Of a stretch of DNA of 64,000 nt, positions 1 to 64,000 are shown in pieces. The translations under genes and the position numbers were made by a program. The stretch's first letter is position 1; each line of letters opens with the position of its first letter. Origin of the DNA: Zoogloea oleivorans (GTDB taxonomy: Bacteria; Pseudomonadota; Gammaproteobacteria; Burkholderiales; Rhodocyclaceae); the NCBI RefSeq assembly GCF_008107625.1, contig NZ_SDKK01000010.1, positions 124,001 through 188,000 on the forward strand, in the 5' to 3' direction. The notes under the pieces were generated by a model. It did not search any database. It was not told the DNA's origin and worked only from the letters and a program-made list of their open reading frames with translations.

Positions 1-1485
1 CAGCTTGTCGGCCTGGCCGGCTGTGGGTGCGGTGTGCTGGGTGAGGGTCAGGGCGTAAGTACGGCTGGCCGCGTCGTACACGCCTTCGGCCTTCAGGTGC
101 GGCGTGCCGGCCTGGCTGTACCAGCGCATGAACAGATCGAGATCGGCCCCGTTGGCCTCGGCCATGCAGCCGACGAAATCGTCGCAGGTTACGGCCTGGC
201 CGTCGTGATACGAGAAATACAAGTCCATGCCGTTGCGGAAACCCTCCCGCCCCAGCAGGGTGTGGATCATGCGAATGACTTCGGCGCCCTTCTGGTACAC
301 CGTGGCGGTGTAGAAGTTGTTGATCTCCTGGTAGGCGTCCGGGCGGATCGGATGGGCCATGGGGCCGGCATCTTCGGGGAACTGACCGCTGCGCAGGCCA
401 CGCACGTTGGCGATGCGGGTAACGGCACGGGCCGACTCGGCAGCGGCGGGGGAATCGGAAGCCCGCGCCATCATGTCGGCGGTGAACTGCTGGTCGCGGA
501 AGACGGTCAGGCCTTCCTTGAGGGTCAGCTGGAACCAGTCGCGGCAGGTCACGCGGTTGCCGGTCCAGTTGTGGAAGTATTCGTGGGCAACCACGCTTTC
601 GACGTTTTCAAAATCCAGGTCGGTGCCGGTGTCCGGGTTGGCCAGCACGTACTTGGTGTTGAAAATGTTGAGGCCCTTGTTCTCCATCGCGCCCATGTTG
701 AAGTCCGACACGGCGACAATCATGAAACGGTCGAGGTCCAGCTCCAGGCCAAACACGTCCTCGTCCCAGCGCAGGGAGTGCACCAGCGAATCCATGGCGT
801 GGGCAGTACGGTCGAGGTCGCGCTCTTCCACCCACACCTGCAGCAGCACTTCGCGGCCCGACATGGTGTCGACCTTGCGCTCCAGCGCCTTCAGGTCAGC
901 CGCCACCAGCGCAAAGAGGTAGGACGGCTTGAGGAACGGATCCTCCCAGCGGGCAAAGTGCCGGCCATTGGGCAGTGCGCCGGTTTCCAGCAGGTTGCCG
1001 TTGGAGAGCAGCACCGGACAGGTGGCGGCATCCGCCTCCAGGCGCACGGTGTAGCGGGCCATCACGTCGGGACGGTCGGGGAAGTAGGTGATGCTGCGGA
1101 AACCCTCGGCCTCGCACTGGGTAAAATAGCCGCCGCGCGACTGGTACAAGCCGGAGAGCGTCAGGTTGGCCGACGGATTGATGCGGGTGACAACTTCGAC
1201 GAGCACCTCGTCGGCGTCCACATCGATCTCCAGGCCGGAGCCGGTCTCACGCACCTGGCCCGCCGTCGGGGCGGCACCGTCGAGGGTTACGGAGACGAGC
1301 ACCAGTCCCTCGCCGAACAGCACGATCGGCCCGGCCGCGGCGTCCGGATTGCGCACACAGCGCATGCGGTTGGTGACCAGGGTGGCCTGCGGGTCGAGGA
1401 TAAAGTCGAGGTCGACGGTTTCGACGCCAAAGGCCAAGGGTTGGTAGGCATCGCGGCGGATGAGGGGACCTTGTTCGGTGCGCAT
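1..1485 (-). CDS. pepN: Aminopeptidase N, M1 family (N-terminal part; gene runs off the left edge)
   Basis: Zinc metallopeptidase that removes N-terminal residues from peptides in the cytoplasm. The 495 visible residues start with MRTEQGPLIRRDAY and contain the M1 exopeptidase motif GAMEN near residue 264. The zinc motif HEYFH lies near residue 299, and the downstream glutamate of the third ligand is in the stretch LKEGLTVFRDQQF. The order and spacing are typical of the gamma/betaproteobacterial PepN subfamily (about 870-890 residues), so roughly the first 55 percent is present. The start at 1485 gives the usual short lead before the beta-sandwich domain. It is transcribed away from mnmC, and the 138 bases between them must hold both promoters, though I could not pick convincing -35/-10 elements. 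The C-terminal helical domain lies outside the window. Confidence 0.95.
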   Translation of the reverse strand, partial: MRTEQGPLIRRDAYQPLAFGVETVDLDFILDPQATLVTNRMRCVRNPDAAAGPIVLFGEGLVLVSVTLDGAAPTAGQVRETGSGLEIDVDADEVLVEVVTRINPSANLTLSGLYQSRGGYFTQCEAEGFRSITYFPDRPDVMARYTVRLEADAATCPVLLSNGNLLETGALPNGRHFARWEDPFLKPSYLFALVAADLKALERKVDTMSGREVLLQVWVEERDLDRTAHAMDSLVHSLRWDEDVFGLELDLDRFMIVAVSDFNMGAMENKGLNIFNTKYVLANPDTGTDLDFENVESVVAHEYFHNWTGNRVTCRDWFQLTLKEGLTVFRDQQFTADMMARASDSPAAAESARAVTRIANVRGLRSGQFPEDAGPMAHPIRPDAYQEINNFYTATVYQKGAEVIRMIHTLLGREGFRNGMDLYFSYHDGQAVTCDDFVGCMAEANGADLDLFMRWYSQAGTPHLKAEGVYDAASRTYALTLTQHTAPTAGQADKL

Positions 1486-1623
1486 GAGTGTCTACTGGCG
1501 GTCAATGAGCGAGGCAGCAATTCTACCTCGCCACTCCCAACCGGCGTGGCCCGGCAAGCAAAGGCCAGGCACATGACGAATCCCGCAGTATCCTTGGGCA
1601 AAATTCATCCAGCGTCCGCATCC

Positions 1624-3540
1624 ATGTCGACCCAGATCATCCCCACGCAGTTTTCCCGCACCGACGAAGGCATCCCCTACTCCACGCTCTTCGACGACGT
1701 TTATCACACTGCCGACGGCGGCCTTGGCCAGTCGCGGCACGTCTTTCTGGCCGGCAACGGGCTGCCGCTGCGCTGGCAGGGGAAGGCGCGCTTCACCATT
1801 CTCGAAACCGGCTTTGGCCTCGGCCTGAACTTTCTCACCACCTGGGCGGCGTGGCAGGACGATCCGTCCCGCTGCGCCCATCTGCACTTCATCTCCGTCG
1901 AAAAGCACCCCTTCCACACCGAAGACCTGGCTCAACTCCACGCCAGCTGGCCCGAACTCGCCTCGCAGGCCGAAGCGTTGCGCCGTCACTGGCCCGCCCT
2001 GACCGCGGGCATCCACCGCATTCATCTCGACGGCGGCCGCGTCACCCTGACCCTGATCTTCGGCGACGCCCTCGATGCTCTTCCGCAACTCGACGCCCGC
2101 GTTAACGCCTTCTACCTGGACGGCTTTGCGCCGGCCTGCAACCCGGAACTCTGGTCGGCCACCCTTTTCGCCCAGCTCGCCCGCCTGGTCGCTCCCGGCG
2201 CCAGCATCGCAACCTGGTCGGCCAACGGTGATGTACGACGCGGGCTCCAGGCCGCCGGCTTTGTCGCAGAACGCTGTCCCGGCTTCGGGGGCAAACGGGA
2301 AATGCTGGCCGGCCGCTTCCGCGGCACCGTACCTCCTTCCCCCGCGGAAACCGGCCGTTCCGCCCTTGTCATCGGCGCCGGCGTCGCCGGCACCTCGGTG
2401 GCCGAGCGCCTGGCCGCCCGGGGCTGGCAAGTCACCGTGATCGACGCAGCGCCCGGCCCCGGCCATGGCGCGTCCGGCAACAAGGCTGGCGTGTTCCGGC
2501 CGCTGCCGAGTCTCGACGACAACCGCCTAGCACGCATCACCCGGGCCGGCTTCCTGTACGGCCTGCATCACATGGAAAACCTCTCTGCCGCCGGTCATCC
2601 GGTGCGCTGGGGGCAGTGCGGCGTATTGCATCTGGCCCGTGACACCAAGCAGGAGGGCAAGATGCACGCAGTAGTCGACGCCCATCAAGCGCCTGCCGAC
2701 TACCTGCGCTTCGTCGATGCCGGCGAAGCCGCACAGATCGTCGGCTGGCCGGTAGCCCTGGGCGGCTGGTGGTTCCCGGATGGCGGCTGGATAAAGCCGC
2801 CAAGCCTGTGCGCAGCGAACCTGGCAGCGGGTGGCGAGCGGATCACAACGCGCTTCGGCCAGACGCTCGATCACCTCGAACGGATTGGCGAAGAATGGAT
2901 CGCCTTCGCTCCGTCCGGCACCGAAATCGCCCGTGCCCCGGTCGTCGTCCTGGCCAACGGCGTTGGCATCCGCGCTGTTTCCCAGGCCGCGCCGCTGCCC
3001 GTGCGATCCGCCCGCGGTCAGGTCTCTCACCTCCCCGCCAGCGTCGGCAGCGCACCCAGGGTGGTGGTGTGCCGACTCGGCTACGTGAGTCCGGAAGTCG
3101 ACGGTGTGCGCTGCGCCGGCGCCACCTTCCTGGCCGACGACGACGGCACCGAGCTGCGCGAGGACGAGCACCGGGAAAATCTCACCAAACTCGATTTCAT
3201 CCTTCCTGGCTACGCAGCACCTTACGATCCGGCGCAACTTGACGGCCGCGTCGGCTTCCGCCCCGCCTCGCCAGACCGCCTGCCGATGGTCGGCGCCATA
3301 CCCGCCGTATCCATCGCCGAAAAAACCACGCCACTGGCCGACATTCCCCGCCAGCCGGGCCTGTATGCCGCCTCGGGCTTTGGTGCCCGCGGCCTGGTGT
3401 GGGCCAGCCTGATGGGCGAACTGCTGGCCAGCCAGATCCATGGCGATCCGTTGCCGCTGGAACGGGAACTGGTCGACGCCATGGACCCGGCCCGTTACCT
3501 GCTCAAGCCACCCCGGCCGAGCGCCGGCAACGAGGAGTGA
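1624..3540 (+). CDS. mnmC: Bifunctional tRNA wobble-uridine modification enzyme MnmC
   Basis: Performs the last two steps of mnm5s2U synthesis at tRNA wobble position 34. The FAD domain removes the carboxymethyl group and the methyltransferase domain then methylates the amine. About residues 1-235 are the SAM-dependent methyltransferase, with ETGFGLGLNFL as the SAM-binding loop. From about residue 245 the FAD oxidoreductase begins with the dinucleotide motif VIGAGVAGTSVAE and continues to a C-terminal ASGFGARGL motif. Length is 638 residues against 668 in E. coli. I chose ATG 1624 because the product (MSTQIIPTQF...) then aligns with known N-termini. An in-frame ATG at 1573 has a better upstream AAGG and would add 17 residues. 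It is divergent from pepN. Confidence 0.93.
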   Translation: MSTQIIPTQFSRTDEGIPYSTLFDDVYHTADGGLGQSRHVFLAGNGLPLRWQGKARFTILETGFGLGLNFLTTWAAWQDDPSRCAHLHFISVEKHPFHTEDLAQLHASWPELASQAEALRRHWPALTAGIHRIHLDGGRVTLTLIFGDALDALPQLDARVNAFYLDGFAPACNPELWSATLFAQLARLVAPGASIATWSANGDVRRGLQAAGFVAERCPGFGGKREMLAGRFRGTVPPSPAETGRSALVIGAGVAGTSVAERLAARGWQVTVIDAAPGPGHGASGNKAGVFRPLPSLDDNRLARITRAGFLYGLHHMENLSAAGHPVRWGQCGVLHLARDTKQEGKMHAVVDAHQAPADYLRFVDAGEAAQIVGWPVALGGWWFPDGGWIKPPSLCAANLAAGGERITTRFGQTLDHLERIGEEWIAFAPSGTEIARAPVVVLANGVGIRAVSQAAPLPVRSARGQVSHLPASVGSAPRVVVCRLGYVSPEVDGVRCAGATFLADDDGTELREDEHRENLTKLDFILPGYAAPYDPAQLDGRVGFRPASPDRLPMVGAIPAVSIAEKTTPLADIPRQPGLYAASGFGARGLVWASLMGELLASQIHGDPLPLERELVDAMDPARYLLKPPRPSAGNEE

Positions 3541-3626
3541 AGCCAACGACTTTGTAAATGAGCTTTGCAGGGGTCTTCCCAAAGCCGTGCCGGGCGTTAA
3601 GCTCCTTGTCCATCAAGGAGAAAAAC

Positions 3627-4352
3627 ATGAGCGATACCCCCGCACGTCAAACCCTGCATCCCATGTTGTGGGTCGCCGCCGCGTCGGTCACCGCATTGAG
3701 TCTGGTCGGCATCGCCAAATTCACCGGCCTGCTGCCGGGCGCCAGTACGGTGCCACCGGCAGCGCCGGAAGCCGTAGTCTCGGCACCGGCCGGCACACCC
3801 GCCCCGACAACCGTCACACCACCACCCGCCAAGCTTGCAGCAGCCGAACCGGAAGTGCCGACCAAGGCCGAAACCGCCACGGCCAGCGTGCCACACAAGG
3901 AGGTCATCAAGCCGGCGCCCGCCAAGGCGCACAACAAGCCCCAACCCGCCAGGGAACCCGCGGCGCCAAGCGGCACTGGCGTTTACCCGCCCCCCAACAC
4001 ACCCGCCCCCCCGTCGGTATGCCGCGACTGCGGCGTGATCGAAAGCGTCGAAGCCATCCAGCAGAAGGGTGAAGGCTCCGGGATCGGTGCCGTCGGCGGC
4101 GCCATCCTCGGCGGTGTGCTCGGCCACCAGGTGGGTGAAGGTTCCGGCAAGCAAATAGCCCGCATCGGCGGCGCCGTGCTTGGCGGTTTTGCCGGCAACG
4201 AGGCCGAACGTCGCGTCCGCACGGTAAGCCACTATCAGGTCACGGTGCGCATGGAAGACGGCACCCGCCGGGTCATCACCGAACAGAACGCTCCGGTGTG
4301 GCACTCGGGCGATCCGGTACGCGTACGCAGTGGCGAGATCGTCGCTCGTTAA
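3627..4352 (+). CDS. Glycine-zipper 2TM envelope protein
   Basis: Small predicted envelope protein of 241 residues with unknown precise role. One hydrophobic segment lies at about residues 13-35, followed by a long Pro/Ala/Thr-rich linker to about residue 130. A CRDCG motif comes next, then a glycine-zipper repeat (GAVGGAILGGVLGHQVGEG and IGGAVLGGFAGNEAE) of the SlyB/Rickettsia 17 kDa type. The C-terminus is a short beta-rich tail. The start at 3627 is fixed by an AAGGAG six bases upstream; in-frame codons further upstream have no such site. Glycine zippers in this family are thought to insert in or pack against membranes. There is no lipobox, so it looks anchored by its N-terminal helix rather than lipidated. 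A strong terminator follows. Confidence 0.8.
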   Translation: MSDTPARQTLHPMLWVAAASVTALSLVGIAKFTGLLPGASTVPPAAPEAVVSAPAGTPAPTTVTPPPAKLAAAEPEVPTKAETATASVPHKEVIKPAPAKAHNKPQPAREPAAPSGTGVYPPPNTPAPPSVCRDCGVIESVEAIQQKGEGSGIGAVGGAILGGVLGHQVGEGSGKQIARIGGAVLGGFAGNEAERRVRTVSHYQVTVRMEDGTRRVITEQNAPVWHSGDPVRVRSGEIVAR

Positions 4353-4389
4353 GCGCAACGCAATTCGGGGGGCACAAGGCCCAGACGAC

Positions 4390-4417
4390 AAAAAGGCGAC
4401 CCTCGGGTCGCCTTTTT
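4390..4417. terminator. Bidirectional rho-independent terminator
   Basis: An 11-bp stem (AAAAAGGCGAC with GTCGCCTTTTT) around a CCTCGG loop, with A-runs and T-runs on both flanks. It sits between the convergent glycine-zipper gene and gltX and can serve both. Confidence 0.9.
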
Positions 4418-4435
4418 GATTGCCGCAAAAATCCC

Positions 4436-5833
4436 TTATAACACGCGATCCAGGCGGGTCAGGACGAGATCGCGGCCCATGATCTCCAGCACCGCATCGA
4501 TAGCCGGCGTTTGCGGCTGGCCCAGCAGCGCCACGCGCAGCGGAATCGCCACCTGGGGCATCTTCATGCCGTGGGCAGTGCAGGTTTCCTTGATCGTCGC
4601 GCTCAGTGTCGCCTTGTCCCACGCCACATCGGCCAGCTTGCCGCGCAAGGTTGTCAGCGCGGTGCGGGCGACCTCGGTGAGGTGCTGGGCGAGCACCTCC
4701 GGCGCCGGGTGCAGGTCGATGTAGAAGGGCTCGACGGCATCGGCCAGTTCGTTGAGGGTGGACACGCGGTCCTTGTAGAGGCCGATCAGCGCCTCCAGCG
4801 CTGGGCCAGCTTCCGGATCCACTTCACGGCGGGCCAGGCGACGCGACACATCGGCAGCCAGCCGGGCGTTGTCGGTCTGCTTGATGTAGTGGGCGTTCAG
4901 CCACTTCAGCTTGTCGGTATTGAACTGAGCGGCCGACGGGGTGATGTGGTCGAGGTCGAACCATTCCACCAGTTGCTCGCGGGTGAAGATCTCGTTGTCA
5001 CCGTGGCTCCAGCCCAGACGCGCCAGATAGTTGATGACCGCTTCCGGCAGGTAGCCGTCGTCGTCGTACTGGGTCACGCTCACCGCACCGTGGCGCTTGG
5101 AGAGCTTCTGACCGTCGTCGCCGAGGATCATCGACAGGTGGGCGTATTGCGGCACCTCGCCGCCCAGCGCCTTGAGGATGTTGATCTGGCGCGGCGTGTT
5201 GTTGACGTGGTCATCGCCACGAATGACCTGGGTGATGCCCATGTCCAGATCATCCACCACCACGCAGAAATTGTAGGTCGGCGTGCCGTCCGGGCGGGCG
5301 ATGATCAGGTCGTCCATCTCGGCATTGGCGATCTCGATGCGCCCCTTGACCAGGTCGTCCCAAGCCACGACGCCGTCCACCGGATTGCGAAAACGGATCA
5401 CCGGCTGCACGCCCGCCGGTACTTCCGGCAGCACCTTGCCGGCTTCGGGGCGCCAGCGGCCGTCGTAGCGGGGCTTCTCGCCGCGGGCACGCTGGGCTTC
5501 ACGCAGAGCCTCGAGCTCTTCCGGCGGCATGTAGCACGGGTAGGCGGTGCCGGCGGCCAGCATTTCCTGGATCACCACCTTGTAACGATCCATGCGCTGC
5601 ATCTGGTAGAACGGACCTTCGTCCCAGCTCAGGTCGAGCCAGTTCATGCCGTCCATGATGGCCTGCACGGCTTCCGGCGTGGAGCGGGCCACATCGGTGT
5701 CCTCGATGCGCAAGATAAACTGGCCACCGTGACGACGGGCGTAGGCCCACGAGAACAACGCCGTGCGCGCGCCCCCGATATGCAGGTAGCCGGTGGGGCT
5801 GGGGGCGAAACGGGTGCGGACGGTAGAGGCCAT
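4436..5833 (-). CDS. gltX: Glutamyl-tRNA synthetase
   Basis: Class I aminoacyl-tRNA synthetase that charges tRNA-Glu. The product has 465 residues, as is usual for the bacterial enzyme. The HIGH-type signature is in [11 protein letters not shown] at residues 8-18 and the KMSKS-type loop is [11 protein letters not shown] in the middle. An anticodon-binding helical domain occupies the C-terminal third. The start at 5833 gives [16 protein letters not shown]. The reading frame stays open upstream to 5929, but that stretch includes the downstream terminator of glnB and is not family sequence. It is convergent with the glycine-zipper gene and separated from glnB by a terminator, so it is probably transcribed alone. 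Confidence 0.97.
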
Positions 5834-5892
5834 GGCGGGAATCCGGAAAAGCGTAAAAGCCGGCATTTTACGCAAAGCGGCGCCCATCAAAC

Positions 5893-5918
5893 AAAAAGCC
5901 CGGAAAACCGGGCTTTTT
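5893..5918. terminator. Rho-independent terminator after glnB
   Basis: An 11-bp stem, AAAAAGCCCGG pairing with CCGGGCTTTTT around an AAAA loop, followed by T or A runs on either strand. It ends the nadE-glnB transcript and isolates gltX. Confidence 0.9.
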
Positions 5919-5941
5919 GACCTACGCAAAACGAAGACGAA

Positions 5942-6346
<405 letters not shown>

Positions 6347-6350
6347 TCAG

Positions 6351-7970
6351 TCATGCATCCCGGTAACGGGAGGTGATCGGGTAACGCCAGTCCTTGCCGA
6401 AGCCGCGCTGGGTAACGCGGATGCCGACAGGCGACTGGCGGCGCTTGTACTCGTTGCGCCGCAGCATGGCCACGGTGCGGTACACCTCGGTTTCCGGGTA
6501 GCCCCGGGCGACGATCTCGCGAGGCGACAGGTCTTCTTCCATGTAGGCGGCGATGATCGCATCGAGCACCTCGTAGGCCGGCAACGAATCCTGGTCGCAC
6601 TGGTCGGGCTTCAGTTCGGCCGACGGCGGGCGGGTCAGGATGTTGTCCGGAATCACCGCCCCGCCGGGCTGCGCATTGCGCCACGCGCACAGACGATAGA
6701 CGAAGGTCTTGTAGATGTCCTTGATCACCGCAAAGCCGCCGGCCATGTCGCCATACAGCGTGGCGTAACCGGTGGCCATCTCGCTCTTGTTGCCGGTGGT
6801 CAGCACGATGGCGCCGGTCTTGTTGGAGAGGGCCATCAGCAGCATGCCGCGGATGCGCGACTGGAGGTTCTCTTCGGTCGTGTCCTCGGCCAGACCGGCA
6901 AACTGCGGCGCCAGCATGGCCGCAAAGGTGTTCATGGCCGGCGCGATGGCGATTTCGTCGTAGCGCACACCAATACGCCGGACCATCTCGCGCGAGTCGT
7001 CGAGGCTCATCTGCGCCGTGTAGGGTGACGGCATCATCACCGCGCGCACCCTGTCGGCGCCCAGCGCATCAACCGCGATCGCCAGCGTCAGGGCCGAATC
7101 GACACCACCGGACAAGCCGATGAGCGCACCCGGAAAACCGTTCTTGCCCAGATAGTCGCGCACCCCGAGGACCAGCGCGTCATACACGTCGGCCTCCACC
7201 GGCCGCACCGGCAAAATGGCCCGATCCTGCCAAGCGCCATCGACAAAGTGCAGCGTGCTGACTTCCTCGGCAAACACCGGCCCCTGCCAGGCCAGCGTAC
7301 CGTCCTGGTCGAGGGCGAAGGAGCCGCCGTCAAAAACCAGCTCGTCCTGCCCACCCACCAGGTTGCAGTAGGCCACCGGCAGCCCGGTGTCGGCAATGCG
7401 CTCGCGCAGCACTTCGTAGCGCAGGCGCTGCTTGTCCATGTGGAAGGGCGAGGCGTTGAGCACCAGCAGCAGCTCGGCACCGGCATTTCGGGCCACCTCG
7501 GCGGCACCCGGCTCCCACACGTCGGCGCAGATATTCACACCGATCTTCACGCCCTTCAGCTCGAACACGCAGGCTTCGGTGCCGGGCTCGAAGTAGCGCT
7601 CCTCGTCGAAGACCTCGTAGTTGGGCAAGCGATGCTTGAAGTAATTGGCGACGACACGCCCGTCCTGAATCACCGCGGCAGCGTTGTAGCGACTGCCGCC
7701 CTGCGCCGACGGATAGCCGACCAGCACGGTGATGCCTTCCACCTGGGCGGCCAGACTGGCCAGCTCGATGGCACAGGCATCGAGAAAGGCCGGACGCAGC
7801 AGCAAGTCTTCGGGCGGATAGCCGCACAGGGCCAGCTCGGGAGTGAGCACCACGTCGGCGCCCGCGGCCTTGGCCCGGGCTACCGCATCCAGGATCCGGC
7901 GTGCATTGCCGGAGAGGTCGCCCACGACACAATTGAGCTGGGCGACAGCGACGGTAAGAGGGGTTTTCAT
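6351..7970 (-). CDS. nadE: Glutamine-dependent NAD+ synthetase
   Basis: Makes NAD+ from nicotinic acid adenine dinucleotide using ammonia released from glutamine. The product has 539 residues. An N-terminal nitrilase-type glutaminase domain spans about residues 1-265, with the Glu-Lys-Cys triad seen in LTPELALCGY, FKHRLPNYEVFDE and GVNICADVWEP. The C-terminal ATP-pyrophosphatase domain has the P-loop GLSGGVDSAL near residue 290. The two-domain form uses glutamine, unlike the ammonia-dependent short NadE of E. coli. glnB follows 70 bases downstream, which is meaningful because P-II proteins have been reported to bind and regulate glutamine-dependent NadE in related bacteria. The start at 7970 matches the family N-terminus MKTPLTVAVAQLN. 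Confidence 0.95.
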   Translation of the reverse strand: MKTPLTVAVAQLNCVVGDLSGNARRILDAVARAKAAGADVVLTPELALCGYPPEDLLLRPAFLDACAIELASLAAQVEGITVLVGYPSAQGGSRYNAAAVIQDGRVVANYFKHRLPNYEVFDEERYFEPGTEACVFELKGVKIGVNICADVWEPGAAEVARNAGAELLLVLNASPFHMDKQRLRYEVLRERIADTGLPVAYCNLVGGQDELVFDGGSFALDQDGTLAWQGPVFAEEVSTLHFVDGAWQDRAILPVRPVEADVYDALVLGVRDYLGKNGFPGALIGLSGGVDSALTLAIAVDALGADRVRAVMMPSPYTAQMSLDDSREMVRRIGVRYDEIAIAPAMNTFAAMLAPQFAGLAEDTTEENLQSRIRGMLLMALSNKTGAIVLTTGNKSEMATGYATLYGDMAGGFAVIKDIYKTFVYRLCAWRNAQPGGAVIPDNILTRPPSAELKPDQCDQDSLPAYEVLDAIIAAYMEEDLSPREIVARGYPETEVYRTVAMLRRNEYKRRQSPVGIRVTQRGFGKDWRYPITSRYRDA

Positions 7971-8072
7971 GGGGCGACACTATACCGTGAAGCTGCCGGA
8001 AGCCGCGCAACCGGCGGTGATCCGGCCCACGCTTGTGTCAGTATCGGGCTTGCGCCCCCAGCCTCCATCGCC

Positions 8073-9197
8073 ATGCCAAGCTTCCGACTCCACCCGGCGA
8101 TTGCCGAAATCCCTGCCGACCAGTGGGATGCCCTCACCAACGGCCAGCCCACCCTCGCCCACGCCTTCCTCGCCACCCTCGAGGAATCGGGCTGCGTCGC
8201 GACAGCTACCGGCTGGGCACCCCGCCACGCGGCCCTGTGGGACGGCAACACGCTGCTGGCCGCCATGCCGCTGTACCTGAAGAGCCACTCCTACGGCGAG
8301 TACGTCTTCGACTGGGCCTGGGCCGATGCCTACCAGCGCCACGGGCTCAACTACTACCCCAAGTGGCTGGCCGCCGTGCCCTTCACGCCGGTACCCGGCC
8401 CGCGCCTGCTCGGGCGGGACGCAAGCAGCCGGCGCGTGCTGATCAAGCACGTGCTGGACGAAGTGGGCCAATCCGGCGCCTCGTCGCTGCACATCCTGTT
8501 CCCCACCGATGAAGAAGCCGGCTGGCTGCAGGACGCCGGGCTGGAAGTCCGTCATGGCGTGCAGTTCCACTGGCACAACGCCGGCTACCGGGATTTTGAC
8601 GATTTCCTTTCCCGCCTCGCCCAGCCCAAGCGCAAGAAAATTCGCCAGGAGCGGCGCAAGGTGCTGGACGCCGGAGTGAGCTTCCGCATCCTGCGCGGCG
8701 CGGAAATCGGTGAGGTGGAATGGACCTTCTTCCACGCCTGCTACAGCCGCACCTACGCCGAGCACCGCTCGACGCCCTATCTGTCGCGGGAGTTCTTCGT
8801 GGAGTACGGCCACCGGGCCGGGAATGCCACGGTGCTGATGATCGCCGAACGGGCTGGCACACCGGTGGCGGCGAGCTTCTTTCTGCGCGACGCCGATGCA
8901 CTGTACGGGCGCTACTGGGGCGCCGCCGACTTCATCCCGTGCCTGCATTTCGAGGCCTGCTACTACCAGGCCATCGATTACGCCATCCGCGAAGGCCTGA
9001 GCCGCTTCGAAGGCGGCGCCCAGGGGGAACACAAGCTGTCCCGCGGGCTGGAGCCGGTACGCACCTGTTCCGCCCACTGGATCGCCGATCCGCGCTTCCG
9101 CGACGCGGTAGCCCGCTTCCTGGCCCAGGAGCGCGGCGGCGTGGAAGCCTACCTGGATGAGTTATCGGAGAGGCTGCCCTTCCGGACTGGCGACTAG
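8073..9197 (+). CDS. FemAB-like / GNAT-fold N-acyltransferase (COG3146 family)
   Basis: A 374-residue protein of the FemAB-like DUF482 family, whose members have a GNAT fold and are sometimes labelled peptidoglycan biosynthesis proteins without direct evidence. Recognisable family segments are AHAFLATLEESGC, YGEYVFDWAWADAYQRHG, the basic patch AQPKRKKIRQERRKV, and FEGGAQGEHKLSRGLEP near the C-terminus. No signal peptide is visible, so it should act in the cytoplasm. I chose ATG 8073 because family homology begins there; the open frame upstream is antisense to nadE. It is divergent from nadE (102 bases apart), and its last 4 bases overlap the end of the convergent MFS gene. The substrate is unknown. 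Confidence 0.85.
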   Translation: MPSFRLHPAIAEIPADQWDALTNGQPTLAHAFLATLEESGCVATATGWAPRHAALWDGNTLLAAMPLYLKSHSYGEYVFDWAWADAYQRHGLNYYPKWLAAVPFTPVPGPRLLGRDASSRRVLIKHVLDEVGQSGASSLHILFPTDEEAGWLQDAGLEVRHGVQFHWHNAGYRDFDDFLSRLAQPKRKKIRQERRKVLDAGVSFRILRGAEIGEVEWTFFHACYSRTYAEHRSTPYLSREFFVEYGHRAGNATVLMIAERAGTPVAASFFLRDADALYGRYWGAADFIPCLHFEACYYQAIDYAIREGLSRFEGGAQGEHKLSRGLEPVRTCSAHWIADPRFRDAVARFLAQERGGVEAYLDELSERLPFRTGD

Positions 9198-10420
9198 ATC
9201 GCCGCCACCCGCCGCGGCGACTCCTCGCGAATCGGCAGATTCACCAGCGCCGCCAGGCTCGCCAGCACGATGTCGGCGTACCACATCCAGTCGTAGTTAC
9301 CGAAGTTCACCAGCGCCAGACCACCCAGCCAGGCACCGAAGAAGCCACCGATCTGGTGCGACAGCAGCGTCAGACCAAACAGCGTCGCCAGATAGCGCAG
9401 GCCGAACAGCTTGCCGACCAACCCGGCCGTCGGCGGCACCGTGGCCAGCCAGGTCAGCCCCAGGCCGATGGAGAAGGCATAGAAGGTCCATTCCGTCTTC
9501 GGTGCCACCAGGTAAATGCCCACCAGCACAGCCCGGGATCCGTACATGAGCGCCAGGATCCACTTCATCCGGTAATGCTGCCCCAGCGCTCCGGCGCCCA
9601 GACTGCCGACAATGTTGGCCAGCCCGATCAGCGCCAGCGACACCGCCGACACATTGGCCGGCAGGCCGCACAGATCTACCGCCCCCGGCAAATGGGTAAC
9701 CAGGAAAGCGATGTGAAAGCCACAGGTGAAGAAGCCCGCGTGCAGGCACCAGTAACTGCGGTCCTTCAGGGCCACCTTGAGCTGCTGCTTGAGACCCAGG
9801 TCGGCCCCCGCGGCGGAAACCGGATGCTCGACCTTCTTGCGCAGCGGCCACGACAGGGGAATGGTCGCCAGGGTGATCGCCGCTAGGCTGAACAGGGCCG
9901 TCATCCAGCCGAAGCCGGCGATCAGAAACTGGGACAGGGGCGCGAACAGGAATTGCCCGAAGGAGCCGCCGGCATTGATGAAGCCGGACGCAAAGGCGCG
10001 CTTCTGTGGCGGCAGGCGCTGGGCCATGGCGCCGATCAGGATCGAGAAACTACCCGCCCCGGCTCCGCCAGCCACCAGCACGCCAAGGCACATGGTAAGG
10101 CCGAACTCGGTGCTCACGAAGGGCGTCAGCACCAGCCCCAGCACCAGCATGGCGGCACCGGTGAACAGCGAGCCGCCCGGGCCGTAGCGATCCGCCACCG
10201 CACCGAAGATCGGCTGCGAGGCACCCCACATGAACTGCCCGATGGCCAGCGCAAAGCTGATGCTGGCAATGCCGAGCCCGGTGGACGTGTTGATCGGCGA
10301 GATGTACAGCCCGAGGGACTGGCGCACCCCCATGGTGATCATCAGGATCGCCGAGGCGATCAGCACCATCGGCCAGTAGGAAGCCGGTGGCGGCGAGTGG
10401 AGCGGGGAGGCTTGGCTCAT
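9194..10420 (-). CDS. Major facilitator superfamily transporter
   Basis: Inner-membrane permease of 408 residues with about 12 hydrophobic helices. Motif A-like sequence AVADRYGPGG follows helix 2, and the central loop after helix 6 is basic (PLRKKVEHP). The overall pattern (GVRQSLGLYISPI at helix 1, QKRAFASGFINAGGSFGQF in the N-terminal half) resembles MFS permeases annotated as organic-anion or monocarboxylate/oxalate-type carriers, but I cannot name a substrate. It is convergent and overlapping with the FemAB-like gene. A perfect 16-bp palindrome lies 75-90 bases upstream of the start, inside the tail of the preceding kinase gene, and could be its operator. Confidence 0.85.
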   Translation of the reverse strand: MSQASPLHSPPPASYWPMVLIASAILMITMGVRQSLGLYISPINTSTGLGIASISFALAIGQFMWGASQPIFGAVADRYGPGGSLFTGAAMLVLGLVLTPFVSTEFGLTMCLGVLVAGGAGAGSFSILIGAMAQRLPPQKRAFASGFINAGGSFGQFLFAPLSQFLIAGFGWMTALFSLAAITLATIPLSWPLRKKVEHPVSAAGADLGLKQQLKVALKDRSYWCLHAGFFTCGFHIAFLVTHLPGAVDLCGLPANVSAVSLALIGLANIVGSLGAGALGQHYRMKWILALMYGSRAVLVGIYLVAPKTEWTFYAFSIGLGLTWLATVPPTAGLVGKLFGLRYLATLFGLTLLSHQIGGFFGAWLGGLALVNFGNYDWMWYADIVLASLAALVNLPIREESPRRVAAI

Positions 10421-10488
10421 GATGCGTCAGCACGAATGCAGGCGTTGTCTGGCCGGCCAGCATCGCCCGAAATCCCCGCCCGGGTCAA

Positions 10489-15158
<4,670 letters not shown>

Positions 15159-15162
<4 letters not shown>

Positions 15163-16295
15163 GAGGCCGCCGCCTCTGCCGCTTCGTCCCCGTAACGGCT
15201 GGCGATATCGGCGAACTGCGGCAAATCTGCAAGAAATGCATCCACCACGTCCGGATCGAAGTGTGTTCCCCGCCCGGCGCAGATCATCTCCCGGGCGCCG
15301 TCCAGAGACACCGGATCCTTGTAAACACGGCGGGAGATCAGTGCATCGAAAACATCGGCGAGGGCCATCAAACGGGCTGCAATGGGGATTGCTTCGCCCG
15401 CCAGCCGGTCCGGGTAACCACTGCCGTCCCAGCGTTCGTGGTGGTGCCGGGCGATTTCCTTGGCGATGGCCAAAAACGGTACCGGCCGCTCGGCATCCTC
15501 TTCGGCGTGCTCGATGGCCTCGGCACCCAGCCGGGCGTGGGTCTGCATGATCGTCCACTCTTCCGGCGTGAGCTTGCCCGGCTTGAGCAGGATGTAATCG
15601 GGAATGCCCACCTTGCCGATATCGTGGAGCGGCGCCGACTTGACGATCAGATCGATGGTGTGAGGCGTCAGCGTGGCAGCATGACGCGGGTCGAGGGCCA
15701 GGCGCCGGGCCAGCACATTCATGTAGGCCTGGGTGCGGCGCAGGTGATTGCCGGTTTCCGGGTCGCGGATTTCTGCCAGTCGGGCCAGGGCCCGGATGCT
15801 CACTTCCTGGATGAGCAGGTTCTCGCCCATCCGGCGCGCGATTTCCGCTTCGAGAAAAGTATTCTGGTCGCGCAGGCCGTCGCGCGCCTTTTTCAGCTCC
15901 AGCTGGGTATGCACCCGCGCCAGCACGATAGTCGGACGCAGGGGCTTGCTGATGTAATCGACGGCCCCCAGCTCCAACCCCTTTTCCTCCTCGCGCACCC
16001 CGTCGAGGGCCGTCACGAAGATCACCGGAATGTCGCGGGTTCGCGGATCGGCCCGCAGGGCTTCGAAAACGGCATAGCCGTCCATCCCGGGCATCATCAC
16101 ATCCAGCAGGATCAGGTCCGGCATCGGGCTGGAGCAGGCCACCTGCAGGGCTCGCATGCCGCTCTGCGCACCGCGCACCCGGTAGAGGGGCTGCAGCAGT
16201 TCGCCGAGCACCTCAAGGTTTTCCGGGACGTCATCAACGATCAGGATCGTGGACCGGGTGTTGCCAGGGTCAGGGGCAAGGGTATCGGTGATCAC
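15159..16295 (-). CDS. Response regulator with HD-GYP phosphodiesterase output
   Basis: RpfG-type regulator expected to hydrolyse c-di-GMP when its receiver is phosphorylated. REC spans about residues 15-135 with the acceptor in [15 protein letters not shown] linker helix follows, then HD-GYP from about 165 to 365. The HD motif is PLHDIGKVG near 220 and the GYP motif is [13 protein letters not shown]. The metal-site aspartate is conserved in [11 protein letters not shown] used the GTG at 16295 ([11 protein letters not shown]) because the receiver starts soon after; an ATG at 16433 would add 46 residues of non-family sequence. Its stop overlaps the start of the hybrid kinase gene (ATGA), which makes them one operon. 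The length from the GTG is 378 residues. Confidence 0.9.
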
Positions 16296-16515
16296 GTGAA
16301 ACGCGCCAAATAGATGAATTGGAGGGCCCCAAAAGGCCCGAACCACACGCGGTCTCAAATCCCGGTGCGTTGTATTCTGCTTATCGACTTCCGGCGCGGC
16401 TTCTTTAGCCAGACCCGCGCACCACCGTGACATGTCTGACGGCTCCGTCCCGGGGCACGCAGGCGCACGCTAAACTGCAGGCCTCCTGCCCGACCGGAAA
16501 CCCTGCGCCCGCACC

Positions 16516-18243
16516 ATGCTGCCTGCCCTCGCCCGCCTGCTGCCGTTTCTCGCCTGGCGTCGCCAGCTTGACGCCGCCGGCCTGCGCGCCGACCTTCTGG
16601 CCGGCTTCTCGGTGGCCCTGGTGGCGATTCCCCAGGCCCTCGCCTACGCCCAGCTCGCCGGCCTGCCGCCCTACGTGGGCCTCTACGCGTCCCTGCTGCC
16701 CTGCATTGTCGGCGCCCTGTTCGGCTCATCCGGGCAGCTCAACACCGGCCCGGTGGCGCTGACCAGCCTGCTCACCGCCACCTCCCTCGCCCCGCTGGCC
16801 CTGCCGGGGTCCGAAACCTACCTGCTGCTGGCCGTCCAGCTGGCCATGCTGGCCGGCATCCTGCAGGTGGCCTTCGGTGCCCTGCGCCTGGCCCATTTTG
16901 CCGACCTGCTGTCCCACCCGGTGCTGCACGGCTTCATCAATGCCTGTTCGCTGCTCATCTGCGCGGCCCAGTTGCCAACGCTTCTCGGTCTGTCCAGCGC
17001 CGGCCAGCGGCCCTTTTTCGAGGCCGTCGTCGACCTGCTCGTCGCCCTGCCCGACGTCCACACGCCATCCGCCGTCCTCGGTCTGACCGCGGTGGCGGCC
17101 CTCATGGCCCTGCGCCGCCTCCTGCCGCGCTGGCCGGGGGTGCTGATCGTCGTGGCGGGTCTCACCCTGGTGGCCTGGCTCAGCGGCTTCGAGGACCGCG
17201 GCGGACGCGTCGTTGGCACCCTGCCGACGGAAATCCTCGCCTTCGCCCTGCCCCGCGCCGACTGGGGCCAGATCACCGACCTGCTGCCCTCGGCCTTCGT
17301 GCTGGCGCTGGTGAGCTTTCTGGAAGCCATGTCGAGCTGCAAGGTGGCTTCGGCGCGCACCGGCCAGCGCTGGGACGGCAACCAGGAACTGATTGGCCAG
17401 GGGCTCGCCAAACTCACCGCGTCGGTGTGCCAGGCCTACCCGGTGAGCGGCTCCTTCGGCCGCTCGGCCTTCCTCCTCACCCATGGCGCCCGCACCGGGC
17501 TGGCCTCGGTGGTCGGCGCACTGATGGTGCTGGCCGCGCTGTTCACCATCCCCGACCTGATCACCCACATTCCGCGCCCGGTGCTGGCAGCAGTCATCCT
17601 CGTCACCCTCGCCGCGCTGCTCTCGCCCAAGGCCCTGACCGAAGCCTGGCACACCAGCCGCGACGACGGTCTGGCCGGAACGGTGAGCTTCGTCGCCACC
17701 CTGGCCTTCGCCCCGCACATCGAGATCGGCATCCTGTCCGGCCTCATCCTGTCGCTGGCACTGCTCATCTACCGCAGCATGAAGCCGCGCGTCGCCGTGC
17801 TCGGCCGCCACCCGGACGGCACCTGGCGTGACGCCGAACGCTTCAAGCTGCCCGAGCCCCACCCGCAGCTGACCATCCTGCGCTTCGACGGCCCGCTGCA
17901 CTTCGTCAACGCCGCCACCTTCGAAGACGCCGCCCTCGCCGCCGAGCGGGACCACCCGCAACTCAAGGTGCTGTTGCTGTCCTGCGCCGGCATCAACGAC
18001 ATGGACGCCAGCGGCGTCGAGACCCTGCGCCGCATCCAGCGCCAGATGAAGGACAGCGGCCACACCCTGGCCTGCTGCGGCCTCAAGAAACAGGTCATCG
18101 ACGTGCTGGAGCGCACCGGCCTGTGGGCCACCCTCGCCCCCCACGCCGCCTACCGCACCGAAGACCACGCCCTGCAGCACCTGCTGCCCACCCTCGAGCA
18201 GGTCAAACCGCCCCCCGCCATGCGCCGCGGCTTCGAGTGGTGA
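16516..18243 (+). CDS. SulP-family anion transporter with C-terminal STAS domain
   Basis: Inner-membrane sulfate/bicarbonate-type permease of the SLC26/SulP family, 575 residues. The N-terminal membrane part has the family signature GFSVALVAIPQALAYAQLAG, followed by about 12 further hydrophobic stretches to about residue 415. A cytoplasmic STAS domain occupies about residues 440-565, with its key loop in CAGINDMDASGVETL. Members carry sulfate, bicarbonate or dicarboxylates, and the sequence does not tell which applies here. It is divergent from the HD-GYP gene across a 220-base region in which I see no clear operator. The start ATG 16516 lacks a strong ribosome site but matches family N-termini. 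It is probably a separate unit from the downstream GTPase gene. Confidence 0.9.
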   Translation: MLPALARLLPFLAWRRQLDAAGLRADLLAGFSVALVAIPQALAYAQLAGLPPYVGLYASLLPCIVGALFGSSGQLNTGPVALTSLLTATSLAPLALPGSETYLLLAVQLAMLAGILQVAFGALRLAHFADLLSHPVLHGFINACSLLICAAQLPTLLGLSSAGQRPFFEAVVDLLVALPDVHTPSAVLGLTAVAALMALRRLLPRWPGVLIVVAGLTLVAWLSGFEDRGGRVVGTLPTEILAFALPRADWGQITDLLPSAFVLALVSFLEAMSSCKVASARTGQRWDGNQELIGQGLAKLTASVCQAYPVSGSFGRSAFLLTHGARTGLASVVGALMVLAALFTIPDLITHIPRPVLAAVILVTLAALLSPKALTEAWHTSRDDGLAGTVSFVATLAFAPHIEIGILSGLILSLALLIYRSMKPRVAVLGRHPDGTWRDAERFKLPEPHPQLTILRFDGPLHFVNAATFEDAALAAERDHPQLKVLLLSCAGINDMDASGVETLRRIQRQMKDSGHTLACCGLKKQVIDVLERTGLWATLAPHAAYRTEDHALQHLLPTLEQVKPPPAMRRGFEW

Positions 18244-18349
18244 GCGCAGATTTGTTGACCTGAGTCGTTGTTGGCGCCTTTACAGAGGCAGATACTTGGC
18301 TGAATTCATGCTTTCAGGCTTTCAGAACAAACAACAAAGGGAGCGCCTC

Positions 18350-20401
18350 ATGACACCCACCTCGGTCCGCGACATCCGCAATCTCAGTCTGCTCGGCCAG
18401 TCCGGCAGCGGCAAGACGACCCTCCTCGAAAAGCTCCTCGTCACCGCTGGCACCATCGGCGCCCCCGGCTCGGTCGAAAAGGGCGACACCGTCAGCGACT
18501 ACGACCCGCAGGAAAAAACCCTTGGCCACTCCCTCAACAGCGCCCTCGCCCACCTCGAATGGGCCGAACACTGGGTGAACATCCTCGACACCCCGGGCCT
18601 GCCCGACTTCCTTGGCCGCGCGCTGGCCACCCTGCCGGCCGTCGAAACCGCCGTCGTCGTCATCAACGCCACGGCCGGCGTCGAAACCGTCACCCGCAAG
18701 GTCATGGAAGCCGCCACCGGCCAGTGCCGCATGATCGTCGTCAATCGCATCGATGCGCCGGGCGTGGATTTCGCCGCCCTGATGGAGCGCATCACCAGCA
18801 GTTTCGGCAAGGAATGCCTGCCCATCAACCTGCCCACCGCCGGCGGCGCCGGTGTCATCGACTGCTTCTTCAAGCCCGACTACGACGCCGTGCCGGCTTT
18901 CTCGAGCGTGCGTGAAGCCCACGACCGCATCGTCGACCAGGTCGTCGAAGTGGATGAAGAACTGATGGCGCTCTACCTCGAACAAGGCGAATCCCTGCAG
19001 CCGGAACAGCTCCACGACCCCTTCGAGCAATCCCTGCGCGAAGGCCACCTGATTCCCGTGTGCTTCACCTCGGCCCGCAGCGGCGCCGGCATCACCGAAC
19101 TGCTCGACATCCTGGGCCGCCTGCTGCCCGACCCGACCGAAGGCAATCCGCCCGCCTTCCTGAAGGGCGAAGGCCCCGCCGCCGTCTCGGTCAATTGCAC
19201 CACCGATGCCGACCAGCACGTCATCGCCCACGTCTTCCAGGTCAGCAACGACCCCTTCCGCGGCAAGCTCGGCCTGTTCCGCATCCACCAGGGCACCGTC
19301 ACGCCCAACACCCAGCTCTTCATCGGCGACGCCCGCAAGCCTTTCAAGGTCGGCCACCTGCTGCGCGTCCAGGGCAAGACCCAGACCGAAATCCCCGTCG
19401 GCATTCCCGGCGACCTCTGCGCCGTGGCACGGATCGATGACATCCACCGCGACGCCGTCCTCCACGACTCCCACGACGAAGACCATTTCCACCTCGTCCC
19501 GCCCGCCTACCCGCAACCGGTCTTCGGCCTCGCCCTCTTGCCCGAAAAGCATGGCGACGAACAGAAACTCTCCGAAGCCCTGCACCGCCTGCTTGACGAA
19601 GACCCCTGCCTGTCCGTCGAACACAACGCCCAGGCCAAGGAAACGGTGATCCGCGGCCTCGGTGAAATCCATCTCAAGGTGGTGCTCGAACAGCTCAAGA
19701 CCCGCGGCAACATCAGCCTGTCCACCAAGCCGCCGGCCATTCCTTATCGCGAAACCATTGCCGCCACCGGTGAAGCCCGTTACCGCCACAAGAAGCAGAG
19801 CGGCGGTGCCGGCCAGTTCGGCGAAGTGGCGCTGCGGGTCGAAGCCCTGGAACGGGGTGCCGGCATCCAGCTGGCCGACGAAGTGAAGGGTGGCACCATT
19901 CCCACCCACTTCATGCCCGCCGTCGAAAAAGGCGTGCGCCAGGCCCTTGCCGAAGGCGTGATGGCCGGCTTCCCGCTGCAGGACATCCGCGTGGTGGCAG
20001 TCGACGGCAAGCACCACGCCGTCGATTCAAATGAAATCTCCTTCGTTACTGCCGCCCGCCATGCCGTGCAGGAAGCCGTTCAGGCTGCCCGCCCGGTGGT
20101 ACTGGAACCGCTGATCACCCTGACGGTACGCATCGCCGACGAGCATTTCGGCGGCATCAGTGCCGAACTGGCCGGCCGCCGCGGCCATGTCACCGGCACC
20201 GACAGCCCGCAACCCGGCGTCACCGAAATCACCAGCCAGATTCCGATGGCCGAGATGGAAGGTTTCGAGTCACGCCTCAAGTCCATCAGCGGCGGTGACG
20301 GCACCTGCAGCATCGCCTTCAGCCACTACGAAGCGGCACCGGCCGAGGTGCAGCAACGCCTGGCCCGCGAGCACGTGGGCAAAAGGGGGGGCGAGCAGTA
20401 A
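18350..20401 (+). CDS. Elongation factor G-like GTPase (FusA2-type)
   Basis: A paralogue of translation factor EF-G with all five EF-G domains, 683 residues. The P-loop is GQSGSGKTT instead of the canonical AHIDAGKTT. Switch II is DTPGLPDF, so the catalytic histidine of EF-G (DTPGH) is Leu here. The base-recognition motif is VNRIDA. Domain IV (RYRHKKQSGGAGQFGEV) and domain V (ITSQIPMAEMEGFESRL) are well conserved. These changes are seen in the EF-G-like clade represented by mycobacterial FusA2, whose physiological role is unsettled, so it is unlikely to be the main translocase. ATG 18350 is preceded by AAGGGAG at 6-7 bases spacing, which decides it over upstream in-frame ATGs. A strong terminator follows. 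Confidence 0.9.
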   Translation: MTPTSVRDIRNLSLLGQSGSGKTTLLEKLLVTAGTIGAPGSVEKGDTVSDYDPQEKTLGHSLNSALAHLEWAEHWVNILDTPGLPDFLGRALATLPAVETAVVVINATAGVETVTRKVMEAATGQCRMIVVNRIDAPGVDFAALMERITSSFGKECLPINLPTAGGAGVIDCFFKPDYDAVPAFSSVREAHDRIVDQVVEVDEELMALYLEQGESLQPEQLHDPFEQSLREGHLIPVCFTSARSGAGITELLDILGRLLPDPTEGNPPAFLKGEGPAAVSVNCTTDADQHVIAHVFQVSNDPFRGKLGLFRIHQGTVTPNTQLFIGDARKPFKVGHLLRVQGKTQTEIPVGIPGDLCAVARIDDIHRDAVLHDSHDEDHFHLVPPAYPQPVFGLALLPEKHGDEQKLSEALHRLLDEDPCLSVEHNAQAKETVIRGLGEIHLKVVLEQLKTRGNISLSTKPPAIPYRETIAATGEARYRHKKQSGGAGQFGEVALRVEALERGAGIQLADEVKGGTIPTHFMPAVEKGVRQALAEGVMAGFPLQDIRVVAVDGKHHAVDSNEISFVTAARHAVQEAVQAARPVVLEPLITLTVRIADEHFGGISAELAGRRGHVTGTDSPQPGVTEITSQIPMAEMEGFESRLKSISGGDGTCSIAFSHYEAAPAEVQQRLAREHVGKRGGEQ

Positions 20402-20421
20402 GCAGGATCGGAACCCCAAAC

Positions 20422-20450
20422 AAAAGGGAGGCGCCAGGCCTCCCTTTTTT
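20422..20450. terminator. Bidirectional rho-independent terminator
   Basis: AAAAGGGAGGC pairs with GCCTCCCTTTT, with a small loop, and a run of six T follows. It is shared by the convergent EF-G-like and hemerythrin genes. Confidence 0.9.
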
Positions 20451-20474
20451 ATCGACTTATCCGCAAGGCCTGGT

Positions 20475-21008
20475 TCAGACCGGGCCATAGAGGGGATACA
20501 AGCTGACCTCCTCGCTGCGGATGCGCTCCACCAGCACCTTACCAATGCCGTCCAGTTCCTGCGCAAATGCGTCGGCAAGTTCGGGCTGCTCGGCCAAGTG
20601 GCGGTATTTCTCGAGAAAGGCCACGACAACCTTGCCGATGGCATCCATCTCGTGACGAAAGCGGTGCATCAGATCATGGCTGACCGTGTCGTTAGCGAGG
20701 GCATGTTCGAGGTAGATATAGAGGCGCACGTTCTCCTTGAGCAGGTGACCGTGCAACATGTGGCGAAACTCATCGAGGTACCCGCTCGTTGCAGGCAGAT
20801 CGCCGGCAAGCACACTGGCTCTGATTTCCGTGAACAGGCGCAACAGCTCCCGGTGATCGTTCTCGAACTGCCCGATCAACTCCGGGTGATATTGAATGGA
20901 GGTGCCCGGCGCGGTGGGTTTGGATGCGGCAGGAACAACGCAAACTGGCGCAAGCGGTGCGGCAGCTTCCTTTTTGTGCTTGCCAAAAATCAGATCGAGC
21001 AAAAACAT
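20475..21008 (-). CDS. Hemerythrin HHE-domain protein
   Basis: Cytoplasmic non-heme di-iron protein of 177 residues. After a short, poorly conserved N-terminal tail (about residues 1-38, possibly amphipathic: MFLLDLIFGKHKKE) comes one four-helix hemerythrin domain. Candidate ligands are in FENDHRELL, EFRHMLHGHLLKENVRLY, HRFRHEMDAI and RIRSEEVSLYPLY. Such proteins bind O2 or NO, or act in iron and redox sensing; the exact role is open. An AGGAGG site precedes ATG 21008. The promoter region carries a perfect FNR-type box at -41.5, so expression under low oxygen or nitrosative conditions is likely. It lies downstream of hrpA on the same strand but should be transcribed from its own promoter. Confidence 0.88.
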   Translation of the reverse strand: MFLLDLIFGKHKKEAAAPLAPVCVVPAASKPTAPGTSIQYHPELIGQFENDHRELLRLFTEIRASVLAGDLPATSGYLDEFRHMLHGHLLKENVRLYIYLEHALANDTVSHDLMHRFRHEMDAIGKVVVAFLEKYRHLAEQPELADAFAQELDGIGKVLVERIRSEEVSLYPLYGPV

Positions 21009-21067
21009 GATGAACCTCCTGGGCTGCCGGGGGGTACCCGTATCCCCAATCCGGGCACGCCCCCCAA

Positions 21068-21116
21068 GACGCGCATGATATTGGCTTTGTCATAATGACA
21101 AATTGATGCCAATCAA
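21068..21116 (-). promoter_or_regulatory. FNR/ANR/DNR-type class II promoter of the hemerythrin gene, with adjacent palindrome
   Basis: A perfect TTGAT-N4-ATCAA box (TTGATGCCAATCAA, 21103-21116) is centred 41.5 bases upstream of the start point predicted from a TATCAT -10 element at 21075-21080. That is the exact class II FNR geometry. Directly inside it is a second dyad, TTGTCATAATGACAA (21087-21101), between the box and the -10. The box sequence and spacing are read directly; the regulator's identity is inferred. Confidence 0.75.
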
Positions 21117-21137
21117 CGCAGCCCGGCCCACATACAC

Positions 21138-24100
21138 TCACCGCGGACGGCTCTCCCATATCTTCTGCAGACGCTTTACCGACACCGGCATCGGTGTCCT
21201 CAGCTCCTGGGCAAACAGGCCGATGCGCAGCTCCTCCAGCATCCAGCGGAATTCTTCCAGTTGCGGGTCGGTAACGCCGGCCTTGGCCTTGGCGAGCCAT
21301 TCCCGCTCGAAGGGCTGGGCCAGGCTTTTCCACTCGGCCATCAGCTGGGCATCGCGGGCCGGACTGGTGCGCAGCTTGTCGATGCGCACGGTGACGCCCT
21401 TCAGGTAGCGCGGAATCTGCGCGATGCGCTCGTAGGGCAAGGCCACCAGGAAGTTCTTCGGCATCAGCCGGGCCGCCTGGGCCTGAATGTCGGCCACCAC
21501 CTCCGGGAAGGTCTTGAGGCCGGCGACGCGCTTGGTCATCGTGGCATGCTCGGCAATCAGCTGGCCGGTGAGGCGCATCAGCTCCTGGGCCACCAGCGTG
21601 ATGCGCGGCTTGGCATCCTTGCAGCGCTGGGCAAAGCTGTCGGCGTCCACCGGCAGCGGGTCGAGCAGGCAGCAACGCTCCAGCGTGGCCGTCACCAGCT
21701 GGGCCTTCAGATCGGCTTCGGAGCCGTAGTTGATGAACTGCAGCGCCAGTTCGCGGATGCCCGGCAGCTTCTCGATAGCCTTCACCTGGGCCGACAACTC
21801 CAGCGCAAACAGCCGCGCCATGCCGCCCCGATGCACCTTGGCCGCCTCTTCCGGCGTGTCGTAGGGGCGCAGCGAGACGCTGGCGCCGTCGTCGTGCAGA
21901 GCCGGAAAACCGACGATCTCGCGGCCGGCCACCTTGATTTCCAGCAGCTCCGGCAGCGGGCCAAATGTCCAGCTCGTGTAACCACCGAGCTGCGCCTCGG
22001 CCGCCGGCGCCTTGCCCGACGGCGCCGACTTTTGCACTTCGGGCTGGCCCTTCTTCGGCGCCGGCGCCTCGCTGGCCGGCACAATCTTGGCCGCCTGGAA
22101 GCGCGCCGCCACCTGCTCACGGAAGCGCGTGCGCAGCTCGGCCAGATTGCGTGACTGGCCGAGGATGCGGCCGTGCTCGTCCTGCACCCGGAAGTTCATG
22201 AAACAGTGGGGATTCAGGTTCTCGGAGCGGAAGCTTTCCATCGGCAACTTCAGCGACACCCGCTCTTCGACGAAGCGCTGCATGGCCTTGAGCAGCGGCT
22301 CGTCCTGATCGAACTCGCCGGCTTCGAATCGGGTCATGAAATCGCCGGCGCTCTCGGCCATCGGCTGCAGGCGATGACGGTGCTTCTGCGGCACGGTGCG
22401 CAGCAGCGCGGTGACCTTTTCTTCGAGCAGGCCCGGTACCAGCCATTCGCAGCGGTTGGCCGGCACCTGGTTGAGCATGGCCAGCGGCACGGTCAGCGTC
22501 ACGCCGTCGTCGGCGTCGCCGGGGGCGTGCAGGTAAGTGAGCCGGAGCTTCTGGCCGAGCACGTCGAGATTCGACGGAAAACGGTCGGTGGTGATGCCTT
22601 CCGCGTCGTGGCGCATCAGCTGGTCGCGGGTCAGCTGCAGGGTCTTGGCCGAGGCTTTCTCGGCCTCCTTGCGCCAGGCCTCGAAGCTGGCCAGATCGAG
22701 CACTTCCGGCGGCAGCTTGGCGTCGTAGAAGGCGTAGATCAGCTCGTCGTCCACCAGCACGTCGGGGCGGCGGGACTTGTGTTCCAGACGTTCGATTTCC
22801 GCCACCAGACGCTGGTTGTGGGTCAGGAAGGGCATGCCGCGCGCCGGGCCTTCGGCAATCTCGCCCTGCACCAGACCTTCGCGGATGAACAGCTCGCGAC
22901 ACAGGTCCGGGTCGATCTCCCGGTAGCTCACACCACGGCGCGGATACACCGTGAGGCCATACAGCGTGCCGCGCTCCCAGGCGCGCACGGCGCCGCTGGC
23001 CTTCGACCAGTGGGGTTCGGAAATCTGGCGCTTGAGCAGGTGCTCACCCACCTCTTCCAGCCATTCAGGCTCGATGCGCGCCAGGCAGCGGGCAAACAGG
23101 CGGGATGTATCCACCAGCTCGGCGCCCATGATCCACTTGCCGGCCTTCTTGGCGATGGCGGAGCCCGGATGCGGCCAGAACTTGATGCCGCGGGCACCCA
23201 GGTAACTGCCGGCGGCCGGCCCGGTGGCATCCTCGATCTTGCAGCCCACGTGGCCCATCAGGCCGGTAAGCAGCGCCTTGTGGATGGCGTCGTAACTGGC
23301 CGGTTTGTCGTTCTCCTTCCAGCCGTGCTCGGCGCACAGGGTGTGCAGCTGGGCGTACACGTCGCGCCATTCGCGCAGGCGCAGCCACGACAGGAAATGC
23401 GTCTTGCACCAGGCCTTCTGTTTGCTGGAGGTTTCGTGGCGCTGGACTTCCTCCCAGGCTTTCCAGAGGTTCCAGAACCACAGGAACTCGGATTTCTGCT
23501 CGTTCTCGGTACCGCGAAAACGCGCGTGGGCCTGGTCGGCAGCAGCCTGACGCTCGGGCGGACGCTCGCGCACATCCTGCGTGGACAGCGCGGCGGCGAT
23601 CACCAGCACTTCGGACAGGCTGCCCCGGTCGCGGGCAGCGAGGATCATGCGGCCGATCTTCGGGTCGAGCGGCAGCTTGGCGAGTTCGCGGCCGATGGGC
23701 GTGAGGTTCATCGTCCCCTCGCCCTCCACCTCGATCACCGCGCCCAGTTCGGCCAGCAGCTGGTAGCCGTCGGCGATCATGCGCGGCAGCGGCGCGTCGA
23801 TGAAGGGAAAATCGGCCACCTCGCCCAGCTTCAGCGACTTCATGCGCAGGATCACGCCGGCCAGCGACGAGCGCAGGATTTCCGGATCGGTGTGCTCGGG
23901 GCGCTTGTTGTAATCGTCCTCGTCGTAGAGACGGAAGCACACGCCGTCCATCACCCGGCCGCAACGGCCGGCGCGCTGGCGGGCCGCCGACTGGGCGACC
24001 TTCTCGATCTGCAGTTGCTCGACCTTGTTGCGGTGGGAGTAACGCTTCAACCGGGCCAGGCCGGTGTCGATCACGTAGCGGATGCCCGGCACGGTCAGCG

Positions 24101-25208
24101 AGGTTTCGGCCACGTTGGTGGCCAGCACCACGCGGCGCCCTTTCGACGCACTGAACACCCGCGCCTGATCGCCGGCCGACTGGCGCGCAAACAGCGCCAG
24201 CACTTCGGTGCCGGCGGCGTGGTGGGCCTTGCGCAGGGCTTCCGAGGCCTCACGAATCTCGCGCTCGCCGGGCAGAAAGACCAGCACATCGCCGGGGCCG
24301 CTGCGGTGGGCTTCGTCCACGGCGTCCACCAGCGCGTCATACAGGTCACGATCGGGGCCGCGGCTGTCCTGGCGCGGCGGCGCCTCGCCAGGACGGAGCG
24401 GTTTCGGCTCGTCGCGCTCCACCGGGCGGTAGCGCATCTCGATGGGAAACAGCCGGCCAGACACCTCGATCACCGGCGCCAGCTTGTCACCCTTGCCGAA
24501 GTGGCGGGCAAAGCGTTCGGCGTCGAGCGTGGCGGAAGTGACGATCACCTTCAGGTCGGGCCGCTTGACCAGCAGCTGGCGCAGGTAGCCGAGCAGGAAG
24601 TCGATATTCAGGCTGCGTTCGTGGGCCTCGTCTATGATCAAAGTGTCATAGGCCGAGAGCAGCGGATCACCCTGGGTTTCAGCCAGCAGGATGCCGTCGG
24701 TCATCAGCTTGATGTAGGTCTGCGGGCCGGCCCGGTCGGTAAAGCGGATCTTGAAACCGACGGCGCTGCCGAGTTCGGTTTTCAGTTCCTGGGCGATACG
24801 GCTGGCAGTGGCCCGGGCGGCAATCCGCCGCGGCTGGGTGTGACCGATCAGGCCGGCAACGCCGCGCCCCAGTTCGAGGCAGATCTTGGGCAACTGGGTG
24901 GTTTTGCCCGAGCCGGTCTCGCCGCACACGATGACCACCTGGTTGTCACGGATCGCCGCCGCAATCTCGTCACGCCGCTGGTTGACCGGCAGGTCGTCCG
25001 GGAAGTCCGGCTTCGGCCGGTTGGTGGCCCGTTCGATGAGCTTGGCCGCCGACTGGGCGATGCGCAGGCGCAAGGCCTCCGGCAACTCGCCTGCGCTGCG
25101 CGGGCGCTTGGGCAGACGGCGCAGGTCGCGGCGCAGGCCAGGGCGATCCACCGACAGGCATTGTTCAAGCAGGGAATAGGGGTCTTGCCGGTCTTGCGAA
25201 GAGGACAT
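21138..25208 (-). CDS. hrpA: ATP-dependent RNA helicase HrpA
   Basis: DEAH-box helicase of 1356 residues, close to the usual 1300. The P-loop is GETGSGKTTQ near residue 95. The DEAH box is in LIIDEAHERSLNIDF near 193, with SAT at VIVTSATLDAERF and motif VI in QRAGRCGRV. The helicase-associated and oligonucleotide-binding regions follow, then the long HrpA-specific C-terminal region (DUF3418) rich in charged residues. In E. coli HrpA has been tied to fimbrial mRNA processing and to stalled-ribosome rescue. crcB lies 28 bases upstream on the same strand and may be co-transcribed. Confidence 0.95.
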   Translation of the reverse strand: MSSSQDRQDPYSLLEQCLSVDRPGLRRDLRRLPKRPRSAGELPEALRLRIAQSAAKLIERATNRPKPDFPDDLPVNQRRDEIAAAIRDNQVVIVCGETGSGKTTQLPKICLELGRGVAGLIGHTQPRRIAARATASRIAQELKTELGSAVGFKIRFTDRAGPQTYIKLMTDGILLAETQGDPLLSAYDTLIIDEAHERSLNIDFLLGYLRQLLVKRPDLKVIVTSATLDAERFARHFGKGDKLAPVIEVSGRLFPIEMRYRPVERDEPKPLRPGEAPPRQDSRGPDRDLYDALVDAVDEAHRSGPGDVLVFLPGEREIREASEALRKAHHAAGTEVLALFARQSAGDQARVFSASKGRRVVLATNVAETSLTVPGIRYVIDTGLARLKRYSHRNKVEQLQIEKVAQSAARQRAGRCGRVMDGVCFRLYDEDDYNKRPEHTDPEILRSSLAGVILRMKSLKLGEVADFPFIDAPLPRMIADGYQLLAELGAVIEVEGEGTMNLTPIGRELAKLPLDPKIGRMILAARDRGSLSEVLVIAAALSTQDVRERPPERQAAADQAHARFRGTENEQKSEFLWFWNLWKAWEEVQRHETSSKQKAWCKTHFLSWLRLREWRDVYAQLHTLCAEHGWKENDKPASYDAIHKALLTGLMGHVGCKIEDATGPAAGSYLGARGIKFWPHPGSAIAKKAGKWIMGAELVDTSRLFARCLARIEPEWLEEVGEHLLKRQISEPHWSKASGAVRAWERGTLYGLTVYPRRGVSYREIDPDLCRELFIREGLVQGEIAEGPARGMPFLTHNQRLVAEIERLEHKSRRPDVLVDDELIYAFYDAKLPPEVLDLASFEAWRKEAEKASAKTLQLTRDQLMRHDAEGITTDRFPSNLDVLGQKLRLTYLHAPGDADDGVTLTVPLAMLNQVPANRCEWLVPGLLEEKVTALLRTVPQKHRHRLQPMAESAGDFMTRFEAGEFDQDEPLLKAMQRFVEERVSLKLPMESFRSENLNPHCFMNFRVQDEHGRILGQSRNLAELRTRFREQVAARFQAAKIVPASEAPAPKKGQPEVQKSAPSGKAPAAEAQLGGYTSWTFGPLPELLEIKVAGREIVGFPALHDDGASVSLRPYDTPEEAAKVHRGGMARLFALELSAQVKAIEKLPGIRELALQFINYGSEADLKAQLVTATLERCCLLDPLPVDADSFAQRCKDAKPRITLVAQELMRLTGQLIAEHATMTKRVAGLKTFPEVVADIQAQAARLMPKNFLVALPYERIAQIPRYLKGVTVRIDKLRTSPARDAQLMAEWKSLAQPFEREWLAKAKAGVTDPQLEEFRWMLEELRIGLFAQELRTPMPVSVKRLQKIWESRPR

Positions 25209-25236
25209 GCGGAGTTGCTGCGAAAAACAGGAGGGA

Positions 25237-25641
25237 TCAGCTGCGCAGGCTGTGGACAGTCCACATGCCGAGCGCAGTCATGGAGAGGGAGCCGAGCAGA
25301 TGCAGGCCAGCGGCGCCGGCAGCCCAGGCGTAGCGGGCAGTATTGATCAGATGCACGACTTCCGCCGAAAAGCTGGAAAAGGTGGTCAGCCCGCCGAGAA
25401 AACCGGTTACGACGAACAGGCGTACTTCAACCGGAACCTCCGGGCGCAGCGCAAAAAAAGCCACCGCCACGCCAATCAGGTAGCCGCCAAGCAGGTTGGC
25501 CGCCAGCGTGCCAAGGGGCATCTGGGCGAACAGCGGATTGAGGCGCAGGCCCAGCCACCAGCGCAGCCAGGCACCAAAAGCCGCTCCGAGACCGATGGCG
25601 ACGAGGGCAAGTGTTGGAAAGTGCTGGGCATTGTTGGGCAT
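25237..25641 (-). CDS. crcB: Fluoride-specific ion channel CrcB/Fluc
   Basis: Small four-helix membrane protein of 134 residues that exports fluoride as an antiparallel dimer. Family motifs are GLGAAFGAWLRWWLG at helix 1, PLGTLAANLLGGYLIG at helix 2, and TGFLGGLTTFSSFSAE at helix 3, with the phenylalanines that line the fluoride path. The start at 25641 (MPNNAQHFP) matches family N-termini; the frame stays open upstream to 25737 without homology. I looked for a fluoride riboswitch in the 237 bases upstream and saw none. hrpA follows on the same strand. Confidence 0.93.
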   Translation of the reverse strand: MPNNAQHFPTLALVAIGLGAAFGAWLRWWLGLRLNPLFAQMPLGTLAANLLGGYLIGVAVAFFALRPEVPVEVRLFVVTGFLGGLTTFSSFSAEVVHLINTARYAWAAGAAGLHLLGSLSMTALGMWTVHSLRS

Positions 25642-25878
25642 AAGGCCGGATTTTACCCCGCCAGCGCCGCTGACGCCCGGACGACGATGCGGGAAGCGCT
25701 GGCGGGCCAGCACAGCGCGGCACGATAATTCCCTCAAGACGGCGCCCCGGCCGCCGATAGCTGTCGTGGTAGCTCATGTTGGACTCTGTCGATCCGCAGG
25801 CGCCTCACCCCGAACAAGGCCGAACCGGCCCGAGACACTCAACGCCGCAGAGCGCCGACTTCCGCACCAGGAGACACG

Positions 25879-27429
25879 ATGGACACCCCCGACAACGCGC
25901 CCCTCCCCAGCGATCCATTTTTGTACCTGCCCCGCTTCGATTGCCACAGCGGTGAGCTGGTCGGTGCCAAGCTCTACATGGTCCGCCCCCAGCGCAACGA
26001 CAACGTGGTCATCACTGCAGTGAGCAGCGCGTGTCTGGCCACCCTGCGCGAGGCCTGCCAACAAATCAGTGCCTGGAACCAGACATACGCCAAACGCATC
26101 GTGCTGACCCTCGGGGCCAGACTCGAGGCCCTGTGCGATCCGGCCTTCTCCAACAGGCTGAACGCCATACTGCTGGACACCCGCCTGGAACCGCGCTGCC
26201 TGGAGCTCAACATCATCACCGCCCAGGCCGAAATCCCGGAGTCGATGACGGAAACCCTGCAACACCTGAAAAGCTGCGGCATACGTTTCACGATCAGTGC
26301 CGCCAACCCGGCCAACGCACGCCTGGCGTGGCTCCGGCGGCTCCCGGTGGACAGCCTGGAAGTGCCGGCCCGCTTGGTGCAGGACGTGGCCGCCGACCCG
26401 GAAGGCGTGGCCATTGTCCGGGCCCTGATCACCCACGCCCACAAGATACACCTCACCGTCAGCGCCAAGGGCATCGACAACGCCCACACCGCCTCGGTGC
26501 TGGTCGCCAACGGTTGCGACCTGATGCAGGGCCCCCTGTTTGGCAACGCCCTGCCGCCCGACGGGTTCGGCAAGCTCCTCGCCGCCGACCAACGCCTCGA
26601 CGGAAACCTGCTGCACGGCCCGACGCCCGATCGAACCCTCCTGCTGGTGGACGACGAGGACAACATCCTGTCGTCCCTGCGCCGCCTGCTGCGCCGTGAG
26701 GGCTACACCATCCTCACCGCCAACGGCGGCAAGGCCGGCCTGGAAGTGCTCGCCGCCCACCCGGTCGATGTGATCGTTTCCGACCAGCGCATGCCCGGCA
26801 TGACCGGCGTGGAGTTCCTGCGCAAGGCCAAGGACATGTATCCCGACAGCGTGCGTATGGTGCTGTCGGGATACACCGACCTGCAGTCGGTCACCGACGC
26901 CATCAATGAAGGCGCTATCTACAAGTTTCTCACCAAGCCGTGGGACGACGCGATGCTGCGCGCCAACATCGAGGAAGCCTTCCGGCGCAAGGCCCTGTCC
27001 GACGAGAACCAGCGTCTCGGCGGCGAGTTGCGGCACGCCAACCAGGAGCTCGAACGCATCAACGAGCGCCTGAAATGCGTGCTCGCCGACCAGGACCGCC
27101 GGCTGCGCATGGATGAAGCCGCCCTCAGCCTGACCCAGGAAGCCCTCGCCGTGATGCCTGTCCCGCTGCTCGGCATCGACCCGGGCGGCATGATCGCTCT
27201 CGCCAACCGCGCCGCCGAAGGGCTCTTTGCCGAGTGCATTCCGCTTATCGGCCTGGACGCCAACGAAATACTTCCCGCAGAATTCACGCCCCTGCTGGAC
27301 GCCAGCCGGGGTTGCGTCGAGATTACCTGTGGCGACCGGCGCTTCCGCGTGGAAGCCCACCCCCTCGGCGAGAAGAACAGCTCCCGCGGTACCCTGCTGA
27401 GTTTCACCTGCCGCACCGACGCATCATGA
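25879..27429 (+). CDS. Degenerate EAL - receiver (REC) - PAS-like signalling protein
   Basis: Cytoplasmic protein of 516 residues that opens a five-gene operon. About residues 1-240 have the outline of an EAL domain but lack its active site. GAKLYMV stands where (F)EALxRW belongs, ELNIITAQ replaces the LEITE motif, and FTISAANPANARL replaces the DDFGTG loop. A late GCDLMQGPLFG segment and the downstream KGIDN still mark the fold. REC lies at about 250-370 with the phosphoacceptor in VSDQRMPGMTG near 300 and the RpfG-type end FLTKPWDD. A coiled-coil of about 40 residues and a PAS-like fold (about 420-510) finish it. I infer a phospho-regulated adaptor or c-di-GMP sensor, not an enzyme. An AGGAG site precedes the ATG, and its stop overlaps the next gene (ATGA). 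Confidence 0.85.
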   Translation: MDTPDNAPLPSDPFLYLPRFDCHSGELVGAKLYMVRPQRNDNVVITAVSSACLATLREACQQISAWNQTYAKRIVLTLGARLEALCDPAFSNRLNAILLDTRLEPRCLELNIITAQAEIPESMTETLQHLKSCGIRFTISAANPANARLAWLRRLPVDSLEVPARLVQDVAADPEGVAIVRALITHAHKIHLTVSAKGIDNAHTASVLVANGCDLMQGPLFGNALPPDGFGKLLAADQRLDGNLLHGPTPDRTLLLVDDEDNILSSLRRLLRREGYTILTANGGKAGLEVLAAHPVDVIVSDQRMPGMTGVEFLRKAKDMYPDSVRMVLSGYTDLQSVTDAINEGAIYKFLTKPWDDAMLRANIEEAFRRKALSDENQRLGGELRHANQELERINERLKCVLADQDRRLRMDEAALSLTQEALAVMPVPLLGIDPGGMIALANRAAEGLFAECIPLIGLDANEILPAEFTPLLDASRGCVEITCGDRRFRVEAHPLGEKNSSRGTLLSFTCRTDAS

Positions 27430-27740
27430 ACGACAGTCAGCTCCAGCCCCTCGATGCAACCCTGCCCGGCACCGTCCTGGCCGCACCGGTCACCGACGCC
27501 AACGGCGCCGTCCTGCTGCCGGCCGGGCTGGCGCTCACCGAGGCCCATCTGGACAGCCTGCGCCGGCGCGGCATCGAAAACCTCACGGTGGTACTGGCGA
27601 TTGATGCGGAGGAACTGGCCCGACGGCGTGAAAAGCTGCGTCTGCGCATCATGCACCTGTTCCGGCACACCGCCGAAGACCCGGGCTCCCAGGCCCTCCT
27701 GCACGCGATTCTGGCCTTCCGCGAGGGGCAAATGAAATGA
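27426..27740 (+). CDS. Small protein related to the accessory domain of HD-GYP proteins
   Basis: A 104-residue soluble protein. Residues 12-50 carry the pattern PGTVLAAPVTDANGAVLL followed by PAGLALTEAHL and a RRRGI turn. The C-terminal half is a helical, basic segment (EELARRREKLRLRIMHLF). The same pattern, PGMVLARDLVTRDGVMLL, closes the REC-HD-GYP protein encoded three genes downstream, so this looks like that accessory domain as a free-standing protein. It overlaps both neighbours by ATGA (27426-27429 and 27737-27740), so its translation is coupled on both sides and it is surely expressed with them. Its function is unknown; a regulator or partner of the HD-GYP or HDOD protein is plausible. 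Confidence 0.8.
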   Translation: MNDSQLQPLDATLPGTVLAAPVTDANGAVLLPAGLALTEAHLDSLRRRGIENLTVVLAIDAEELARRREKLRLRIMHLFRHTAEDPGSQALLHAILAFREGQMK

Positions 27741-28576
27741 CGCCCCCCAGCCTTTCCGAGATGATCGGGCGCATCCACGGACTACCGGTCATGCCGGCGG
27801 TAGCCCTCGAAGTCCTCGACTCAATGGCCGGCGCCGACACCGACATCAAGGACCTCGCCCGGCGCATCACCCAGGATCAGGCGATTGCCGCCCGCGTGCT
27901 GCGCGTTGCCAACTCGCCCCTCTACGGCCTGCAAATGCGCGTCGCATCGATCCACGACGCCATCGTGGTGCTCGGTTTCTCGGCGGTCCGCTCCCTGGTG
28001 CTGGCGGCGGCGATTGTCACCAGCCTGCCCGCCGGCCGCTGCCCCGGCTTCAACCAGGAGCGCTTCTGGCGCCACGTGCTGGGCACTGCAGTCGCTGCCC
28101 AGGCCCTCGCCAAACCGCTCAAGCGCTCCCCGGAGCCCCTCTTCATCGCCGGCCTGCTGCATGACATTGGACGACTTGTGATGGTGGCGCTGTATCCCGA
28201 GCATTACACCCGCGTGCTCGACCAGGTCGGCGAGCAGGATTGCTGCCTGCGAGACGCCGAACAAACCGTATTCGGCTTCGATCACGCCGCCGTCGGTGCG
28301 GCGCTCGCCGGGCGCTGGAACTTTCCTGCCGACATCGTCGATGCACTGGCCTGGCACCACGAGCCTGAACGCGGCACCCCCGACGGGATGGCCGCCGTCA
28401 TTCACTACGCCGACGCCATCTCGCAGGCCCTCGATCTGGATGGAGCCGAAAACGGCCAGATGCCCCGACTGCACCAGAAAACCATCGACGGCCTCGGCCT
28501 CGACTGGCAAAAACTGACGGAAGTTCTTGCCGACACCGAGGCACGCTTCAACAGCTACCAGCTGATGCTCGGATGA
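27737..28576 (+). CDS. HDOD-domain protein
   Basis: A 279-residue cytoplasmic protein almost entirely made of an HDOD domain, an HD-related fold usually without the full catalytic set. Family sequence includes IHGLPVMPAVALEVL at the start, ITQDQAIAARVLRVANSPLYG, LGFSAVRSLVLA, and LFIAGLLHDIGRLVMV, followed by WHHEPE near residue 215. HDOD proteins commonly act in two-component and c-di-GMP pathways as scaffolds or regulators. It is coupled to the small protein upstream by ATGA and stands 4 bases before the histidine kinase gene, so the kinase and HDOD protein are made together. Confidence 0.9.
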   Translation: MTPPSLSEMIGRIHGLPVMPAVALEVLDSMAGADTDIKDLARRITQDQAIAARVLRVANSPLYGLQMRVASIHDAIVVLGFSAVRSLVLAAAIVTSLPAGRCPGFNQERFWRHVLGTAVAAQALAKPLKRSPEPLFIAGLLHDIGRLVMVALYPEHYTRVLDQVGEQDCCLRDAEQTVFGFDHAAVGAALAGRWNFPADIVDALAWHHEPERGTPDGMAAVIHYADAISQALDLDGAENGQMPRLHQKTIDGLGLDWQKLTEVLADTEARFNSYQLMLG

Positions 28577-28580
28577 TTCG

Positions 28581-30386
28581 ATGAATCTTTCTCCCTATTC
28601 CATTTCCGGCACCCTGTTCCCCCTCGCGGAATCCCTCAGCTCAGGCATCCTGCTGCACCGGGGCGACAGTATCCTGTTTGCCAACAAGGCCATGTCGCGG
28701 CTCACTGGCTTCACCGCGGAAGAGCTGTCGGGCAAACCGTTCTGGGCCTTCTTCCCTCCCCCGGTGTGCAACACCATCCGCGACCGGGGCCGCAACCGGC
28801 TCAAGGGTGAGCATCCGGCGGCACGCTACGAAACCGTCATCATTACCAAATCCGGAGAAGAGCGCTGGGTCGAACTGGCGGTCTCCCAGGAAGACATCGA
28901 GGGTGAACGGGCCGTCGTGTGCAGCTTCATCGACATCACCGAGCGCAAGCGCGCCGAAGCGGCCCAGAAACAGACCCAGCAACTGCTGACCCAGATCATC
29001 GACGGCGATCCGGTGCCAACCTTCGTCATCAACGCCAAACGCGTCATCACCCACTGGAACCAGGCCTGCGAACAGGTCATCGGCATGAGCGCCGCCGACC
29101 TGATCGGCACCACCAAACAGTGGTCGGCTTTTTACAACACCGAGCGGCCGATCATGGCCGACCTGATCGTGTCCGGAGAGATCGAAAATCTGCTGCGACT
29201 CTACGGCGACAAGAAGCTGCGCCGCTCGCCGGTCATCGACGGCGCCTACGAGGCCGAGGACTTCTTCCCCCAGATGGGCGAGCACGGCCGCTGGCTGTAC
29301 TTCACCGCGGCCCCGCTGCGCAACGCACTGGGCGAAGTGATCGGCGCCATCGAAACCCTGCAGGACATCACCGAACGCAAGAACGCCGAAACCGAACTGC
29401 TGCGCATGCAGGCCGACCTGGAGGCGACGGTAGCGATACGCACCGAGCAACTCCTGCAGGCCAAGACCACCCTGGAAGAGGATATCGCCCGCAGGGAAAC
29501 CGCCGAAGAGGAACTCCTCAAACGCTACGCCGAACTCACCGAACTCAACTGCCTGCTGCAGGAAGCCCAGCAACAACTGGTGCAGTCCGAAAAAATGGCC
29601 TCCATCGGCCAGCTCGCCGCCGGCGTCGCCCACGAGATCAACAACCCCATCGGCTACGTAAACTCCAACATCCGCAGCCTGAAGGGCTACGTGGGGCAGA
29701 TCCTCGAACTGCTCGACACCTATGAAGCCCGCGAAGCCGCCCTGCCCGCCGAAGACCTGACCGCAATCAAGGCCGCCAAGAAGGCCGCCGACTTTGAATT
29801 CCTGCGCGAAGACATCGGCCAGCTCCTCAGCGAATCCGAGGAAGGCACCGAGCGGGTACGCAAGATCGTCCAGGACCTGCGCGACTTCTCACGGGCCGAA
29901 ACCACCCAGAACTGGCAGGCCGTGGATCTCCGTCACGGGCTCGACAGCACCCTCAACATCGCCAGCAATGAAGTCAAGTACAAGGCCGATGTGGTCCGCG
30001 AATACACCGACATCCCGATGGTCGAGTGCCTGCCGTCCCAACTCAACCAGGTTTTCATGAATCTCTTCGTCAACGCGGCCCAGGCCATGCCGGACAATCG
30101 CCGTGGCACCATCACCGTACGCACCGGCCTGGCCGGCGAAGAAGTGTGGATCGAGGTGGCAGACAACGGAGCCGGCATTCCCGCCGCCATCCTGGACAAG
30201 GTTTTCGACCCCTTCTTCACCACCAAACCGGTCGGCAAGGGCACGGGTCTCGGCCTGTCCCTGTCCTACGGCATCATACAAAAACACAACGGACGCATCA
30301 GCGTCAGCAGCACGCCTGGGGTGGGCACCACCTTCCGCATCACCCTGCCCATTCACCACCAGGCCCCTGTCGGAGCAACACCATGA
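28581..30386 (+). CDS. Soluble PAS-PAS sensor histidine kinase
   Basis: A 601-residue cytoplasmic histidine kinase with no transmembrane segments. Two PAS domains occupy about residues 15-130 and 140-270, the second containing an insert. A coiled coil ([20 protein letters not shown]) runs to the HisKA helix, where the acceptor histidine is in [13 protein letters not shown] near residue 350. The ATPase has the N box in [14 protein letters not shown], and the G boxes are DNGAGI and [10 protein letters not shown]. The most likely partners are the two RpfG-type receivers in the same operon, encoded upstream (25879) and downstream (30383). Its stop overlaps the downstream start by ATGA. The signal is presumably intracellular (redox, oxygen or a small ligand), but no cofactor-binding motif is evident. 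Confidence 0.9.
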
Positions 30387-31684
30387 CTCTTGCACCCCAC
30401 CCCCCCGAAGCCCCACCCTTCACCATCCTGTGTGTGGACGACGAAGCCAACATCCTCTCCGCCCTGCGCCGCCTGTTCCGCCCCCAGGGCTACAAGGTGC
30501 TGGTCGCCACCGGCGGCGAGGAAGGCCTCGAAACCCTGGCCCAGGAACATGTGGACCTGATCATCTCGGACATGCGCATGCCGGGCATGGACGGAGCGAC
30601 CTTCCTCGCCGCCGCCCGCCAACGCCATCCGGACACCGTACGCCTGCTCCTCACCGGCTACGCAGACATGGAATCGACCGTCGCCGCCATCAACGCCGGC
30701 CAGATCGCCCGCTACATCGCCAAGCCCTGGAACGACCAGGACGTGGTCCTGACCGTTCGCGAAGCCCTTGAACGCAAGGCCCTGGAAAGGGAAAAGGCGC
30801 GCCTGGAAATACTCACCCAGGCGCAGAACGAGGAGCTCAAGAACCTCAACGCCAGCCTCGAACAGAAAGTCGAAGCCCGCACCAGCGAACTCAAGATCGC
30901 CCACGAGAAGCTCAAGCAGCACTTCCTGACCTCGATCCGGGTCTTTTCCAACCTCATCGAGCTGCGCGAAGGCGTCATCTCGGGGCATTCCAAACGGGTC
31001 GCCGACCTGGCCCGCAAGCTTGCCGTCAAGCTCAACTTCCCGGCCGCCGAAGTGCAGGACGTGATGCTCGCCGGCCTGCTTCACGACGTAGGCAAGATCG
31101 GGCTGTCCGACGATCTCATCAGCAAGCCGGTGTCCCACATGAGCGGCGACGAACTGGGCCTGCTGCGCAAGCATCCGGTCACCGGCCAGGCCGCCCTGAT
31201 GGGCATCGAGAACCTGCGCAAGGCCGGCACCTTCATCCGCGGTCACCATGAACGCTGGGACGGTCAGGGTTACCCGGACCGGACCTCCGGCCTGGCAATT
31301 CCGTTCGGGGCCCGCATCATTGCCGTAGCCAACGACTTCGATGGGCTGCAGATCGGCTCCCATTCACCGCGCAAGCTGAAGCCGGACGAAGCCATCGCCT
31401 TCATCCAGCAGAACCGCGGCAAGCGCTATTGCCCGCAGGTCGTGGATGCCCTGATAGACGTGCTCGGCGCCAGCGAAGCGGTGAGCACCACCACCAACGA
31501 AGTCAACCCGGCCGCCCTCAAGCCGGGCATGGTGCTCGCCCGCGATCTGGTGACCCGCGACGGGGTCATGCTACTGGCCGCCGATTTCGTGCTCGACGAG
31601 AGCCTGATCCGTCAGTTGCGGGAGCTGGAAGCCTCGGAAGGCACCCGCCTGGTCATCGCGATCCGTCCGGAACGCAAGCCCTGA
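30383..31684 (+). CDS. Response regulator with HD-GYP domain and C-terminal accessory domain
   Basis: A 433-residue RpfG-like protein. REC is at about residues 12-130, with the acceptor in IISDMRMPGMDG and the end YIAKPWNDQD. A long coiled coil runs from about 130 to 175, then HD-GYP from about 180 to 350. The HD is in LLHDVGKIGLSDD near 234 and the GYP is in HHERWDGQGYPD. One conserved metal ligand differs: the family's VAD aspartate is Asn 317 here (AVANDFDGL). The C-terminal 60 residues (PGMVLARDLVTRDGVMLL...) match the free-standing small protein of the same operon. Expected role: c-di-GMP hydrolysis or binding under control of the adjacent kinase. It ends 9 bases from the convergent EAL gene. 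Confidence 0.88.
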   Translation: MTLAPHPPEAPPFTILCVDDEANILSALRRLFRPQGYKVLVATGGEEGLETLAQEHVDLIISDMRMPGMDGATFLAAARQRHPDTVRLLLTGYADMESTVAAINAGQIARYIAKPWNDQDVVLTVREALERKALEREKARLEILTQAQNEELKNLNASLEQKVEARTSELKIAHEKLKQHFLTSIRVFSNLIELREGVISGHSKRVADLARKLAVKLNFPAAEVQDVMLAGLLHDVGKIGLSDDLISKPVSHMSGDELGLLRKHPVTGQAALMGIENLRKAGTFIRGHHERWDGQGYPDRTSGLAIPFGARIIAVANDFDGLQIGSHSPRKLKPDEAIAFIQQNRGKRYCPQVVDALIDVLGASEAVSTTTNEVNPAALKPGMVLARDLVTRDGVMLLAADFVLDESLIRQLRELEASEGTRLVIAIRPERKP

Positions 31685-31693
31685 GGAGACGCA

Positions 31694-33868
31694 TCAGAAC
31701 GCCAGCTGAACGCCCCCGCGCCTCACCGCCGGCTGCACCGTGGCCGGCACGAAGGCCGGATTGTGCAGGGCAGCAGCCAGCATCGCAGAACTCATCGGCC
31801 GCGCGAACAGGAAGCCCTGGATAAGGTGGCAACCGCGCCGGCTCAGGGCCTCCAGCTGGGCGACCGTTTCGACGCCCTCAGCCACCACTTCCAGGCCCAG
31901 GCTGTGGGCCAGGCCGATCACCGCCTCCACGATGGCAATACCCTGCCCGTCATCCAGTTCATTGACGAAGGAACGGTCGATCTTCAGGGTGTCCACCGCC
32001 AGCCGGCGCAGGTAGGCCAGCGACGAATAGCCGGTGCCGAAGTCGTCCACTGCCACCCGCACGCCCATCTCGCGCAGTTGCGCAAGAATCACCGTCGCGT
32101 AGTCCAGATCACGCATCAGCACGGTTTCGGTCAGTTCGAACTCGATTCGCGAGGCCGGTATGCCCGCTTCGGCCAGCACGGCGCGAACGGTGGGAAGCAG
32201 CTGGGCATCCATGAAGTTCACGCCGGACAAGTTGATGCTGACCCGGAAATCATCCGGCAGATCATCGCCCAGCGCGGCAATATCGGCGCACACCTGCTCC
32301 ATGACACAGCGGCTGAGGGGCACGATCATCCCGGTCTCTTCCGCCAGCGAGATGAACTCCGGCGGCGGTATCGAGCCACGATCCATGTGGGACCAGCGCA
32401 CCAGCGCCTCGGCCTTGACGATGGCCCGCTGATTCACGTCGACGATGGGCTGATAGAGCACCTTGAGCTCATCGGCTCCGAGAGCCCGGCGCAAATCGCC
32501 TTCGAGGGTGAAGCGCAGGAAAGCCGCCACCTTCATTTCCTCGGAAAACAGGGCCACCGGATCGCCGTTGGTCCGCTTGGCCCGGTTGAGGGCGGTTTCG
32601 GCCGCCTTCAGCAAGGCATCGGCATCGGTGGCATGGTCCGGCATGACGGCCAGCCCGACCCGCGCCGACAGGGTGATGTCCTGCCCCGGCACACGGATTG
32701 GCGCCCGCACCACCTGCAGCAGCCTGTGTGCCAGGACCAGCATTTCCTCCACTGAGCCCACATCGCTCATCAGGATGCCGAATTCGTCGGCGGCCAGTCG
32801 TGCCACCTTGAAACGGGTTATCCCGCTCCCTCCTGCCGGCTCGGCGGGGGTACGGTCGCCCATTGCCTCGCGCAGGCGATGGGCAATCACCTGCAGCACC
32901 TGGTCGCCCCGCTCCGGCCCCAGGCTGTCGTTGATGCGGGCAAAACGGTCGATATCCACCACCATCACCGCACAGCGGCTGTCGTGGCGCAGGCTGCGGG
33001 AGGTGACACCGAGCAGGGTCTCCCGGAAAAACTCCCGGTTGGGCAGCCCGGTGAGGTGGTCGAAGTAAGCCAGCTGGCGAATCCGCCGCTGGGCGTCCAC
33101 CTGCTCGGTGATGTCCTGAACGCTGCCCTCCATGACCATGCCGGAGCAGCCCCGCTCGCCGCCGCCGTCCAGCGGCTCAACGGTCTCCAGGAGCGTCCGC
33201 ACGCTGCCATCGGGCCAGACAACCCGGTAGGTCAGCTGGAAGCCGGTCCCCTTGCGGGCGCCCTCCAGGGCCGCGGCCATCAAGGGACGGTCGGGCACAT
33301 AGACGTGCTCCAGCATCGCCGCCATGCCCTCGCCAAAACCGTCAGCACGCTGCCCGAACAGACGGTAATACTGGGCCGAACGCAGGACATGGTCTTCCTT
33401 GACAAACCACTCCCAGCTCCCCAGGCGAGCGATGCGCTGGGCATTGGAAAGACTCTCCTTGTTGCGGGTGAGCTCCTTCATGACCTCCGCCGAGCGCAGC
33501 ACGTAACGGATGCGAAAACGCAGCAGCGTCCAGTTGATCGGCTTGGAGATGAAGTCGGTGGCGCCCACATCGAAAGCCCGCTCGACCGAATCGCCATCGT
33601 CCAGGCCGGTGAGCATGATGATCGGGACCAGATGGCCGGTCTGGCGGGCCCGCAGCTGCTGACAAACCTCGAAACCGCTCAGGCCGGGCATCATCACGTC
33701 GAGCAGCACCAGATCCGGCGGCGCCGCATCGAACAGGGCCAGCGCCTGCTCGCCGTCCTCCGCTTCGCGAATGGTGAATCCGCCCTCGCGCAGCGCCTCC
33801 GTCGCCATCATGCGGGTCAGGGGGTCGTCATCCACGACCAGGACATGCGGGCTATTGCTTACAGTCAT
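31694..33868 (-). CDS. Response regulator REC-PAS-GGDEF-EAL (probable c-di-GMP phosphodiesterase)
   Basis: A 724-residue cytoplasmic output protein. REC is at about residues 8-130 with the acceptor in [13 protein letters not shown] near 54. A PAS domain follows at about 150-270 ([12 protein letters not shown]). The GGDEF domain has its signature changed to AADEF ([10 protein letters not shown], near 358), so cyclase activity is unlikely. The EAL domain from about 465 keeps [35 protein letters not shown] and VVAEGVET, so phosphodiesterase activity is likely. The start at 33868 follows from an ATGA overlap with the upstream kinase gene. It is the last gene of the TonB receptor-YfiR-kinase operon and its natural output. 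Confidence 0.9.
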
Positions 33869-36633
33869 CGTTGCATTGGGCTTTCCACCCCTTCCAGTAC
33901 GTCCACACTCACCAAGTTTTCCTTCAGGAGAACTGCCACGCAGGCGTCCCAAGCTTCGACGATACCGTTCACATCGTCGATCGTCGGCATGGCGCCCCCC
34001 TTGATCCGCTCATCCAGCCGGCGCGCCCGCAAGGCCAGCCGCACCGCACCGACCGCCAGGCAGCCGGACTTCATCTTGTGGGCCAGCGCCCGTACGGCCG
34101 GCGCATCACCGGCGGCCACTCCGGCACGCAAACCCTGCACATTGCGCTCGGTTTCTCCGACAAACAGCGGCAGCAAACGTTGCAGCATGGGCGAGGCCCG
34201 GTTGCCATTGACCCCCGGCAACGCCATCAGCAAATCGAGATCCATCGCTGGCTCAAGCGGGACGGACGGAGTGGCGACTTCCGCCGCCGGTGGGGGTGCC
34301 ACGCAGCCCCCGTCGGGATCGGATGGCAGAGCCTCGCGCAACCAGCGGCTGAGCACCGCCCACAACTGTTCGCGGGATACCGGCTTGACCAGGTAATCAT
34401 CCATGCCGGCAGCCAGGCAGGCGTCCCGGTCTTCCTTGAGGGCATTGGCAGTAAGGGCGACGATGGGCATGCGCGGCAATCCCCGCTCCGCTTCATCGGC
34501 GCGGATGGCGAGAGTCGCCTGGCGACCATCCATCTCCGGCATCTGGATGTCCATCAGAATCAGGCCGAAATGACCTTCGCGACAAGCCTCCAGCGCCTTG
34601 CGTCCATCTTCGGCCACCGACACCCGGCAACCGAGGGATTCGAGCACGGCAGTGACCACCTCCCGGTTCACCGGGTGATCCTCAACGACCAGCACATGCG
34701 CGGCAAGAGTGCTGCCTGCCGGATCCGGCGCCGTGGCAACGGTCAACTCGCTGAGCAGGAAACGGCGGATCTCCGAGCCGGTCAGCGGACGCGCCAGGAC
34801 CAGCTCCGCCCCCGCCCCCTGCACGCAGACCGCATCGTCTCGCCCGGCGCCGACGACCGCAGCAAGGAGCGGACGCTCCGGCCGCTCACGCAGGCTGGCC
34901 AGCAGTTCGAGGCCCGTACCGGCATCGAAGGACGGATCCACCACCACCCAGTCAAAGCCGGTGCCGACATCAAGCATTTCACTGACTGCCGGCCGATCGT
35001 AGGCCAGTTCGCTGCGACAGCCGAAGAAGGCCAGTTGTTCGACAAGGGCGTCACGCAGCAGCGGATCGCCAATGGCCAGCAGCGCGGCGCGCCCGGTCAG
35101 CGGCTGCTCGGCGGGGCCGTGCTGCGTATCGATGCCGAGCTCGAACTCGACCCAGAAACAGGAGCCACGCCCGGGCTCGGTGATGTAATCGATCTCGCCG
35201 CCCATCAGCTCGACCAGCTGCTTGGCGATGGACAGGCCCAGCCCGGTTCCGCCGAAGCGCCGGGCCATGGAGTTATCCGCCTGGGAGAAGGATTGAAACA
35301 GCCTCGCCCCGGCTCCCCGCGGCACCCCGATCCCGCTGTCGCGCACCTCTGCGCGCAGGCGCAGGCGCCCGCCGGAGACACACGGCACGCGGGTAATCAC
35401 GATGCTGATTTCACCCTTTTCAGTGAACTTCTGGGCATTCGACACCAGGTTGTTGAGCACCTGACGGACGCGCAGCGCATCGCCCACCACGTGGTCGGGC
35501 ACCCGGTGATCGACGTAGAGGCGCAGCAGCAGGCCGCGTTCATGGGCCGAAGTGGCAAACAGGGCGGCTACCTGATCCACCGTATCCCGCAGGGAAAAGG
35601 GCAGGACTTCGAGCTCAAGGCGCCCGGCCTCGATTTTCGATACGTCGAGCACGTCGTTGATGATCTCCATGAGGGCGCAAGCCGAGTTGTCCAGCATATC
35701 AACAAAGCGCCCCTGCCGCTCTGCCAGGGATGTCTGACGCAGCAGGCCGATCATTCCCAGAACCCCGTTCATCGGCGTGCGGATCTCGTGGCTCATGTTG
35801 GCGAGGAACTGGGACTTGGCCCGGCTGGCCGCTTCCGCCTGCTCCTTGGCGCCCTGCAACTCAGCGGTACGGACGGCCACCTCCGAGGCCAGATGCTCCC
35901 GATGAAGGGTCAGCTCCCGGTCGCGGGTGGCGATTTCGGCCAGCATGCCGTTGAAGCCGGCAATCAGCTCGCCGACCTCGTCCGCGTAGCCGGGCGGGGC
36001 GCGCAGGTCGTAGCGCTTGTGGGTGCCCACCTCGCGCACCACGCCGGCAAGCTGCTGCAGCGGTTCGACGATCATCCCCTGCATGCGCCGGGTAAACAGG
36101 GCTGCGGCAATCAAGGCCACCACCAGCCCGAGCAAGGCAAAGGCGACCCACAGGGCGATTCGTCCGATGACCGGCTTGAGATCGAATTCGAGGATCAGCT
36201 CGCCGAGCAACTCGCCGTCGCTGCGGAGAGGCTGATTCACCACCAGACAGAGCGGCTGCCAGTGGGTCGTCCCCTGCCCGGCAAGGATCCTGAGTGCCGA
36301 TACCCGTGCGGGCTGGCTGCGCAGGCTGGCCGGATAAGCGGCAAAGATCGTTCCGTCCGGACGAACCAGCACGGCAGCGGCCACCCGCTGGTGATAGCGC
36401 AGGGACGCCAGCAGACTGTCAGCCACCCGCGAGTCGTCGAAACGCAGCGGCGAGATGGCGCCGTCGGCAACGATCTCGGAGAGCACCCGGCCGTCCTCGT
36501 CGGCCCGCTGGATCTCGTTGCGCACCTCGGTCACGAAAATGGTCAGCAAGGCCACACCGAGGGCGATCAGCACACTACGCCGGACGATGATGCTGAGTTT
36601 GCGCCCGATGGGCAGATCTCTCAGGTTCTGCAT
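33865..36633 (-). CDS. Hybrid histidine kinase with CHASE8-like periplasmic domain, HAMP, two receivers and HPt
   Basis: BarA-like membrane phosphorelay kinase of 922 residues. Transmembrane helices lie at about 18-38 and 157-178. They enclose a small periplasmic domain with the CHASE8 pattern ([20 protein letters not shown], then [10 protein letters not shown]), the type found in the diguanylate cyclase YfiN. HAMP (about 180-232), HisKA ([11 protein letters not shown], histidine about 281) and HATPase ([10 protein letters not shown], about 456) follow. The first receiver at about 510-630 is degenerate. The second has its aspartate in [13 protein letters not shown] near 693, and an HPt histidine is in [10 protein letters not shown] near 849. 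It starts 1 base after the yfiR-like stop and overlaps the EAL gene by ATGA. The obvious model is YfiR controlling this kinase through the CHASE8 domain. Confidence 0.9.
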
Positions 36634-36634
36634 C

Positions 36635-37177
36635 TCAAGGGCCTTTCATGCCGATGACGTTACGCCCGAGGCGCAACAATCGGGAACTGGCGCGCAGGCT
36701 GTCCCGCTGCAGCGAAGCCTGGTTGATGTCGAAACGCACTCGCTCGTCTTCGGTCACCAGGCCAATGCTCCCACCCGCCTCGGCAAAGCCGTCGATGTCG
36801 CTCACCGTAAGCACGCTGCGCAAGGCCAGACCGCGCAGGATAAGGCCCAGCCGGCGCTCCTCCGAATCCGACACGAAAACGATGTGGCACTCGGCCGCCA
36901 GCTCCACACTGTCCACCTGGCGCACACGCACCTCACGCCCACTCACCTGGCGCCCGTCCAGACCCGCCAGCACGCCCCCAAAGGGGTCACGGCCAAGGAT
37001 GCACAGACGGAGCGGCGCCCCGCTGGGCAGGCGCACGCCGGGCCACTCCACGTAACGGGCAAAATTGAGCAGGTAGGCGGCCTTGATCTGGTATTCACCA
37101 GGCGGCGGGGAAGCCCAGGCAAAGAACCCGCCAAGGCCAAGTACGCCCAGGATCGCAATCCGGTAAAGGCGACGCAT
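36635..37177 (-). CDS. YfiR family periplasmic protein
   Basis: A 180-residue secreted protein of the YfiR/HmsC-like family (DUF4154). A signal peptide is visible at residues 1-26 ([17 protein letters not shown]...AWA). The family core begins with [18 protein letters not shown] and continues with [20 protein letters not shown], and a C-terminal [16 protein letters not shown]-type segment. In Pseudomonas YfiR is a periplasmic repressor of the CHASE8 cyclase YfiN. Here no YfiN is present, but the next gene encodes a kinase with a similar periplasmic domain. A GAGGA site precedes ATG 37177, 13 bases after the TonB receptor stop. Cysteines are fewer than in Pseudomonas YfiR, so redox control of the same kind is not assured. 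Confidence 0.88.
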
Positions 37178-37190
37178 CACGCAAACATCC

Positions 37191-39215
37191 TCAGAAGCGC
37201 CAAACGCCCTGAACGTAAGCCCGCCGCGGCTGGTAGGCCGGCTGCCCGGGGAAGAAATTCGATACGTACTCCAGGTGCAGAGGATCAAAAAGATTCTGTC
37301 CGACCAGGGCCAGCTCGAAGGAGCGATTGACGCGCCAGCCATAGCGCAGGTCGACACTCGTGTAGGCCGGCACCCCGCCCTGCCCGATGGCCCCCATCCG
37401 GCGCAGCATCAGATCCAGCTCGCGGCCGCGGCCCAGGTTGACCAGCGTGTGCAGGCTCGCCCAGTGATGAGGGGCAGAGCCTTCGAGGATTCGCCCGTAA
37501 GCGTTGCGGACCGGGTCGGCGCTGCGCCGGGCCGCCGTATCCATCAGGGTATAACTCGCCTGCAGACGCAGATTGGCCGTCACGGGCAGGTCAAGGCCGA
37601 GCTCCAGCCCGGTGCTCCGGGCGGCACTCAGGTTGCCCCGATACATGGACTGGACGGGAGCGTAATAAGGCGCCACCGGAATCGGGATCACTCCCGGACC
37701 GATCGGTCCCGTGGTCTCGCTGATCAGGCGGCGATAGTCATGATGAAAGAGGACCGCCTCGAAGCTGCCGTTGCCCAGGTTGCGACGGTAGCCCAGCTCC
37801 AGCGCATCAAGCCGCTCGGCCCGCGGGCTCCAGCCAGCGCCCGGCTTCGACACCACCGCCACCGCCGGAAAAGGAGAGCCAGGCGGCGTCGGCTGGAGTC
37901 CGAACAAAATCGTGGCGTCCGACTCGCCGATCGACGGTGTCCGGGCAGCCCGCGACCAACTGGTCCACAGACTGTCCGCCAGCGTCGGCGTCCACATCAG
38001 CCTGGCCGTCGGCTGAGGCTCTAAACGCGAGGTGCTGGCATAGTCGAAACGCCCGCCCAGGGTGAGCCTCCAGGTTTGCGGCACCAGCGTAATCTCATCC
38101 TGCACAAAGGCGCTCATCACCCGGTATTCGCGGCGCGGCGGCAGAATGCTGAGCACTTCGGTGGTCGCCTGGATCTCGGTCTGTATGTAACGGCTCCCCA
38201 GCCCCCACATCACTTCGTGCCGCCCACTGGGCACCAGGCGATGCTGGAAGTCGAGATCGGCGGTATTGACCGTCCCCTTGCCGTAGGTAGCCACATTGGC
38301 CCACTGGTGATCGAGATAGACCTGCAACGATGCCTCGCCATCGGCCAGCCCCCAGTTGTAGCGCCCGGTCAGACTGGCCCCCTCGAACTCGAACTGGAGC
38401 GGCACCAGGCCGCCGTAGCCGCCCACTGCGGGGGTTTCGATGTTCTCGGTAGTGGTGCGACGATAACTGGCGCCCTGCAACATCCAGGCATCCACCCCGG
38501 AGCCGGCCCCGTCCATGCGAAAACCGGCCAGCCAGCCATGATTGCGGTCCCGCTCGGACTTGCCATCCACCGAACGGGAACGCTCCAGCTCACTGCCCTT
38601 GGCGTAGACACGCAATGCCCCGATCCCGTCCAGGTCGATCCCCTGGCGCACCGCCGTCACCGCCCGCCCCTGATCGTCCATACTTGCCGACACCAGGCTG
38701 TCACGGGTGGCCGTGGCCTTGCGGGTGACGATGTTGATCACCCCATTGACCGCGTTCGCCCCCCACAGGGACGCTCCCGGCCCGCGGATCACCTCGATGC
38801 GCTCCACATCCTCCAGCATCACGTCCAGAGCTTCCCAGAACACACCGGAGAAGAGCGGACTGTAGACGCTGCGGCCATCGATCTGCACCAGCAGCTTGTT
38901 GGCGAAGCGTCCCCCGAGGCCGCGCACGCTCACGGCCCAGCGCCCCCCGCCGATTTGCGCCACGTTCACACCTGGCACCTCGCGCAGGGCTTCCGGCACA
39001 CTGCGGGCCCCGCTGCGGCGGATATCCTCGGCAGACAGCACCGTCACCGCAGCCGGCGTCTCGGAGAGCTTCTGGGCCTTCCGGGACACGGCGGACACAT
39101 CAAGCCGAACCAGCTCTTCCAGCGTCAGATCGACCAGCGGCGGCTCAGCGGCACACACGGCGGCAGCCTGCCACAGGGCAGGAAGAAGAAGGCAGGCTCG
39201 ACGGGGATGCATCAT
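37191..39215 (-). CDS. TonB-dependent outer-membrane receptor
   Basis: A 674-residue receptor with a signal peptide (about residues 1-22), a plug domain and a 22-strand barrel. The plug is recognised from LSETPAAVTVLSAEDIRRSG, VPEALREVPGVNVAQI and the conserved VERIEVIRGPGASLWGANAV. The protein ends in Phe (GVWRF). A possible TonB box-like stretch follows the signal peptide (VDLTLEELVRLDV). The substrate is unknown; the plug resembles vitamin B12/siderophore-type receptors broadly. As first gene of an operon with YfiR, a CHASE8 kinase and an EAL protein, it may act as sensor as well as importer. Two adjacent start codons (39215 or 39212) cannot be separated. Confidence 0.93.
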   Translation of the reverse strand: MMHPRRACLLLPALWQAAAVCAAEPPLVDLTLEELVRLDVSAVSRKAQKLSETPAAVTVLSAEDIRRSGARSVPEALREVPGVNVAQIGGGRWAVSVRGLGGRFANKLLVQIDGRSVYSPLFSGVFWEALDVMLEDVERIEVIRGPGASLWGANAVNGVINIVTRKATATRDSLVSASMDDQGRAVTAVRQGIDLDGIGALRVYAKGSELERSRSVDGKSERDRNHGWLAGFRMDGAGSGVDAWMLQGASYRRTTTENIETPAVGGYGGLVPLQFEFEGASLTGRYNWGLADGEASLQVYLDHQWANVATYGKGTVNTADLDFQHRLVPSGRHEVMWGLGSRYIQTEIQATTEVLSILPPRREYRVMSAFVQDEITLVPQTWRLTLGGRFDYASTSRLEPQPTARLMWTPTLADSLWTSWSRAARTPSIGESDATILFGLQPTPPGSPFPAVAVVSKPGAGWSPRAERLDALELGYRRNLGNGSFEAVLFHHDYRRLISETTGPIGPGVIPIPVAPYYAPVQSMYRGNLSAARSTGLELGLDLPVTANLRLQASYTLMDTAARRSADPVRNAYGRILEGSAPHHWASLHTLVNLGRGRELDLMLRRMGAIGQGGVPAYTSVDLRYGWRVNRSFELALVGQNLFDPLHLEYVSNFFPGQPAYQPRRAYVQGVWRF

Positions 39216-39362
39216 CGATTCAAGGTACGGGAAGAGGATGAATGGCGGAACCGGGCCGGGAAGCCCATCCGGTAGCAGAAGCTCTTTTACCGAAACACTG
39301 CCCCAAGCGCCTACCTAACAATTGGCAGTATCGAAAAATTCGCAAAAAACCAGACCTTTAAA

Positions 39363-39378
39363 TGTGAAAAACATCACA
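39363..39378. promoter_or_regulatory. Perfect CRP/Vfr-type box between the TonB receptor operon and glnS
   Basis: TGTGAAAAACATCACA is an exact match to the CRP consensus TGTGA-N6-TCACA. It lies 148 bases upstream of the receptor start and 131 bases upstream of glnS. I find no convincing -10 at standard class I or II spacing on either strand. A TACAAT at 39446-39451 is a plausible -10 for glnS. The rest of the 294-base divergent region (39216-39509) shows nothing else I can name. Confidence 0.5.
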
Positions 39379-39509
39379 ACATCCATTACTGGCTTGCATG
39401 CCAACCGTTCGCTGGCGACAAATCTTCGGCAGCCCCGCCTTCGGCTACAATCCGGGGCTTTCCAGACTCCGGCGGCACCCAGCCCCACGCCCGTCAAGGT
39501 ACGATCCAG

Positions 39510-41231
39510 ATGACCGCTCCGACCTCCCTGCCCGAAGAAGCTGCACCCAGCAATTTCATCCGCAACCTCATTGACGAAGACCGACGCCTCGGCAAATGGG
39601 GCGGCCGCGTCGAAACCCGCTTCCCGCCCGAGCCGAACGGCTATCTGCACTATGGCCACGCCAAGAGCATCTGCCTGAATTTCGGTCTGGCGCAGATTTA
39701 CGGCGGCGCCTGTCACATGCGCTTCGACGACACCAATCCGACCAAGGAAGAGCAGGAATACGTCGACGCCATCATCGAGGCCGTGCAGTGGCTGGGCTTC
39801 GACTGGGGCCAGCACCTGTACTTTGCGTCGGACTACTTCGACAAGATGTACGCCATGGCCGAGCACCTGATCACGGTCGGCAAGGCCTACGTCGAATCCC
39901 TGTCGGCCGAGGAAATGCGCGCCTACCGCGGCACCCTGTCGGCGCCGGGCAAGGACAGCCCCTACCGCAACCGCAGCGTGACCGAGAACATCGAACTCTT
40001 CCAGCGCATGAAGGCCGGCGAATTTCCCGACGGCACACACATCCTGCGCGCGAAGATCGACATGGCCTCGCCCAACATCAACCTGCGCGACCCGGCCATC
40101 TACCGCATCCGCCACGCCACCCATCACCGCACCGGTGACCGCTGGTGCGTGTACCCGATGTACACCTTCGCGCACCCCATCGAGGACGCGCTCGAAGATG
40201 TCACCCATTCGGTGTGCACCCTCGAATTCGCCGACCAACGCCCGTTCTACGACTGGCTGCTCGACTCCCTCGCCGACGGCGGCTTCTTCTCCCGCCCGGT
40301 GCCGCGCCAGATCGAATTCGCCCGCCTCAACCTCACCTACGTGGTGCTCTCCAAACGCAAGCTGATCCAGCTCGTCGAAGAAAAGCACGTCGCCGGCTGG
40401 GACGACCCGCGCCTGCCGACCCTCGTCGGGGCCCGTCGCCGCGGCTTCACGCCGGAAGGCTTCCGTCACTTCGCCGAGCGCATCGGCGTCTCGAAGGGCG
40501 ACTCGTGGATCGACATGAGCGTGCTCGAGGACTGCATGCGCGAGCACCTCAACGAAGCCGCCGAGCGCCGCGTCGCCGTACTCGACCCGGTCAAGCTGAT
40601 CATCACCAATTACCCCGAAGGCCACACCGAGCGCTGCCACGCCCCCAACCACCCGCTCCACCCCGAACTCGGCAAGCGCGAAATGCCCTTCGGCCGCGAA
40701 CTGTGGATCGAGCGCGAAGACTTCATGGAAACCCCGGTCAAGGGCTATCACCGCCTCTACCCGGGCAACATGGCGCGCCTGCGCTACGGTTTCGTGGTGA
40801 AGTGCACCGGCTGCGAGAAGGATGCCGACGGCAACATCACCGCCGTGCTGTGCGAATACCTGCCCGACTCCAAGTCCGGCACCCCGGGCGCCGACAACTA
40901 CAAGGTCAAGGGCAACCTGCACTGGGTTGCCGTGGCCCACGCCTACGCGGCCGAAGTGCGCCTCTACGACCGCCTGTTCTCCAGCGCCTACCCGGGCAAC
41001 CGTCGCGAAGGCGATCCGGAAGGCGTGGAGCGCGACTTCCTCGATGACATCAATCCAGGCAGCCTGCAGGTCATCACCGCCCAGCTCGAACCCGCCCTGC
41101 GGGCCGCCAGGGCAGAAGCGCGCTTCCAGTTCGAACGGCACGGCTACTTCGTGGCGGATCGCGTCGACTCCCGGGAGGGAGCCCCCGTGTTCAACCGCAC
41201 GGTCACCCTGCGCGACACCTGGAAGAAATAG
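39510..41231 (+). CDS. glnS: Glutaminyl-tRNA synthetase
   Basis: Class I synthetase of 573 residues that charges tRNA-Gln. The HIGH motif is in PPEPNGYLHYGHAKS at about residues 40-54 and the KMSKS equivalent is in TYVVLSKRKL in the middle. It is followed by the two-barrel anticodon-binding region characteristic of GlnRS. The presence of GlnRS means glutamine tRNA is charged directly. AAGG lies upstream of the start. The gene stands alone between the divergent TonB operon and the GGDEF-EAL operon and ends in a strong terminator. Confidence 0.97.
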   Translation: MTAPTSLPEEAAPSNFIRNLIDEDRRLGKWGGRVETRFPPEPNGYLHYGHAKSICLNFGLAQIYGGACHMRFDDTNPTKEEQEYVDAIIEAVQWLGFDWGQHLYFASDYFDKMYAMAEHLITVGKAYVESLSAEEMRAYRGTLSAPGKDSPYRNRSVTENIELFQRMKAGEFPDGTHILRAKIDMASPNINLRDPAIYRIRHATHHRTGDRWCVYPMYTFAHPIEDALEDVTHSVCTLEFADQRPFYDWLLDSLADGGFFSRPVPRQIEFARLNLTYVVLSKRKLIQLVEEKHVAGWDDPRLPTLVGARRRGFTPEGFRHFAERIGVSKGDSWIDMSVLEDCMREHLNEAAERRVAVLDPVKLIITNYPEGHTERCHAPNHPLHPELGKREMPFGRELWIEREDFMETPVKGYHRLYPGNMARLRYGFVVKCTGCEKDADGNITAVLCEYLPDSKSGTPGADNYKVKGNLHWVAVAHAYAAEVRLYDRLFSSAYPGNRREGDPEGVERDFLDDINPGSLQVITAQLEPALRAARAEARFQFERHGYFVADRVDSREGAPVFNRTVTLRDTWKK

Positions 41232-41252
41232 GCCTCATAGACGGTCAGCAAG

Positions 41253-41282
41253 GGGCGGCGATACAAATCGCCGCCCTTTTTT
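41253..41282 (+). terminator. Rho-independent terminator after glnS
   Basis: GGGCGGCGAT pairs with ATCGCCGCCC around an ACAA loop, followed by six T. Confidence 0.93.
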
Positions 41283-41453
41283 CACCAGCATCGCCCTTGC
41301 CGCAGCAGGCAAAGAAGGCCAGGACAACGCGGCTCACTCGTACGGGCTGGCGACAGATTACAATGGGATGCCGACGACCAGATCGTCATATCCATGCCGA
41401 CTGCCGACTAAAAATTTGCGCCCCCTTTCAGCGCGCCCGACCATCACAACTAC

Positions 41454-43904
41454 ATGCCGAGCAAGCTCTCGATCCGCGTTCGCCTCCTGCTGGCCAGCAC
41501 CGTAGTCCAGATTGTGATGCTCACCCTGCTGCTCACCAACAGCGGGCGCCTCATGAACGAGGCGACCACGGCCAGCCTGAACACGCTCATCGCCCAGAAT
41601 TCGGCCATTCTCAACGTGGTCACGGCCACCTTCGTGCCCCAGGGGCGCTACAAAGCCCTGCAGGACGCCCTCGGCGAGCTTCTCAACGAAACCAACGAAG
41701 GCCTGATCTACGTCCGCATCGTCGACAGCACCGGCCAGACCCGGGTCCGTGCCGGCCTGCCGGACATGACAACCCTGCCGCCACCAGACGATGCCTCGGC
41801 CCTCAACCTCGGCGCCGGCATCAACAACAACCTGATCCACATTCGCCGCCCGGTGCTTCTCGAACGCAACCAGGTGGGCTTCGTCCAGTTCGGCGTCTCG
41901 GTTGCCGCGCTCACCATCGCCAAGCAGCGCATTCTCAGCCAGGGCATTGCCATCGCCAGTGCCGAAGTACTGCTCACCCTGCTGCTGCTGAGCGCCGTCG
42001 GCTACCTCATGACGCGCAACCTCGGCCGCCTGCTGCGCGGCAGCCAGGCCATTGCCGCCGGCCAGCTCTCCCACCGCCTGCCCGAACACGGCCAGGACGA
42101 ACTCGCCCAGCTCTGCCAGCACTTCAACCGCATGGCCAGCGCCCTCCAGTCGCGCATCCAGGAACTCGAGACCACCGCCCACCAGCTCGCCAACAGCGAA
42201 GAACGCTACGCCCTCGCAACCCGCGCCGCCAACGACGGCCTGTGGGACTGGGATCTAGCCAACGACAAAACCTACTTTGCACCGCGCTTTGCCGAGATCC
42301 TCGGCCTGACGGCCGACACCTTTGCCGGCACCAGGGACACCCTCGTCACCTACCTCCATCCCGAAGACCGGGAGCCCTTCCGCCTGCGCATGATCGCCCA
42401 CCTGAAACGGGAATCCGCCCAGCTCATGGTCGAACACCGCATCCTGCATGCCGACGGCAGCTACCGCTGGATCCTGACCTGCGGCATGGCCGTCTTCGAC
42501 GCCAAGAGCGGGCGGGCCGTGCGCATGGCCGGCTCCATCAGCGACATCCACCTGCGCAAGCGGGCCGAAGACCAGCTCGTCCATGACGCCCTCCACGACG
42601 GCCTCACCGGCCTCGCCAACCGGGCGCTCTTCGTCGAACACCTGCAGAACACCCTGCGTCACGCCGATCGGGTCACCGGCAGCCTGTTTGCCGTGCTGCA
42701 CATCAACATTGAACGCTTCCACGTGGTCAACGACAGCCTCGGCTACTCCGCCGGTGACGACCTGCTGCGTCTCGTGGCGTCACGCATCCGCGCCCTGGCC
42801 CGCTCCGGCGACGTGGTCGGGCGCATCGGCGGTGACCAGTTCGCCGTACTGCTCGACGACATCACCGAGGCCAGCGAAGCGATCCGCTTCTCCGAAAACC
42901 TGCAGGTCCGACTCGCCGAAAACGCCGAACTCAACGGCCATTCCCTGTGCCCCAAGACCCGCATCGGCGTAGCCCTCGGCAGCGGTGGCTTCAACAACGC
43001 CGAAGACCTCATGCGCGACGCCGACAACGCCATGCACCGCTCCCGGAGCAGTGCCGACAACACCATCACCGTCTTCCAGTCGGCCATGCACCAGCAAGTC
43101 ATGCGCGACCTCCAGCTCGAATCCCAGCTGCGCACCGCCCTGCGGGATCACCAGCTGGTAGCCCACTTCCAGCCCATCGTCGACCTCAAAACCGGTCGTG
43201 CTACCGGCTTCGAGGCCCTCGTGCGGTGGCCCCAGGCCAGCTCGCGACGCATTGGCCCCGACGTATTCATTCCCCTCGCCGAATCCCTCGGTCTGGTCCA
43301 CGAACTCGGCATGCAGATGCTCGACCAGACCTGTGCCCGCCTGAAAGCATGGCGCGAGTGCGGTCTCGCCGACACCAACCTGTCGATCAGCGTCAACCTG
43401 TCACCCCGCCAGCTCATGCAGACAGACCTGGCCGATCAGGTCGTCGCCTGCATCGACCGCCACGGCCTGCCTCCCAGCGCCCTCAAGCTCGAAATCACCG
43501 AAGGCACCCTCGTCACGCGCAAGGAACTCGCCACCAGCCAGCTCGGCAAGCTGCGCGCCAAGGGTCTCAAGATACTCATCGATGACTTCGGCACCGGCTA
43601 CTCTTCCCTCAGCTACCTCCATTCCATACCCTGTGACACCATCAAGCTCGACGGCTCCTTCATCCGTGAAATCGAACGCGACACCCGCCTGCGCGCCATC
43701 GTCGGCGCAAGCATCCACCTGGCCCACGAACTGGGCATGAGCGTGGTGGCCGAATGCATTGAAACCCGGGCCCAGGCCGACTTGCTCCGGGAACTGAACT
43801 GCGATTTCGGGCAGGGCTACCTCTTCTCCCCCGCCGAACCGGCAGACCGGGTCGAAGAATGGCTTACCACCAACGCCAGCCAGCCCGAATGGAGCCACGC
43901 ATGA
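41454..43904 (+). CDS. Membrane sensor HAMP-PAS-GGDEF-EAL protein (probable phosphodiesterase)
   Basis: An 816-residue inner-membrane c-di-GMP protein. Helices at about 8-28 and 164-185 bracket a periplasmic sensor of about 130 residues. HAMP (about 187-238) and PAS (about 250-370) follow. The GGDEF domain has the signature GGDQF (RIGGDQFAVLL, about 457), losing the acidic fourth residue, so cyclase activity is doubtful. The EAL domain from about 560 has [37 protein letters not shown] and VVAECIET, which looks active. Its stop overlaps the beta-barrel gene by ATGA. A small periplasmic binding-like protein is encoded next, so the periplasmic sensor may read that protein. The 171 bases before it show no clear promoter. 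Confidence 0.9.
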   Translation: MPSKLSIRVRLLLASTVVQIVMLTLLLTNSGRLMNEATTASLNTLIAQNSAILNVVTATFVPQGRYKALQDALGELLNETNEGLIYVRIVDSTGQTRVRAGLPDMTTLPPPDDASALNLGAGINNNLIHIRRPVLLERNQVGFVQFGVSVAALTIAKQRILSQGIAIASAEVLLTLLLLSAVGYLMTRNLGRLLRGSQAIAAGQLSHRLPEHGQDELAQLCQHFNRMASALQSRIQELETTAHQLANSEERYALATRAANDGLWDWDLANDKTYFAPRFAEILGLTADTFAGTRDTLVTYLHPEDREPFRLRMIAHLKRESAQLMVEHRILHADGSYRWILTCGMAVFDAKSGRAVRMAGSISDIHLRKRAEDQLVHDALHDGLTGLANRALFVEHLQNTLRHADRVTGSLFAVLHINIERFHVVNDSLGYSAGDDLLRLVASRIRALARSGDVVGRIGGDQFAVLLDDITEASEAIRFSENLQVRLAENAELNGHSLCPKTRIGVALGSGGFNNAEDLMRDADNAMHRSRSSADNTITVFQSAMHQQVMRDLQLESQLRTALRDHQLVAHFQPIVDLKTGRATGFEALVRWPQASSRRIGPDVFIPLAESLGLVHELGMQMLDQTCARLKAWRECGLADTNLSISVNLSPRQLMQTDLADQVVACIDRHGLPPSALKLEITEGTLVTRKELATSQLGKLRAKGLKILIDDFGTGYSSLSYLHSIPCDTIKLDGSFIREIERDTRLRAIVGASIHLAHELGMSVVAECIETRAQADLLRELNCDFGQGYLFSPAEPADRVEEWLTTNASQPEWSHA

Positions 43905-45106
43905 GACGCATCGCCGCAACAGTCCTCGCCCTCGCTCTCGCCCTGCCTCCCGGCACAGCAACGGCGGCAGACTCCCCTTCCCCGTTCAGCCTGTCGGGCT
44001 TCGGCACCCTCAGCGCCGTCCGCACCGACAAGGACAACCGGATATTCCGCAGCAGCACCCTGCAGGACAGCGGTGCAGGCACCAGCGTCGACCTGTCCGT
44101 CGACTCCGTCCTGGGCCTGCAAGGCTCCTTCAAGTTCAGCGAATCCCTCGACCTGACAGTCCAGTCAGTCGTGCGCAAAGGCACCGCCGACAATTACTCG
44201 CCGCAAATCACCTGGAACTTCATCCGCTTCCTGGTGACCCCCGCGCTGGTGATTCGCGTCGGCCGCACGCGCGCCCCGTTCTTCATGTACTCCGACTCGC
44301 TGAATCTCAACTACACCATCCCCTGGGTACGCCCGCCGGTTGAAGTTTACAGCCTGAATCCCTTCTCCAATCTGGACGGAATCGACGCGCTTTACCGCCT
44401 CCCGCTGGGCAACATGGACCTGGAACTGCATGCCTACGGCGGCAAGAGCGACCTCAAGATCCGCGACGGCTCCGGCAAGCTGCAAGCCACCCGGGGCATC
44501 AGGGCCGCCGTGAGTACGTCCGGCCTGACCGCGCAGGTCGGGTTCGCAAAATCCAATCTCGCCCTGAACTGGGGAGGCTCTTTTTTCACCAGCCTGAGCA
44601 ACCAGCTTGAGGCCACAGGAAACGGGCACCTGCGAAATGAAATCTCCGGCTTCGACAGCAAGACCACCTTCATCTCGACCGGCTTTCAGTACGACAAGGA
44701 CAAGGTCCTGATCGTCGGCGAATACGCCATGCGGACCGTCGACCGCTACACCACCAGTTCGGTGGGCTGGTATCTGACCTCCGGCTACCGCTTCGGCCCG
44801 CTGACGCCTTACGTCACCTACGCCCGACAGGCCGAGGTCTCGACGGACATCTCCGCCACCACCGGCGTCCCCGGACTCGACAGTTCCATCGAGTTGTTCA
44901 ACGCACTCAGAAACAAGGCCCAGCGCAGCATCGCCGTTGGCCTGCGGTGGGACGCCGCCCGTCACATCGCCATCAAGACCCAGCTCGAACGCGTCCAGCC
45001 CGGGCCCCGCGGGCTTGGCATTTTTCTGTCGGACGACTTCCGCGACAATGCAAATCCCGGCGGACCGATACACGTCCTGACCCTCTCGACGGACTTCGTG
45101 TTCTAA
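43901..45106 (+). CDS. Outer-membrane beta-barrel (porin-like) protein
   Basis: A 401-residue secreted protein with a signal peptide ending around residue 22 (MRRIAATVLALALALPPGTATA). The mature part has alternating beta-strand character, begins FSLSGFGTLSAVRT, and ends in the Phe typical of outer-membrane barrels (LSTDFVF). Segments such as VRKGTADNYSPQITWNFIRF and IRVGRTRAPFFMYSDSLN resemble DcaP/phosphate-selective-type trimeric porins. I cannot state the substrate. The start overlaps the GGDEF-EAL stop by ATGA, so its synthesis is tied to the phosphodiesterase. It is followed 4 bases later by the small periplasmic protein gene. Confidence 0.8.
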   Translation: MRRIAATVLALALALPPGTATAADSPSPFSLSGFGTLSAVRTDKDNRIFRSSTLQDSGAGTSVDLSVDSVLGLQGSFKFSESLDLTVQSVVRKGTADNYSPQITWNFIRFLVTPALVIRVGRTRAPFFMYSDSLNLNYTIPWVRPPVEVYSLNPFSNLDGIDALYRLPLGNMDLELHAYGGKSDLKIRDGSGKLQATRGIRAAVSTSGLTAQVGFAKSNLALNWGGSFFTSLSNQLEATGNGHLRNEISGFDSKTTFISTGFQYDKDKVLIVGEYAMRTVDRYTTSSVGWYLTSGYRFGPLTPYVTYARQAEVSTDISATTGVPGLDSSIELFNALRNKAQRSIAVGLRWDAARHIAIKTQLERVQPGPRGLGIFLSDDFRDNANPGGPIHVLTLSTDFVF

Positions 45107-45110
45107 GCCG

Positions 45111-45530
45111 ATGCGCCAGGTCCTCACCCTGCTGCTACTCGCCTCGCTACTGCTCTCCGGAGCCAGTCGGGCAGAAATCGTTGTCGTCGCCAGCAACCGC
45201 AGCGGCCCCATCGAACTGACTCGCGAGCAGGCCGAAAAGCTCTATCTCGGCCGCAGCGTCACACTCGGCGACGGCACGCCAATCAGCCTCGTGGACCTGC
45301 CCAACGGCACCCTGCGCGACGACTTTTACCTCAAGCTGACAGGCAAGAATCCCGCCCAGATCCAGGCCTACTGGTCACACCTCGTATTCACCGGCCGCGC
45401 CCTGCCTCCCAGAGAAGCAGCCTCCGTCGCCGAGGCACGCCAATGGCTGGGCAACACCCCGAATCTGATCGGCTATCTCGACCGGACGGATCTCACCAGC
45501 AACATGCGCATCCTCATCCGCCTGCCTTGA
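45111..45530 (+). CDS. Small PstS-like periplasmic substrate-binding-domain protein
   Basis: A 139-residue secreted protein with a clear signal peptide (about residues 1-21, ending ASRA). The mature part has the PBP-like (PstS-type) pattern: IVVVASNRSGPIELTREQAEKLYLG near the N-terminus, DLPNGTLRDDFYLKLTGKNP, then WSHLVFTGRALPP. Full phosphate-binding proteins have about 300 residues and two lobes, so this is a single-lobe member, often mis-annotated as a phosphate ABC transporter component. No transporter genes are near. As third gene of the GGDEF-EAL/barrel operon it more likely serves as a periplasmic signal or partner protein, which is an inference from context. Confidence 0.8.
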   Translation: MRQVLTLLLLASLLLSGASRAEIVVVASNRSGPIELTREQAEKLYLGRSVTLGDGTPISLVDLPNGTLRDDFYLKLTGKNPAQIQAYWSHLVFTGRALPPREAASVAEARQWLGNTPNLIGYLDRTDLTSNMRILIRLP

Positions 45531-45645
45531 CCCCTGCACTGTTAACTTCAGTGAGTTTCAGGTCAGCGAGGGGGAAAACCACAGCACGAAGACGTCGGGC
45601 ACCCTAAAATTCGGCGCGACAGCACTTCTAGCGATACTTTTTCCC

Positions 45646-46401
45646 ATGACGCAGCCCCACAGCAGCACCAGCCACTGCAGTCCCACGGCAGCCATGACAC
45701 CCGGACAAACCCTCATGTGGTTCCTCGGTGGCATCGCAGCCATGTTCGTGATTGTCTCGATCGCCTTCGGCATCAAGCTTGCCACAGAAGGACGACTTTC
45801 CCTGTTTGGCAAGGGTAGCCAGAGCGTCGCACTCCAGACCAGCACCAGTCTGCCTCCTGACAAGCCGGTACCGGACAACGAACCCGTCACCCCGCCAGTC
45901 TCAGCGGCCACCGTCAGCCCGGGCACCAGCGGTGGATTCGTCTCCGGCTCCGAAAACATCCTCCCCCCGGAAGCCGCTCATCTGGCCAGGAGCCCGGTTG
46001 AAGCCAGCGCTGCGCCCCTGCCCACCGAAGCAGCACACGCTTCGACGCCAGCAGCAGCCCCGCCGGCCAGCAGCATCCCGGACGTCCTGGAGGCTTGGGC
46101 AGCAGACTGGACGCACAAGGACGTCACCGCTTACCTTGCCCACTATGCAAGTGATTTCAAGCCGGCCAACGGCCTCGACAGACAAGCCTGGATCGCCCAG
46201 CGCAAGCAGCGCCTGGCCAAACCCGAAACCATCTCGGTAACGATTTCCGATCTCGACATCAAACCTGCCGGCGACAAGGCCAGCGCCCGCTTCACCCAGA
46301 CCTACCGCGCCGGCGAGCAAAACCTCCGGGAAACCAAGACCCTCGAACTCACGCTACGCGACGGACAGTGGCTGATTCAGCAGGAGCGCATCGGGAGCTG
46401 A
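45646..46401 (+). CDS. Membrane-anchored protein with C-terminal NTF2-like (Cds6-type) domain
   Basis: A 251-residue protein with one transmembrane helix at about residues 24-45 (TLMWFLGGIAAMFVIVSIAFGI). A Pro/Ala/Ser-rich linker follows to about 140, then an NTF2-like domain (VLEAWAADWTHKDVTAYLAH, YASDFKPANGLDRQAW, KTLELTLRDGQWLIQQERI). This C-terminal type also occurs attached to L,D-transpeptidases and other envelope proteins, so an envelope role is likely but not proven. The ATG at 45646 or the in-frame one at 45694 could be the start; neither has a strong ribosome site. It stands 115 bases after the PstS-like gene and just ahead of the rplU promoter. Confidence 0.7.
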   Translation: MTQPHSSTSHCSPTAAMTPGQTLMWFLGGIAAMFVIVSIAFGIKLATEGRLSLFGKGSQSVALQTSTSLPPDKPVPDNEPVTPPVSAATVSPGTSGGFVSGSENILPPEAAHLARSPVEASAAPLPTEAAHASTPAAAPPASSIPDVLEAWAADWTHKDVTAYLAHYASDFKPANGLDRQAWIAQRKQRLAKPETISVTISDLDIKPAGDKASARFTQTYRAGEQNLRETKTLELTLRDGQWLIQQERIGS

Positions 46402-46422
46402 AGGGCAAAACACAGGGCTTCC

Positions 46423-46451
46423 TTGACAGGTTACGGGTTAGCGTATAAAAT
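46423..46451 (+). promoter_or_regulatory. Sigma-70 promoter of rplU-rpmA
   Basis: TTGACA at 46423-46428 and TAAAAT at 46446-46451 are 17 bases apart (TATAAA begins at 46444). This is the best sigma-70 promoter in the window and lies 40 bases before the rplU start, as expected for ribosomal protein genes. Confidence 0.88.
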
Positions 46452-46490
46452 TCCGCGTTTCCTGAAAACCCTTCAAATCGGAGTACATCC

Positions 46491-46802
46491 ATGTACGCGG
46501 TCATAAAAACCGGCGGCAAGCAGTATCGCGTCGTCGCCGGCGAAAAACTCAAAGTAGAACAGATACCGGCAGACGTGGGCTCGCAAATCACCATCGACCA
46601 GGTTTTCATGGTTGGCGAAGGCGAGTCGGTCAAGATTGGTACGCCCGTAGTCACTGGCGCCACCGTCACCGTCACCGTGGTTTCCCACGGCCGTCACGAC
46701 AAGATCAAGATCTTCAAGATGCGTCGTCGTAAGCACTACCAGAAGCATCAAGGTCACCGCCAGAACTACACCGAGATTCGCATCGAAGCGATTTCGGCAT
46801 AA
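46491..46802 (+). CDS. rplU: 50S ribosomal protein L21
   Basis: 103 residues, the normal length. It starts [20 protein letters not shown] and has the conserved basic segment [20 protein letters not shown], which contacts 23S rRNA. GGAG lies upstream of the ATG. It has a strong sigma-70 promoter and is followed by rpmA after 12 bases. Confidence 0.98.
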
Positions 46803-46814
46803 GGAGAAAGCGAC

Positions 46815-47078
46815 ATGGCACACAAAAAGGCTGGCGGCAGTTCACGTAACGGTCGCGACTCAGAAAGCAAACGTCTTGGCGTAAAGCGCTACGGCGGTCA
46901 ATTCGTTCTCGCCGGCAACATCATTGTTCGCCAGCGTGGCACCGAATACCACCCGGGCGACAACGTCGGCATCGGCAAGGATCACACCTTGTTTGCGCTG
47001 ACCGAAGGCACCGTTCAGTTCACCGTCAAGGGCGCCAACAAGCGTCGTACCGTGAGCATCGTCGCTGCTGCTGAATAA
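46815..47078 (+). CDS. rpmA: 50S ribosomal protein L27
   Basis: 87 residues. The N-terminus [20 protein letters not shown] is the tail that reaches the peptidyl-transferase centre, and there is no cleaved N-terminal extension as in Firmicutes. The core [19 protein letters not shown] is conserved. An AAGGAGA site precedes the ATG. A terminator after the gene separates most transcription from obgE. Confidence 0.98.
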
Positions 47079-47097
47079 GCGCCGACGGCAAGTCTTC

Positions 47098-49459
<2,362 letters not shown>

Positions 49460-49479
49460 CCTGCACCCAATGCCCGTAC

Positions 49480-49516
49480 AAAGAAAATGGCCACCGATTC
49501 GGTGGCCATTTTCTTT
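49480..49516 (+). terminator. Rho-independent terminator after proB
   Basis: A perfect 16-bp stem, AAAGAAAATGGCCACC with GGTGGCCATTTTCTTT, around a GATTC loop. It can also act from the opposite strand as a second barrier behind the porin gene. Confidence 0.92.
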
Positions 49517-49561
49517 GGCTTGCCCAGCACTGCAAATCCATAACACTCAGGAACTCTGAAT

Positions 49562-49587
49562 AAAAAAACAGGCACCCGAAGGTGCCC
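49562..49587 (-). terminator. Rho-independent terminator of the porin gene
   Basis: On the minus strand GGCACC-TTCG-GGTGCC (a UUCG-type tetraloop) is followed by TGTTTTTTTA. Confidence 0.9.
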
Positions 49588-49616
49588 GTCTTGTTCCGAT
49601 TCAGAGCAAGTCTGAA

Positions 49617-50828
49617 TTAGAAGGAGTGACGCAGGCCCAGCTGGATGCCTTGAATGGTGGCGCCAGCGGTGTTCAGGCCAGCAACAGCAGTGCTCGGGTT
49701 GATGCCGACAGCGTTGATGCCGAAATCGTAACGGGCATTGTTGTCGTTGTTCAGGTGAGCATAGACAGCCTTGAGCATGGTGCGCTTGGACAGGCTGTGC
49801 TCGTAGCCAACTTCAAACAACTTGGCGCCGCTATCCTTAGCATCCGAACCATCAACCTTCAGGTCGCGCGCAAGGTAAACCTGAGCCAGCAACTTGCCAG
49901 CCGGGGTCACGTTGAAAGTGCCGCCCAAACCGAATACGTTCTGGGTGATCTTGCCACCAATGCCGGCATGATCAGCACGGGCATGGTCGAACAGGGCACG
50001 CACGGAAGCGATACCGAAGTCGTAGGAGCCACCGACACGGAAGTCGCTCACGTCAGCCTGCTTGGAACCGCCTGCGAAGGTCTGACCCAGGGACACGGCG
50101 TTGTAGGTCACGGCAGCCATAGCCGGGCCGTTAGCGTACTTCAGACCCACATCGTAGCCGGTCGTATTGGCAGCAGAAGCACCTTGGAAAGCCTTGTTTT
50201 CGTTGGCCACGTAAGCTGCGGTAACGCTCAGGCCAGCGAAGCTCGGGGACACGTAGGCAATCGCGTTCTTCCAGCGGGTATCAAAGATTGAGGTGCAGGT
50301 CGAGGAGCGAGCGCAGTTGGTGGTCGTATTGGGAGCTGCACCGGGGTAGCTGCCAGCCAGATCAGTGGTGTTAACCAGATAGCCACCCAGCTTGCCCAGC
50401 AGGGCAGAGTTGGCGCCGATACCGGTAGCGCCGGCATTGACATCAAGAGCGGCGCCCAGAGCACGGGTCGGGCCGGTCAGGTTACCCAGAACCACGGTAC
50501 CGAAGCCGCCAGCGACACCAACGAAGCTGTCGCGAGTCGCGCCAATACCGCCAGTGTTATCAAAGCCAACACTGCTTTCGTACTGGAACACGGCGGTCAG
50601 ACCATTGCCCAGAGCTTCAGCGCCCTTGAAACCGATCAGGGAAGAGTTGGTGGAAACACGGGTGGTGTTGCCCAGGTCGTTATCGCCAGCGGCGTTGCCA
50701 GCAGTGTTGGAAACGCGAACAACGTCAAAGGAGCCGTCGGCAACACCGTAAACGGTCACGTTGGCTTGAGCGAAGGCACCGGTGGAAACCAGGCCGGCGA
50801 CGGCCAGAGCGATCAAATTCTTTTGCAT
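49617..50828 (-). CDS. Gram-negative porin (betaproteobacterial OmpC/PorB type)
   Basis: General diffusion porin of 403 residues. The signal peptide is MQKNLIALAVAGLVSTGAFA, and the mature protein begins QANVTVYGVADGSFDVVRV. The PEFV-like strand pattern and EALGNGLTAVFQYESSV plus the barrel end GIQLGLRHSF (terminal Phe) are classic for the family. Codon use is biased towards a few codons, in line with high expression. An AGGAG site precedes ATG 50828. The untranslated leader appears to be about 100 bases. It is flanked by strong terminators and is its own transcription unit. Confidence 0.95.
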   Translation of the reverse strand: MQKNLIALAVAGLVSTGAFAQANVTVYGVADGSFDVVRVSNTAGNAAGDNDLGNTTRVSTNSSLIGFKGAEALGNGLTAVFQYESSVGFDNTGGIGATRDSFVGVAGGFGTVVLGNLTGPTRALGAALDVNAGATGIGANSALLGKLGGYLVNTTDLAGSYPGAAPNTTTNCARSSTCTSIFDTRWKNAIAYVSPSFAGLSVTAAYVANENKAFQGASAANTTGYDVGLKYANGPAMAAVTYNAVSLGQTFAGGSKQADVSDFRVGGSYDFGIASVRALFDHARADHAGIGGKITQNVFGLGGTFNVTPAGKLLAQVYLARDLKVDGSDAKDSGAKLFEVGYEHSLSKRTMLKAVYAHLNNDNNARYDFGINAVGINPSTAVAGLNTAGATIQGIQLGLRHSF

Positions 50829-50981
50829 ATGTTTCTCCTCTTGATTGAAGACTGGCACGTTCCGCTCGCGCGGGGCCGACCAATTTCACCTCTCTAACGA
50901 GAAGTTGGCCTGCATTGTGTGGGGCAGGCAAAGGGTAGAGCAAGGACAGCGTTGTTTTTTGGGCGTGAGAAGGCGGTGGAC

Positions 50982-50999
50982 TGTTGCAAGTTCGCAACA
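50982..50999. repeat. Inverted repeat upstream of the porin gene
   Basis: TGTTGC-AAGTTC-GCAACA, a perfect 6-bp dyad with a 6-base spacer, about 155-170 bases before the porin start. A second dyad, CCGCCG-TATG-CGGCGG, lies at 51024-51039 next to the cytochrome terminator. The first could be an operator. The rest of 50829-51046 shows only a weak minus-strand -35/-10 pair (TTGCTC/CACAAT). Confidence 0.45.
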
Positions 51000-51046
51000 T
51001 GGACCAGCTAGAATGGAGACGATCCGCCGTATGCGGCGGTCAGAAA

Positions 51047-51073
51047 CAAAAAAGCCAGCCCGCAGGCTGGCTT
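51047..51073 (-). terminator. Rho-independent terminator of the cytochrome gene
   Basis: AGCCAGCC pairs with GGCTGGCT around CGCA; on the minus strand the stem is followed by a T-run. Confidence 0.88.
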
Positions 51074-51093
51074 TTATACGGCGGCGAGGCCGA

Positions 51094-51408
51094 TTACTTC
51101 TGGCTAAGCACCCAGGCCACGAGCGTCTTGGCTTCCGCAGCGCTGACCTGAGGGTTGGGAGGCATCGGCATCGAGCCCCACGCGCCGCTACCACCCTTGA
51201 TAACCTTTTCAGCCAACTTGGCTTCGGCGGTCTTGTCGCCCTTGTACTTGGCGGCGACTTCCTTGTACGCAGGACCGACGACCTTCTTGTCGACGGCGTG
51301 GCAAGCCAGACAGTTCTTGGCCTTGGCCAGATCGGCACCGGCATCGGCGAAAGCGGCAGTAGAGCCCATCAGACCGGCGATGGCGGCGACAGCGACGAGT
51401 TTCTTCAT
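51094..51408 (-). CDS. Small periplasmic cytochrome c (c551/c8 type)
   Basis: 104-residue class I monoheme cytochrome. A signal peptide covers residues 1-20 (MKKLVAVAAIAGLMGSTAAF). Heme binding is by CLACH at about 32-36, and the distal methionine is in MPMPPNPQVS near residue 80. Length and spacing are those of the soluble electron carriers that feed cytochrome cd1, cytochrome oxidases or other periplasmic reductases. GAGG precedes ATG 51408; the frame upstream has no family sequence. It follows the YyaL-type gene after 44 bases. Confidence 0.94.
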   Translation of the reverse strand: MKKLVAVAAIAGLMGSTAAFADAGADLAKAKNCLACHAVDKKVVGPAYKEVAAKYKGDKTAEAKLAEKVIKGGSGAWGSMPMPPNPQVSAAEAKTLVAWVLSQK

Positions 51409-51452
51409 TGTGATCCTCTCGGGTTGTGTGGCAAAAAACATAGCAGCGGAGT

Positions 51453-53513
51453 CTAAACTTCAACTGGCGGTTTGCCAATTATCATGAGTTCGGCTGCCAG
51501 CGCCGGCCACGTGGCAAATGGACGCAGACAGTTAACGCCGGAGCACAGCCAGGCGTTGACGGCATCACCGGCAGGCTTGTCGAGAACCGGCGGGAGCCCG
51601 CGCAAACCGGGCGGCAAGCCCAGACTCAACAGGCCTGGCCGGTAGGCCCCCAAAACCTGACGCTGCCACTCCGGCAGCGCCTCGACACTTCCTCGCAGCA
51701 CCAGCACGGACGGCGGTGTGCGGTGCTCGGCGAGGGCCACGCCAAGGCTGGCAAAACCCATGGGGCTGGCGCGCATGGCCGGATAGAAGGCCTGCAGGGT
51801 GCGCTCGGCCGCCGCCAGGTAGCGCGCTTCACCGGTCAGGTGGCCAAGCCGCCCCAGCACCTGCGCCGCGATCCCGTTGCCCGCCGGCATCGCGTTGTCG
51901 AGACCGGTCTTGGGGCGGTGGATCAGGGTTTCGTGGTCGTGGCGGGTGAAGAAGAAACCGCCGCCGCTTTCATCCTGAAAATCGTCGAGCAGGGCATCGG
52001 CGAGGTCCTCGGCAAATTCCAGATCCTCGGCCCGGTAGCCGGCCTGCAGACTTTCAAGCAGTGCGGCGATGAGCAGTGCGTGGTCGTCGAGATAGGCATT
52101 GAGGTGAGCCCGACCGTCCTTGCAGGTGGCAAGCAGACGGCCGTCGCGCCACAGAGTGGTCCGTATGAAGTCGATGGCGGCAGTCGCAGCGGCCAGCCAG
52201 TCCGGCCGATCGAACACCCGCGCAGCATGGATCAGGCCGTGGATCATCAACCCATTCCAGCTCACCAGCAGCTTGTCGTCGCGAGCCGGGTGGACGCGGG
52301 TTTCGCGGCGGGCGAAAAGTTTGGCGCGGGCGCTCGCCAGAACCGCTTCAGCTTCAGTCTCGGCAATCCCGAGTTTTGCGGCGACACCAGCCAGCGGCTT
52401 GGCGATATGGAAGTGCCAGTGCTTTTCTTCGAAATTCGGCGGCCGGGCGACGCCGTAGTGCTGGGACAGAATGCGGAATTCGAGGTCATCGAGAAGCTCC
52501 CGGACCTCGGCCTTGTCCCACACGTAGAACTTGCCCTCCTCGTGCTCGGAGTCGGCGTCCAGCGAAGAAGCGAAGCCGCCGTCCGGCAGGCGCATTTCCC
52601 GCAGCAGCCATTCGACGGTTTGCGCCGCGACGCGGAAAAACAGCGGGTCGCCGGTCAAGGTCCAGGCGTCGGCATACAGCGCCAGCAGCGGCCCGTTGTC
52701 GTAAAGCATCTTTTCAAAGTGGGGAATGTTCCACCAGCCATCGACGCTATAGCGGGAAAACCCGCCCCCCAGCTGGTCAAAAATGCCGCCCTCGGCCATA
52801 CCGCGCAGGGTATTGAGGGCCATGTCGCGGGCAAACTCGTCGCCGGTAGCTGCAGAGTGGCGAAGCAGGAAATCCAGGTCGGCCGGGTGGGGAAACTTGG
52901 GTGCGCTGCCGAAACCGCCGTGCTCCTCGTCGAAGGTCGAGGCCAGCCCGTCGCGCAGGGACTGCAGCGGAGCTGCGGTGAAATCCGAGGGGTGCGCATG
53001 CCCTTTCGCCTCGCCCTGGGCCAGGGCCGCGCGCAGGGCCTGGTTTTGCTCTTCGATGGCGCTGCGCTGATCGCGAAAGGCATGGTCGATACGTGCCAGC
53101 AGGTCGGGGAAGCCCGGCAGGTTGTAGCGTGGGGTCTTCGGAAAATAGGTGCCACTGAAGAACGGGCTGCCGTCAGGCGTCAGAAAGACGGTTAGCGGCC
53201 AGCCGCCGTTGCGCTTGGCCAGCATGTGGTGGGCAGCCTGATAGATCTGATCCAGATCGGGCCGCTCCTCCCGGTCGACCTTGATGTTGATGAACAGTCG
53301 GTTCATCTGCGCCGCGACCTCCGGGTCCTCGAAGGACTCGTGGGCCATCACGTGGCACCAGTGGCAGGCCGAGTAGCCGATGGACAGGAGGATCGGCTTG
53401 TTCTCGCGACGGGCCAGCTCAAGGGCATCCTCGCCCCATGGCCACCAATCCACCGGATTGTCGGCGTGCTGCTGAAGGTAGGGCGAGGTTTCGTGCTGGA
53501 GTCGGTTGGGCAT
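51453..53513 (-). CDS. Thioredoxin-fold DUF255 protein (YyaL/SPATA20 family)
   Basis: 686-residue protein with an N-terminal thioredoxin-like domain (about 1-165) carrying the CxxC-type motif in [14 protein letters not shown]. An (alpha/alpha)6-barrel resembling glycosidase or epimerase folds follows ([52 protein letters not shown]). The family is universal but its biochemical role is not established. No signal peptide is present, so it is cytoplasmic. The start at 53513, [20 protein letters not shown], is the conserved family N-terminus. It may be co-transcribed with the cytochrome gene downstream. Confidence 0.93.
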
Positions 53514-53555
53514 GAGGATTCCCGGTAGGTTGTGTCGGCTTTTGTGGTGCAGACC

Positions 53556-55298
53556 TCAGAAGGCGATGGCCACCGCGAACTGCAAACGCACACGATGATC
53601 CCGCTGGCCGTAAGCCAGGTCTACGGCGATGGGACCGGCCGGACTCTTCCAGCGGGGGCCGAAACCGTAGCCCATGTTCATCTTGAAGAGCTTGCGCTCA
53701 TCGTTGGCGTTGCCGGCGTCGATGAAGGCGGCGACGCCCCAGTCACCCTTGTACCAATGCACGTATTCGGCGCTGGTCACCGCCAGATAGCGGCCGCCAA
53801 CAGTGGCACTGCCGTCGGTCACACCAAGGCTCTGGTAAGCATAGCCACGCACGCTCTGGGCGCCACCGGTACGGAACAGGAAATCCTGCGGCACGCCATC
53901 GCGGGACGAAGCCACTGTTACTCCACCCTCGGCCCGCAGGATGATCACGTCACGGTCGATGGCCGGCAGGAAGAGCTGGTAACGCCCATAGAGGCGCGCG
54001 AAATTGCGGTCGGACAGGAGCGCCTGGGCGGCGCCGCCCAGTTGCAGGTTAATCACCTGGCCATCGCGCGGATTGAGGATGCTGTCGACCGCCCGACGGG
54101 TCCACGACCAGTTGGCGGTAAGCGCGTTGCGGCTGGACTTCAGGCTGTCGTCGGGGCTCAGGACTTCATGCTGGTAGTTGAGAGCAAAGCGGTTTTCGAT
54201 GTTCCCGCTAGGAATGGTGCGGACCACGCCAACGGACTGACGCTGGGTTTGCAGGCCGGAGATGTTGGTGTGCTCGGCCAGCACGCCGACACTGTCCAGA
54301 TAGCCCGACAGGGACGGCGGCAGAAACACGTCGGCGTAGCCCAGCTGGCGTCGCTGCTCGATGCGGATGCCGCTCACCAGATTGTGGGCGTTGTTCAGGA
54401 AATGGGCGTCCCGGTAGCTGGTTTCCACCCGGTAGCCGGTATTGCTGCTCATACCGAAGCCCACACCGAAGCGCCGCGGCTTGGCTTCGGTGAGCTGCAC
54501 GCGCACCGGCGCGGCTTCCGGCGTGGGGCTGTTGCGGTCGATGTCGACGACCACCGAGGCAAAATAGGCGGTGTTCTGGAGGGCAGTCTGAAAACGCAGC
54601 AGGCGCTCCTGGCTGTACGGCTCGCCGGGTGGCGGCGGGCGGTAGAGCTCGATGAGGGCCTGGTCGTAGTCTGACAGGCCGGTGACTTCGAGGGGGCCGA
54701 AGCGGAACACCGGGCCGGAATCCACCTCTACCGCCAGCGTCGCCGAACCGCTTTCCGGGTCGATCACCGCATGGCTGTCGGCAATCATGGCGGCCGCGTA
54801 TTCACGGGTATTGAGGCCGTCGAGCAGGCGTTGCTTGGCCGCATCCCAATCCGCCTGCCGGAAGGGCTCGCCGACCGGCAGGCCCCAGTCGTCCTTCAGG
54901 GCCGCCAGACGGACGGCACGGGGGCCCTCAGCGCGAGTCAGATCGCCGACAAAACGCAGATCCACGCGGGCAATGGTGGTACGCCGACCCGGCGTGACGA
55001 TGATGCGAAAGCCCCCGCCATCGCCCTCCTCACCTTCGATGGCGGGCGAAAAATAGCCTTCGGTGGCGAGCATCTCGGCGATTTCCTTGCGGGCACGCCG
55101 CAAGAGCGCAATGCGCCCCCCCGCATCCAGAGCCTGTTCCGGGCGACGGTCGAGAAAATCGAGATGTTTCTCGAGCAGCGGACGCAGCGCGTCGGGTACC
55201 ACCAGAACAATGCGCTCCTCGGCCGCCAGCGCACCGCCGACCGGAAGCAGGGCAAACAGGACGAGCAGCAGGCGGAGGACACATGAATGACGTGGCAC
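53556..55298 (-). CDS. tamA: Translocation and assembly module subunit TamA (Omp85 family)
   Basis: Outer-membrane barrel protein that works with TamB in autotransporter and lipid/OM assembly. From the GTG at 55298 the length is 580 residues. A signal peptide follows (VLRLLLVLFALLPVGGALA). Three POTRA domains occupy about residues 25-250 (EGEEGDGGGFRIIVTPGRR, VEVDSGPVFRFGPLEVTGL), then a 16-strand barrel with the Omp85 element FRTGGAQSVRGYAYQ and the C-terminal Phe (AVAIAF). A TTG at 55349 that overlaps the putA stop is an alternative start. tamB is not downstream here, as it usually is: the next gene on the strand is YyaL-type. putA lies directly upstream. Confidence 0.88.
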   Translation of the reverse strand: MPRHSCVLRLLLVLFALLPVGGALAAEERIVLVVPDALRPLLEKHLDFLDRRPEQALDAGGRIALLRRARKEIAEMLATEGYFSPAIEGEEGDGGGFRIIVTPGRRTTIARVDLRFVGDLTRAEGPRAVRLAALKDDWGLPVGEPFRQADWDAAKQRLLDGLNTREYAAAMIADSHAVIDPESGSATLAVEVDSGPVFRFGPLEVTGLSDYDQALIELYRPPPPGEPYSQERLLRFQTALQNTAYFASVVVDIDRNSPTPEAAPVRVQLTEAKPRRFGVGFGMSSNTGYRVETSYRDAHFLNNAHNLVSGIRIEQRRQLGYADVFLPPSLSGYLDSVGVLAEHTNISGLQTQRQSVGVVRTIPSGNIENRFALNYQHEVLSPDDSLKSSRNALTANWSWTRRAVDSILNPRDGQVINLQLGGAAQALLSDRNFARLYGRYQLFLPAIDRDVIILRAEGGVTVASSRDGVPQDFLFRTGGAQSVRGYAYQSLGVTDGSATVGGRYLAVTSAEYVHWYKGDWGVAAFIDAGNANDERKLFKMNMGYGFGPRWKSPAGPIAVDLAYGQRDHRVRLQFAVAIAF

Positions 55299-55345
55299 GG
55301 GCGAGATTCTAGCAGCCCTGACATTCCGTCCGTCCCCGGGGTTGC

Positions 55346-58300
55346 TCAAGCGTCCCCAAGCCGCATCAGGCTGGCGTTGCCGCCTGTGGCAGCGGTATTC
55401 ACGGTCACGCAGCGCTCAACGACCAGACGCTCGATGGCGTAAGTCGCCGACGGAACGAGAAAAGGCAGGATAGCCCCGCCCCGTTCGGCAAAAACCACAC
55501 GCCAACGGGCCAGCAGTTCGGGATCGGGCAAATCGACCAGGACGGCGGAACAGGGACTGGCGGGGGCATCCGGGCAGCGCTCGACCCATGCCTGCACAGC
55601 GGCCGGCAGCTGCGGGCACCAAGCCTCGGCAGGAGCGCCAGCAGGCAGCAGCAGCGTGTTGCCGGTGGCCAGGGCTGCCGCAAGCTGGTGCAGCCAGGCT
55701 TCGGCACTACCGGCCAGGCCAAGCACCGCGCCACGGGGGACGAAGCTCAGGGAGTTGCTCTCCCCCGTCGGACCATTGAGAGACATGGTCAGGCCGGCCA
55801 GCGATGCCTGTCGATAAACAGCCAGACAGGCGCGCAGGCGAGTGCGGGCAGCTTCGTCGACCAGCGCCGCCGCTCCGTCGGCCAGCCAGGCATCAAACTG
55901 ATCAAACACCGACCGTGCAGGCCGGGGCTGGTCCGCCAGCGGCACCGGCGCGCCACGCACCAGCCGGTGCAGGAGCAGCGGTCCACCCGCCTTGGGCCCG
56001 GTACCCGACAGGCCTTCTCCGCCAAAGGGCTGCACACCAACCACGGCACCGATCATGTTGCGATTGATGTAGATGTTGCCGACCCGCACCTGGCTGACGA
56101 TGCGGGTGATGGTCTCATCCACCCGCGACTGGATGCCCAGGGTCAGGCCGTAGCCGCTGGCGGCGATGGCGGCGATGACAGCGTCCAGATCTCGCGCACC
56201 ATAACGAACGACGTGCAGGACCGGCCCGAAGACTTCCTGCCGCAACTCGGCTGGCGACGCAATCTCGATCAGGGTCGGCGCAACGAAGTGGCCCCCGGCG
56301 CAGGCGTCCGGCAGGCTGCGGGTGAATACGTCATGGCGATTGGCCCGCATCGCATCGATGTAGGCGTCGATGCGCAGGCGGGCGGTGGCGTCAATCAGCG
56401 GGCCGACATCGGTGGCGAAATCGTCGCCCGGGCCAAGTTTCAGTTCGGCCATCGCCCCGTCGAGGAGCGTCAGCACGCGCTCGGCAATGTCGTCCTGCAC
56501 GCACAGCAAACGCAGGGCCGAGCAGCGCTGGCCGGCGGAATCGAAGGCGGACGCCAGCACATCGGCCACCACCTGCTCGGGCAGGGCCGTGGAGTCGACG
56601 ATCATCGCATTGAGACCGCCGGTCTCGGCGATCAGCGGAACATCGCCCCGTGCCGCCAGCACCCGCTGGATGCCGGCGGCAACAGCCGTCGAGCCGGTGA
56701 ACATCACCCCCGCCACCCGCGGGTCGGCCACCAGTGCCGCGCCGACAACTTCACCGCTACCAGGCAGGCATTGCAGTACATGCCGCGGAATGCCGGCTTC
56801 GTGCAACAACGCCACCGCCAAATCGGCGATCAGCGGCGTCTGCTCGGCCGGCTTGGCGATGACCGGATTGCCGGCGGCGAGAGCCGCAGCAATCTGGCCG
56901 ACAAAGATGGCCAGCGGAAAATTCCACGGACTGATCGCCGCGACGGGTCCAAGAGGCAGACTGCCGTCCACATCCCCCACCCGCAGACGCGCAGCGTAGT
57001 AGCGGCAGAAGTCAGCCGCCTCGCGCACCTCGCCCTGAGCGGCAACGAAGGTTTTGCCGGCTTCCCGTACCAGCAGGGCGACCAGCCCGTGACTGCGCGC
57101 CTCCAGCGCATCGGCGGCACGCTCAAGGCAGGCGGCGCGGATGTTGGCGGCGCTGGCGGCCCAAACCGGCGCAGCAGCCTCGGCAGCCAGCAGCGCGGCC
57201 TCCACATCGGCCGGGCAGGCAAACGCGACATGGCCGACCACCTCATCGCACACCGCCGGATTGTGAATCGCCAGGAGGCTGCCCTCCTCCACCCGTACTT
57301 CCGCGGCAATGCGCGGGCGCACTAGCGGCAGCACCTCCCGACTACGCGCCAGCGCGGCGAGAAAGGCCCGACGCACCGGTGCCGCAGCCAGATCGAAGCC
57401 CCGGCTGTTACGCCGGTCCGGATAGAGATCGGCGGGTAGCGGAACACCGGGATGCGCAGCGCCGCCGCTGACCAGGGCCTTGTCCACCGGATCGGCAAGC
57501 AGCTCGGCGAGGGGGACGGACTCATCGACAATACGATTGACGAAACTGCTGTTGGCGCCGTTTTCCAGCAAACGGCGCACCAGGTAGGCGAGCAGGGTTT
57601 CGTGGCTGCCGACCGGCGCATAGACGCGCACCGGACGGCGCAGTGCTGGATCTTCGGCGTCGACCAGTTGCCGGTAGAGGGTCTCACCCATGCCATGGAG
57701 GCACTGGAATTCGTAATCTCCCGACCGAAACGGCCCACCCAGTTCCAGCACCGCGGCAACGGTGTGCGCATTGTGGGTGGCAAACATCGGGAAAACCACA
57801 TCCGGCGCAGCCAGCAGCCGGCGGGCGCAAGCCAGGTAGGCGACATCCGTGTGCGCCTTGCGGGTGTAGACCGGATAGTCGACCAGCCCCTCCTGCTGGG
57901 CGCGCTTGATTTCCCCGTCCCAGTAGGCGCCCTTCACCAGGCGCACCATGATGCGGCGCCGGCAACGTCGGCCGAGGGCCACGATCCAGTCGATCACGGC
58001 CGGCGCGGACTTCTGGTAGGCCTGCACAACAAAGCCGAGGCCGGACCAGTCCGTCAACTGTGGATCGCTGGCCAAGGCTTCCAGCAGGTCGAGGGATAGC
58101 GCCAGCCGCTCGCTCTCCTCCGCATCGATGGTCAAGCCGATATCACGCGCCTTGGCGAGCATGCACAGGTGGCGAACCCGCGGCAAAAGCTCGTGCATCA
58201 CCCGCTCCCGCTGGGACCAGGTGTACCGGGGATGGAGTGCCGACAGCTTGATGGAGATGCCGTTGCCCTTGTGCACGCCGCGCCAGCGGTCATGGGTGCC

Positions 58301-58993
58301 GATGGCATGGATGGCCTGGGCATAGGCGGCAGCGTAGCGGGCGGCATCGTCAGCCGTCACCGCCGCCTCGCCGAGCATGTCGAAGGAGTAACGGTAATCG
58401 GCGGCCAGCCCCCGATTGGCACGCGACAGCGCGTCGTCGACCGTCTCGCCGAGGACGAACTGCTGGCCGACCAGACGCATGGCGCAATCCATCGCCTCAC
58501 GCACCAGCGTCTCGCCACCCCGCTCCGCGATCCCGCGCACGTGCTCATCGGAGCTGAGCAGACGACCGGTGAGCGCCAGACTGCGGGCGGCCGCATTCAC
58601 AAACAGGGACGGGCTGTGACCCACATGGCCAGACCAGTCCCGGTGACACAGCTTGTCACGAATCAGCCGATCACGCCCCGCTGCATCGGGGACGCGCAAC
58701 AGCGCTTCGGCAAGGCACATCAGGGCCACGCCTTCACGGCTGTCGAGGGAAAACTCGTTCATCAGCGCATCGACGCCACTGGCCCGGCGGCGGCTGTTCC
58801 GCACGCCAGTGGCCAATCGCTCGGCCGTGCGGGCAACGCGGGACGCCGGCGCGGGCAGGAGGCGGGCTTCGTCGATCAGCGCGGCGACGCAGTCTGCTTC
58901 CGGACGGCGGGCGACGGCCTCGATGGCCTGACGCAGCGCGGCGAATCCGGCATCGTTGAGAGGTGGGGCTGCGGGGTCGAACTGGGTGGACAT
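55346..58993 (-). CDS. putA: Bifunctional proline dehydrogenase / L-glutamate gamma-semialdehyde dehydrogenase
   Basis: Oxidises proline to glutamate. The product has 1215 residues. The FAD proline dehydrogenase barrel spans about 100-460 (GVHKGNGISIKLSALHPRY, RLVKGAYWDGEIKRAQ, FATHNAHTVAAV). The aldehyde dehydrogenase domain spans about 540-1000, with the general-base Glu in IAETGGLNAMIV and the catalytic Cys in FDSAGQRCSALRLL. A C-terminal ALDH-superfamily-like domain follows, as in type B PutA. I see no ribbon-helix-helix DNA-binding domain at the N-terminus, so it should not autoregulate like the E. coli protein. The start is ATG 58993 with AGGTGA upstream. It follows fbp after 111 bases that include a hairpin. 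Confidence 0.95.
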   Translation of the reverse strand: MSTQFDPAAPPLNDAGFAALRQAIEAVARRPEADCVAALIDEARLLPAPASRVARTAERLATGVRNSRRRASGVDALMNEFSLDSREGVALMCLAEALLRVPDAAGRDRLIRDKLCHRDWSGHVGHSPSLFVNAAARSLALTGRLLSSDEHVRGIAERGGETLVREAMDCAMRLVGQQFVLGETVDDALSRANRGLAADYRYSFDMLGEAAVTADDAARYAAAYAQAIHAIGTHDRWRGVHKGNGISIKLSALHPRYTWSQRERVMHELLPRVRHLCMLAKARDIGLTIDAEESERLALSLDLLEALASDPQLTDWSGLGFVVQAYQKSAPAVIDWIVALGRRCRRRIMVRLVKGAYWDGEIKRAQQEGLVDYPVYTRKAHTDVAYLACARRLLAAPDVVFPMFATHNAHTVAAVLELGGPFRSGDYEFQCLHGMGETLYRQLVDAEDPALRRPVRVYAPVGSHETLLAYLVRRLLENGANSSFVNRIVDESVPLAELLADPVDKALVSGGAAHPGVPLPADLYPDRRNSRGFDLAAAPVRRAFLAALARSREVLPLVRPRIAAEVRVEEGSLLAIHNPAVCDEVVGHVAFACPADVEAALLAAEAAAPVWAASAANIRAACLERAADALEARSHGLVALLVREAGKTFVAAQGEVREAADFCRYYAARLRVGDVDGSLPLGPVAAISPWNFPLAIFVGQIAAALAAGNPVIAKPAEQTPLIADLAVALLHEAGIPRHVLQCLPGSGEVVGAALVADPRVAGVMFTGSTAVAAGIQRVLAARGDVPLIAETGGLNAMIVDSTALPEQVVADVLASAFDSAGQRCSALRLLCVQDDIAERVLTLLDGAMAELKLGPGDDFATDVGPLIDATARLRIDAYIDAMRANRHDVFTRSLPDACAGGHFVAPTLIEIASPAELRQEVFGPVLHVVRYGARDLDAVIAAIAASGYGLTLGIQSRVDETITRIVSQVRVGNIYINRNMIGAVVGVQPFGGEGLSGTGPKAGGPLLLHRLVRGAPVPLADQPRPARSVFDQFDAWLADGAAALVDEAARTRLRACLAVYRQASLAGLTMSLNGPTGESNSLSFVPRGAVLGLAGSAEAWLHQLAAALATGNTLLLPAGAPAEAWCPQLPAAVQAWVERCPDAPASPCSAVLVDLPDPELLARWRVVFAERGGAILPFLVPSATYAIERLVVERCVTVNTAATGGNASLMRLGDA

Positions 58994-59058
58994 GACGTCA
59001 CCTGATCTGGAGCGGCGGGAGCCAACAGCAGATTCGACCGGCACGGAGGGAAACGATT

Positions 59059-59088
59059 CAACCGGCCCCGTACAAACGGGCCCGGTTG
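59059..59088 (-). other. Long hairpin between fbp and putA
   Basis: CAACCGG..CCCGT pairs with ACGGG..CCGGTTG (one C-C mismatch) around ACAA. No T-run follows on the minus strand, so it may be an mRNA 3'-end or stability structure rather than an intrinsic terminator. Confidence 0.45.
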
Positions 59089-59104
59089 GCGGAAAAAGCC
59101 GGAA

Positions 59105-60106
59105 TCAGCCTTCCAGATGGTAGCGGGTCACAAGCTCCACTTCGTTCTTGGAGCCAAGCACCACCGGCACGCGCTGGTGCAGCTTGGTCGGCTGGATGTC
59201 GAGGATGCGCTCACGACCGGTGGTGGCGGCGCCGCCAGCAGCTTCGACGATCAGGGCCATCGGATTGGCTTCGTACATCAGGCGCAGCTTGCCGCCCTTG
59301 TCCTTCATCTTGCTGTCGAGCGGATACATGAAGACACCGCCACGGGTCAGGATGCGATGCACGTCGGCCACCATCGACGCCACCCAGCGGGTGTTGAAGT
59401 CCTTGCCGCGAGGGCCATCGGCACCAGCCTTCAACTCGCTGACATAACGCTGGATCGGCGCTTCCCAGAAGCGCTCGTTGGAGGCGTTGATGGCGTATTC
59501 CTTGGTGTCCTCGGGAATCGTCATGTACGGGTTGGTGTAGATGAAGCTGCCCATTTCGCGGTCGAGGGTGAAACCATGCACGCCATCGCCAACCGTCAGG
59601 ATAAGCTGGGTGGACGGCCCATAGACCGAATAGCCGGCCGCCACCTGGGCCGTGCCCGGTTGCATGAAATCAGCCTCGGTCGCGGTCTGCGAACCTTCGG
59701 GGCTGCGCAGCACCGAGAAGATCGTGCCAACGGAGATATTCACGTCGATGTTGGACGAACCGTCGAGGGGATCGAACAGCAGCAAATAGCCCCCCTTCGG
59801 ATAGTCGCTGGAAATCGGCTGGATCTCCTCGACTTCTTCAGAAGCCATGGCGGCCAGGTGACCACCCCATTCGTTAGCCTGAATCAGGATGTCATTGGCA
59901 ATGACGTCCAGCTTTTTCTGGGCCTCGCCCTGCACATTGTCGCTGCCTGCCTCGCCGAGCACGCCGGCAAGAGCGCCTTTCGACACGTTCACGGCAATGG
60001 CCTTGACGGCACGGGCAACGACCTCCATCAGCAAACGCAGATCGGCGCCCATCAGGCCCTTGCGTTGCTGCTCGATCAGAAATTGGGTGAGCGTGACTCG
60101 ACGCAT
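59105..60106 (-). CDS. fbp: Fructose-1,6-bisphosphatase, class I
   Basis: Gluconeogenic enzyme of 333 residues. The metal-binding signature is in [20 protein letters not shown] near residues 110-128. The substrate loop [29 protein letters not shown] and the conserved [10 protein letters not shown] are present. GGAGA lies upstream of ATG 60106. It is divergent from dadA across 133 bases. Placement ahead of putA would allow joint expression during growth on amino acids or organic acids, but the intervening hairpin makes read-through uncertain. Confidence 0.96.
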
Positions 60107-60239
60107 GACTCAGTTCTCCGGAATAACCTGTGAAAGCGCGGATTATCGCCCGGATCGTGGCCTTTCGTCGTTTATGATTGCGGGTTCGATTTTACGGCAG
60201 CGTCTCGCTGCCCTTCTGGAGCCCTCTGCGCAAGGCATC

Positions 60240-61499
60240 ATGGAAGTTCTGGTCATCGGCGCCGGCCTCGCCGGCGTCACAAGCGCCTGGTATCTCGCCC
60301 AGGCCGGTTGCAAGGTAACAGTCGTGGACCGCCAGCCCGGTCCGGGCCTGGAAACCAGTTTCGCCAACGGCGGGCAGATTTCGGTCAGCCACCCCGAACC
60401 CTGGGCCAACCCATCGGCCCCCGCCACTGTTCTGCGCTGGCTCGGCAGGAAAGACGCGCCGCTGCTCTTCCGCTTCCGCGCCGACGCCGCCCAGTGGCGC
60501 TGGGCCGCAGCCTTCCTGCGGGAATGCCTGCCAGGGCGGGCGGCCCGCAATACAGCGGCCATCGCCAATCTGGCCAGCTACAGCCGGCGCGAACTGCAAG
60601 CCCTGCGCACCTCGACCGGGATCGAATACGAAGCCGGTGAAGGCGGCATCCTCCATCTGTTCGAAGATCCGCGGGAATTCGCCCATGTGCCGGGAAAACT
60701 GAAGGTGCTCGAAGACTTCGGCATCCGCGGCCGCATTCTCGATCCCGACCAGACCATCGCCCTGGAACCGGCACTCACCTCCCTGCGCCCGCGCCTGGCC
60801 GGCGCACTGCATGGCATGGACGATGAAACCGGTAATGCGCACCTGTTCTGCAAGGCTCTAACCGAGAAGGCCAGGGAGGCCGGAGTGCGCTTTGTGTTCG
60901 ATAGCGCCGTGCAAGCCTTCGACATGGTTCGCGGACGCATCACGGGAGTTCGCGTCCTCGACTCCGCCTACCGCGCAGGCGTTCTGCAGGCCGATACCTT
61001 CGTCGTTGCCGCCGGCAGCTACAGCCCGCAACTCGTACAGCCACTGGGAGAAAAACTGCCGATCTACCCGGTCAAGGGCTATTCCATCACGGTACCGATC
61101 CTTGATCTGGCGCGAGCACCGCGGCTGAGCCTGACCGATGAAGCCCGCCGCGTGGTGTGCTCACGGCTGGGCGATCGCCTGCGCGTGGCCGGCACCGCCG
61201 AGTTGAACGGCTATGATCTGAGCCCGAATCCGGCCCGCAGTGCAGCCGTCGTCGCATGGCTGGAGGATCACCTTCCCGGCGTCGCCGATGTGGCACGTGC
61301 CGAACACTGGTGCGGCCTGCGGCCGGCGACCCCCAGCAACGTGCCACTGATTGGTCACACCCGCATCGACAACCTGTTCTTGAACACCGGCCACGGCACC
61401 CTGGGCTGGACCCTGGCCTGCGGCTCGGGGCGGGCCATAGCAGACATCATGACGGGACAGACGCCGGAGCCGGCATTCCCGTTTCGGAGCCTCAAATAG
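60240..61499 (+). CDS. dadA: D-amino-acid dehydrogenase small subunit family (DadA-type FAD oxidoreductase)
   Basis: 419-residue FAD enzyme expected to deaminate D-alanine and other D-amino acids oxidatively at the membrane, passing electrons to the respiratory chain. The dinucleotide motif MEVLVIGAGLAGVTSAWYLA is at the extreme N-terminus, which fixes ATG 60240. Other family segments are ETSFANGGQISVSHPEPWA, LPIYPVKGYSITVP and HWCGLRPATPSNVPLIG. Length is typical (about 415-435). No alanine racemase gene is adjacent. It is divergent from fbp and convergent with the PilZ gene. Confidence 0.92.
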   Translation: MEVLVIGAGLAGVTSAWYLAQAGCKVTVVDRQPGPGLETSFANGGQISVSHPEPWANPSAPATVLRWLGRKDAPLLFRFRADAAQWRWAAAFLRECLPGRAARNTAAIANLASYSRRELQALRTSTGIEYEAGEGGILHLFEDPREFAHVPGKLKVLEDFGIRGRILDPDQTIALEPALTSLRPRLAGALHGMDDETGNAHLFCKALTEKAREAGVRFVFDSAVQAFDMVRGRITGVRVLDSAYRAGVLQADTFVVAAGSYSPQLVQPLGEKLPIYPVKGYSITVPILDLARAPRLSLTDEARRVVCSRLGDRLRVAGTAELNGYDLSPNPARSAAVVAWLEDHLPGVADVARAEHWCGLRPATPSNVPLIGHTRIDNLFLNTGHGTLGWTLACGSGRAIADIMTGQTPEPAFPFRSLK

Positions 61500-61515
61500 G
61501 ATTCCGCCCAGGCAA

Positions 61516-62394
61516 TCAGCCTTCGGCCGACTCCTCGAAAAGCACGCGATAGACAAAGGCCGAGAGGACCACATGCTCCGCGTGGGGCAGGTCCTCGAAC
61601 TGCACGCCGTGATTGACCTGCGGCGCCTCACCTTCGGCCGTAGCGGTGGCATGGACCGCCCTCAACACTGCCGGAATGGTCAGGTATTGCTCCACGTCGC
61701 CAACGATGACCCGGAACTTGATGGCGACCCGGTCATCCTTGCCCCCCATCGGCGACTTGGCGATCAACATTGCACCACCGGTACTCAAGTCGAGCAGCGT
61801 TGCCGCATGGGAACGACCGTCTGCACCAGTAACCGCGGCAATCAGATTGACCCGTGCCCGCGCACCACGGCGCACGACCAGGCCGCGTACCTGGGCCGGA
61901 TAAGTGAGATGGAGATGGGGAAAGGGAACGTTGGCGACCTTGAAAATCGTCGTCCCGAAAGCATAGACACTTTTCCCGGAGAACATCCGGACCACAAAAG
62001 CCTGCCCCTCGCGCATCAGCAAGACCTTGCCATCCTGGGTCGGCGTCGTCACCAGCACGCTCTTCCCTTTGAGGTAACCGATCAGCTTGACGTAGTAGCG
62101 AGACTGCCCGGACTCACTCTGTGTCTGCAGTTGAAGGGTATCGCCGATATCGAGCTTGATCTCGTCGAAGCTGCACATGTCATCGGCCGGACGGCCTCCG
62201 CTTTCGGGACTCGCACGGCTATCGCTGACCGGCAACTTGCGAAAGAGCCCCCGCTCCAGCAAGGCCTTCTTCTGGCTATCCGTCTCAAGCATAACCCCCC
62301 GAGCCAGCAGAAGTTGCTTCTTGTCGTCATAGAGAGGCCATGGAACCGGCTTGCCAAGCTCCAGGTCGCCGTTATTAACACGAACGAATGACAT
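61516..62394 (-). CDS. YcgR-like c-di-GMP receptor with C-terminal PilZ domain
   Basis: 292-residue cytoplasmic c-di-GMP-binding protein. The first 60 residues carry a small domain (LGKPVPWPLYDDKKQLLLAR, then a helix ending LLERGLF) also seen elsewhere in this window. A YcgR-N-like flagellar-brake domain follows (about 85-185). PilZ is from about 190, with both ligand motifs: RxxxR in VRRGARARV and DxSxxGG in LLDLSTGGAML. Such proteins slow flagellar rotation or control secretion and motility when c-di-GMP rises. ATG 62394 is preferred over a GTG one codon upstream. It is the only PilZ receptor in the window. It lies 86 bases downstream of the hemerythrin gene on the same strand. Confidence 0.9.
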   Translation of the reverse strand: MSFVRVNNGDLELGKPVPWPLYDDKKQLLLARGVMLETDSQKKALLERGLFRKLPVSDSRASPESGGRPADDMCSFDEIKLDIGDTLQLQTQSESGQSRYYVKLIGYLKGKSVLVTTPTQDGKVLLMREGQAFVVRMFSGKSVYAFGTTIFKVANVPFPHLHLTYPAQVRGLVVRRGARARVNLIAAVTGADGRSHAATLLDLSTGGAMLIAKSPMGGKDDRVAIKFRVIVGDVEQYLTIPAVLRAVHATATAEGEAPQVNHGVQFEDLPHAEHVVLSAFVYRVLFEESAEG

Positions 62395-62480
62395 CACTGA
62401 CCCGATCTCGGTGTAAAAGTCATGGTCATATCGTCACGAAACGAGGATGACTTTAGGGCGCGGAAGCCCTGAATATAAGA

Positions 62481-62960
62481 TCAGGCCGGTTGGGTTGCTG
62501 CTGGCGGCGTGCAGCAGGCAGAAGAACCGTCTTCGCAATCCGCCTTGGGCGGGTTACGCACTTCACCGGTCTCGGTGTCGAAACCGATCGATTCAAGGTA
62601 AGCCGCGAGCGCCGCATCCATGGAAGCCACATGGTTGTCGAACCACAGGGGCAACTCCTGGATCAATTGCCGGCCAAGAGCAGAATCGCCACGCTCCATG
62701 CGCTTGCGCACATCCAGGCAGACCGCCAGGACCCGGTCATGCTCGGCCTTGTGGCAGCCGGGAAAACCAACTTTTTCCATCCAGCGGTTTTCCTGCTCGA
62801 AGTGCTCGACCGAATGGGCAATGAACTCGTCCATTGCAGTCAGCAAGGCTTCGCCGGAAACACCCAGCAGACGGTTGTAGGCTTCGACAAACTCCTGGTG
62901 GGTCTGGTCCATCGGGCCCAAGCCAAGTGCAAGTTTGTCAGTCCATTCCATGGCAGCCAT
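62481..62960 (-). CDS. Bacteriohemerythrin
   Basis: 159-residue O2-binding di-iron protein. All hemerythrin ligands are visible: DQTHQEF, HSVEHFEQENRWM, GCHKAEHDRV and the HxxxD in WFDNHVASMDAAL. It starts MAAMEWTDKLALGLGPMDQTH, as usual. The last 25 residues go beyond the fold and contain three cysteines (CEDGSSACC), which may bind metal or respond to redox state. In methanotrophs and microaerophiles such proteins deliver or buffer oxygen. An FNR-like half-conserved box lies at -41.5 of a candidate promoter. The neighbouring PilZ gene may be co-transcribed. Confidence 0.94.
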   Translation of the reverse strand: MAAMEWTDKLALGLGPMDQTHQEFVEAYNRLLGVSGEALLTAMDEFIAHSVEHFEQENRWMEKVGFPGCHKAEHDRVLAVCLDVRKRMERGDSALGRQLIQELPLWFDNHVASMDAALAAYLESIGFDTETGEVRNPPKADCEDGSSACCTPPAATQPA

Positions 62961-62984
62961 GATCGAAAACCTCAGGGGTGAAAA

Positions 62985-63033
62985 TTTGCGGACTCTACCC
63001 GAGACAATTGCCCCGCTCCCTGAGCGAGATCAA
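62985..63033 (-). promoter_or_regulatory. Candidate FNR-like promoter of the bacteriohemerythrin gene
   Basis: On the minus strand TTGATCTCGCTCAG (63020-63033) matches 8 of the 10 fixed positions of TTGAT-N4-ATCAA. A -10-like TAGAGT at 62992-62997 puts the box centre 41.5 bases upstream of the expected start point, the same geometry as the other hemerythrin gene. Confidence 0.45.
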
Positions 63034-63055
63034 GCATCACGGGGTCAAGCCAGAC

Positions 63056-63502
63056 TTATTTGACAAGTTTCAGATGACTCCGGCCGCCACCCTTGGGCGG
63101 CTCCGGTACGTCATCCGTCAGCGGCGACGAAACAGCAGACGGGAGCGATTCGATATTGACGTCAGTATCGGCGGCATCGCCGGACGGCAAGGCCGACACT
63201 TCAAACGCCATTCCGTGACCGTTCTCGCGCGCATAGATTGCCGAAACGCTATCCACAGGAACGGAGATATTCTGGGCGATTCCGCCAAAACGGGCCTGAA
63301 AGGCGATCAGTTCGTTGCCCATGACCAGACTCTGCGTAGCGTCAGGGCTGATATTGAGCACGATCTGCCCGTCCTGCACAAAATTACGCGGAACCGTCGT
63401 CCGGTTATCGACTGCAACCGCGAGGTAAGGGGCAAATCCCTGATCGACACACCACTGGAAAATGGCGCGGATCAGATAGGGCTTGGTGGAGATTTCACTC
63501 AT
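63056..63502 (-). CDS. sspB: ClpXP protease specificity-enhancing factor SspB
   Basis: Adaptor of 148 residues that hands ssrA-tagged proteins to ClpXP. The folded substrate-binding domain is in the first 110 residues (KPYLIRAIFQWCVDQGFAPYL, ISPDATQSLVMGNELIAFQARFGG). A flexible acidic linker follows, and the tail ends in HLKLVK, which corresponds to the ClpX-binding motif. GGAAGG precedes the ATG. It follows sspA after 78 bases, the standard pair in beta- and gammaproteobacteria. Confidence 0.96.
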   Translation of the reverse strand: MSEISTKPYLIRAIFQWCVDQGFAPYLAVAVDNRTTVPRNFVQDGQIVLNISPDATQSLVMGNELIAFQARFGGIAQNISVPVDSVSAIYARENGHGMAFEVSALPSGDAADTDVNIESLPSAVSSPLTDDVPEPPKGGGRSHLKLVK

Positions 63503-63580
63503 GACGTGGACCTTCCAGCGAATGAGGCCAAAAGAGGGGCCACAAGTGGGGCCGCAGGAGAGTGCGACCCCGGATTGCGC

Positions 63581-64000
63581 TTAGCGCCGCATAACCTTTT
63601 CGGACGGAGTCATCGCATCGATGAAACCTTGCCGGCTGAAGATACGTTCCGCGTACTTCATCAGGGGTGCAGCCGAACGGGGCAGCTCAATGCCGTAGTG
63701 ATCGAGACGCCACAACAGCGGAGCAATCGCCACGTCAAGCATGGAGAACTCGTCACCCAGCAGGAACTTCTGCTTGGTGAACATGGGGGCGAGCTGGGTC
63801 AGCTGGTCGCGTACGTGAGCACGTTCCTTTTCGGCCGACTTGGCATTTTTCTCAAGTACGTCAATATGGGAGAACAACTCGTGCTCGAAGGTATGCAGCA
63901 ACTGGCGAGCCCGTGCACGCATGATGGGATCGGGCGGCATCAGCTGGGGATGCGGGAAACGCTCGTCGATGTACTCGTTGATGATGTTCGACTCGTAAAG
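63581..64000 (-). CDS. sspA: Stringent starvation protein A (C-terminal part; gene runs off the right edge)
   Basis: GST-fold RNA polymerase-associated protein of which the last 139 residues are visible. The visible part begins in the thioredoxin-like half (LYESNIINEYIDERFPHPQL) and continues through the helical GST C-terminal domain (DPIMRARARQLLHTFEHEL, FLLGDEFSMLDVAIAPLLWRLDHYGIELP). SspA binds RNA polymerase and affects stationary-phase and acid-stress transcription. In many betaproteobacteria petABC lies upstream; that would be outside this window. Confidence 0.95.
   Translation of the reverse strand, partial: LYESNIINEYIDERFPHPQLMPPDPIMRARARQLLHTFEHELFSHIDVLEKNAKSAEKERAHVRDQLTQLAPMFTKQKFLLGDEFSMLDVAIAPLLWRLDHYGIELPRSAAPLMKYAERIFSRQGFIDAMTPSEKVMRR

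Follow-up and report, generated by a model that had tools for sequence, protein, structure and literature searches.

A YfiR gene set between a TonB-dependent receptor and a CHASE8 hybrid kinase in Zoogloea oleivorans: a candidate relay from the outer membrane to c-di-GMP breakdown

Introduction

In the genome of Zoogloea oleivorans, a gene for a YfiR-like periplasmic protein stands between genes for a TonB-dependent receptor (TBDR) and a histidine kinase, which raises the question of what such a YfiR responds to and what it controls. The nature of the activating signals is named as a central unanswered question for YfiR systems in the main text of Malone et al. (Malone et al., 2012; PMC3375315). 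A receptor family tied to YfiR would offer a concrete sensor candidate together with a short, testable peptide, and if the link holds, the biofilm state would be adjusted directly by receptors for nutrients or metals, through breakdown of c-di-GMP. The same genus includes Zoogloea ramigera, known for floc formation in activated sludge.

The locus

The window, that is, the whole stretch of 64,000 nucleotides analysed (contig NZ_SDKK01000010.1, positions 124,001 to 188,000), carries the following features, numbered from its first letter:

37191-39215, minus strand: TBDR, 674 aa; Plug and barrel the sole domains identified, NF053590 at 553.2 bits; segment DLTLEELVRLD ahead of the plug
39075-39146, minus strand: receptor residues 24-47, the N-terminal tail that follows the signal peptide (by eye); segment common to YfiR-linked receptors
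36635-37177, minus strand: YfiR-like periplasmic protein, 180 aa; NF053591 at 132.7 bits (cut-off 125)
33865-36633, minus strand: unorthodox hybrid histidine kinase, 922 aa; TM-CHASE8-TM-HAMP-HisKA-HATPase-(degenerate REC, by eye)-REC-Hpt
36190-36507, minus strand: CHASE8 periplasmic domain, kinase residues 43-148; Pfam match, Phe65 in the place taken in YfiN by the Phe of AAVVF
31694-33868, minus strand: response regulator REC-PAS-GGDEF-EAL, 724 aa; AADEF at the GGDEF site, EAL catalytic residues intact

The run of receptor, YfiR, CHASE8 kinase and EAL regulator is real. All four co-directional genes named in the original prediction lie where it placed them, although the span that it gave (33865-39215) covers the first three genes and leaves out the fourth, which extends from 31694. 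The receptor and YfiR genes are separated by 13 nt and the YfiR and kinase genes by 1 nt, while the kinase and regulator genes overlap by ATGA. A kinase does follow CHASE8 in place of a cyclase, as had been proposed: Pfam assigns HAMP, HisKA, HATPase, REC and Hpt domains to this protein, where they replace a GGDEF cyclase output, and REC, PAS, GGDEF and EAL domains to the regulator. Compared with orthologues from the genus, of which 12 were used for the receptor and 14 for every other gene, all four members of the run have pN/pS values between 0.13 and 0.47. An Rfam search of the window at gathering scores gave no match, and hence no riboswitch clue to a ligand, and promoter and terminator scans scored no better than shuffled sequence.

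Recurrence of the gene order

The fear attached to the original prediction, that the order might be unique to this genome, did not come true: all four genes stand in order in 12 of the 16 orthologous loci read in the genus, and the same order is seen in distant genomes. In Z. ramigera and one other genome of the genus, the kinase has shrunk to an Hpt remnant and the other genes are retained. A second TBDR-YfiR-CHASE8 kinase run is present in the genome itself, the YfiR family occurs in 58 of 369 genomes of the class, and a CHASE8 gene lies in the same co-directional run for 66 of the 90 YfiR genes examined (47 of the 66 encoding kinases, and 24 of the 90 having no CHASE8 gene in the run). The arrangement is therefore more than a chance juxtaposition of four genes. 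These counts leave out 6 of 96 YfiR places, which were partial hits, and one locus (L092) that duplicates part of the contig of L011; the sets of loci are not fully independent, L109 being the same place as L189 and L152 the same as L079.

YfiR and the CHASE8 domain

The window YfiR scores 153 bits against the Pfam family YfiR/DUF4154 (cut-off 24.9) and 47.9 bits, below the cut-off of 85, against NF053586, the model for YfiR proper. It retains Cys59 and Cys97 (C71 and C110 of YfiR) as well as Phe149 (F162), and the C145/C152 pair is absent. At the Phe149 position, no more than 138 of the 186 distinct sequences have Phe. The presence of CHASE8 in the periplasmic segment of the kinase, first read from a sequence pattern, is borne out by a profile match of 37.3 bits over residues 43-148 (Pfam cut-off 27). 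Phe65, the proposed YfiR-docking residue, occurs in every distinct CHASE8 domain of the collection (149 of 149, and 139 of 139 at 90% identity); the profile used to assemble this set was itself seeded on the window and may bias the count towards this residue. This residue aligns with the AAVVF motif of E. coli DgcN, mapped as the YfiR site in the main text of Malone et al. (2012; PMC3375315). The proposed YfiR interface was assessed through this kind of residue conservation. The domain is modelled with a pLDDT of 93.9 as a PAS-like extracellular or periplasmic sensor fold, and a sequence search for a solved CHASE8 structure up to E 10 found none. Score, invariant Phe and confident PAS-like model together rule out a false hit. 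Across 94 cassettes, YfiR and CHASE8 distances correlate (r 0.35, the largest of 300 permutations reaching 0.13), r falling to 0.16 among the 80% most divergent pairs.

How YfiR acts on CHASE8 can be read in a second way, which appears unlikely: YfiR would be a ligand carrier and not a sequestered repressor, so that the receptor imports a compound, which YfiR binds and passes on to CHASE8 in the way that LuxP presents its ligand to LuxQ. The receptor, YfiR and kinase genes adjoin, and natural fusions of YfiR through a coiled coil to a kinase (L088, L089 and L091) have YfiR as their sole periplasmic domain. YfiR is also described, in PMC4655355, as similar to the N-terminal lobe found in ABC-type ligand-binding domains. 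However, it is a single lobe of the type I ligand-binding fold, and Pseudomonas genetics, as presented in the main text of Malone et al. (2012; PMC3375315), make it a repressor that is relieved by YfiB.

The receptor family

The TBDR, put forward earlier as a possible upstream sensor, turned out to be a frequent partner of YfiR, with 33 of the 90 YfiR genes having no receptor in the run. The TBDRs linked to YfiR make up a family of their own, marked by an additional segment at the N-terminus. YfiR lies within 1 kb of 33 of 46 strong members of this family (the other 13 having none at that distance), as against 0 of 23 weaker TBDR matches, and is present in 34 of 34 genomes with strong members, compared with 58 of 369 overall. 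Among the 77 of 82 receptors that could be scored (5 lacked room), 48 have both the segment and an adjacent YfiR, 12 the segment only, 3 YfiR only and 14 neither; the regular expression used for the segment missed clear variants, such as MSLDEL in the second cassette of the same genome (L005), and for some receptors classed as 'segment only' (L112, L133 and L146) the locus does contain YfiR, at a greater distance. All 11 genomes searched that have a segment-bearing receptor without an adjacent YfiR encode YfiR elsewhere, compared with 7 of 12 for receptors lacking the segment. Of the 16 receptors considered in the genome, 4 could not be judged, and the segment was not seen in the 10 readable ones among the 14 others. 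For 33 of 39 matches to receptors in the PDB, the alignment does not start until residue 39-52 of the window receptor. Solved receptors were uninformative as to the ligand, as many different ones matched, in their plug region.

It is improbable that the receptor is regulated cargo, simply co-transcribed with a YfiR and kinase that sense envelope redox state or stress through Cys59 and Cys97. This cysteine pair, of the C71/C110 type described as redox sensitive in YfiR, is largely kept (C59 in 140 of 186 and C97 in 161 of 185 distinct sequences), and receptor distances do not closely track those of YfiR. The receptor-YfiR correlation is weak and inside the permutation range (r 0.18), and that between CHASE8 and receptor is nil (0.07); among the 80% most divergent pairs they are 0.05 and -0.01, so that distance correlation did not support the receptor link. 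Plain co-transcription, however, would not require the linked TBDRs to be one family with an extra segment and with YfiR in 34 of 34 genomes that hold it.

The four genes and 8 neighbouring ORFs between 27737 and 45527 contain no OmpA/YfiB domain. Since OmpA-domain genes occur in all 24 genomes surveyed and, among the matches listed, one (G025), on the opposite strand, is some 4.3 kb away from a YfiR gene, the claim that YfiB is absent is limited to this neighbourhood in the window. The receptor may take YfiB's place here.

Phosphorelay and output

The residues needed for a phosphorelay are conserved: the HisKA His and the Asp of the second REC are present in 34 of 34 CHASE8 kinases of the genus and order, and the Hpt His in all of these that have an Hpt domain. 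All 29 regulators carry the REC Asp, and all 28 complete regulators keep the EAL catalytic positions. In the genus, 16 of 16 orthologues have AADEF instead of GGDEF and the 15 complete ones have intact EAL catalytic residues; c-di-GMP breakdown is therefore the likely output, judging by these motifs. The EAL output foreseen in the original prediction thus stands for the catalytic residues of this protein, but breakdown does not appear universal or uniform among YfiR-kinase loci, as EAL motifs look degenerate and GGDEF intact in 2 of 20 loci with an EAL regulator in the class and the genome itself (L017 and L048).

That the kinase has its true partner elsewhere, the EAL protein answering another kinase, is very unlikely: only 16 of the 46 separate CHASE8 kinases in the 90 loci (14 simple, 32 hybrid) have an EAL regulator in the run and two genomes of the genus lost the kinase and kept the regulator, but the ATGA overlap, the four-gene order in the genus and two natural single chains of kinase and EAL regulator (L061 and L126) argue against it.

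Proposed signalling route

On balance, though with modest confidence, the cassette is read as a transmembrane signalling system running from TBDR through YfiR and the CHASE8 kinase to an EAL regulator that would hydrolyse c-di-GMP. What was observed is the order of the genes and their domain content, the integrity of the phosphorelay and EAL residues, the altered GGDEF site, and how the genes are conserved and occur together; every physical contact, the phosphotransfer, the regulatory sign and the ligand in what follows are inferred. The TBDR would sense or take up a compound at the outer membrane, and its periplasmic state, probably through the extra N-terminal segment beside the plug, would set the amount of free YfiR, the receptor standing in for YfiB. 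YfiR would bind the membrane-distal face of CHASE8 around Phe65 and hold the kinase in one state; once withdrawn (or loaded), it would let the kinase change state. Phosphate would then pass from His to Asp to Hpt and reach the REC of the regulator encoded alongside, and the EAL domain of that regulator would hydrolyse c-di-GMP.

A broader and more tentative proposal, which we would not yet favour, sees in these receptors a second class of TonB-dependent signal transducer, in which the N-terminal segment (type LSLEELMxxEVTSVSKK) would dock YfiR directly, and ligand capture or TonB pulling would set the inner-membrane CHASE8 protein. Records that contain the TBDR-YfiR-CHASE8 unit carry the labels of many phyla, and the unit might then serve generally as a relay from the outer to the inner membrane; YfiBNR would be the branch where YfiB took the receptor's place.

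Comparison with known systems

YfiBNR of Pseudomonas (yfiR-dgcN-yfiB in E. coli) likewise combines YfiR and a CHASE8-HAMP membrane protein in one operon, and the docking Phe and the equivalent of YfiR Phe162 are present in the window proteins. The window differs in having a kinase and a separate EAL regulator instead of GGDEF, a TBDR and no YfiB in the operon, and a YfiR without the C145/C152 pair. Coupling of YfiR to a kinase is not new. The main text of Malone et al. (2012; PMC3375315) already reports YfiN outputs replaced by histidine kinases and relatives of YfiNR whose output is a kinase, Hpt or GGDEF-EAL, mostly with no YfiB and including, as here, a CHASE8 hybrid kinase, in Thauera; TonB occurs 0 times in that main text, and its Table S4 might list a receptor. 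NCBIfam holds models for the same three gene families (NF053590, TOL_0244 receptor; NF053591, TOL_0243 YfiR-like; NF053592, YfiR-associated kinase), none of the three covering a regulator, unlike the window run. NF053590 is by far the best family for the window receptor, yet its score lies below the cut-off of 645 bits, and NF053592 matches the kinase over nearly the full model at 144.2 bits, below its cut-off of 194. A link between receptor and YfiR was not found in the literature searched.

The kinase shares the HAMP-HisKA-HATPase-REC-Hpt order of BarA-type unorthodox hybrid kinases, and BarA is its best NCBIfam match (470 bits, far below the cut-off of 890), but it has a CHASE8 input and an EAL regulator. 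The receptor recalls the TonB-dependent transducers of FecA-FecR-FecI systems in that an outer-membrane receptor is proposed to signal inwards. It differs from them in having no STN domain (only Plug and barrel were found up to E 1), in its periplasmic partner, YfiR, and in a proposed output that runs through a phosphorelay to c-di-GMP.

Operon and Genomic Setting

The receptor, YfiR, kinase and regulator genes follow one another on the minus strand, with spacings of 13 nt (receptor/YfiR) and 1 nt (YfiR/kinase) and an ATGA overlap (kinase/regulator), which confirms the co-directional run and spacing of the original prediction. The features are:

37191-39215, minus strand: TonB-dependent receptor
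36635-37177, minus strand: YfiR
33865-36633, minus strand: hybrid kinase
31694-33868, minus strand: REC-PAS-GGDEF-EAL regulator
27737-31684, convergent with the operon: HDOD gene, PAS kinase, REC-HD gene
Behind the receptor: class I E/Q tRNA synthetase gene
41454-43904, behind the receptor: HAMP-PAS-GGDEF-EAL gene

According to Pfam, YfiR is a DUF4154 protein (153 bits) and the regulator comprises REC, PAS, GGDEF and EAL. The periplasmic part of the kinase, proposed to be CHASE8, does match that profile at residues 43-148 (37.3 bits against a cut-off of 27), flanked by two transmembrane stretches in a hydropathy scan; HAMP, HisKA, HATPase, REC (as two stretches) and Hpt are its further domains. 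By eye, the first REC seems degenerate, with Arg at the conserved Lys. No OmpA (YfiB-like) domain occurs in the eight ORFs neighboring the operon. More genes of the c-di-GMP type lie on both sides, and most of the 16 genus orthologues have comparable neighbors. A 928-aa plus-strand frame opposite the kinase (33871-36657) is probably a GC-rich codon artefact.

Conservation Within the Genus

Counting the own genome, 19 of 23 genomes in the genus carry the YfiR family. Among the 18 others that carry it, the top-scoring YfiR locus is of the window type in 16; G373 and G382 each have one YfiR match of another type. All four genes stand in order at 12 of these 16 loci, and the order recurs beyond the genus, so it is not unique to this genome. 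The best relative of the receptor (59% identity) is in Zoogloea ramigera NBRC 15342, a member of the same genus. Since pN/pS is 0.13-0.47 across the four genes, all are under evolutionary constraint. Among the incomplete loci, L192 (a draft genome) has a kinase split over two frames, the receptor was not detected at L194, and L189 (Z. ramigera) and L188 keep receptor, YfiR and regulator beside a kinase reduced to an Hpt remnant. This natural kinase loss, noted at L188 and at L109 10575-11219 (the same place as L189), leaves the frames of the other three genes open and raises the question of what then drives the regulator. At 20 additional genus YfiR loci, a CHASE8 kinase is in the run at 19 and the other ends at a contig edge.

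Distribution Beyond the Genus

The YfiR family was found in 58 of 369 class genomes, with a model that prefers YfiR of the window kind over the Pseudomonas kind. In the class-and-own set of loci (88 stretches, 90 YfiR genes), 66 YfiR genes share their co-directional run with a CHASE8 gene, which encodes a kinase in 47 cases (14 simple, 32 hybrid and one joined to the EAL regulator in a single chain), CHASE8-GGDEF-EAL in 15 and CHASE8-GGDEF in three, and is truncated in one. A receptor is in the run for 57/90, an EAL regulator for 20/90 (counting the single chain), and 3/90 are YfiR-kinase fusions. The contiguous four-gene arrangement occurs in 6/90 class-and-own, 4/60 named and 18/40 genus-and-order runs. 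Therefore, CHASE8 kinases commonly accompany YfiR, and the exact four-gene order is less frequent outside the genus. Among named records, relatives of the receptor carry the labels of many phyla; many of these records are metagenome bins whose labels are perhaps wrong.

Several variants were also seen. L088, L089 and L091 encode a YfiR domain, long coiled coil, transmembrane stretch and histidine kinase in one protein without CHASE8, L089 additionally carrying receptor and EAL regulator. At L016, L019 and L020, CHASE8 kinases of 1733-1789 aa with four Hpt and a final REC adjoin YfiR. Genomes G323 (seven YfiR matches) and G032 (nine) have multiple receptor-YfiR pairs, with CHASE8 in just 3/7 and 2/9 YfiR runs; several inputs may feed one common CHASE8 transducer. 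At L069, L078 and L083, YfiR immediately follows a ~600-aa kinase with a larger, different periplasmic region and no CHASE8 match, a possible further YfiR partner.

The Receptor and Its N-Terminal Segment

When NF053590, the NCBIfam model for the YfiR-linked receptor, was applied to the 369 class genomes, with scoring limited to three candidates in each, the scores fell cleanly into 46 places at ≥418 bits and 23 at ≤257. In the upper group YfiR lies within 1 kb in 33/46, always on the same strand, and within 5 kb in 35, and all 34 genomes concerned encode YfiR, whereas in the lower group it lies within 1 kb in 0/23 and occurs in 3/22 genomes (hypergeometric 1e-32, a value that ignores relatedness). 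Upper-group alignments begin at model position 1-6 (one exception at 14, near a contig end) and lower-group alignments at 10-19 (one exception, G233, at 4). The part absent from the lower group is the N-terminal segment.

By eye, this segment immediately follows the signal peptide. It reads DLTLEELVRLD in the window and is generally of the type LSLEELMxxEVTSVSKK. Known TonB boxes are similar to the EVTSVSK part, which would make LSLEEL the added element. All 10 readable receptors among the own genome's 14 others lack the segment. In the named set, segment and YfiR adjacency coincide in 48 cases, against 12 with the segment only, three with YfiR only and 14 with neither (Fisher 4e-6). All 11 genomes whose segment-bearing receptor is not beside YfiR encode YfiR elsewhere, two such receptors lacking room; genomes with segment-less receptors have YfiR in 7/12, two of them weakly. 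The receptor-YfiR distance correlation is weak (r 0.18, within the permutation range), which counts against tight pairing.

Proposed Path From YfiR to c-di-GMP

Across 94 cassettes, the distances of YfiR correlate with those of CHASE8 at r 0.35, where the largest value in 300 permutations was 0.13; r drops to 0.16 when the 80% most divergent pairs are used. Malone 2012 (PMC3375315) places the YfiR site of YfiN at AAVVF by mapping; in a profile alignment, this motif of E. coli DgcN aligns with SPLRF of the window kinase. The Phe65 position is Phe in 149/149 distinct CHASE8 domains gathered with a window-seeded profile (139/139 at 90% identity). In the window YfiR, Phe149 aligns with F162; 138/186 distinct YfiR sequences have Phe at this position. 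As modeled by AlphaFold (pLDDT 93.9), the CHASE8 domain matches PAS-like extracellular/periplasmic sensors, with WalK best; CitA, the template of Malone 2012 (PMC3375315), is also among the structural matches.

L061 and L126 encode one chain of CHASE8-HAMP-HisKA-HATPase-REC-REC-Hpt-REC-PAS-GGDEF-EAL, and this architecture therefore argues that the separate kinase and EAL regulator would act jointly. In 34 genus-and-order kinases, the His of HisKA and the Asp of the second REC are retained, as is the Hpt His wherever these possess the domain; the first REC Asp is missing in several.

The GGDEF site of the window regulator reads AADEF. Among 29 genus regulators (orthologues and paralogues) it is AADEF in 16, GGDEF in eight and DE(A/S)DF in five, and all 28 complete ones keep intact EAL catalytic positions, with EVL for EAL in five and Thr to Ile in the DDFGTG loop in two. 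Because the GGDEF site is altered and the EAL catalytic residues are intact, the output in the window is likely c-di-GMP breakdown, judged from these residues. With motifs located by approximate matching, GGDEF is altered in 7/20 class-and-own loci having an EAL regulator; L017 and L048 show the reverse (GGDEF intact, EAL motifs degenerate-looking) and L081 has changed EAL positions. The nearest solved relatives are GGDEF-EAL proteins, e.g., PDB 4rnh.

Comparison With Known Systems

Cys59 and Cys97 of the window YfiR align with C71 and C110 of YfiR. Unlike YfiR, it is without the C145/C152 pair, reported as essential to folding in PMC4655355. Kinase outputs for YfiN have been on record since 2012 (Malone 2012, PMC3375315), and NCBIfam models already cover the families of receptor, YfiR and kinase. 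Since no paper on a receptor-YfiR-kinase system was found among titles and abstract openings of the open-access literature, the new part here is the receptor link.
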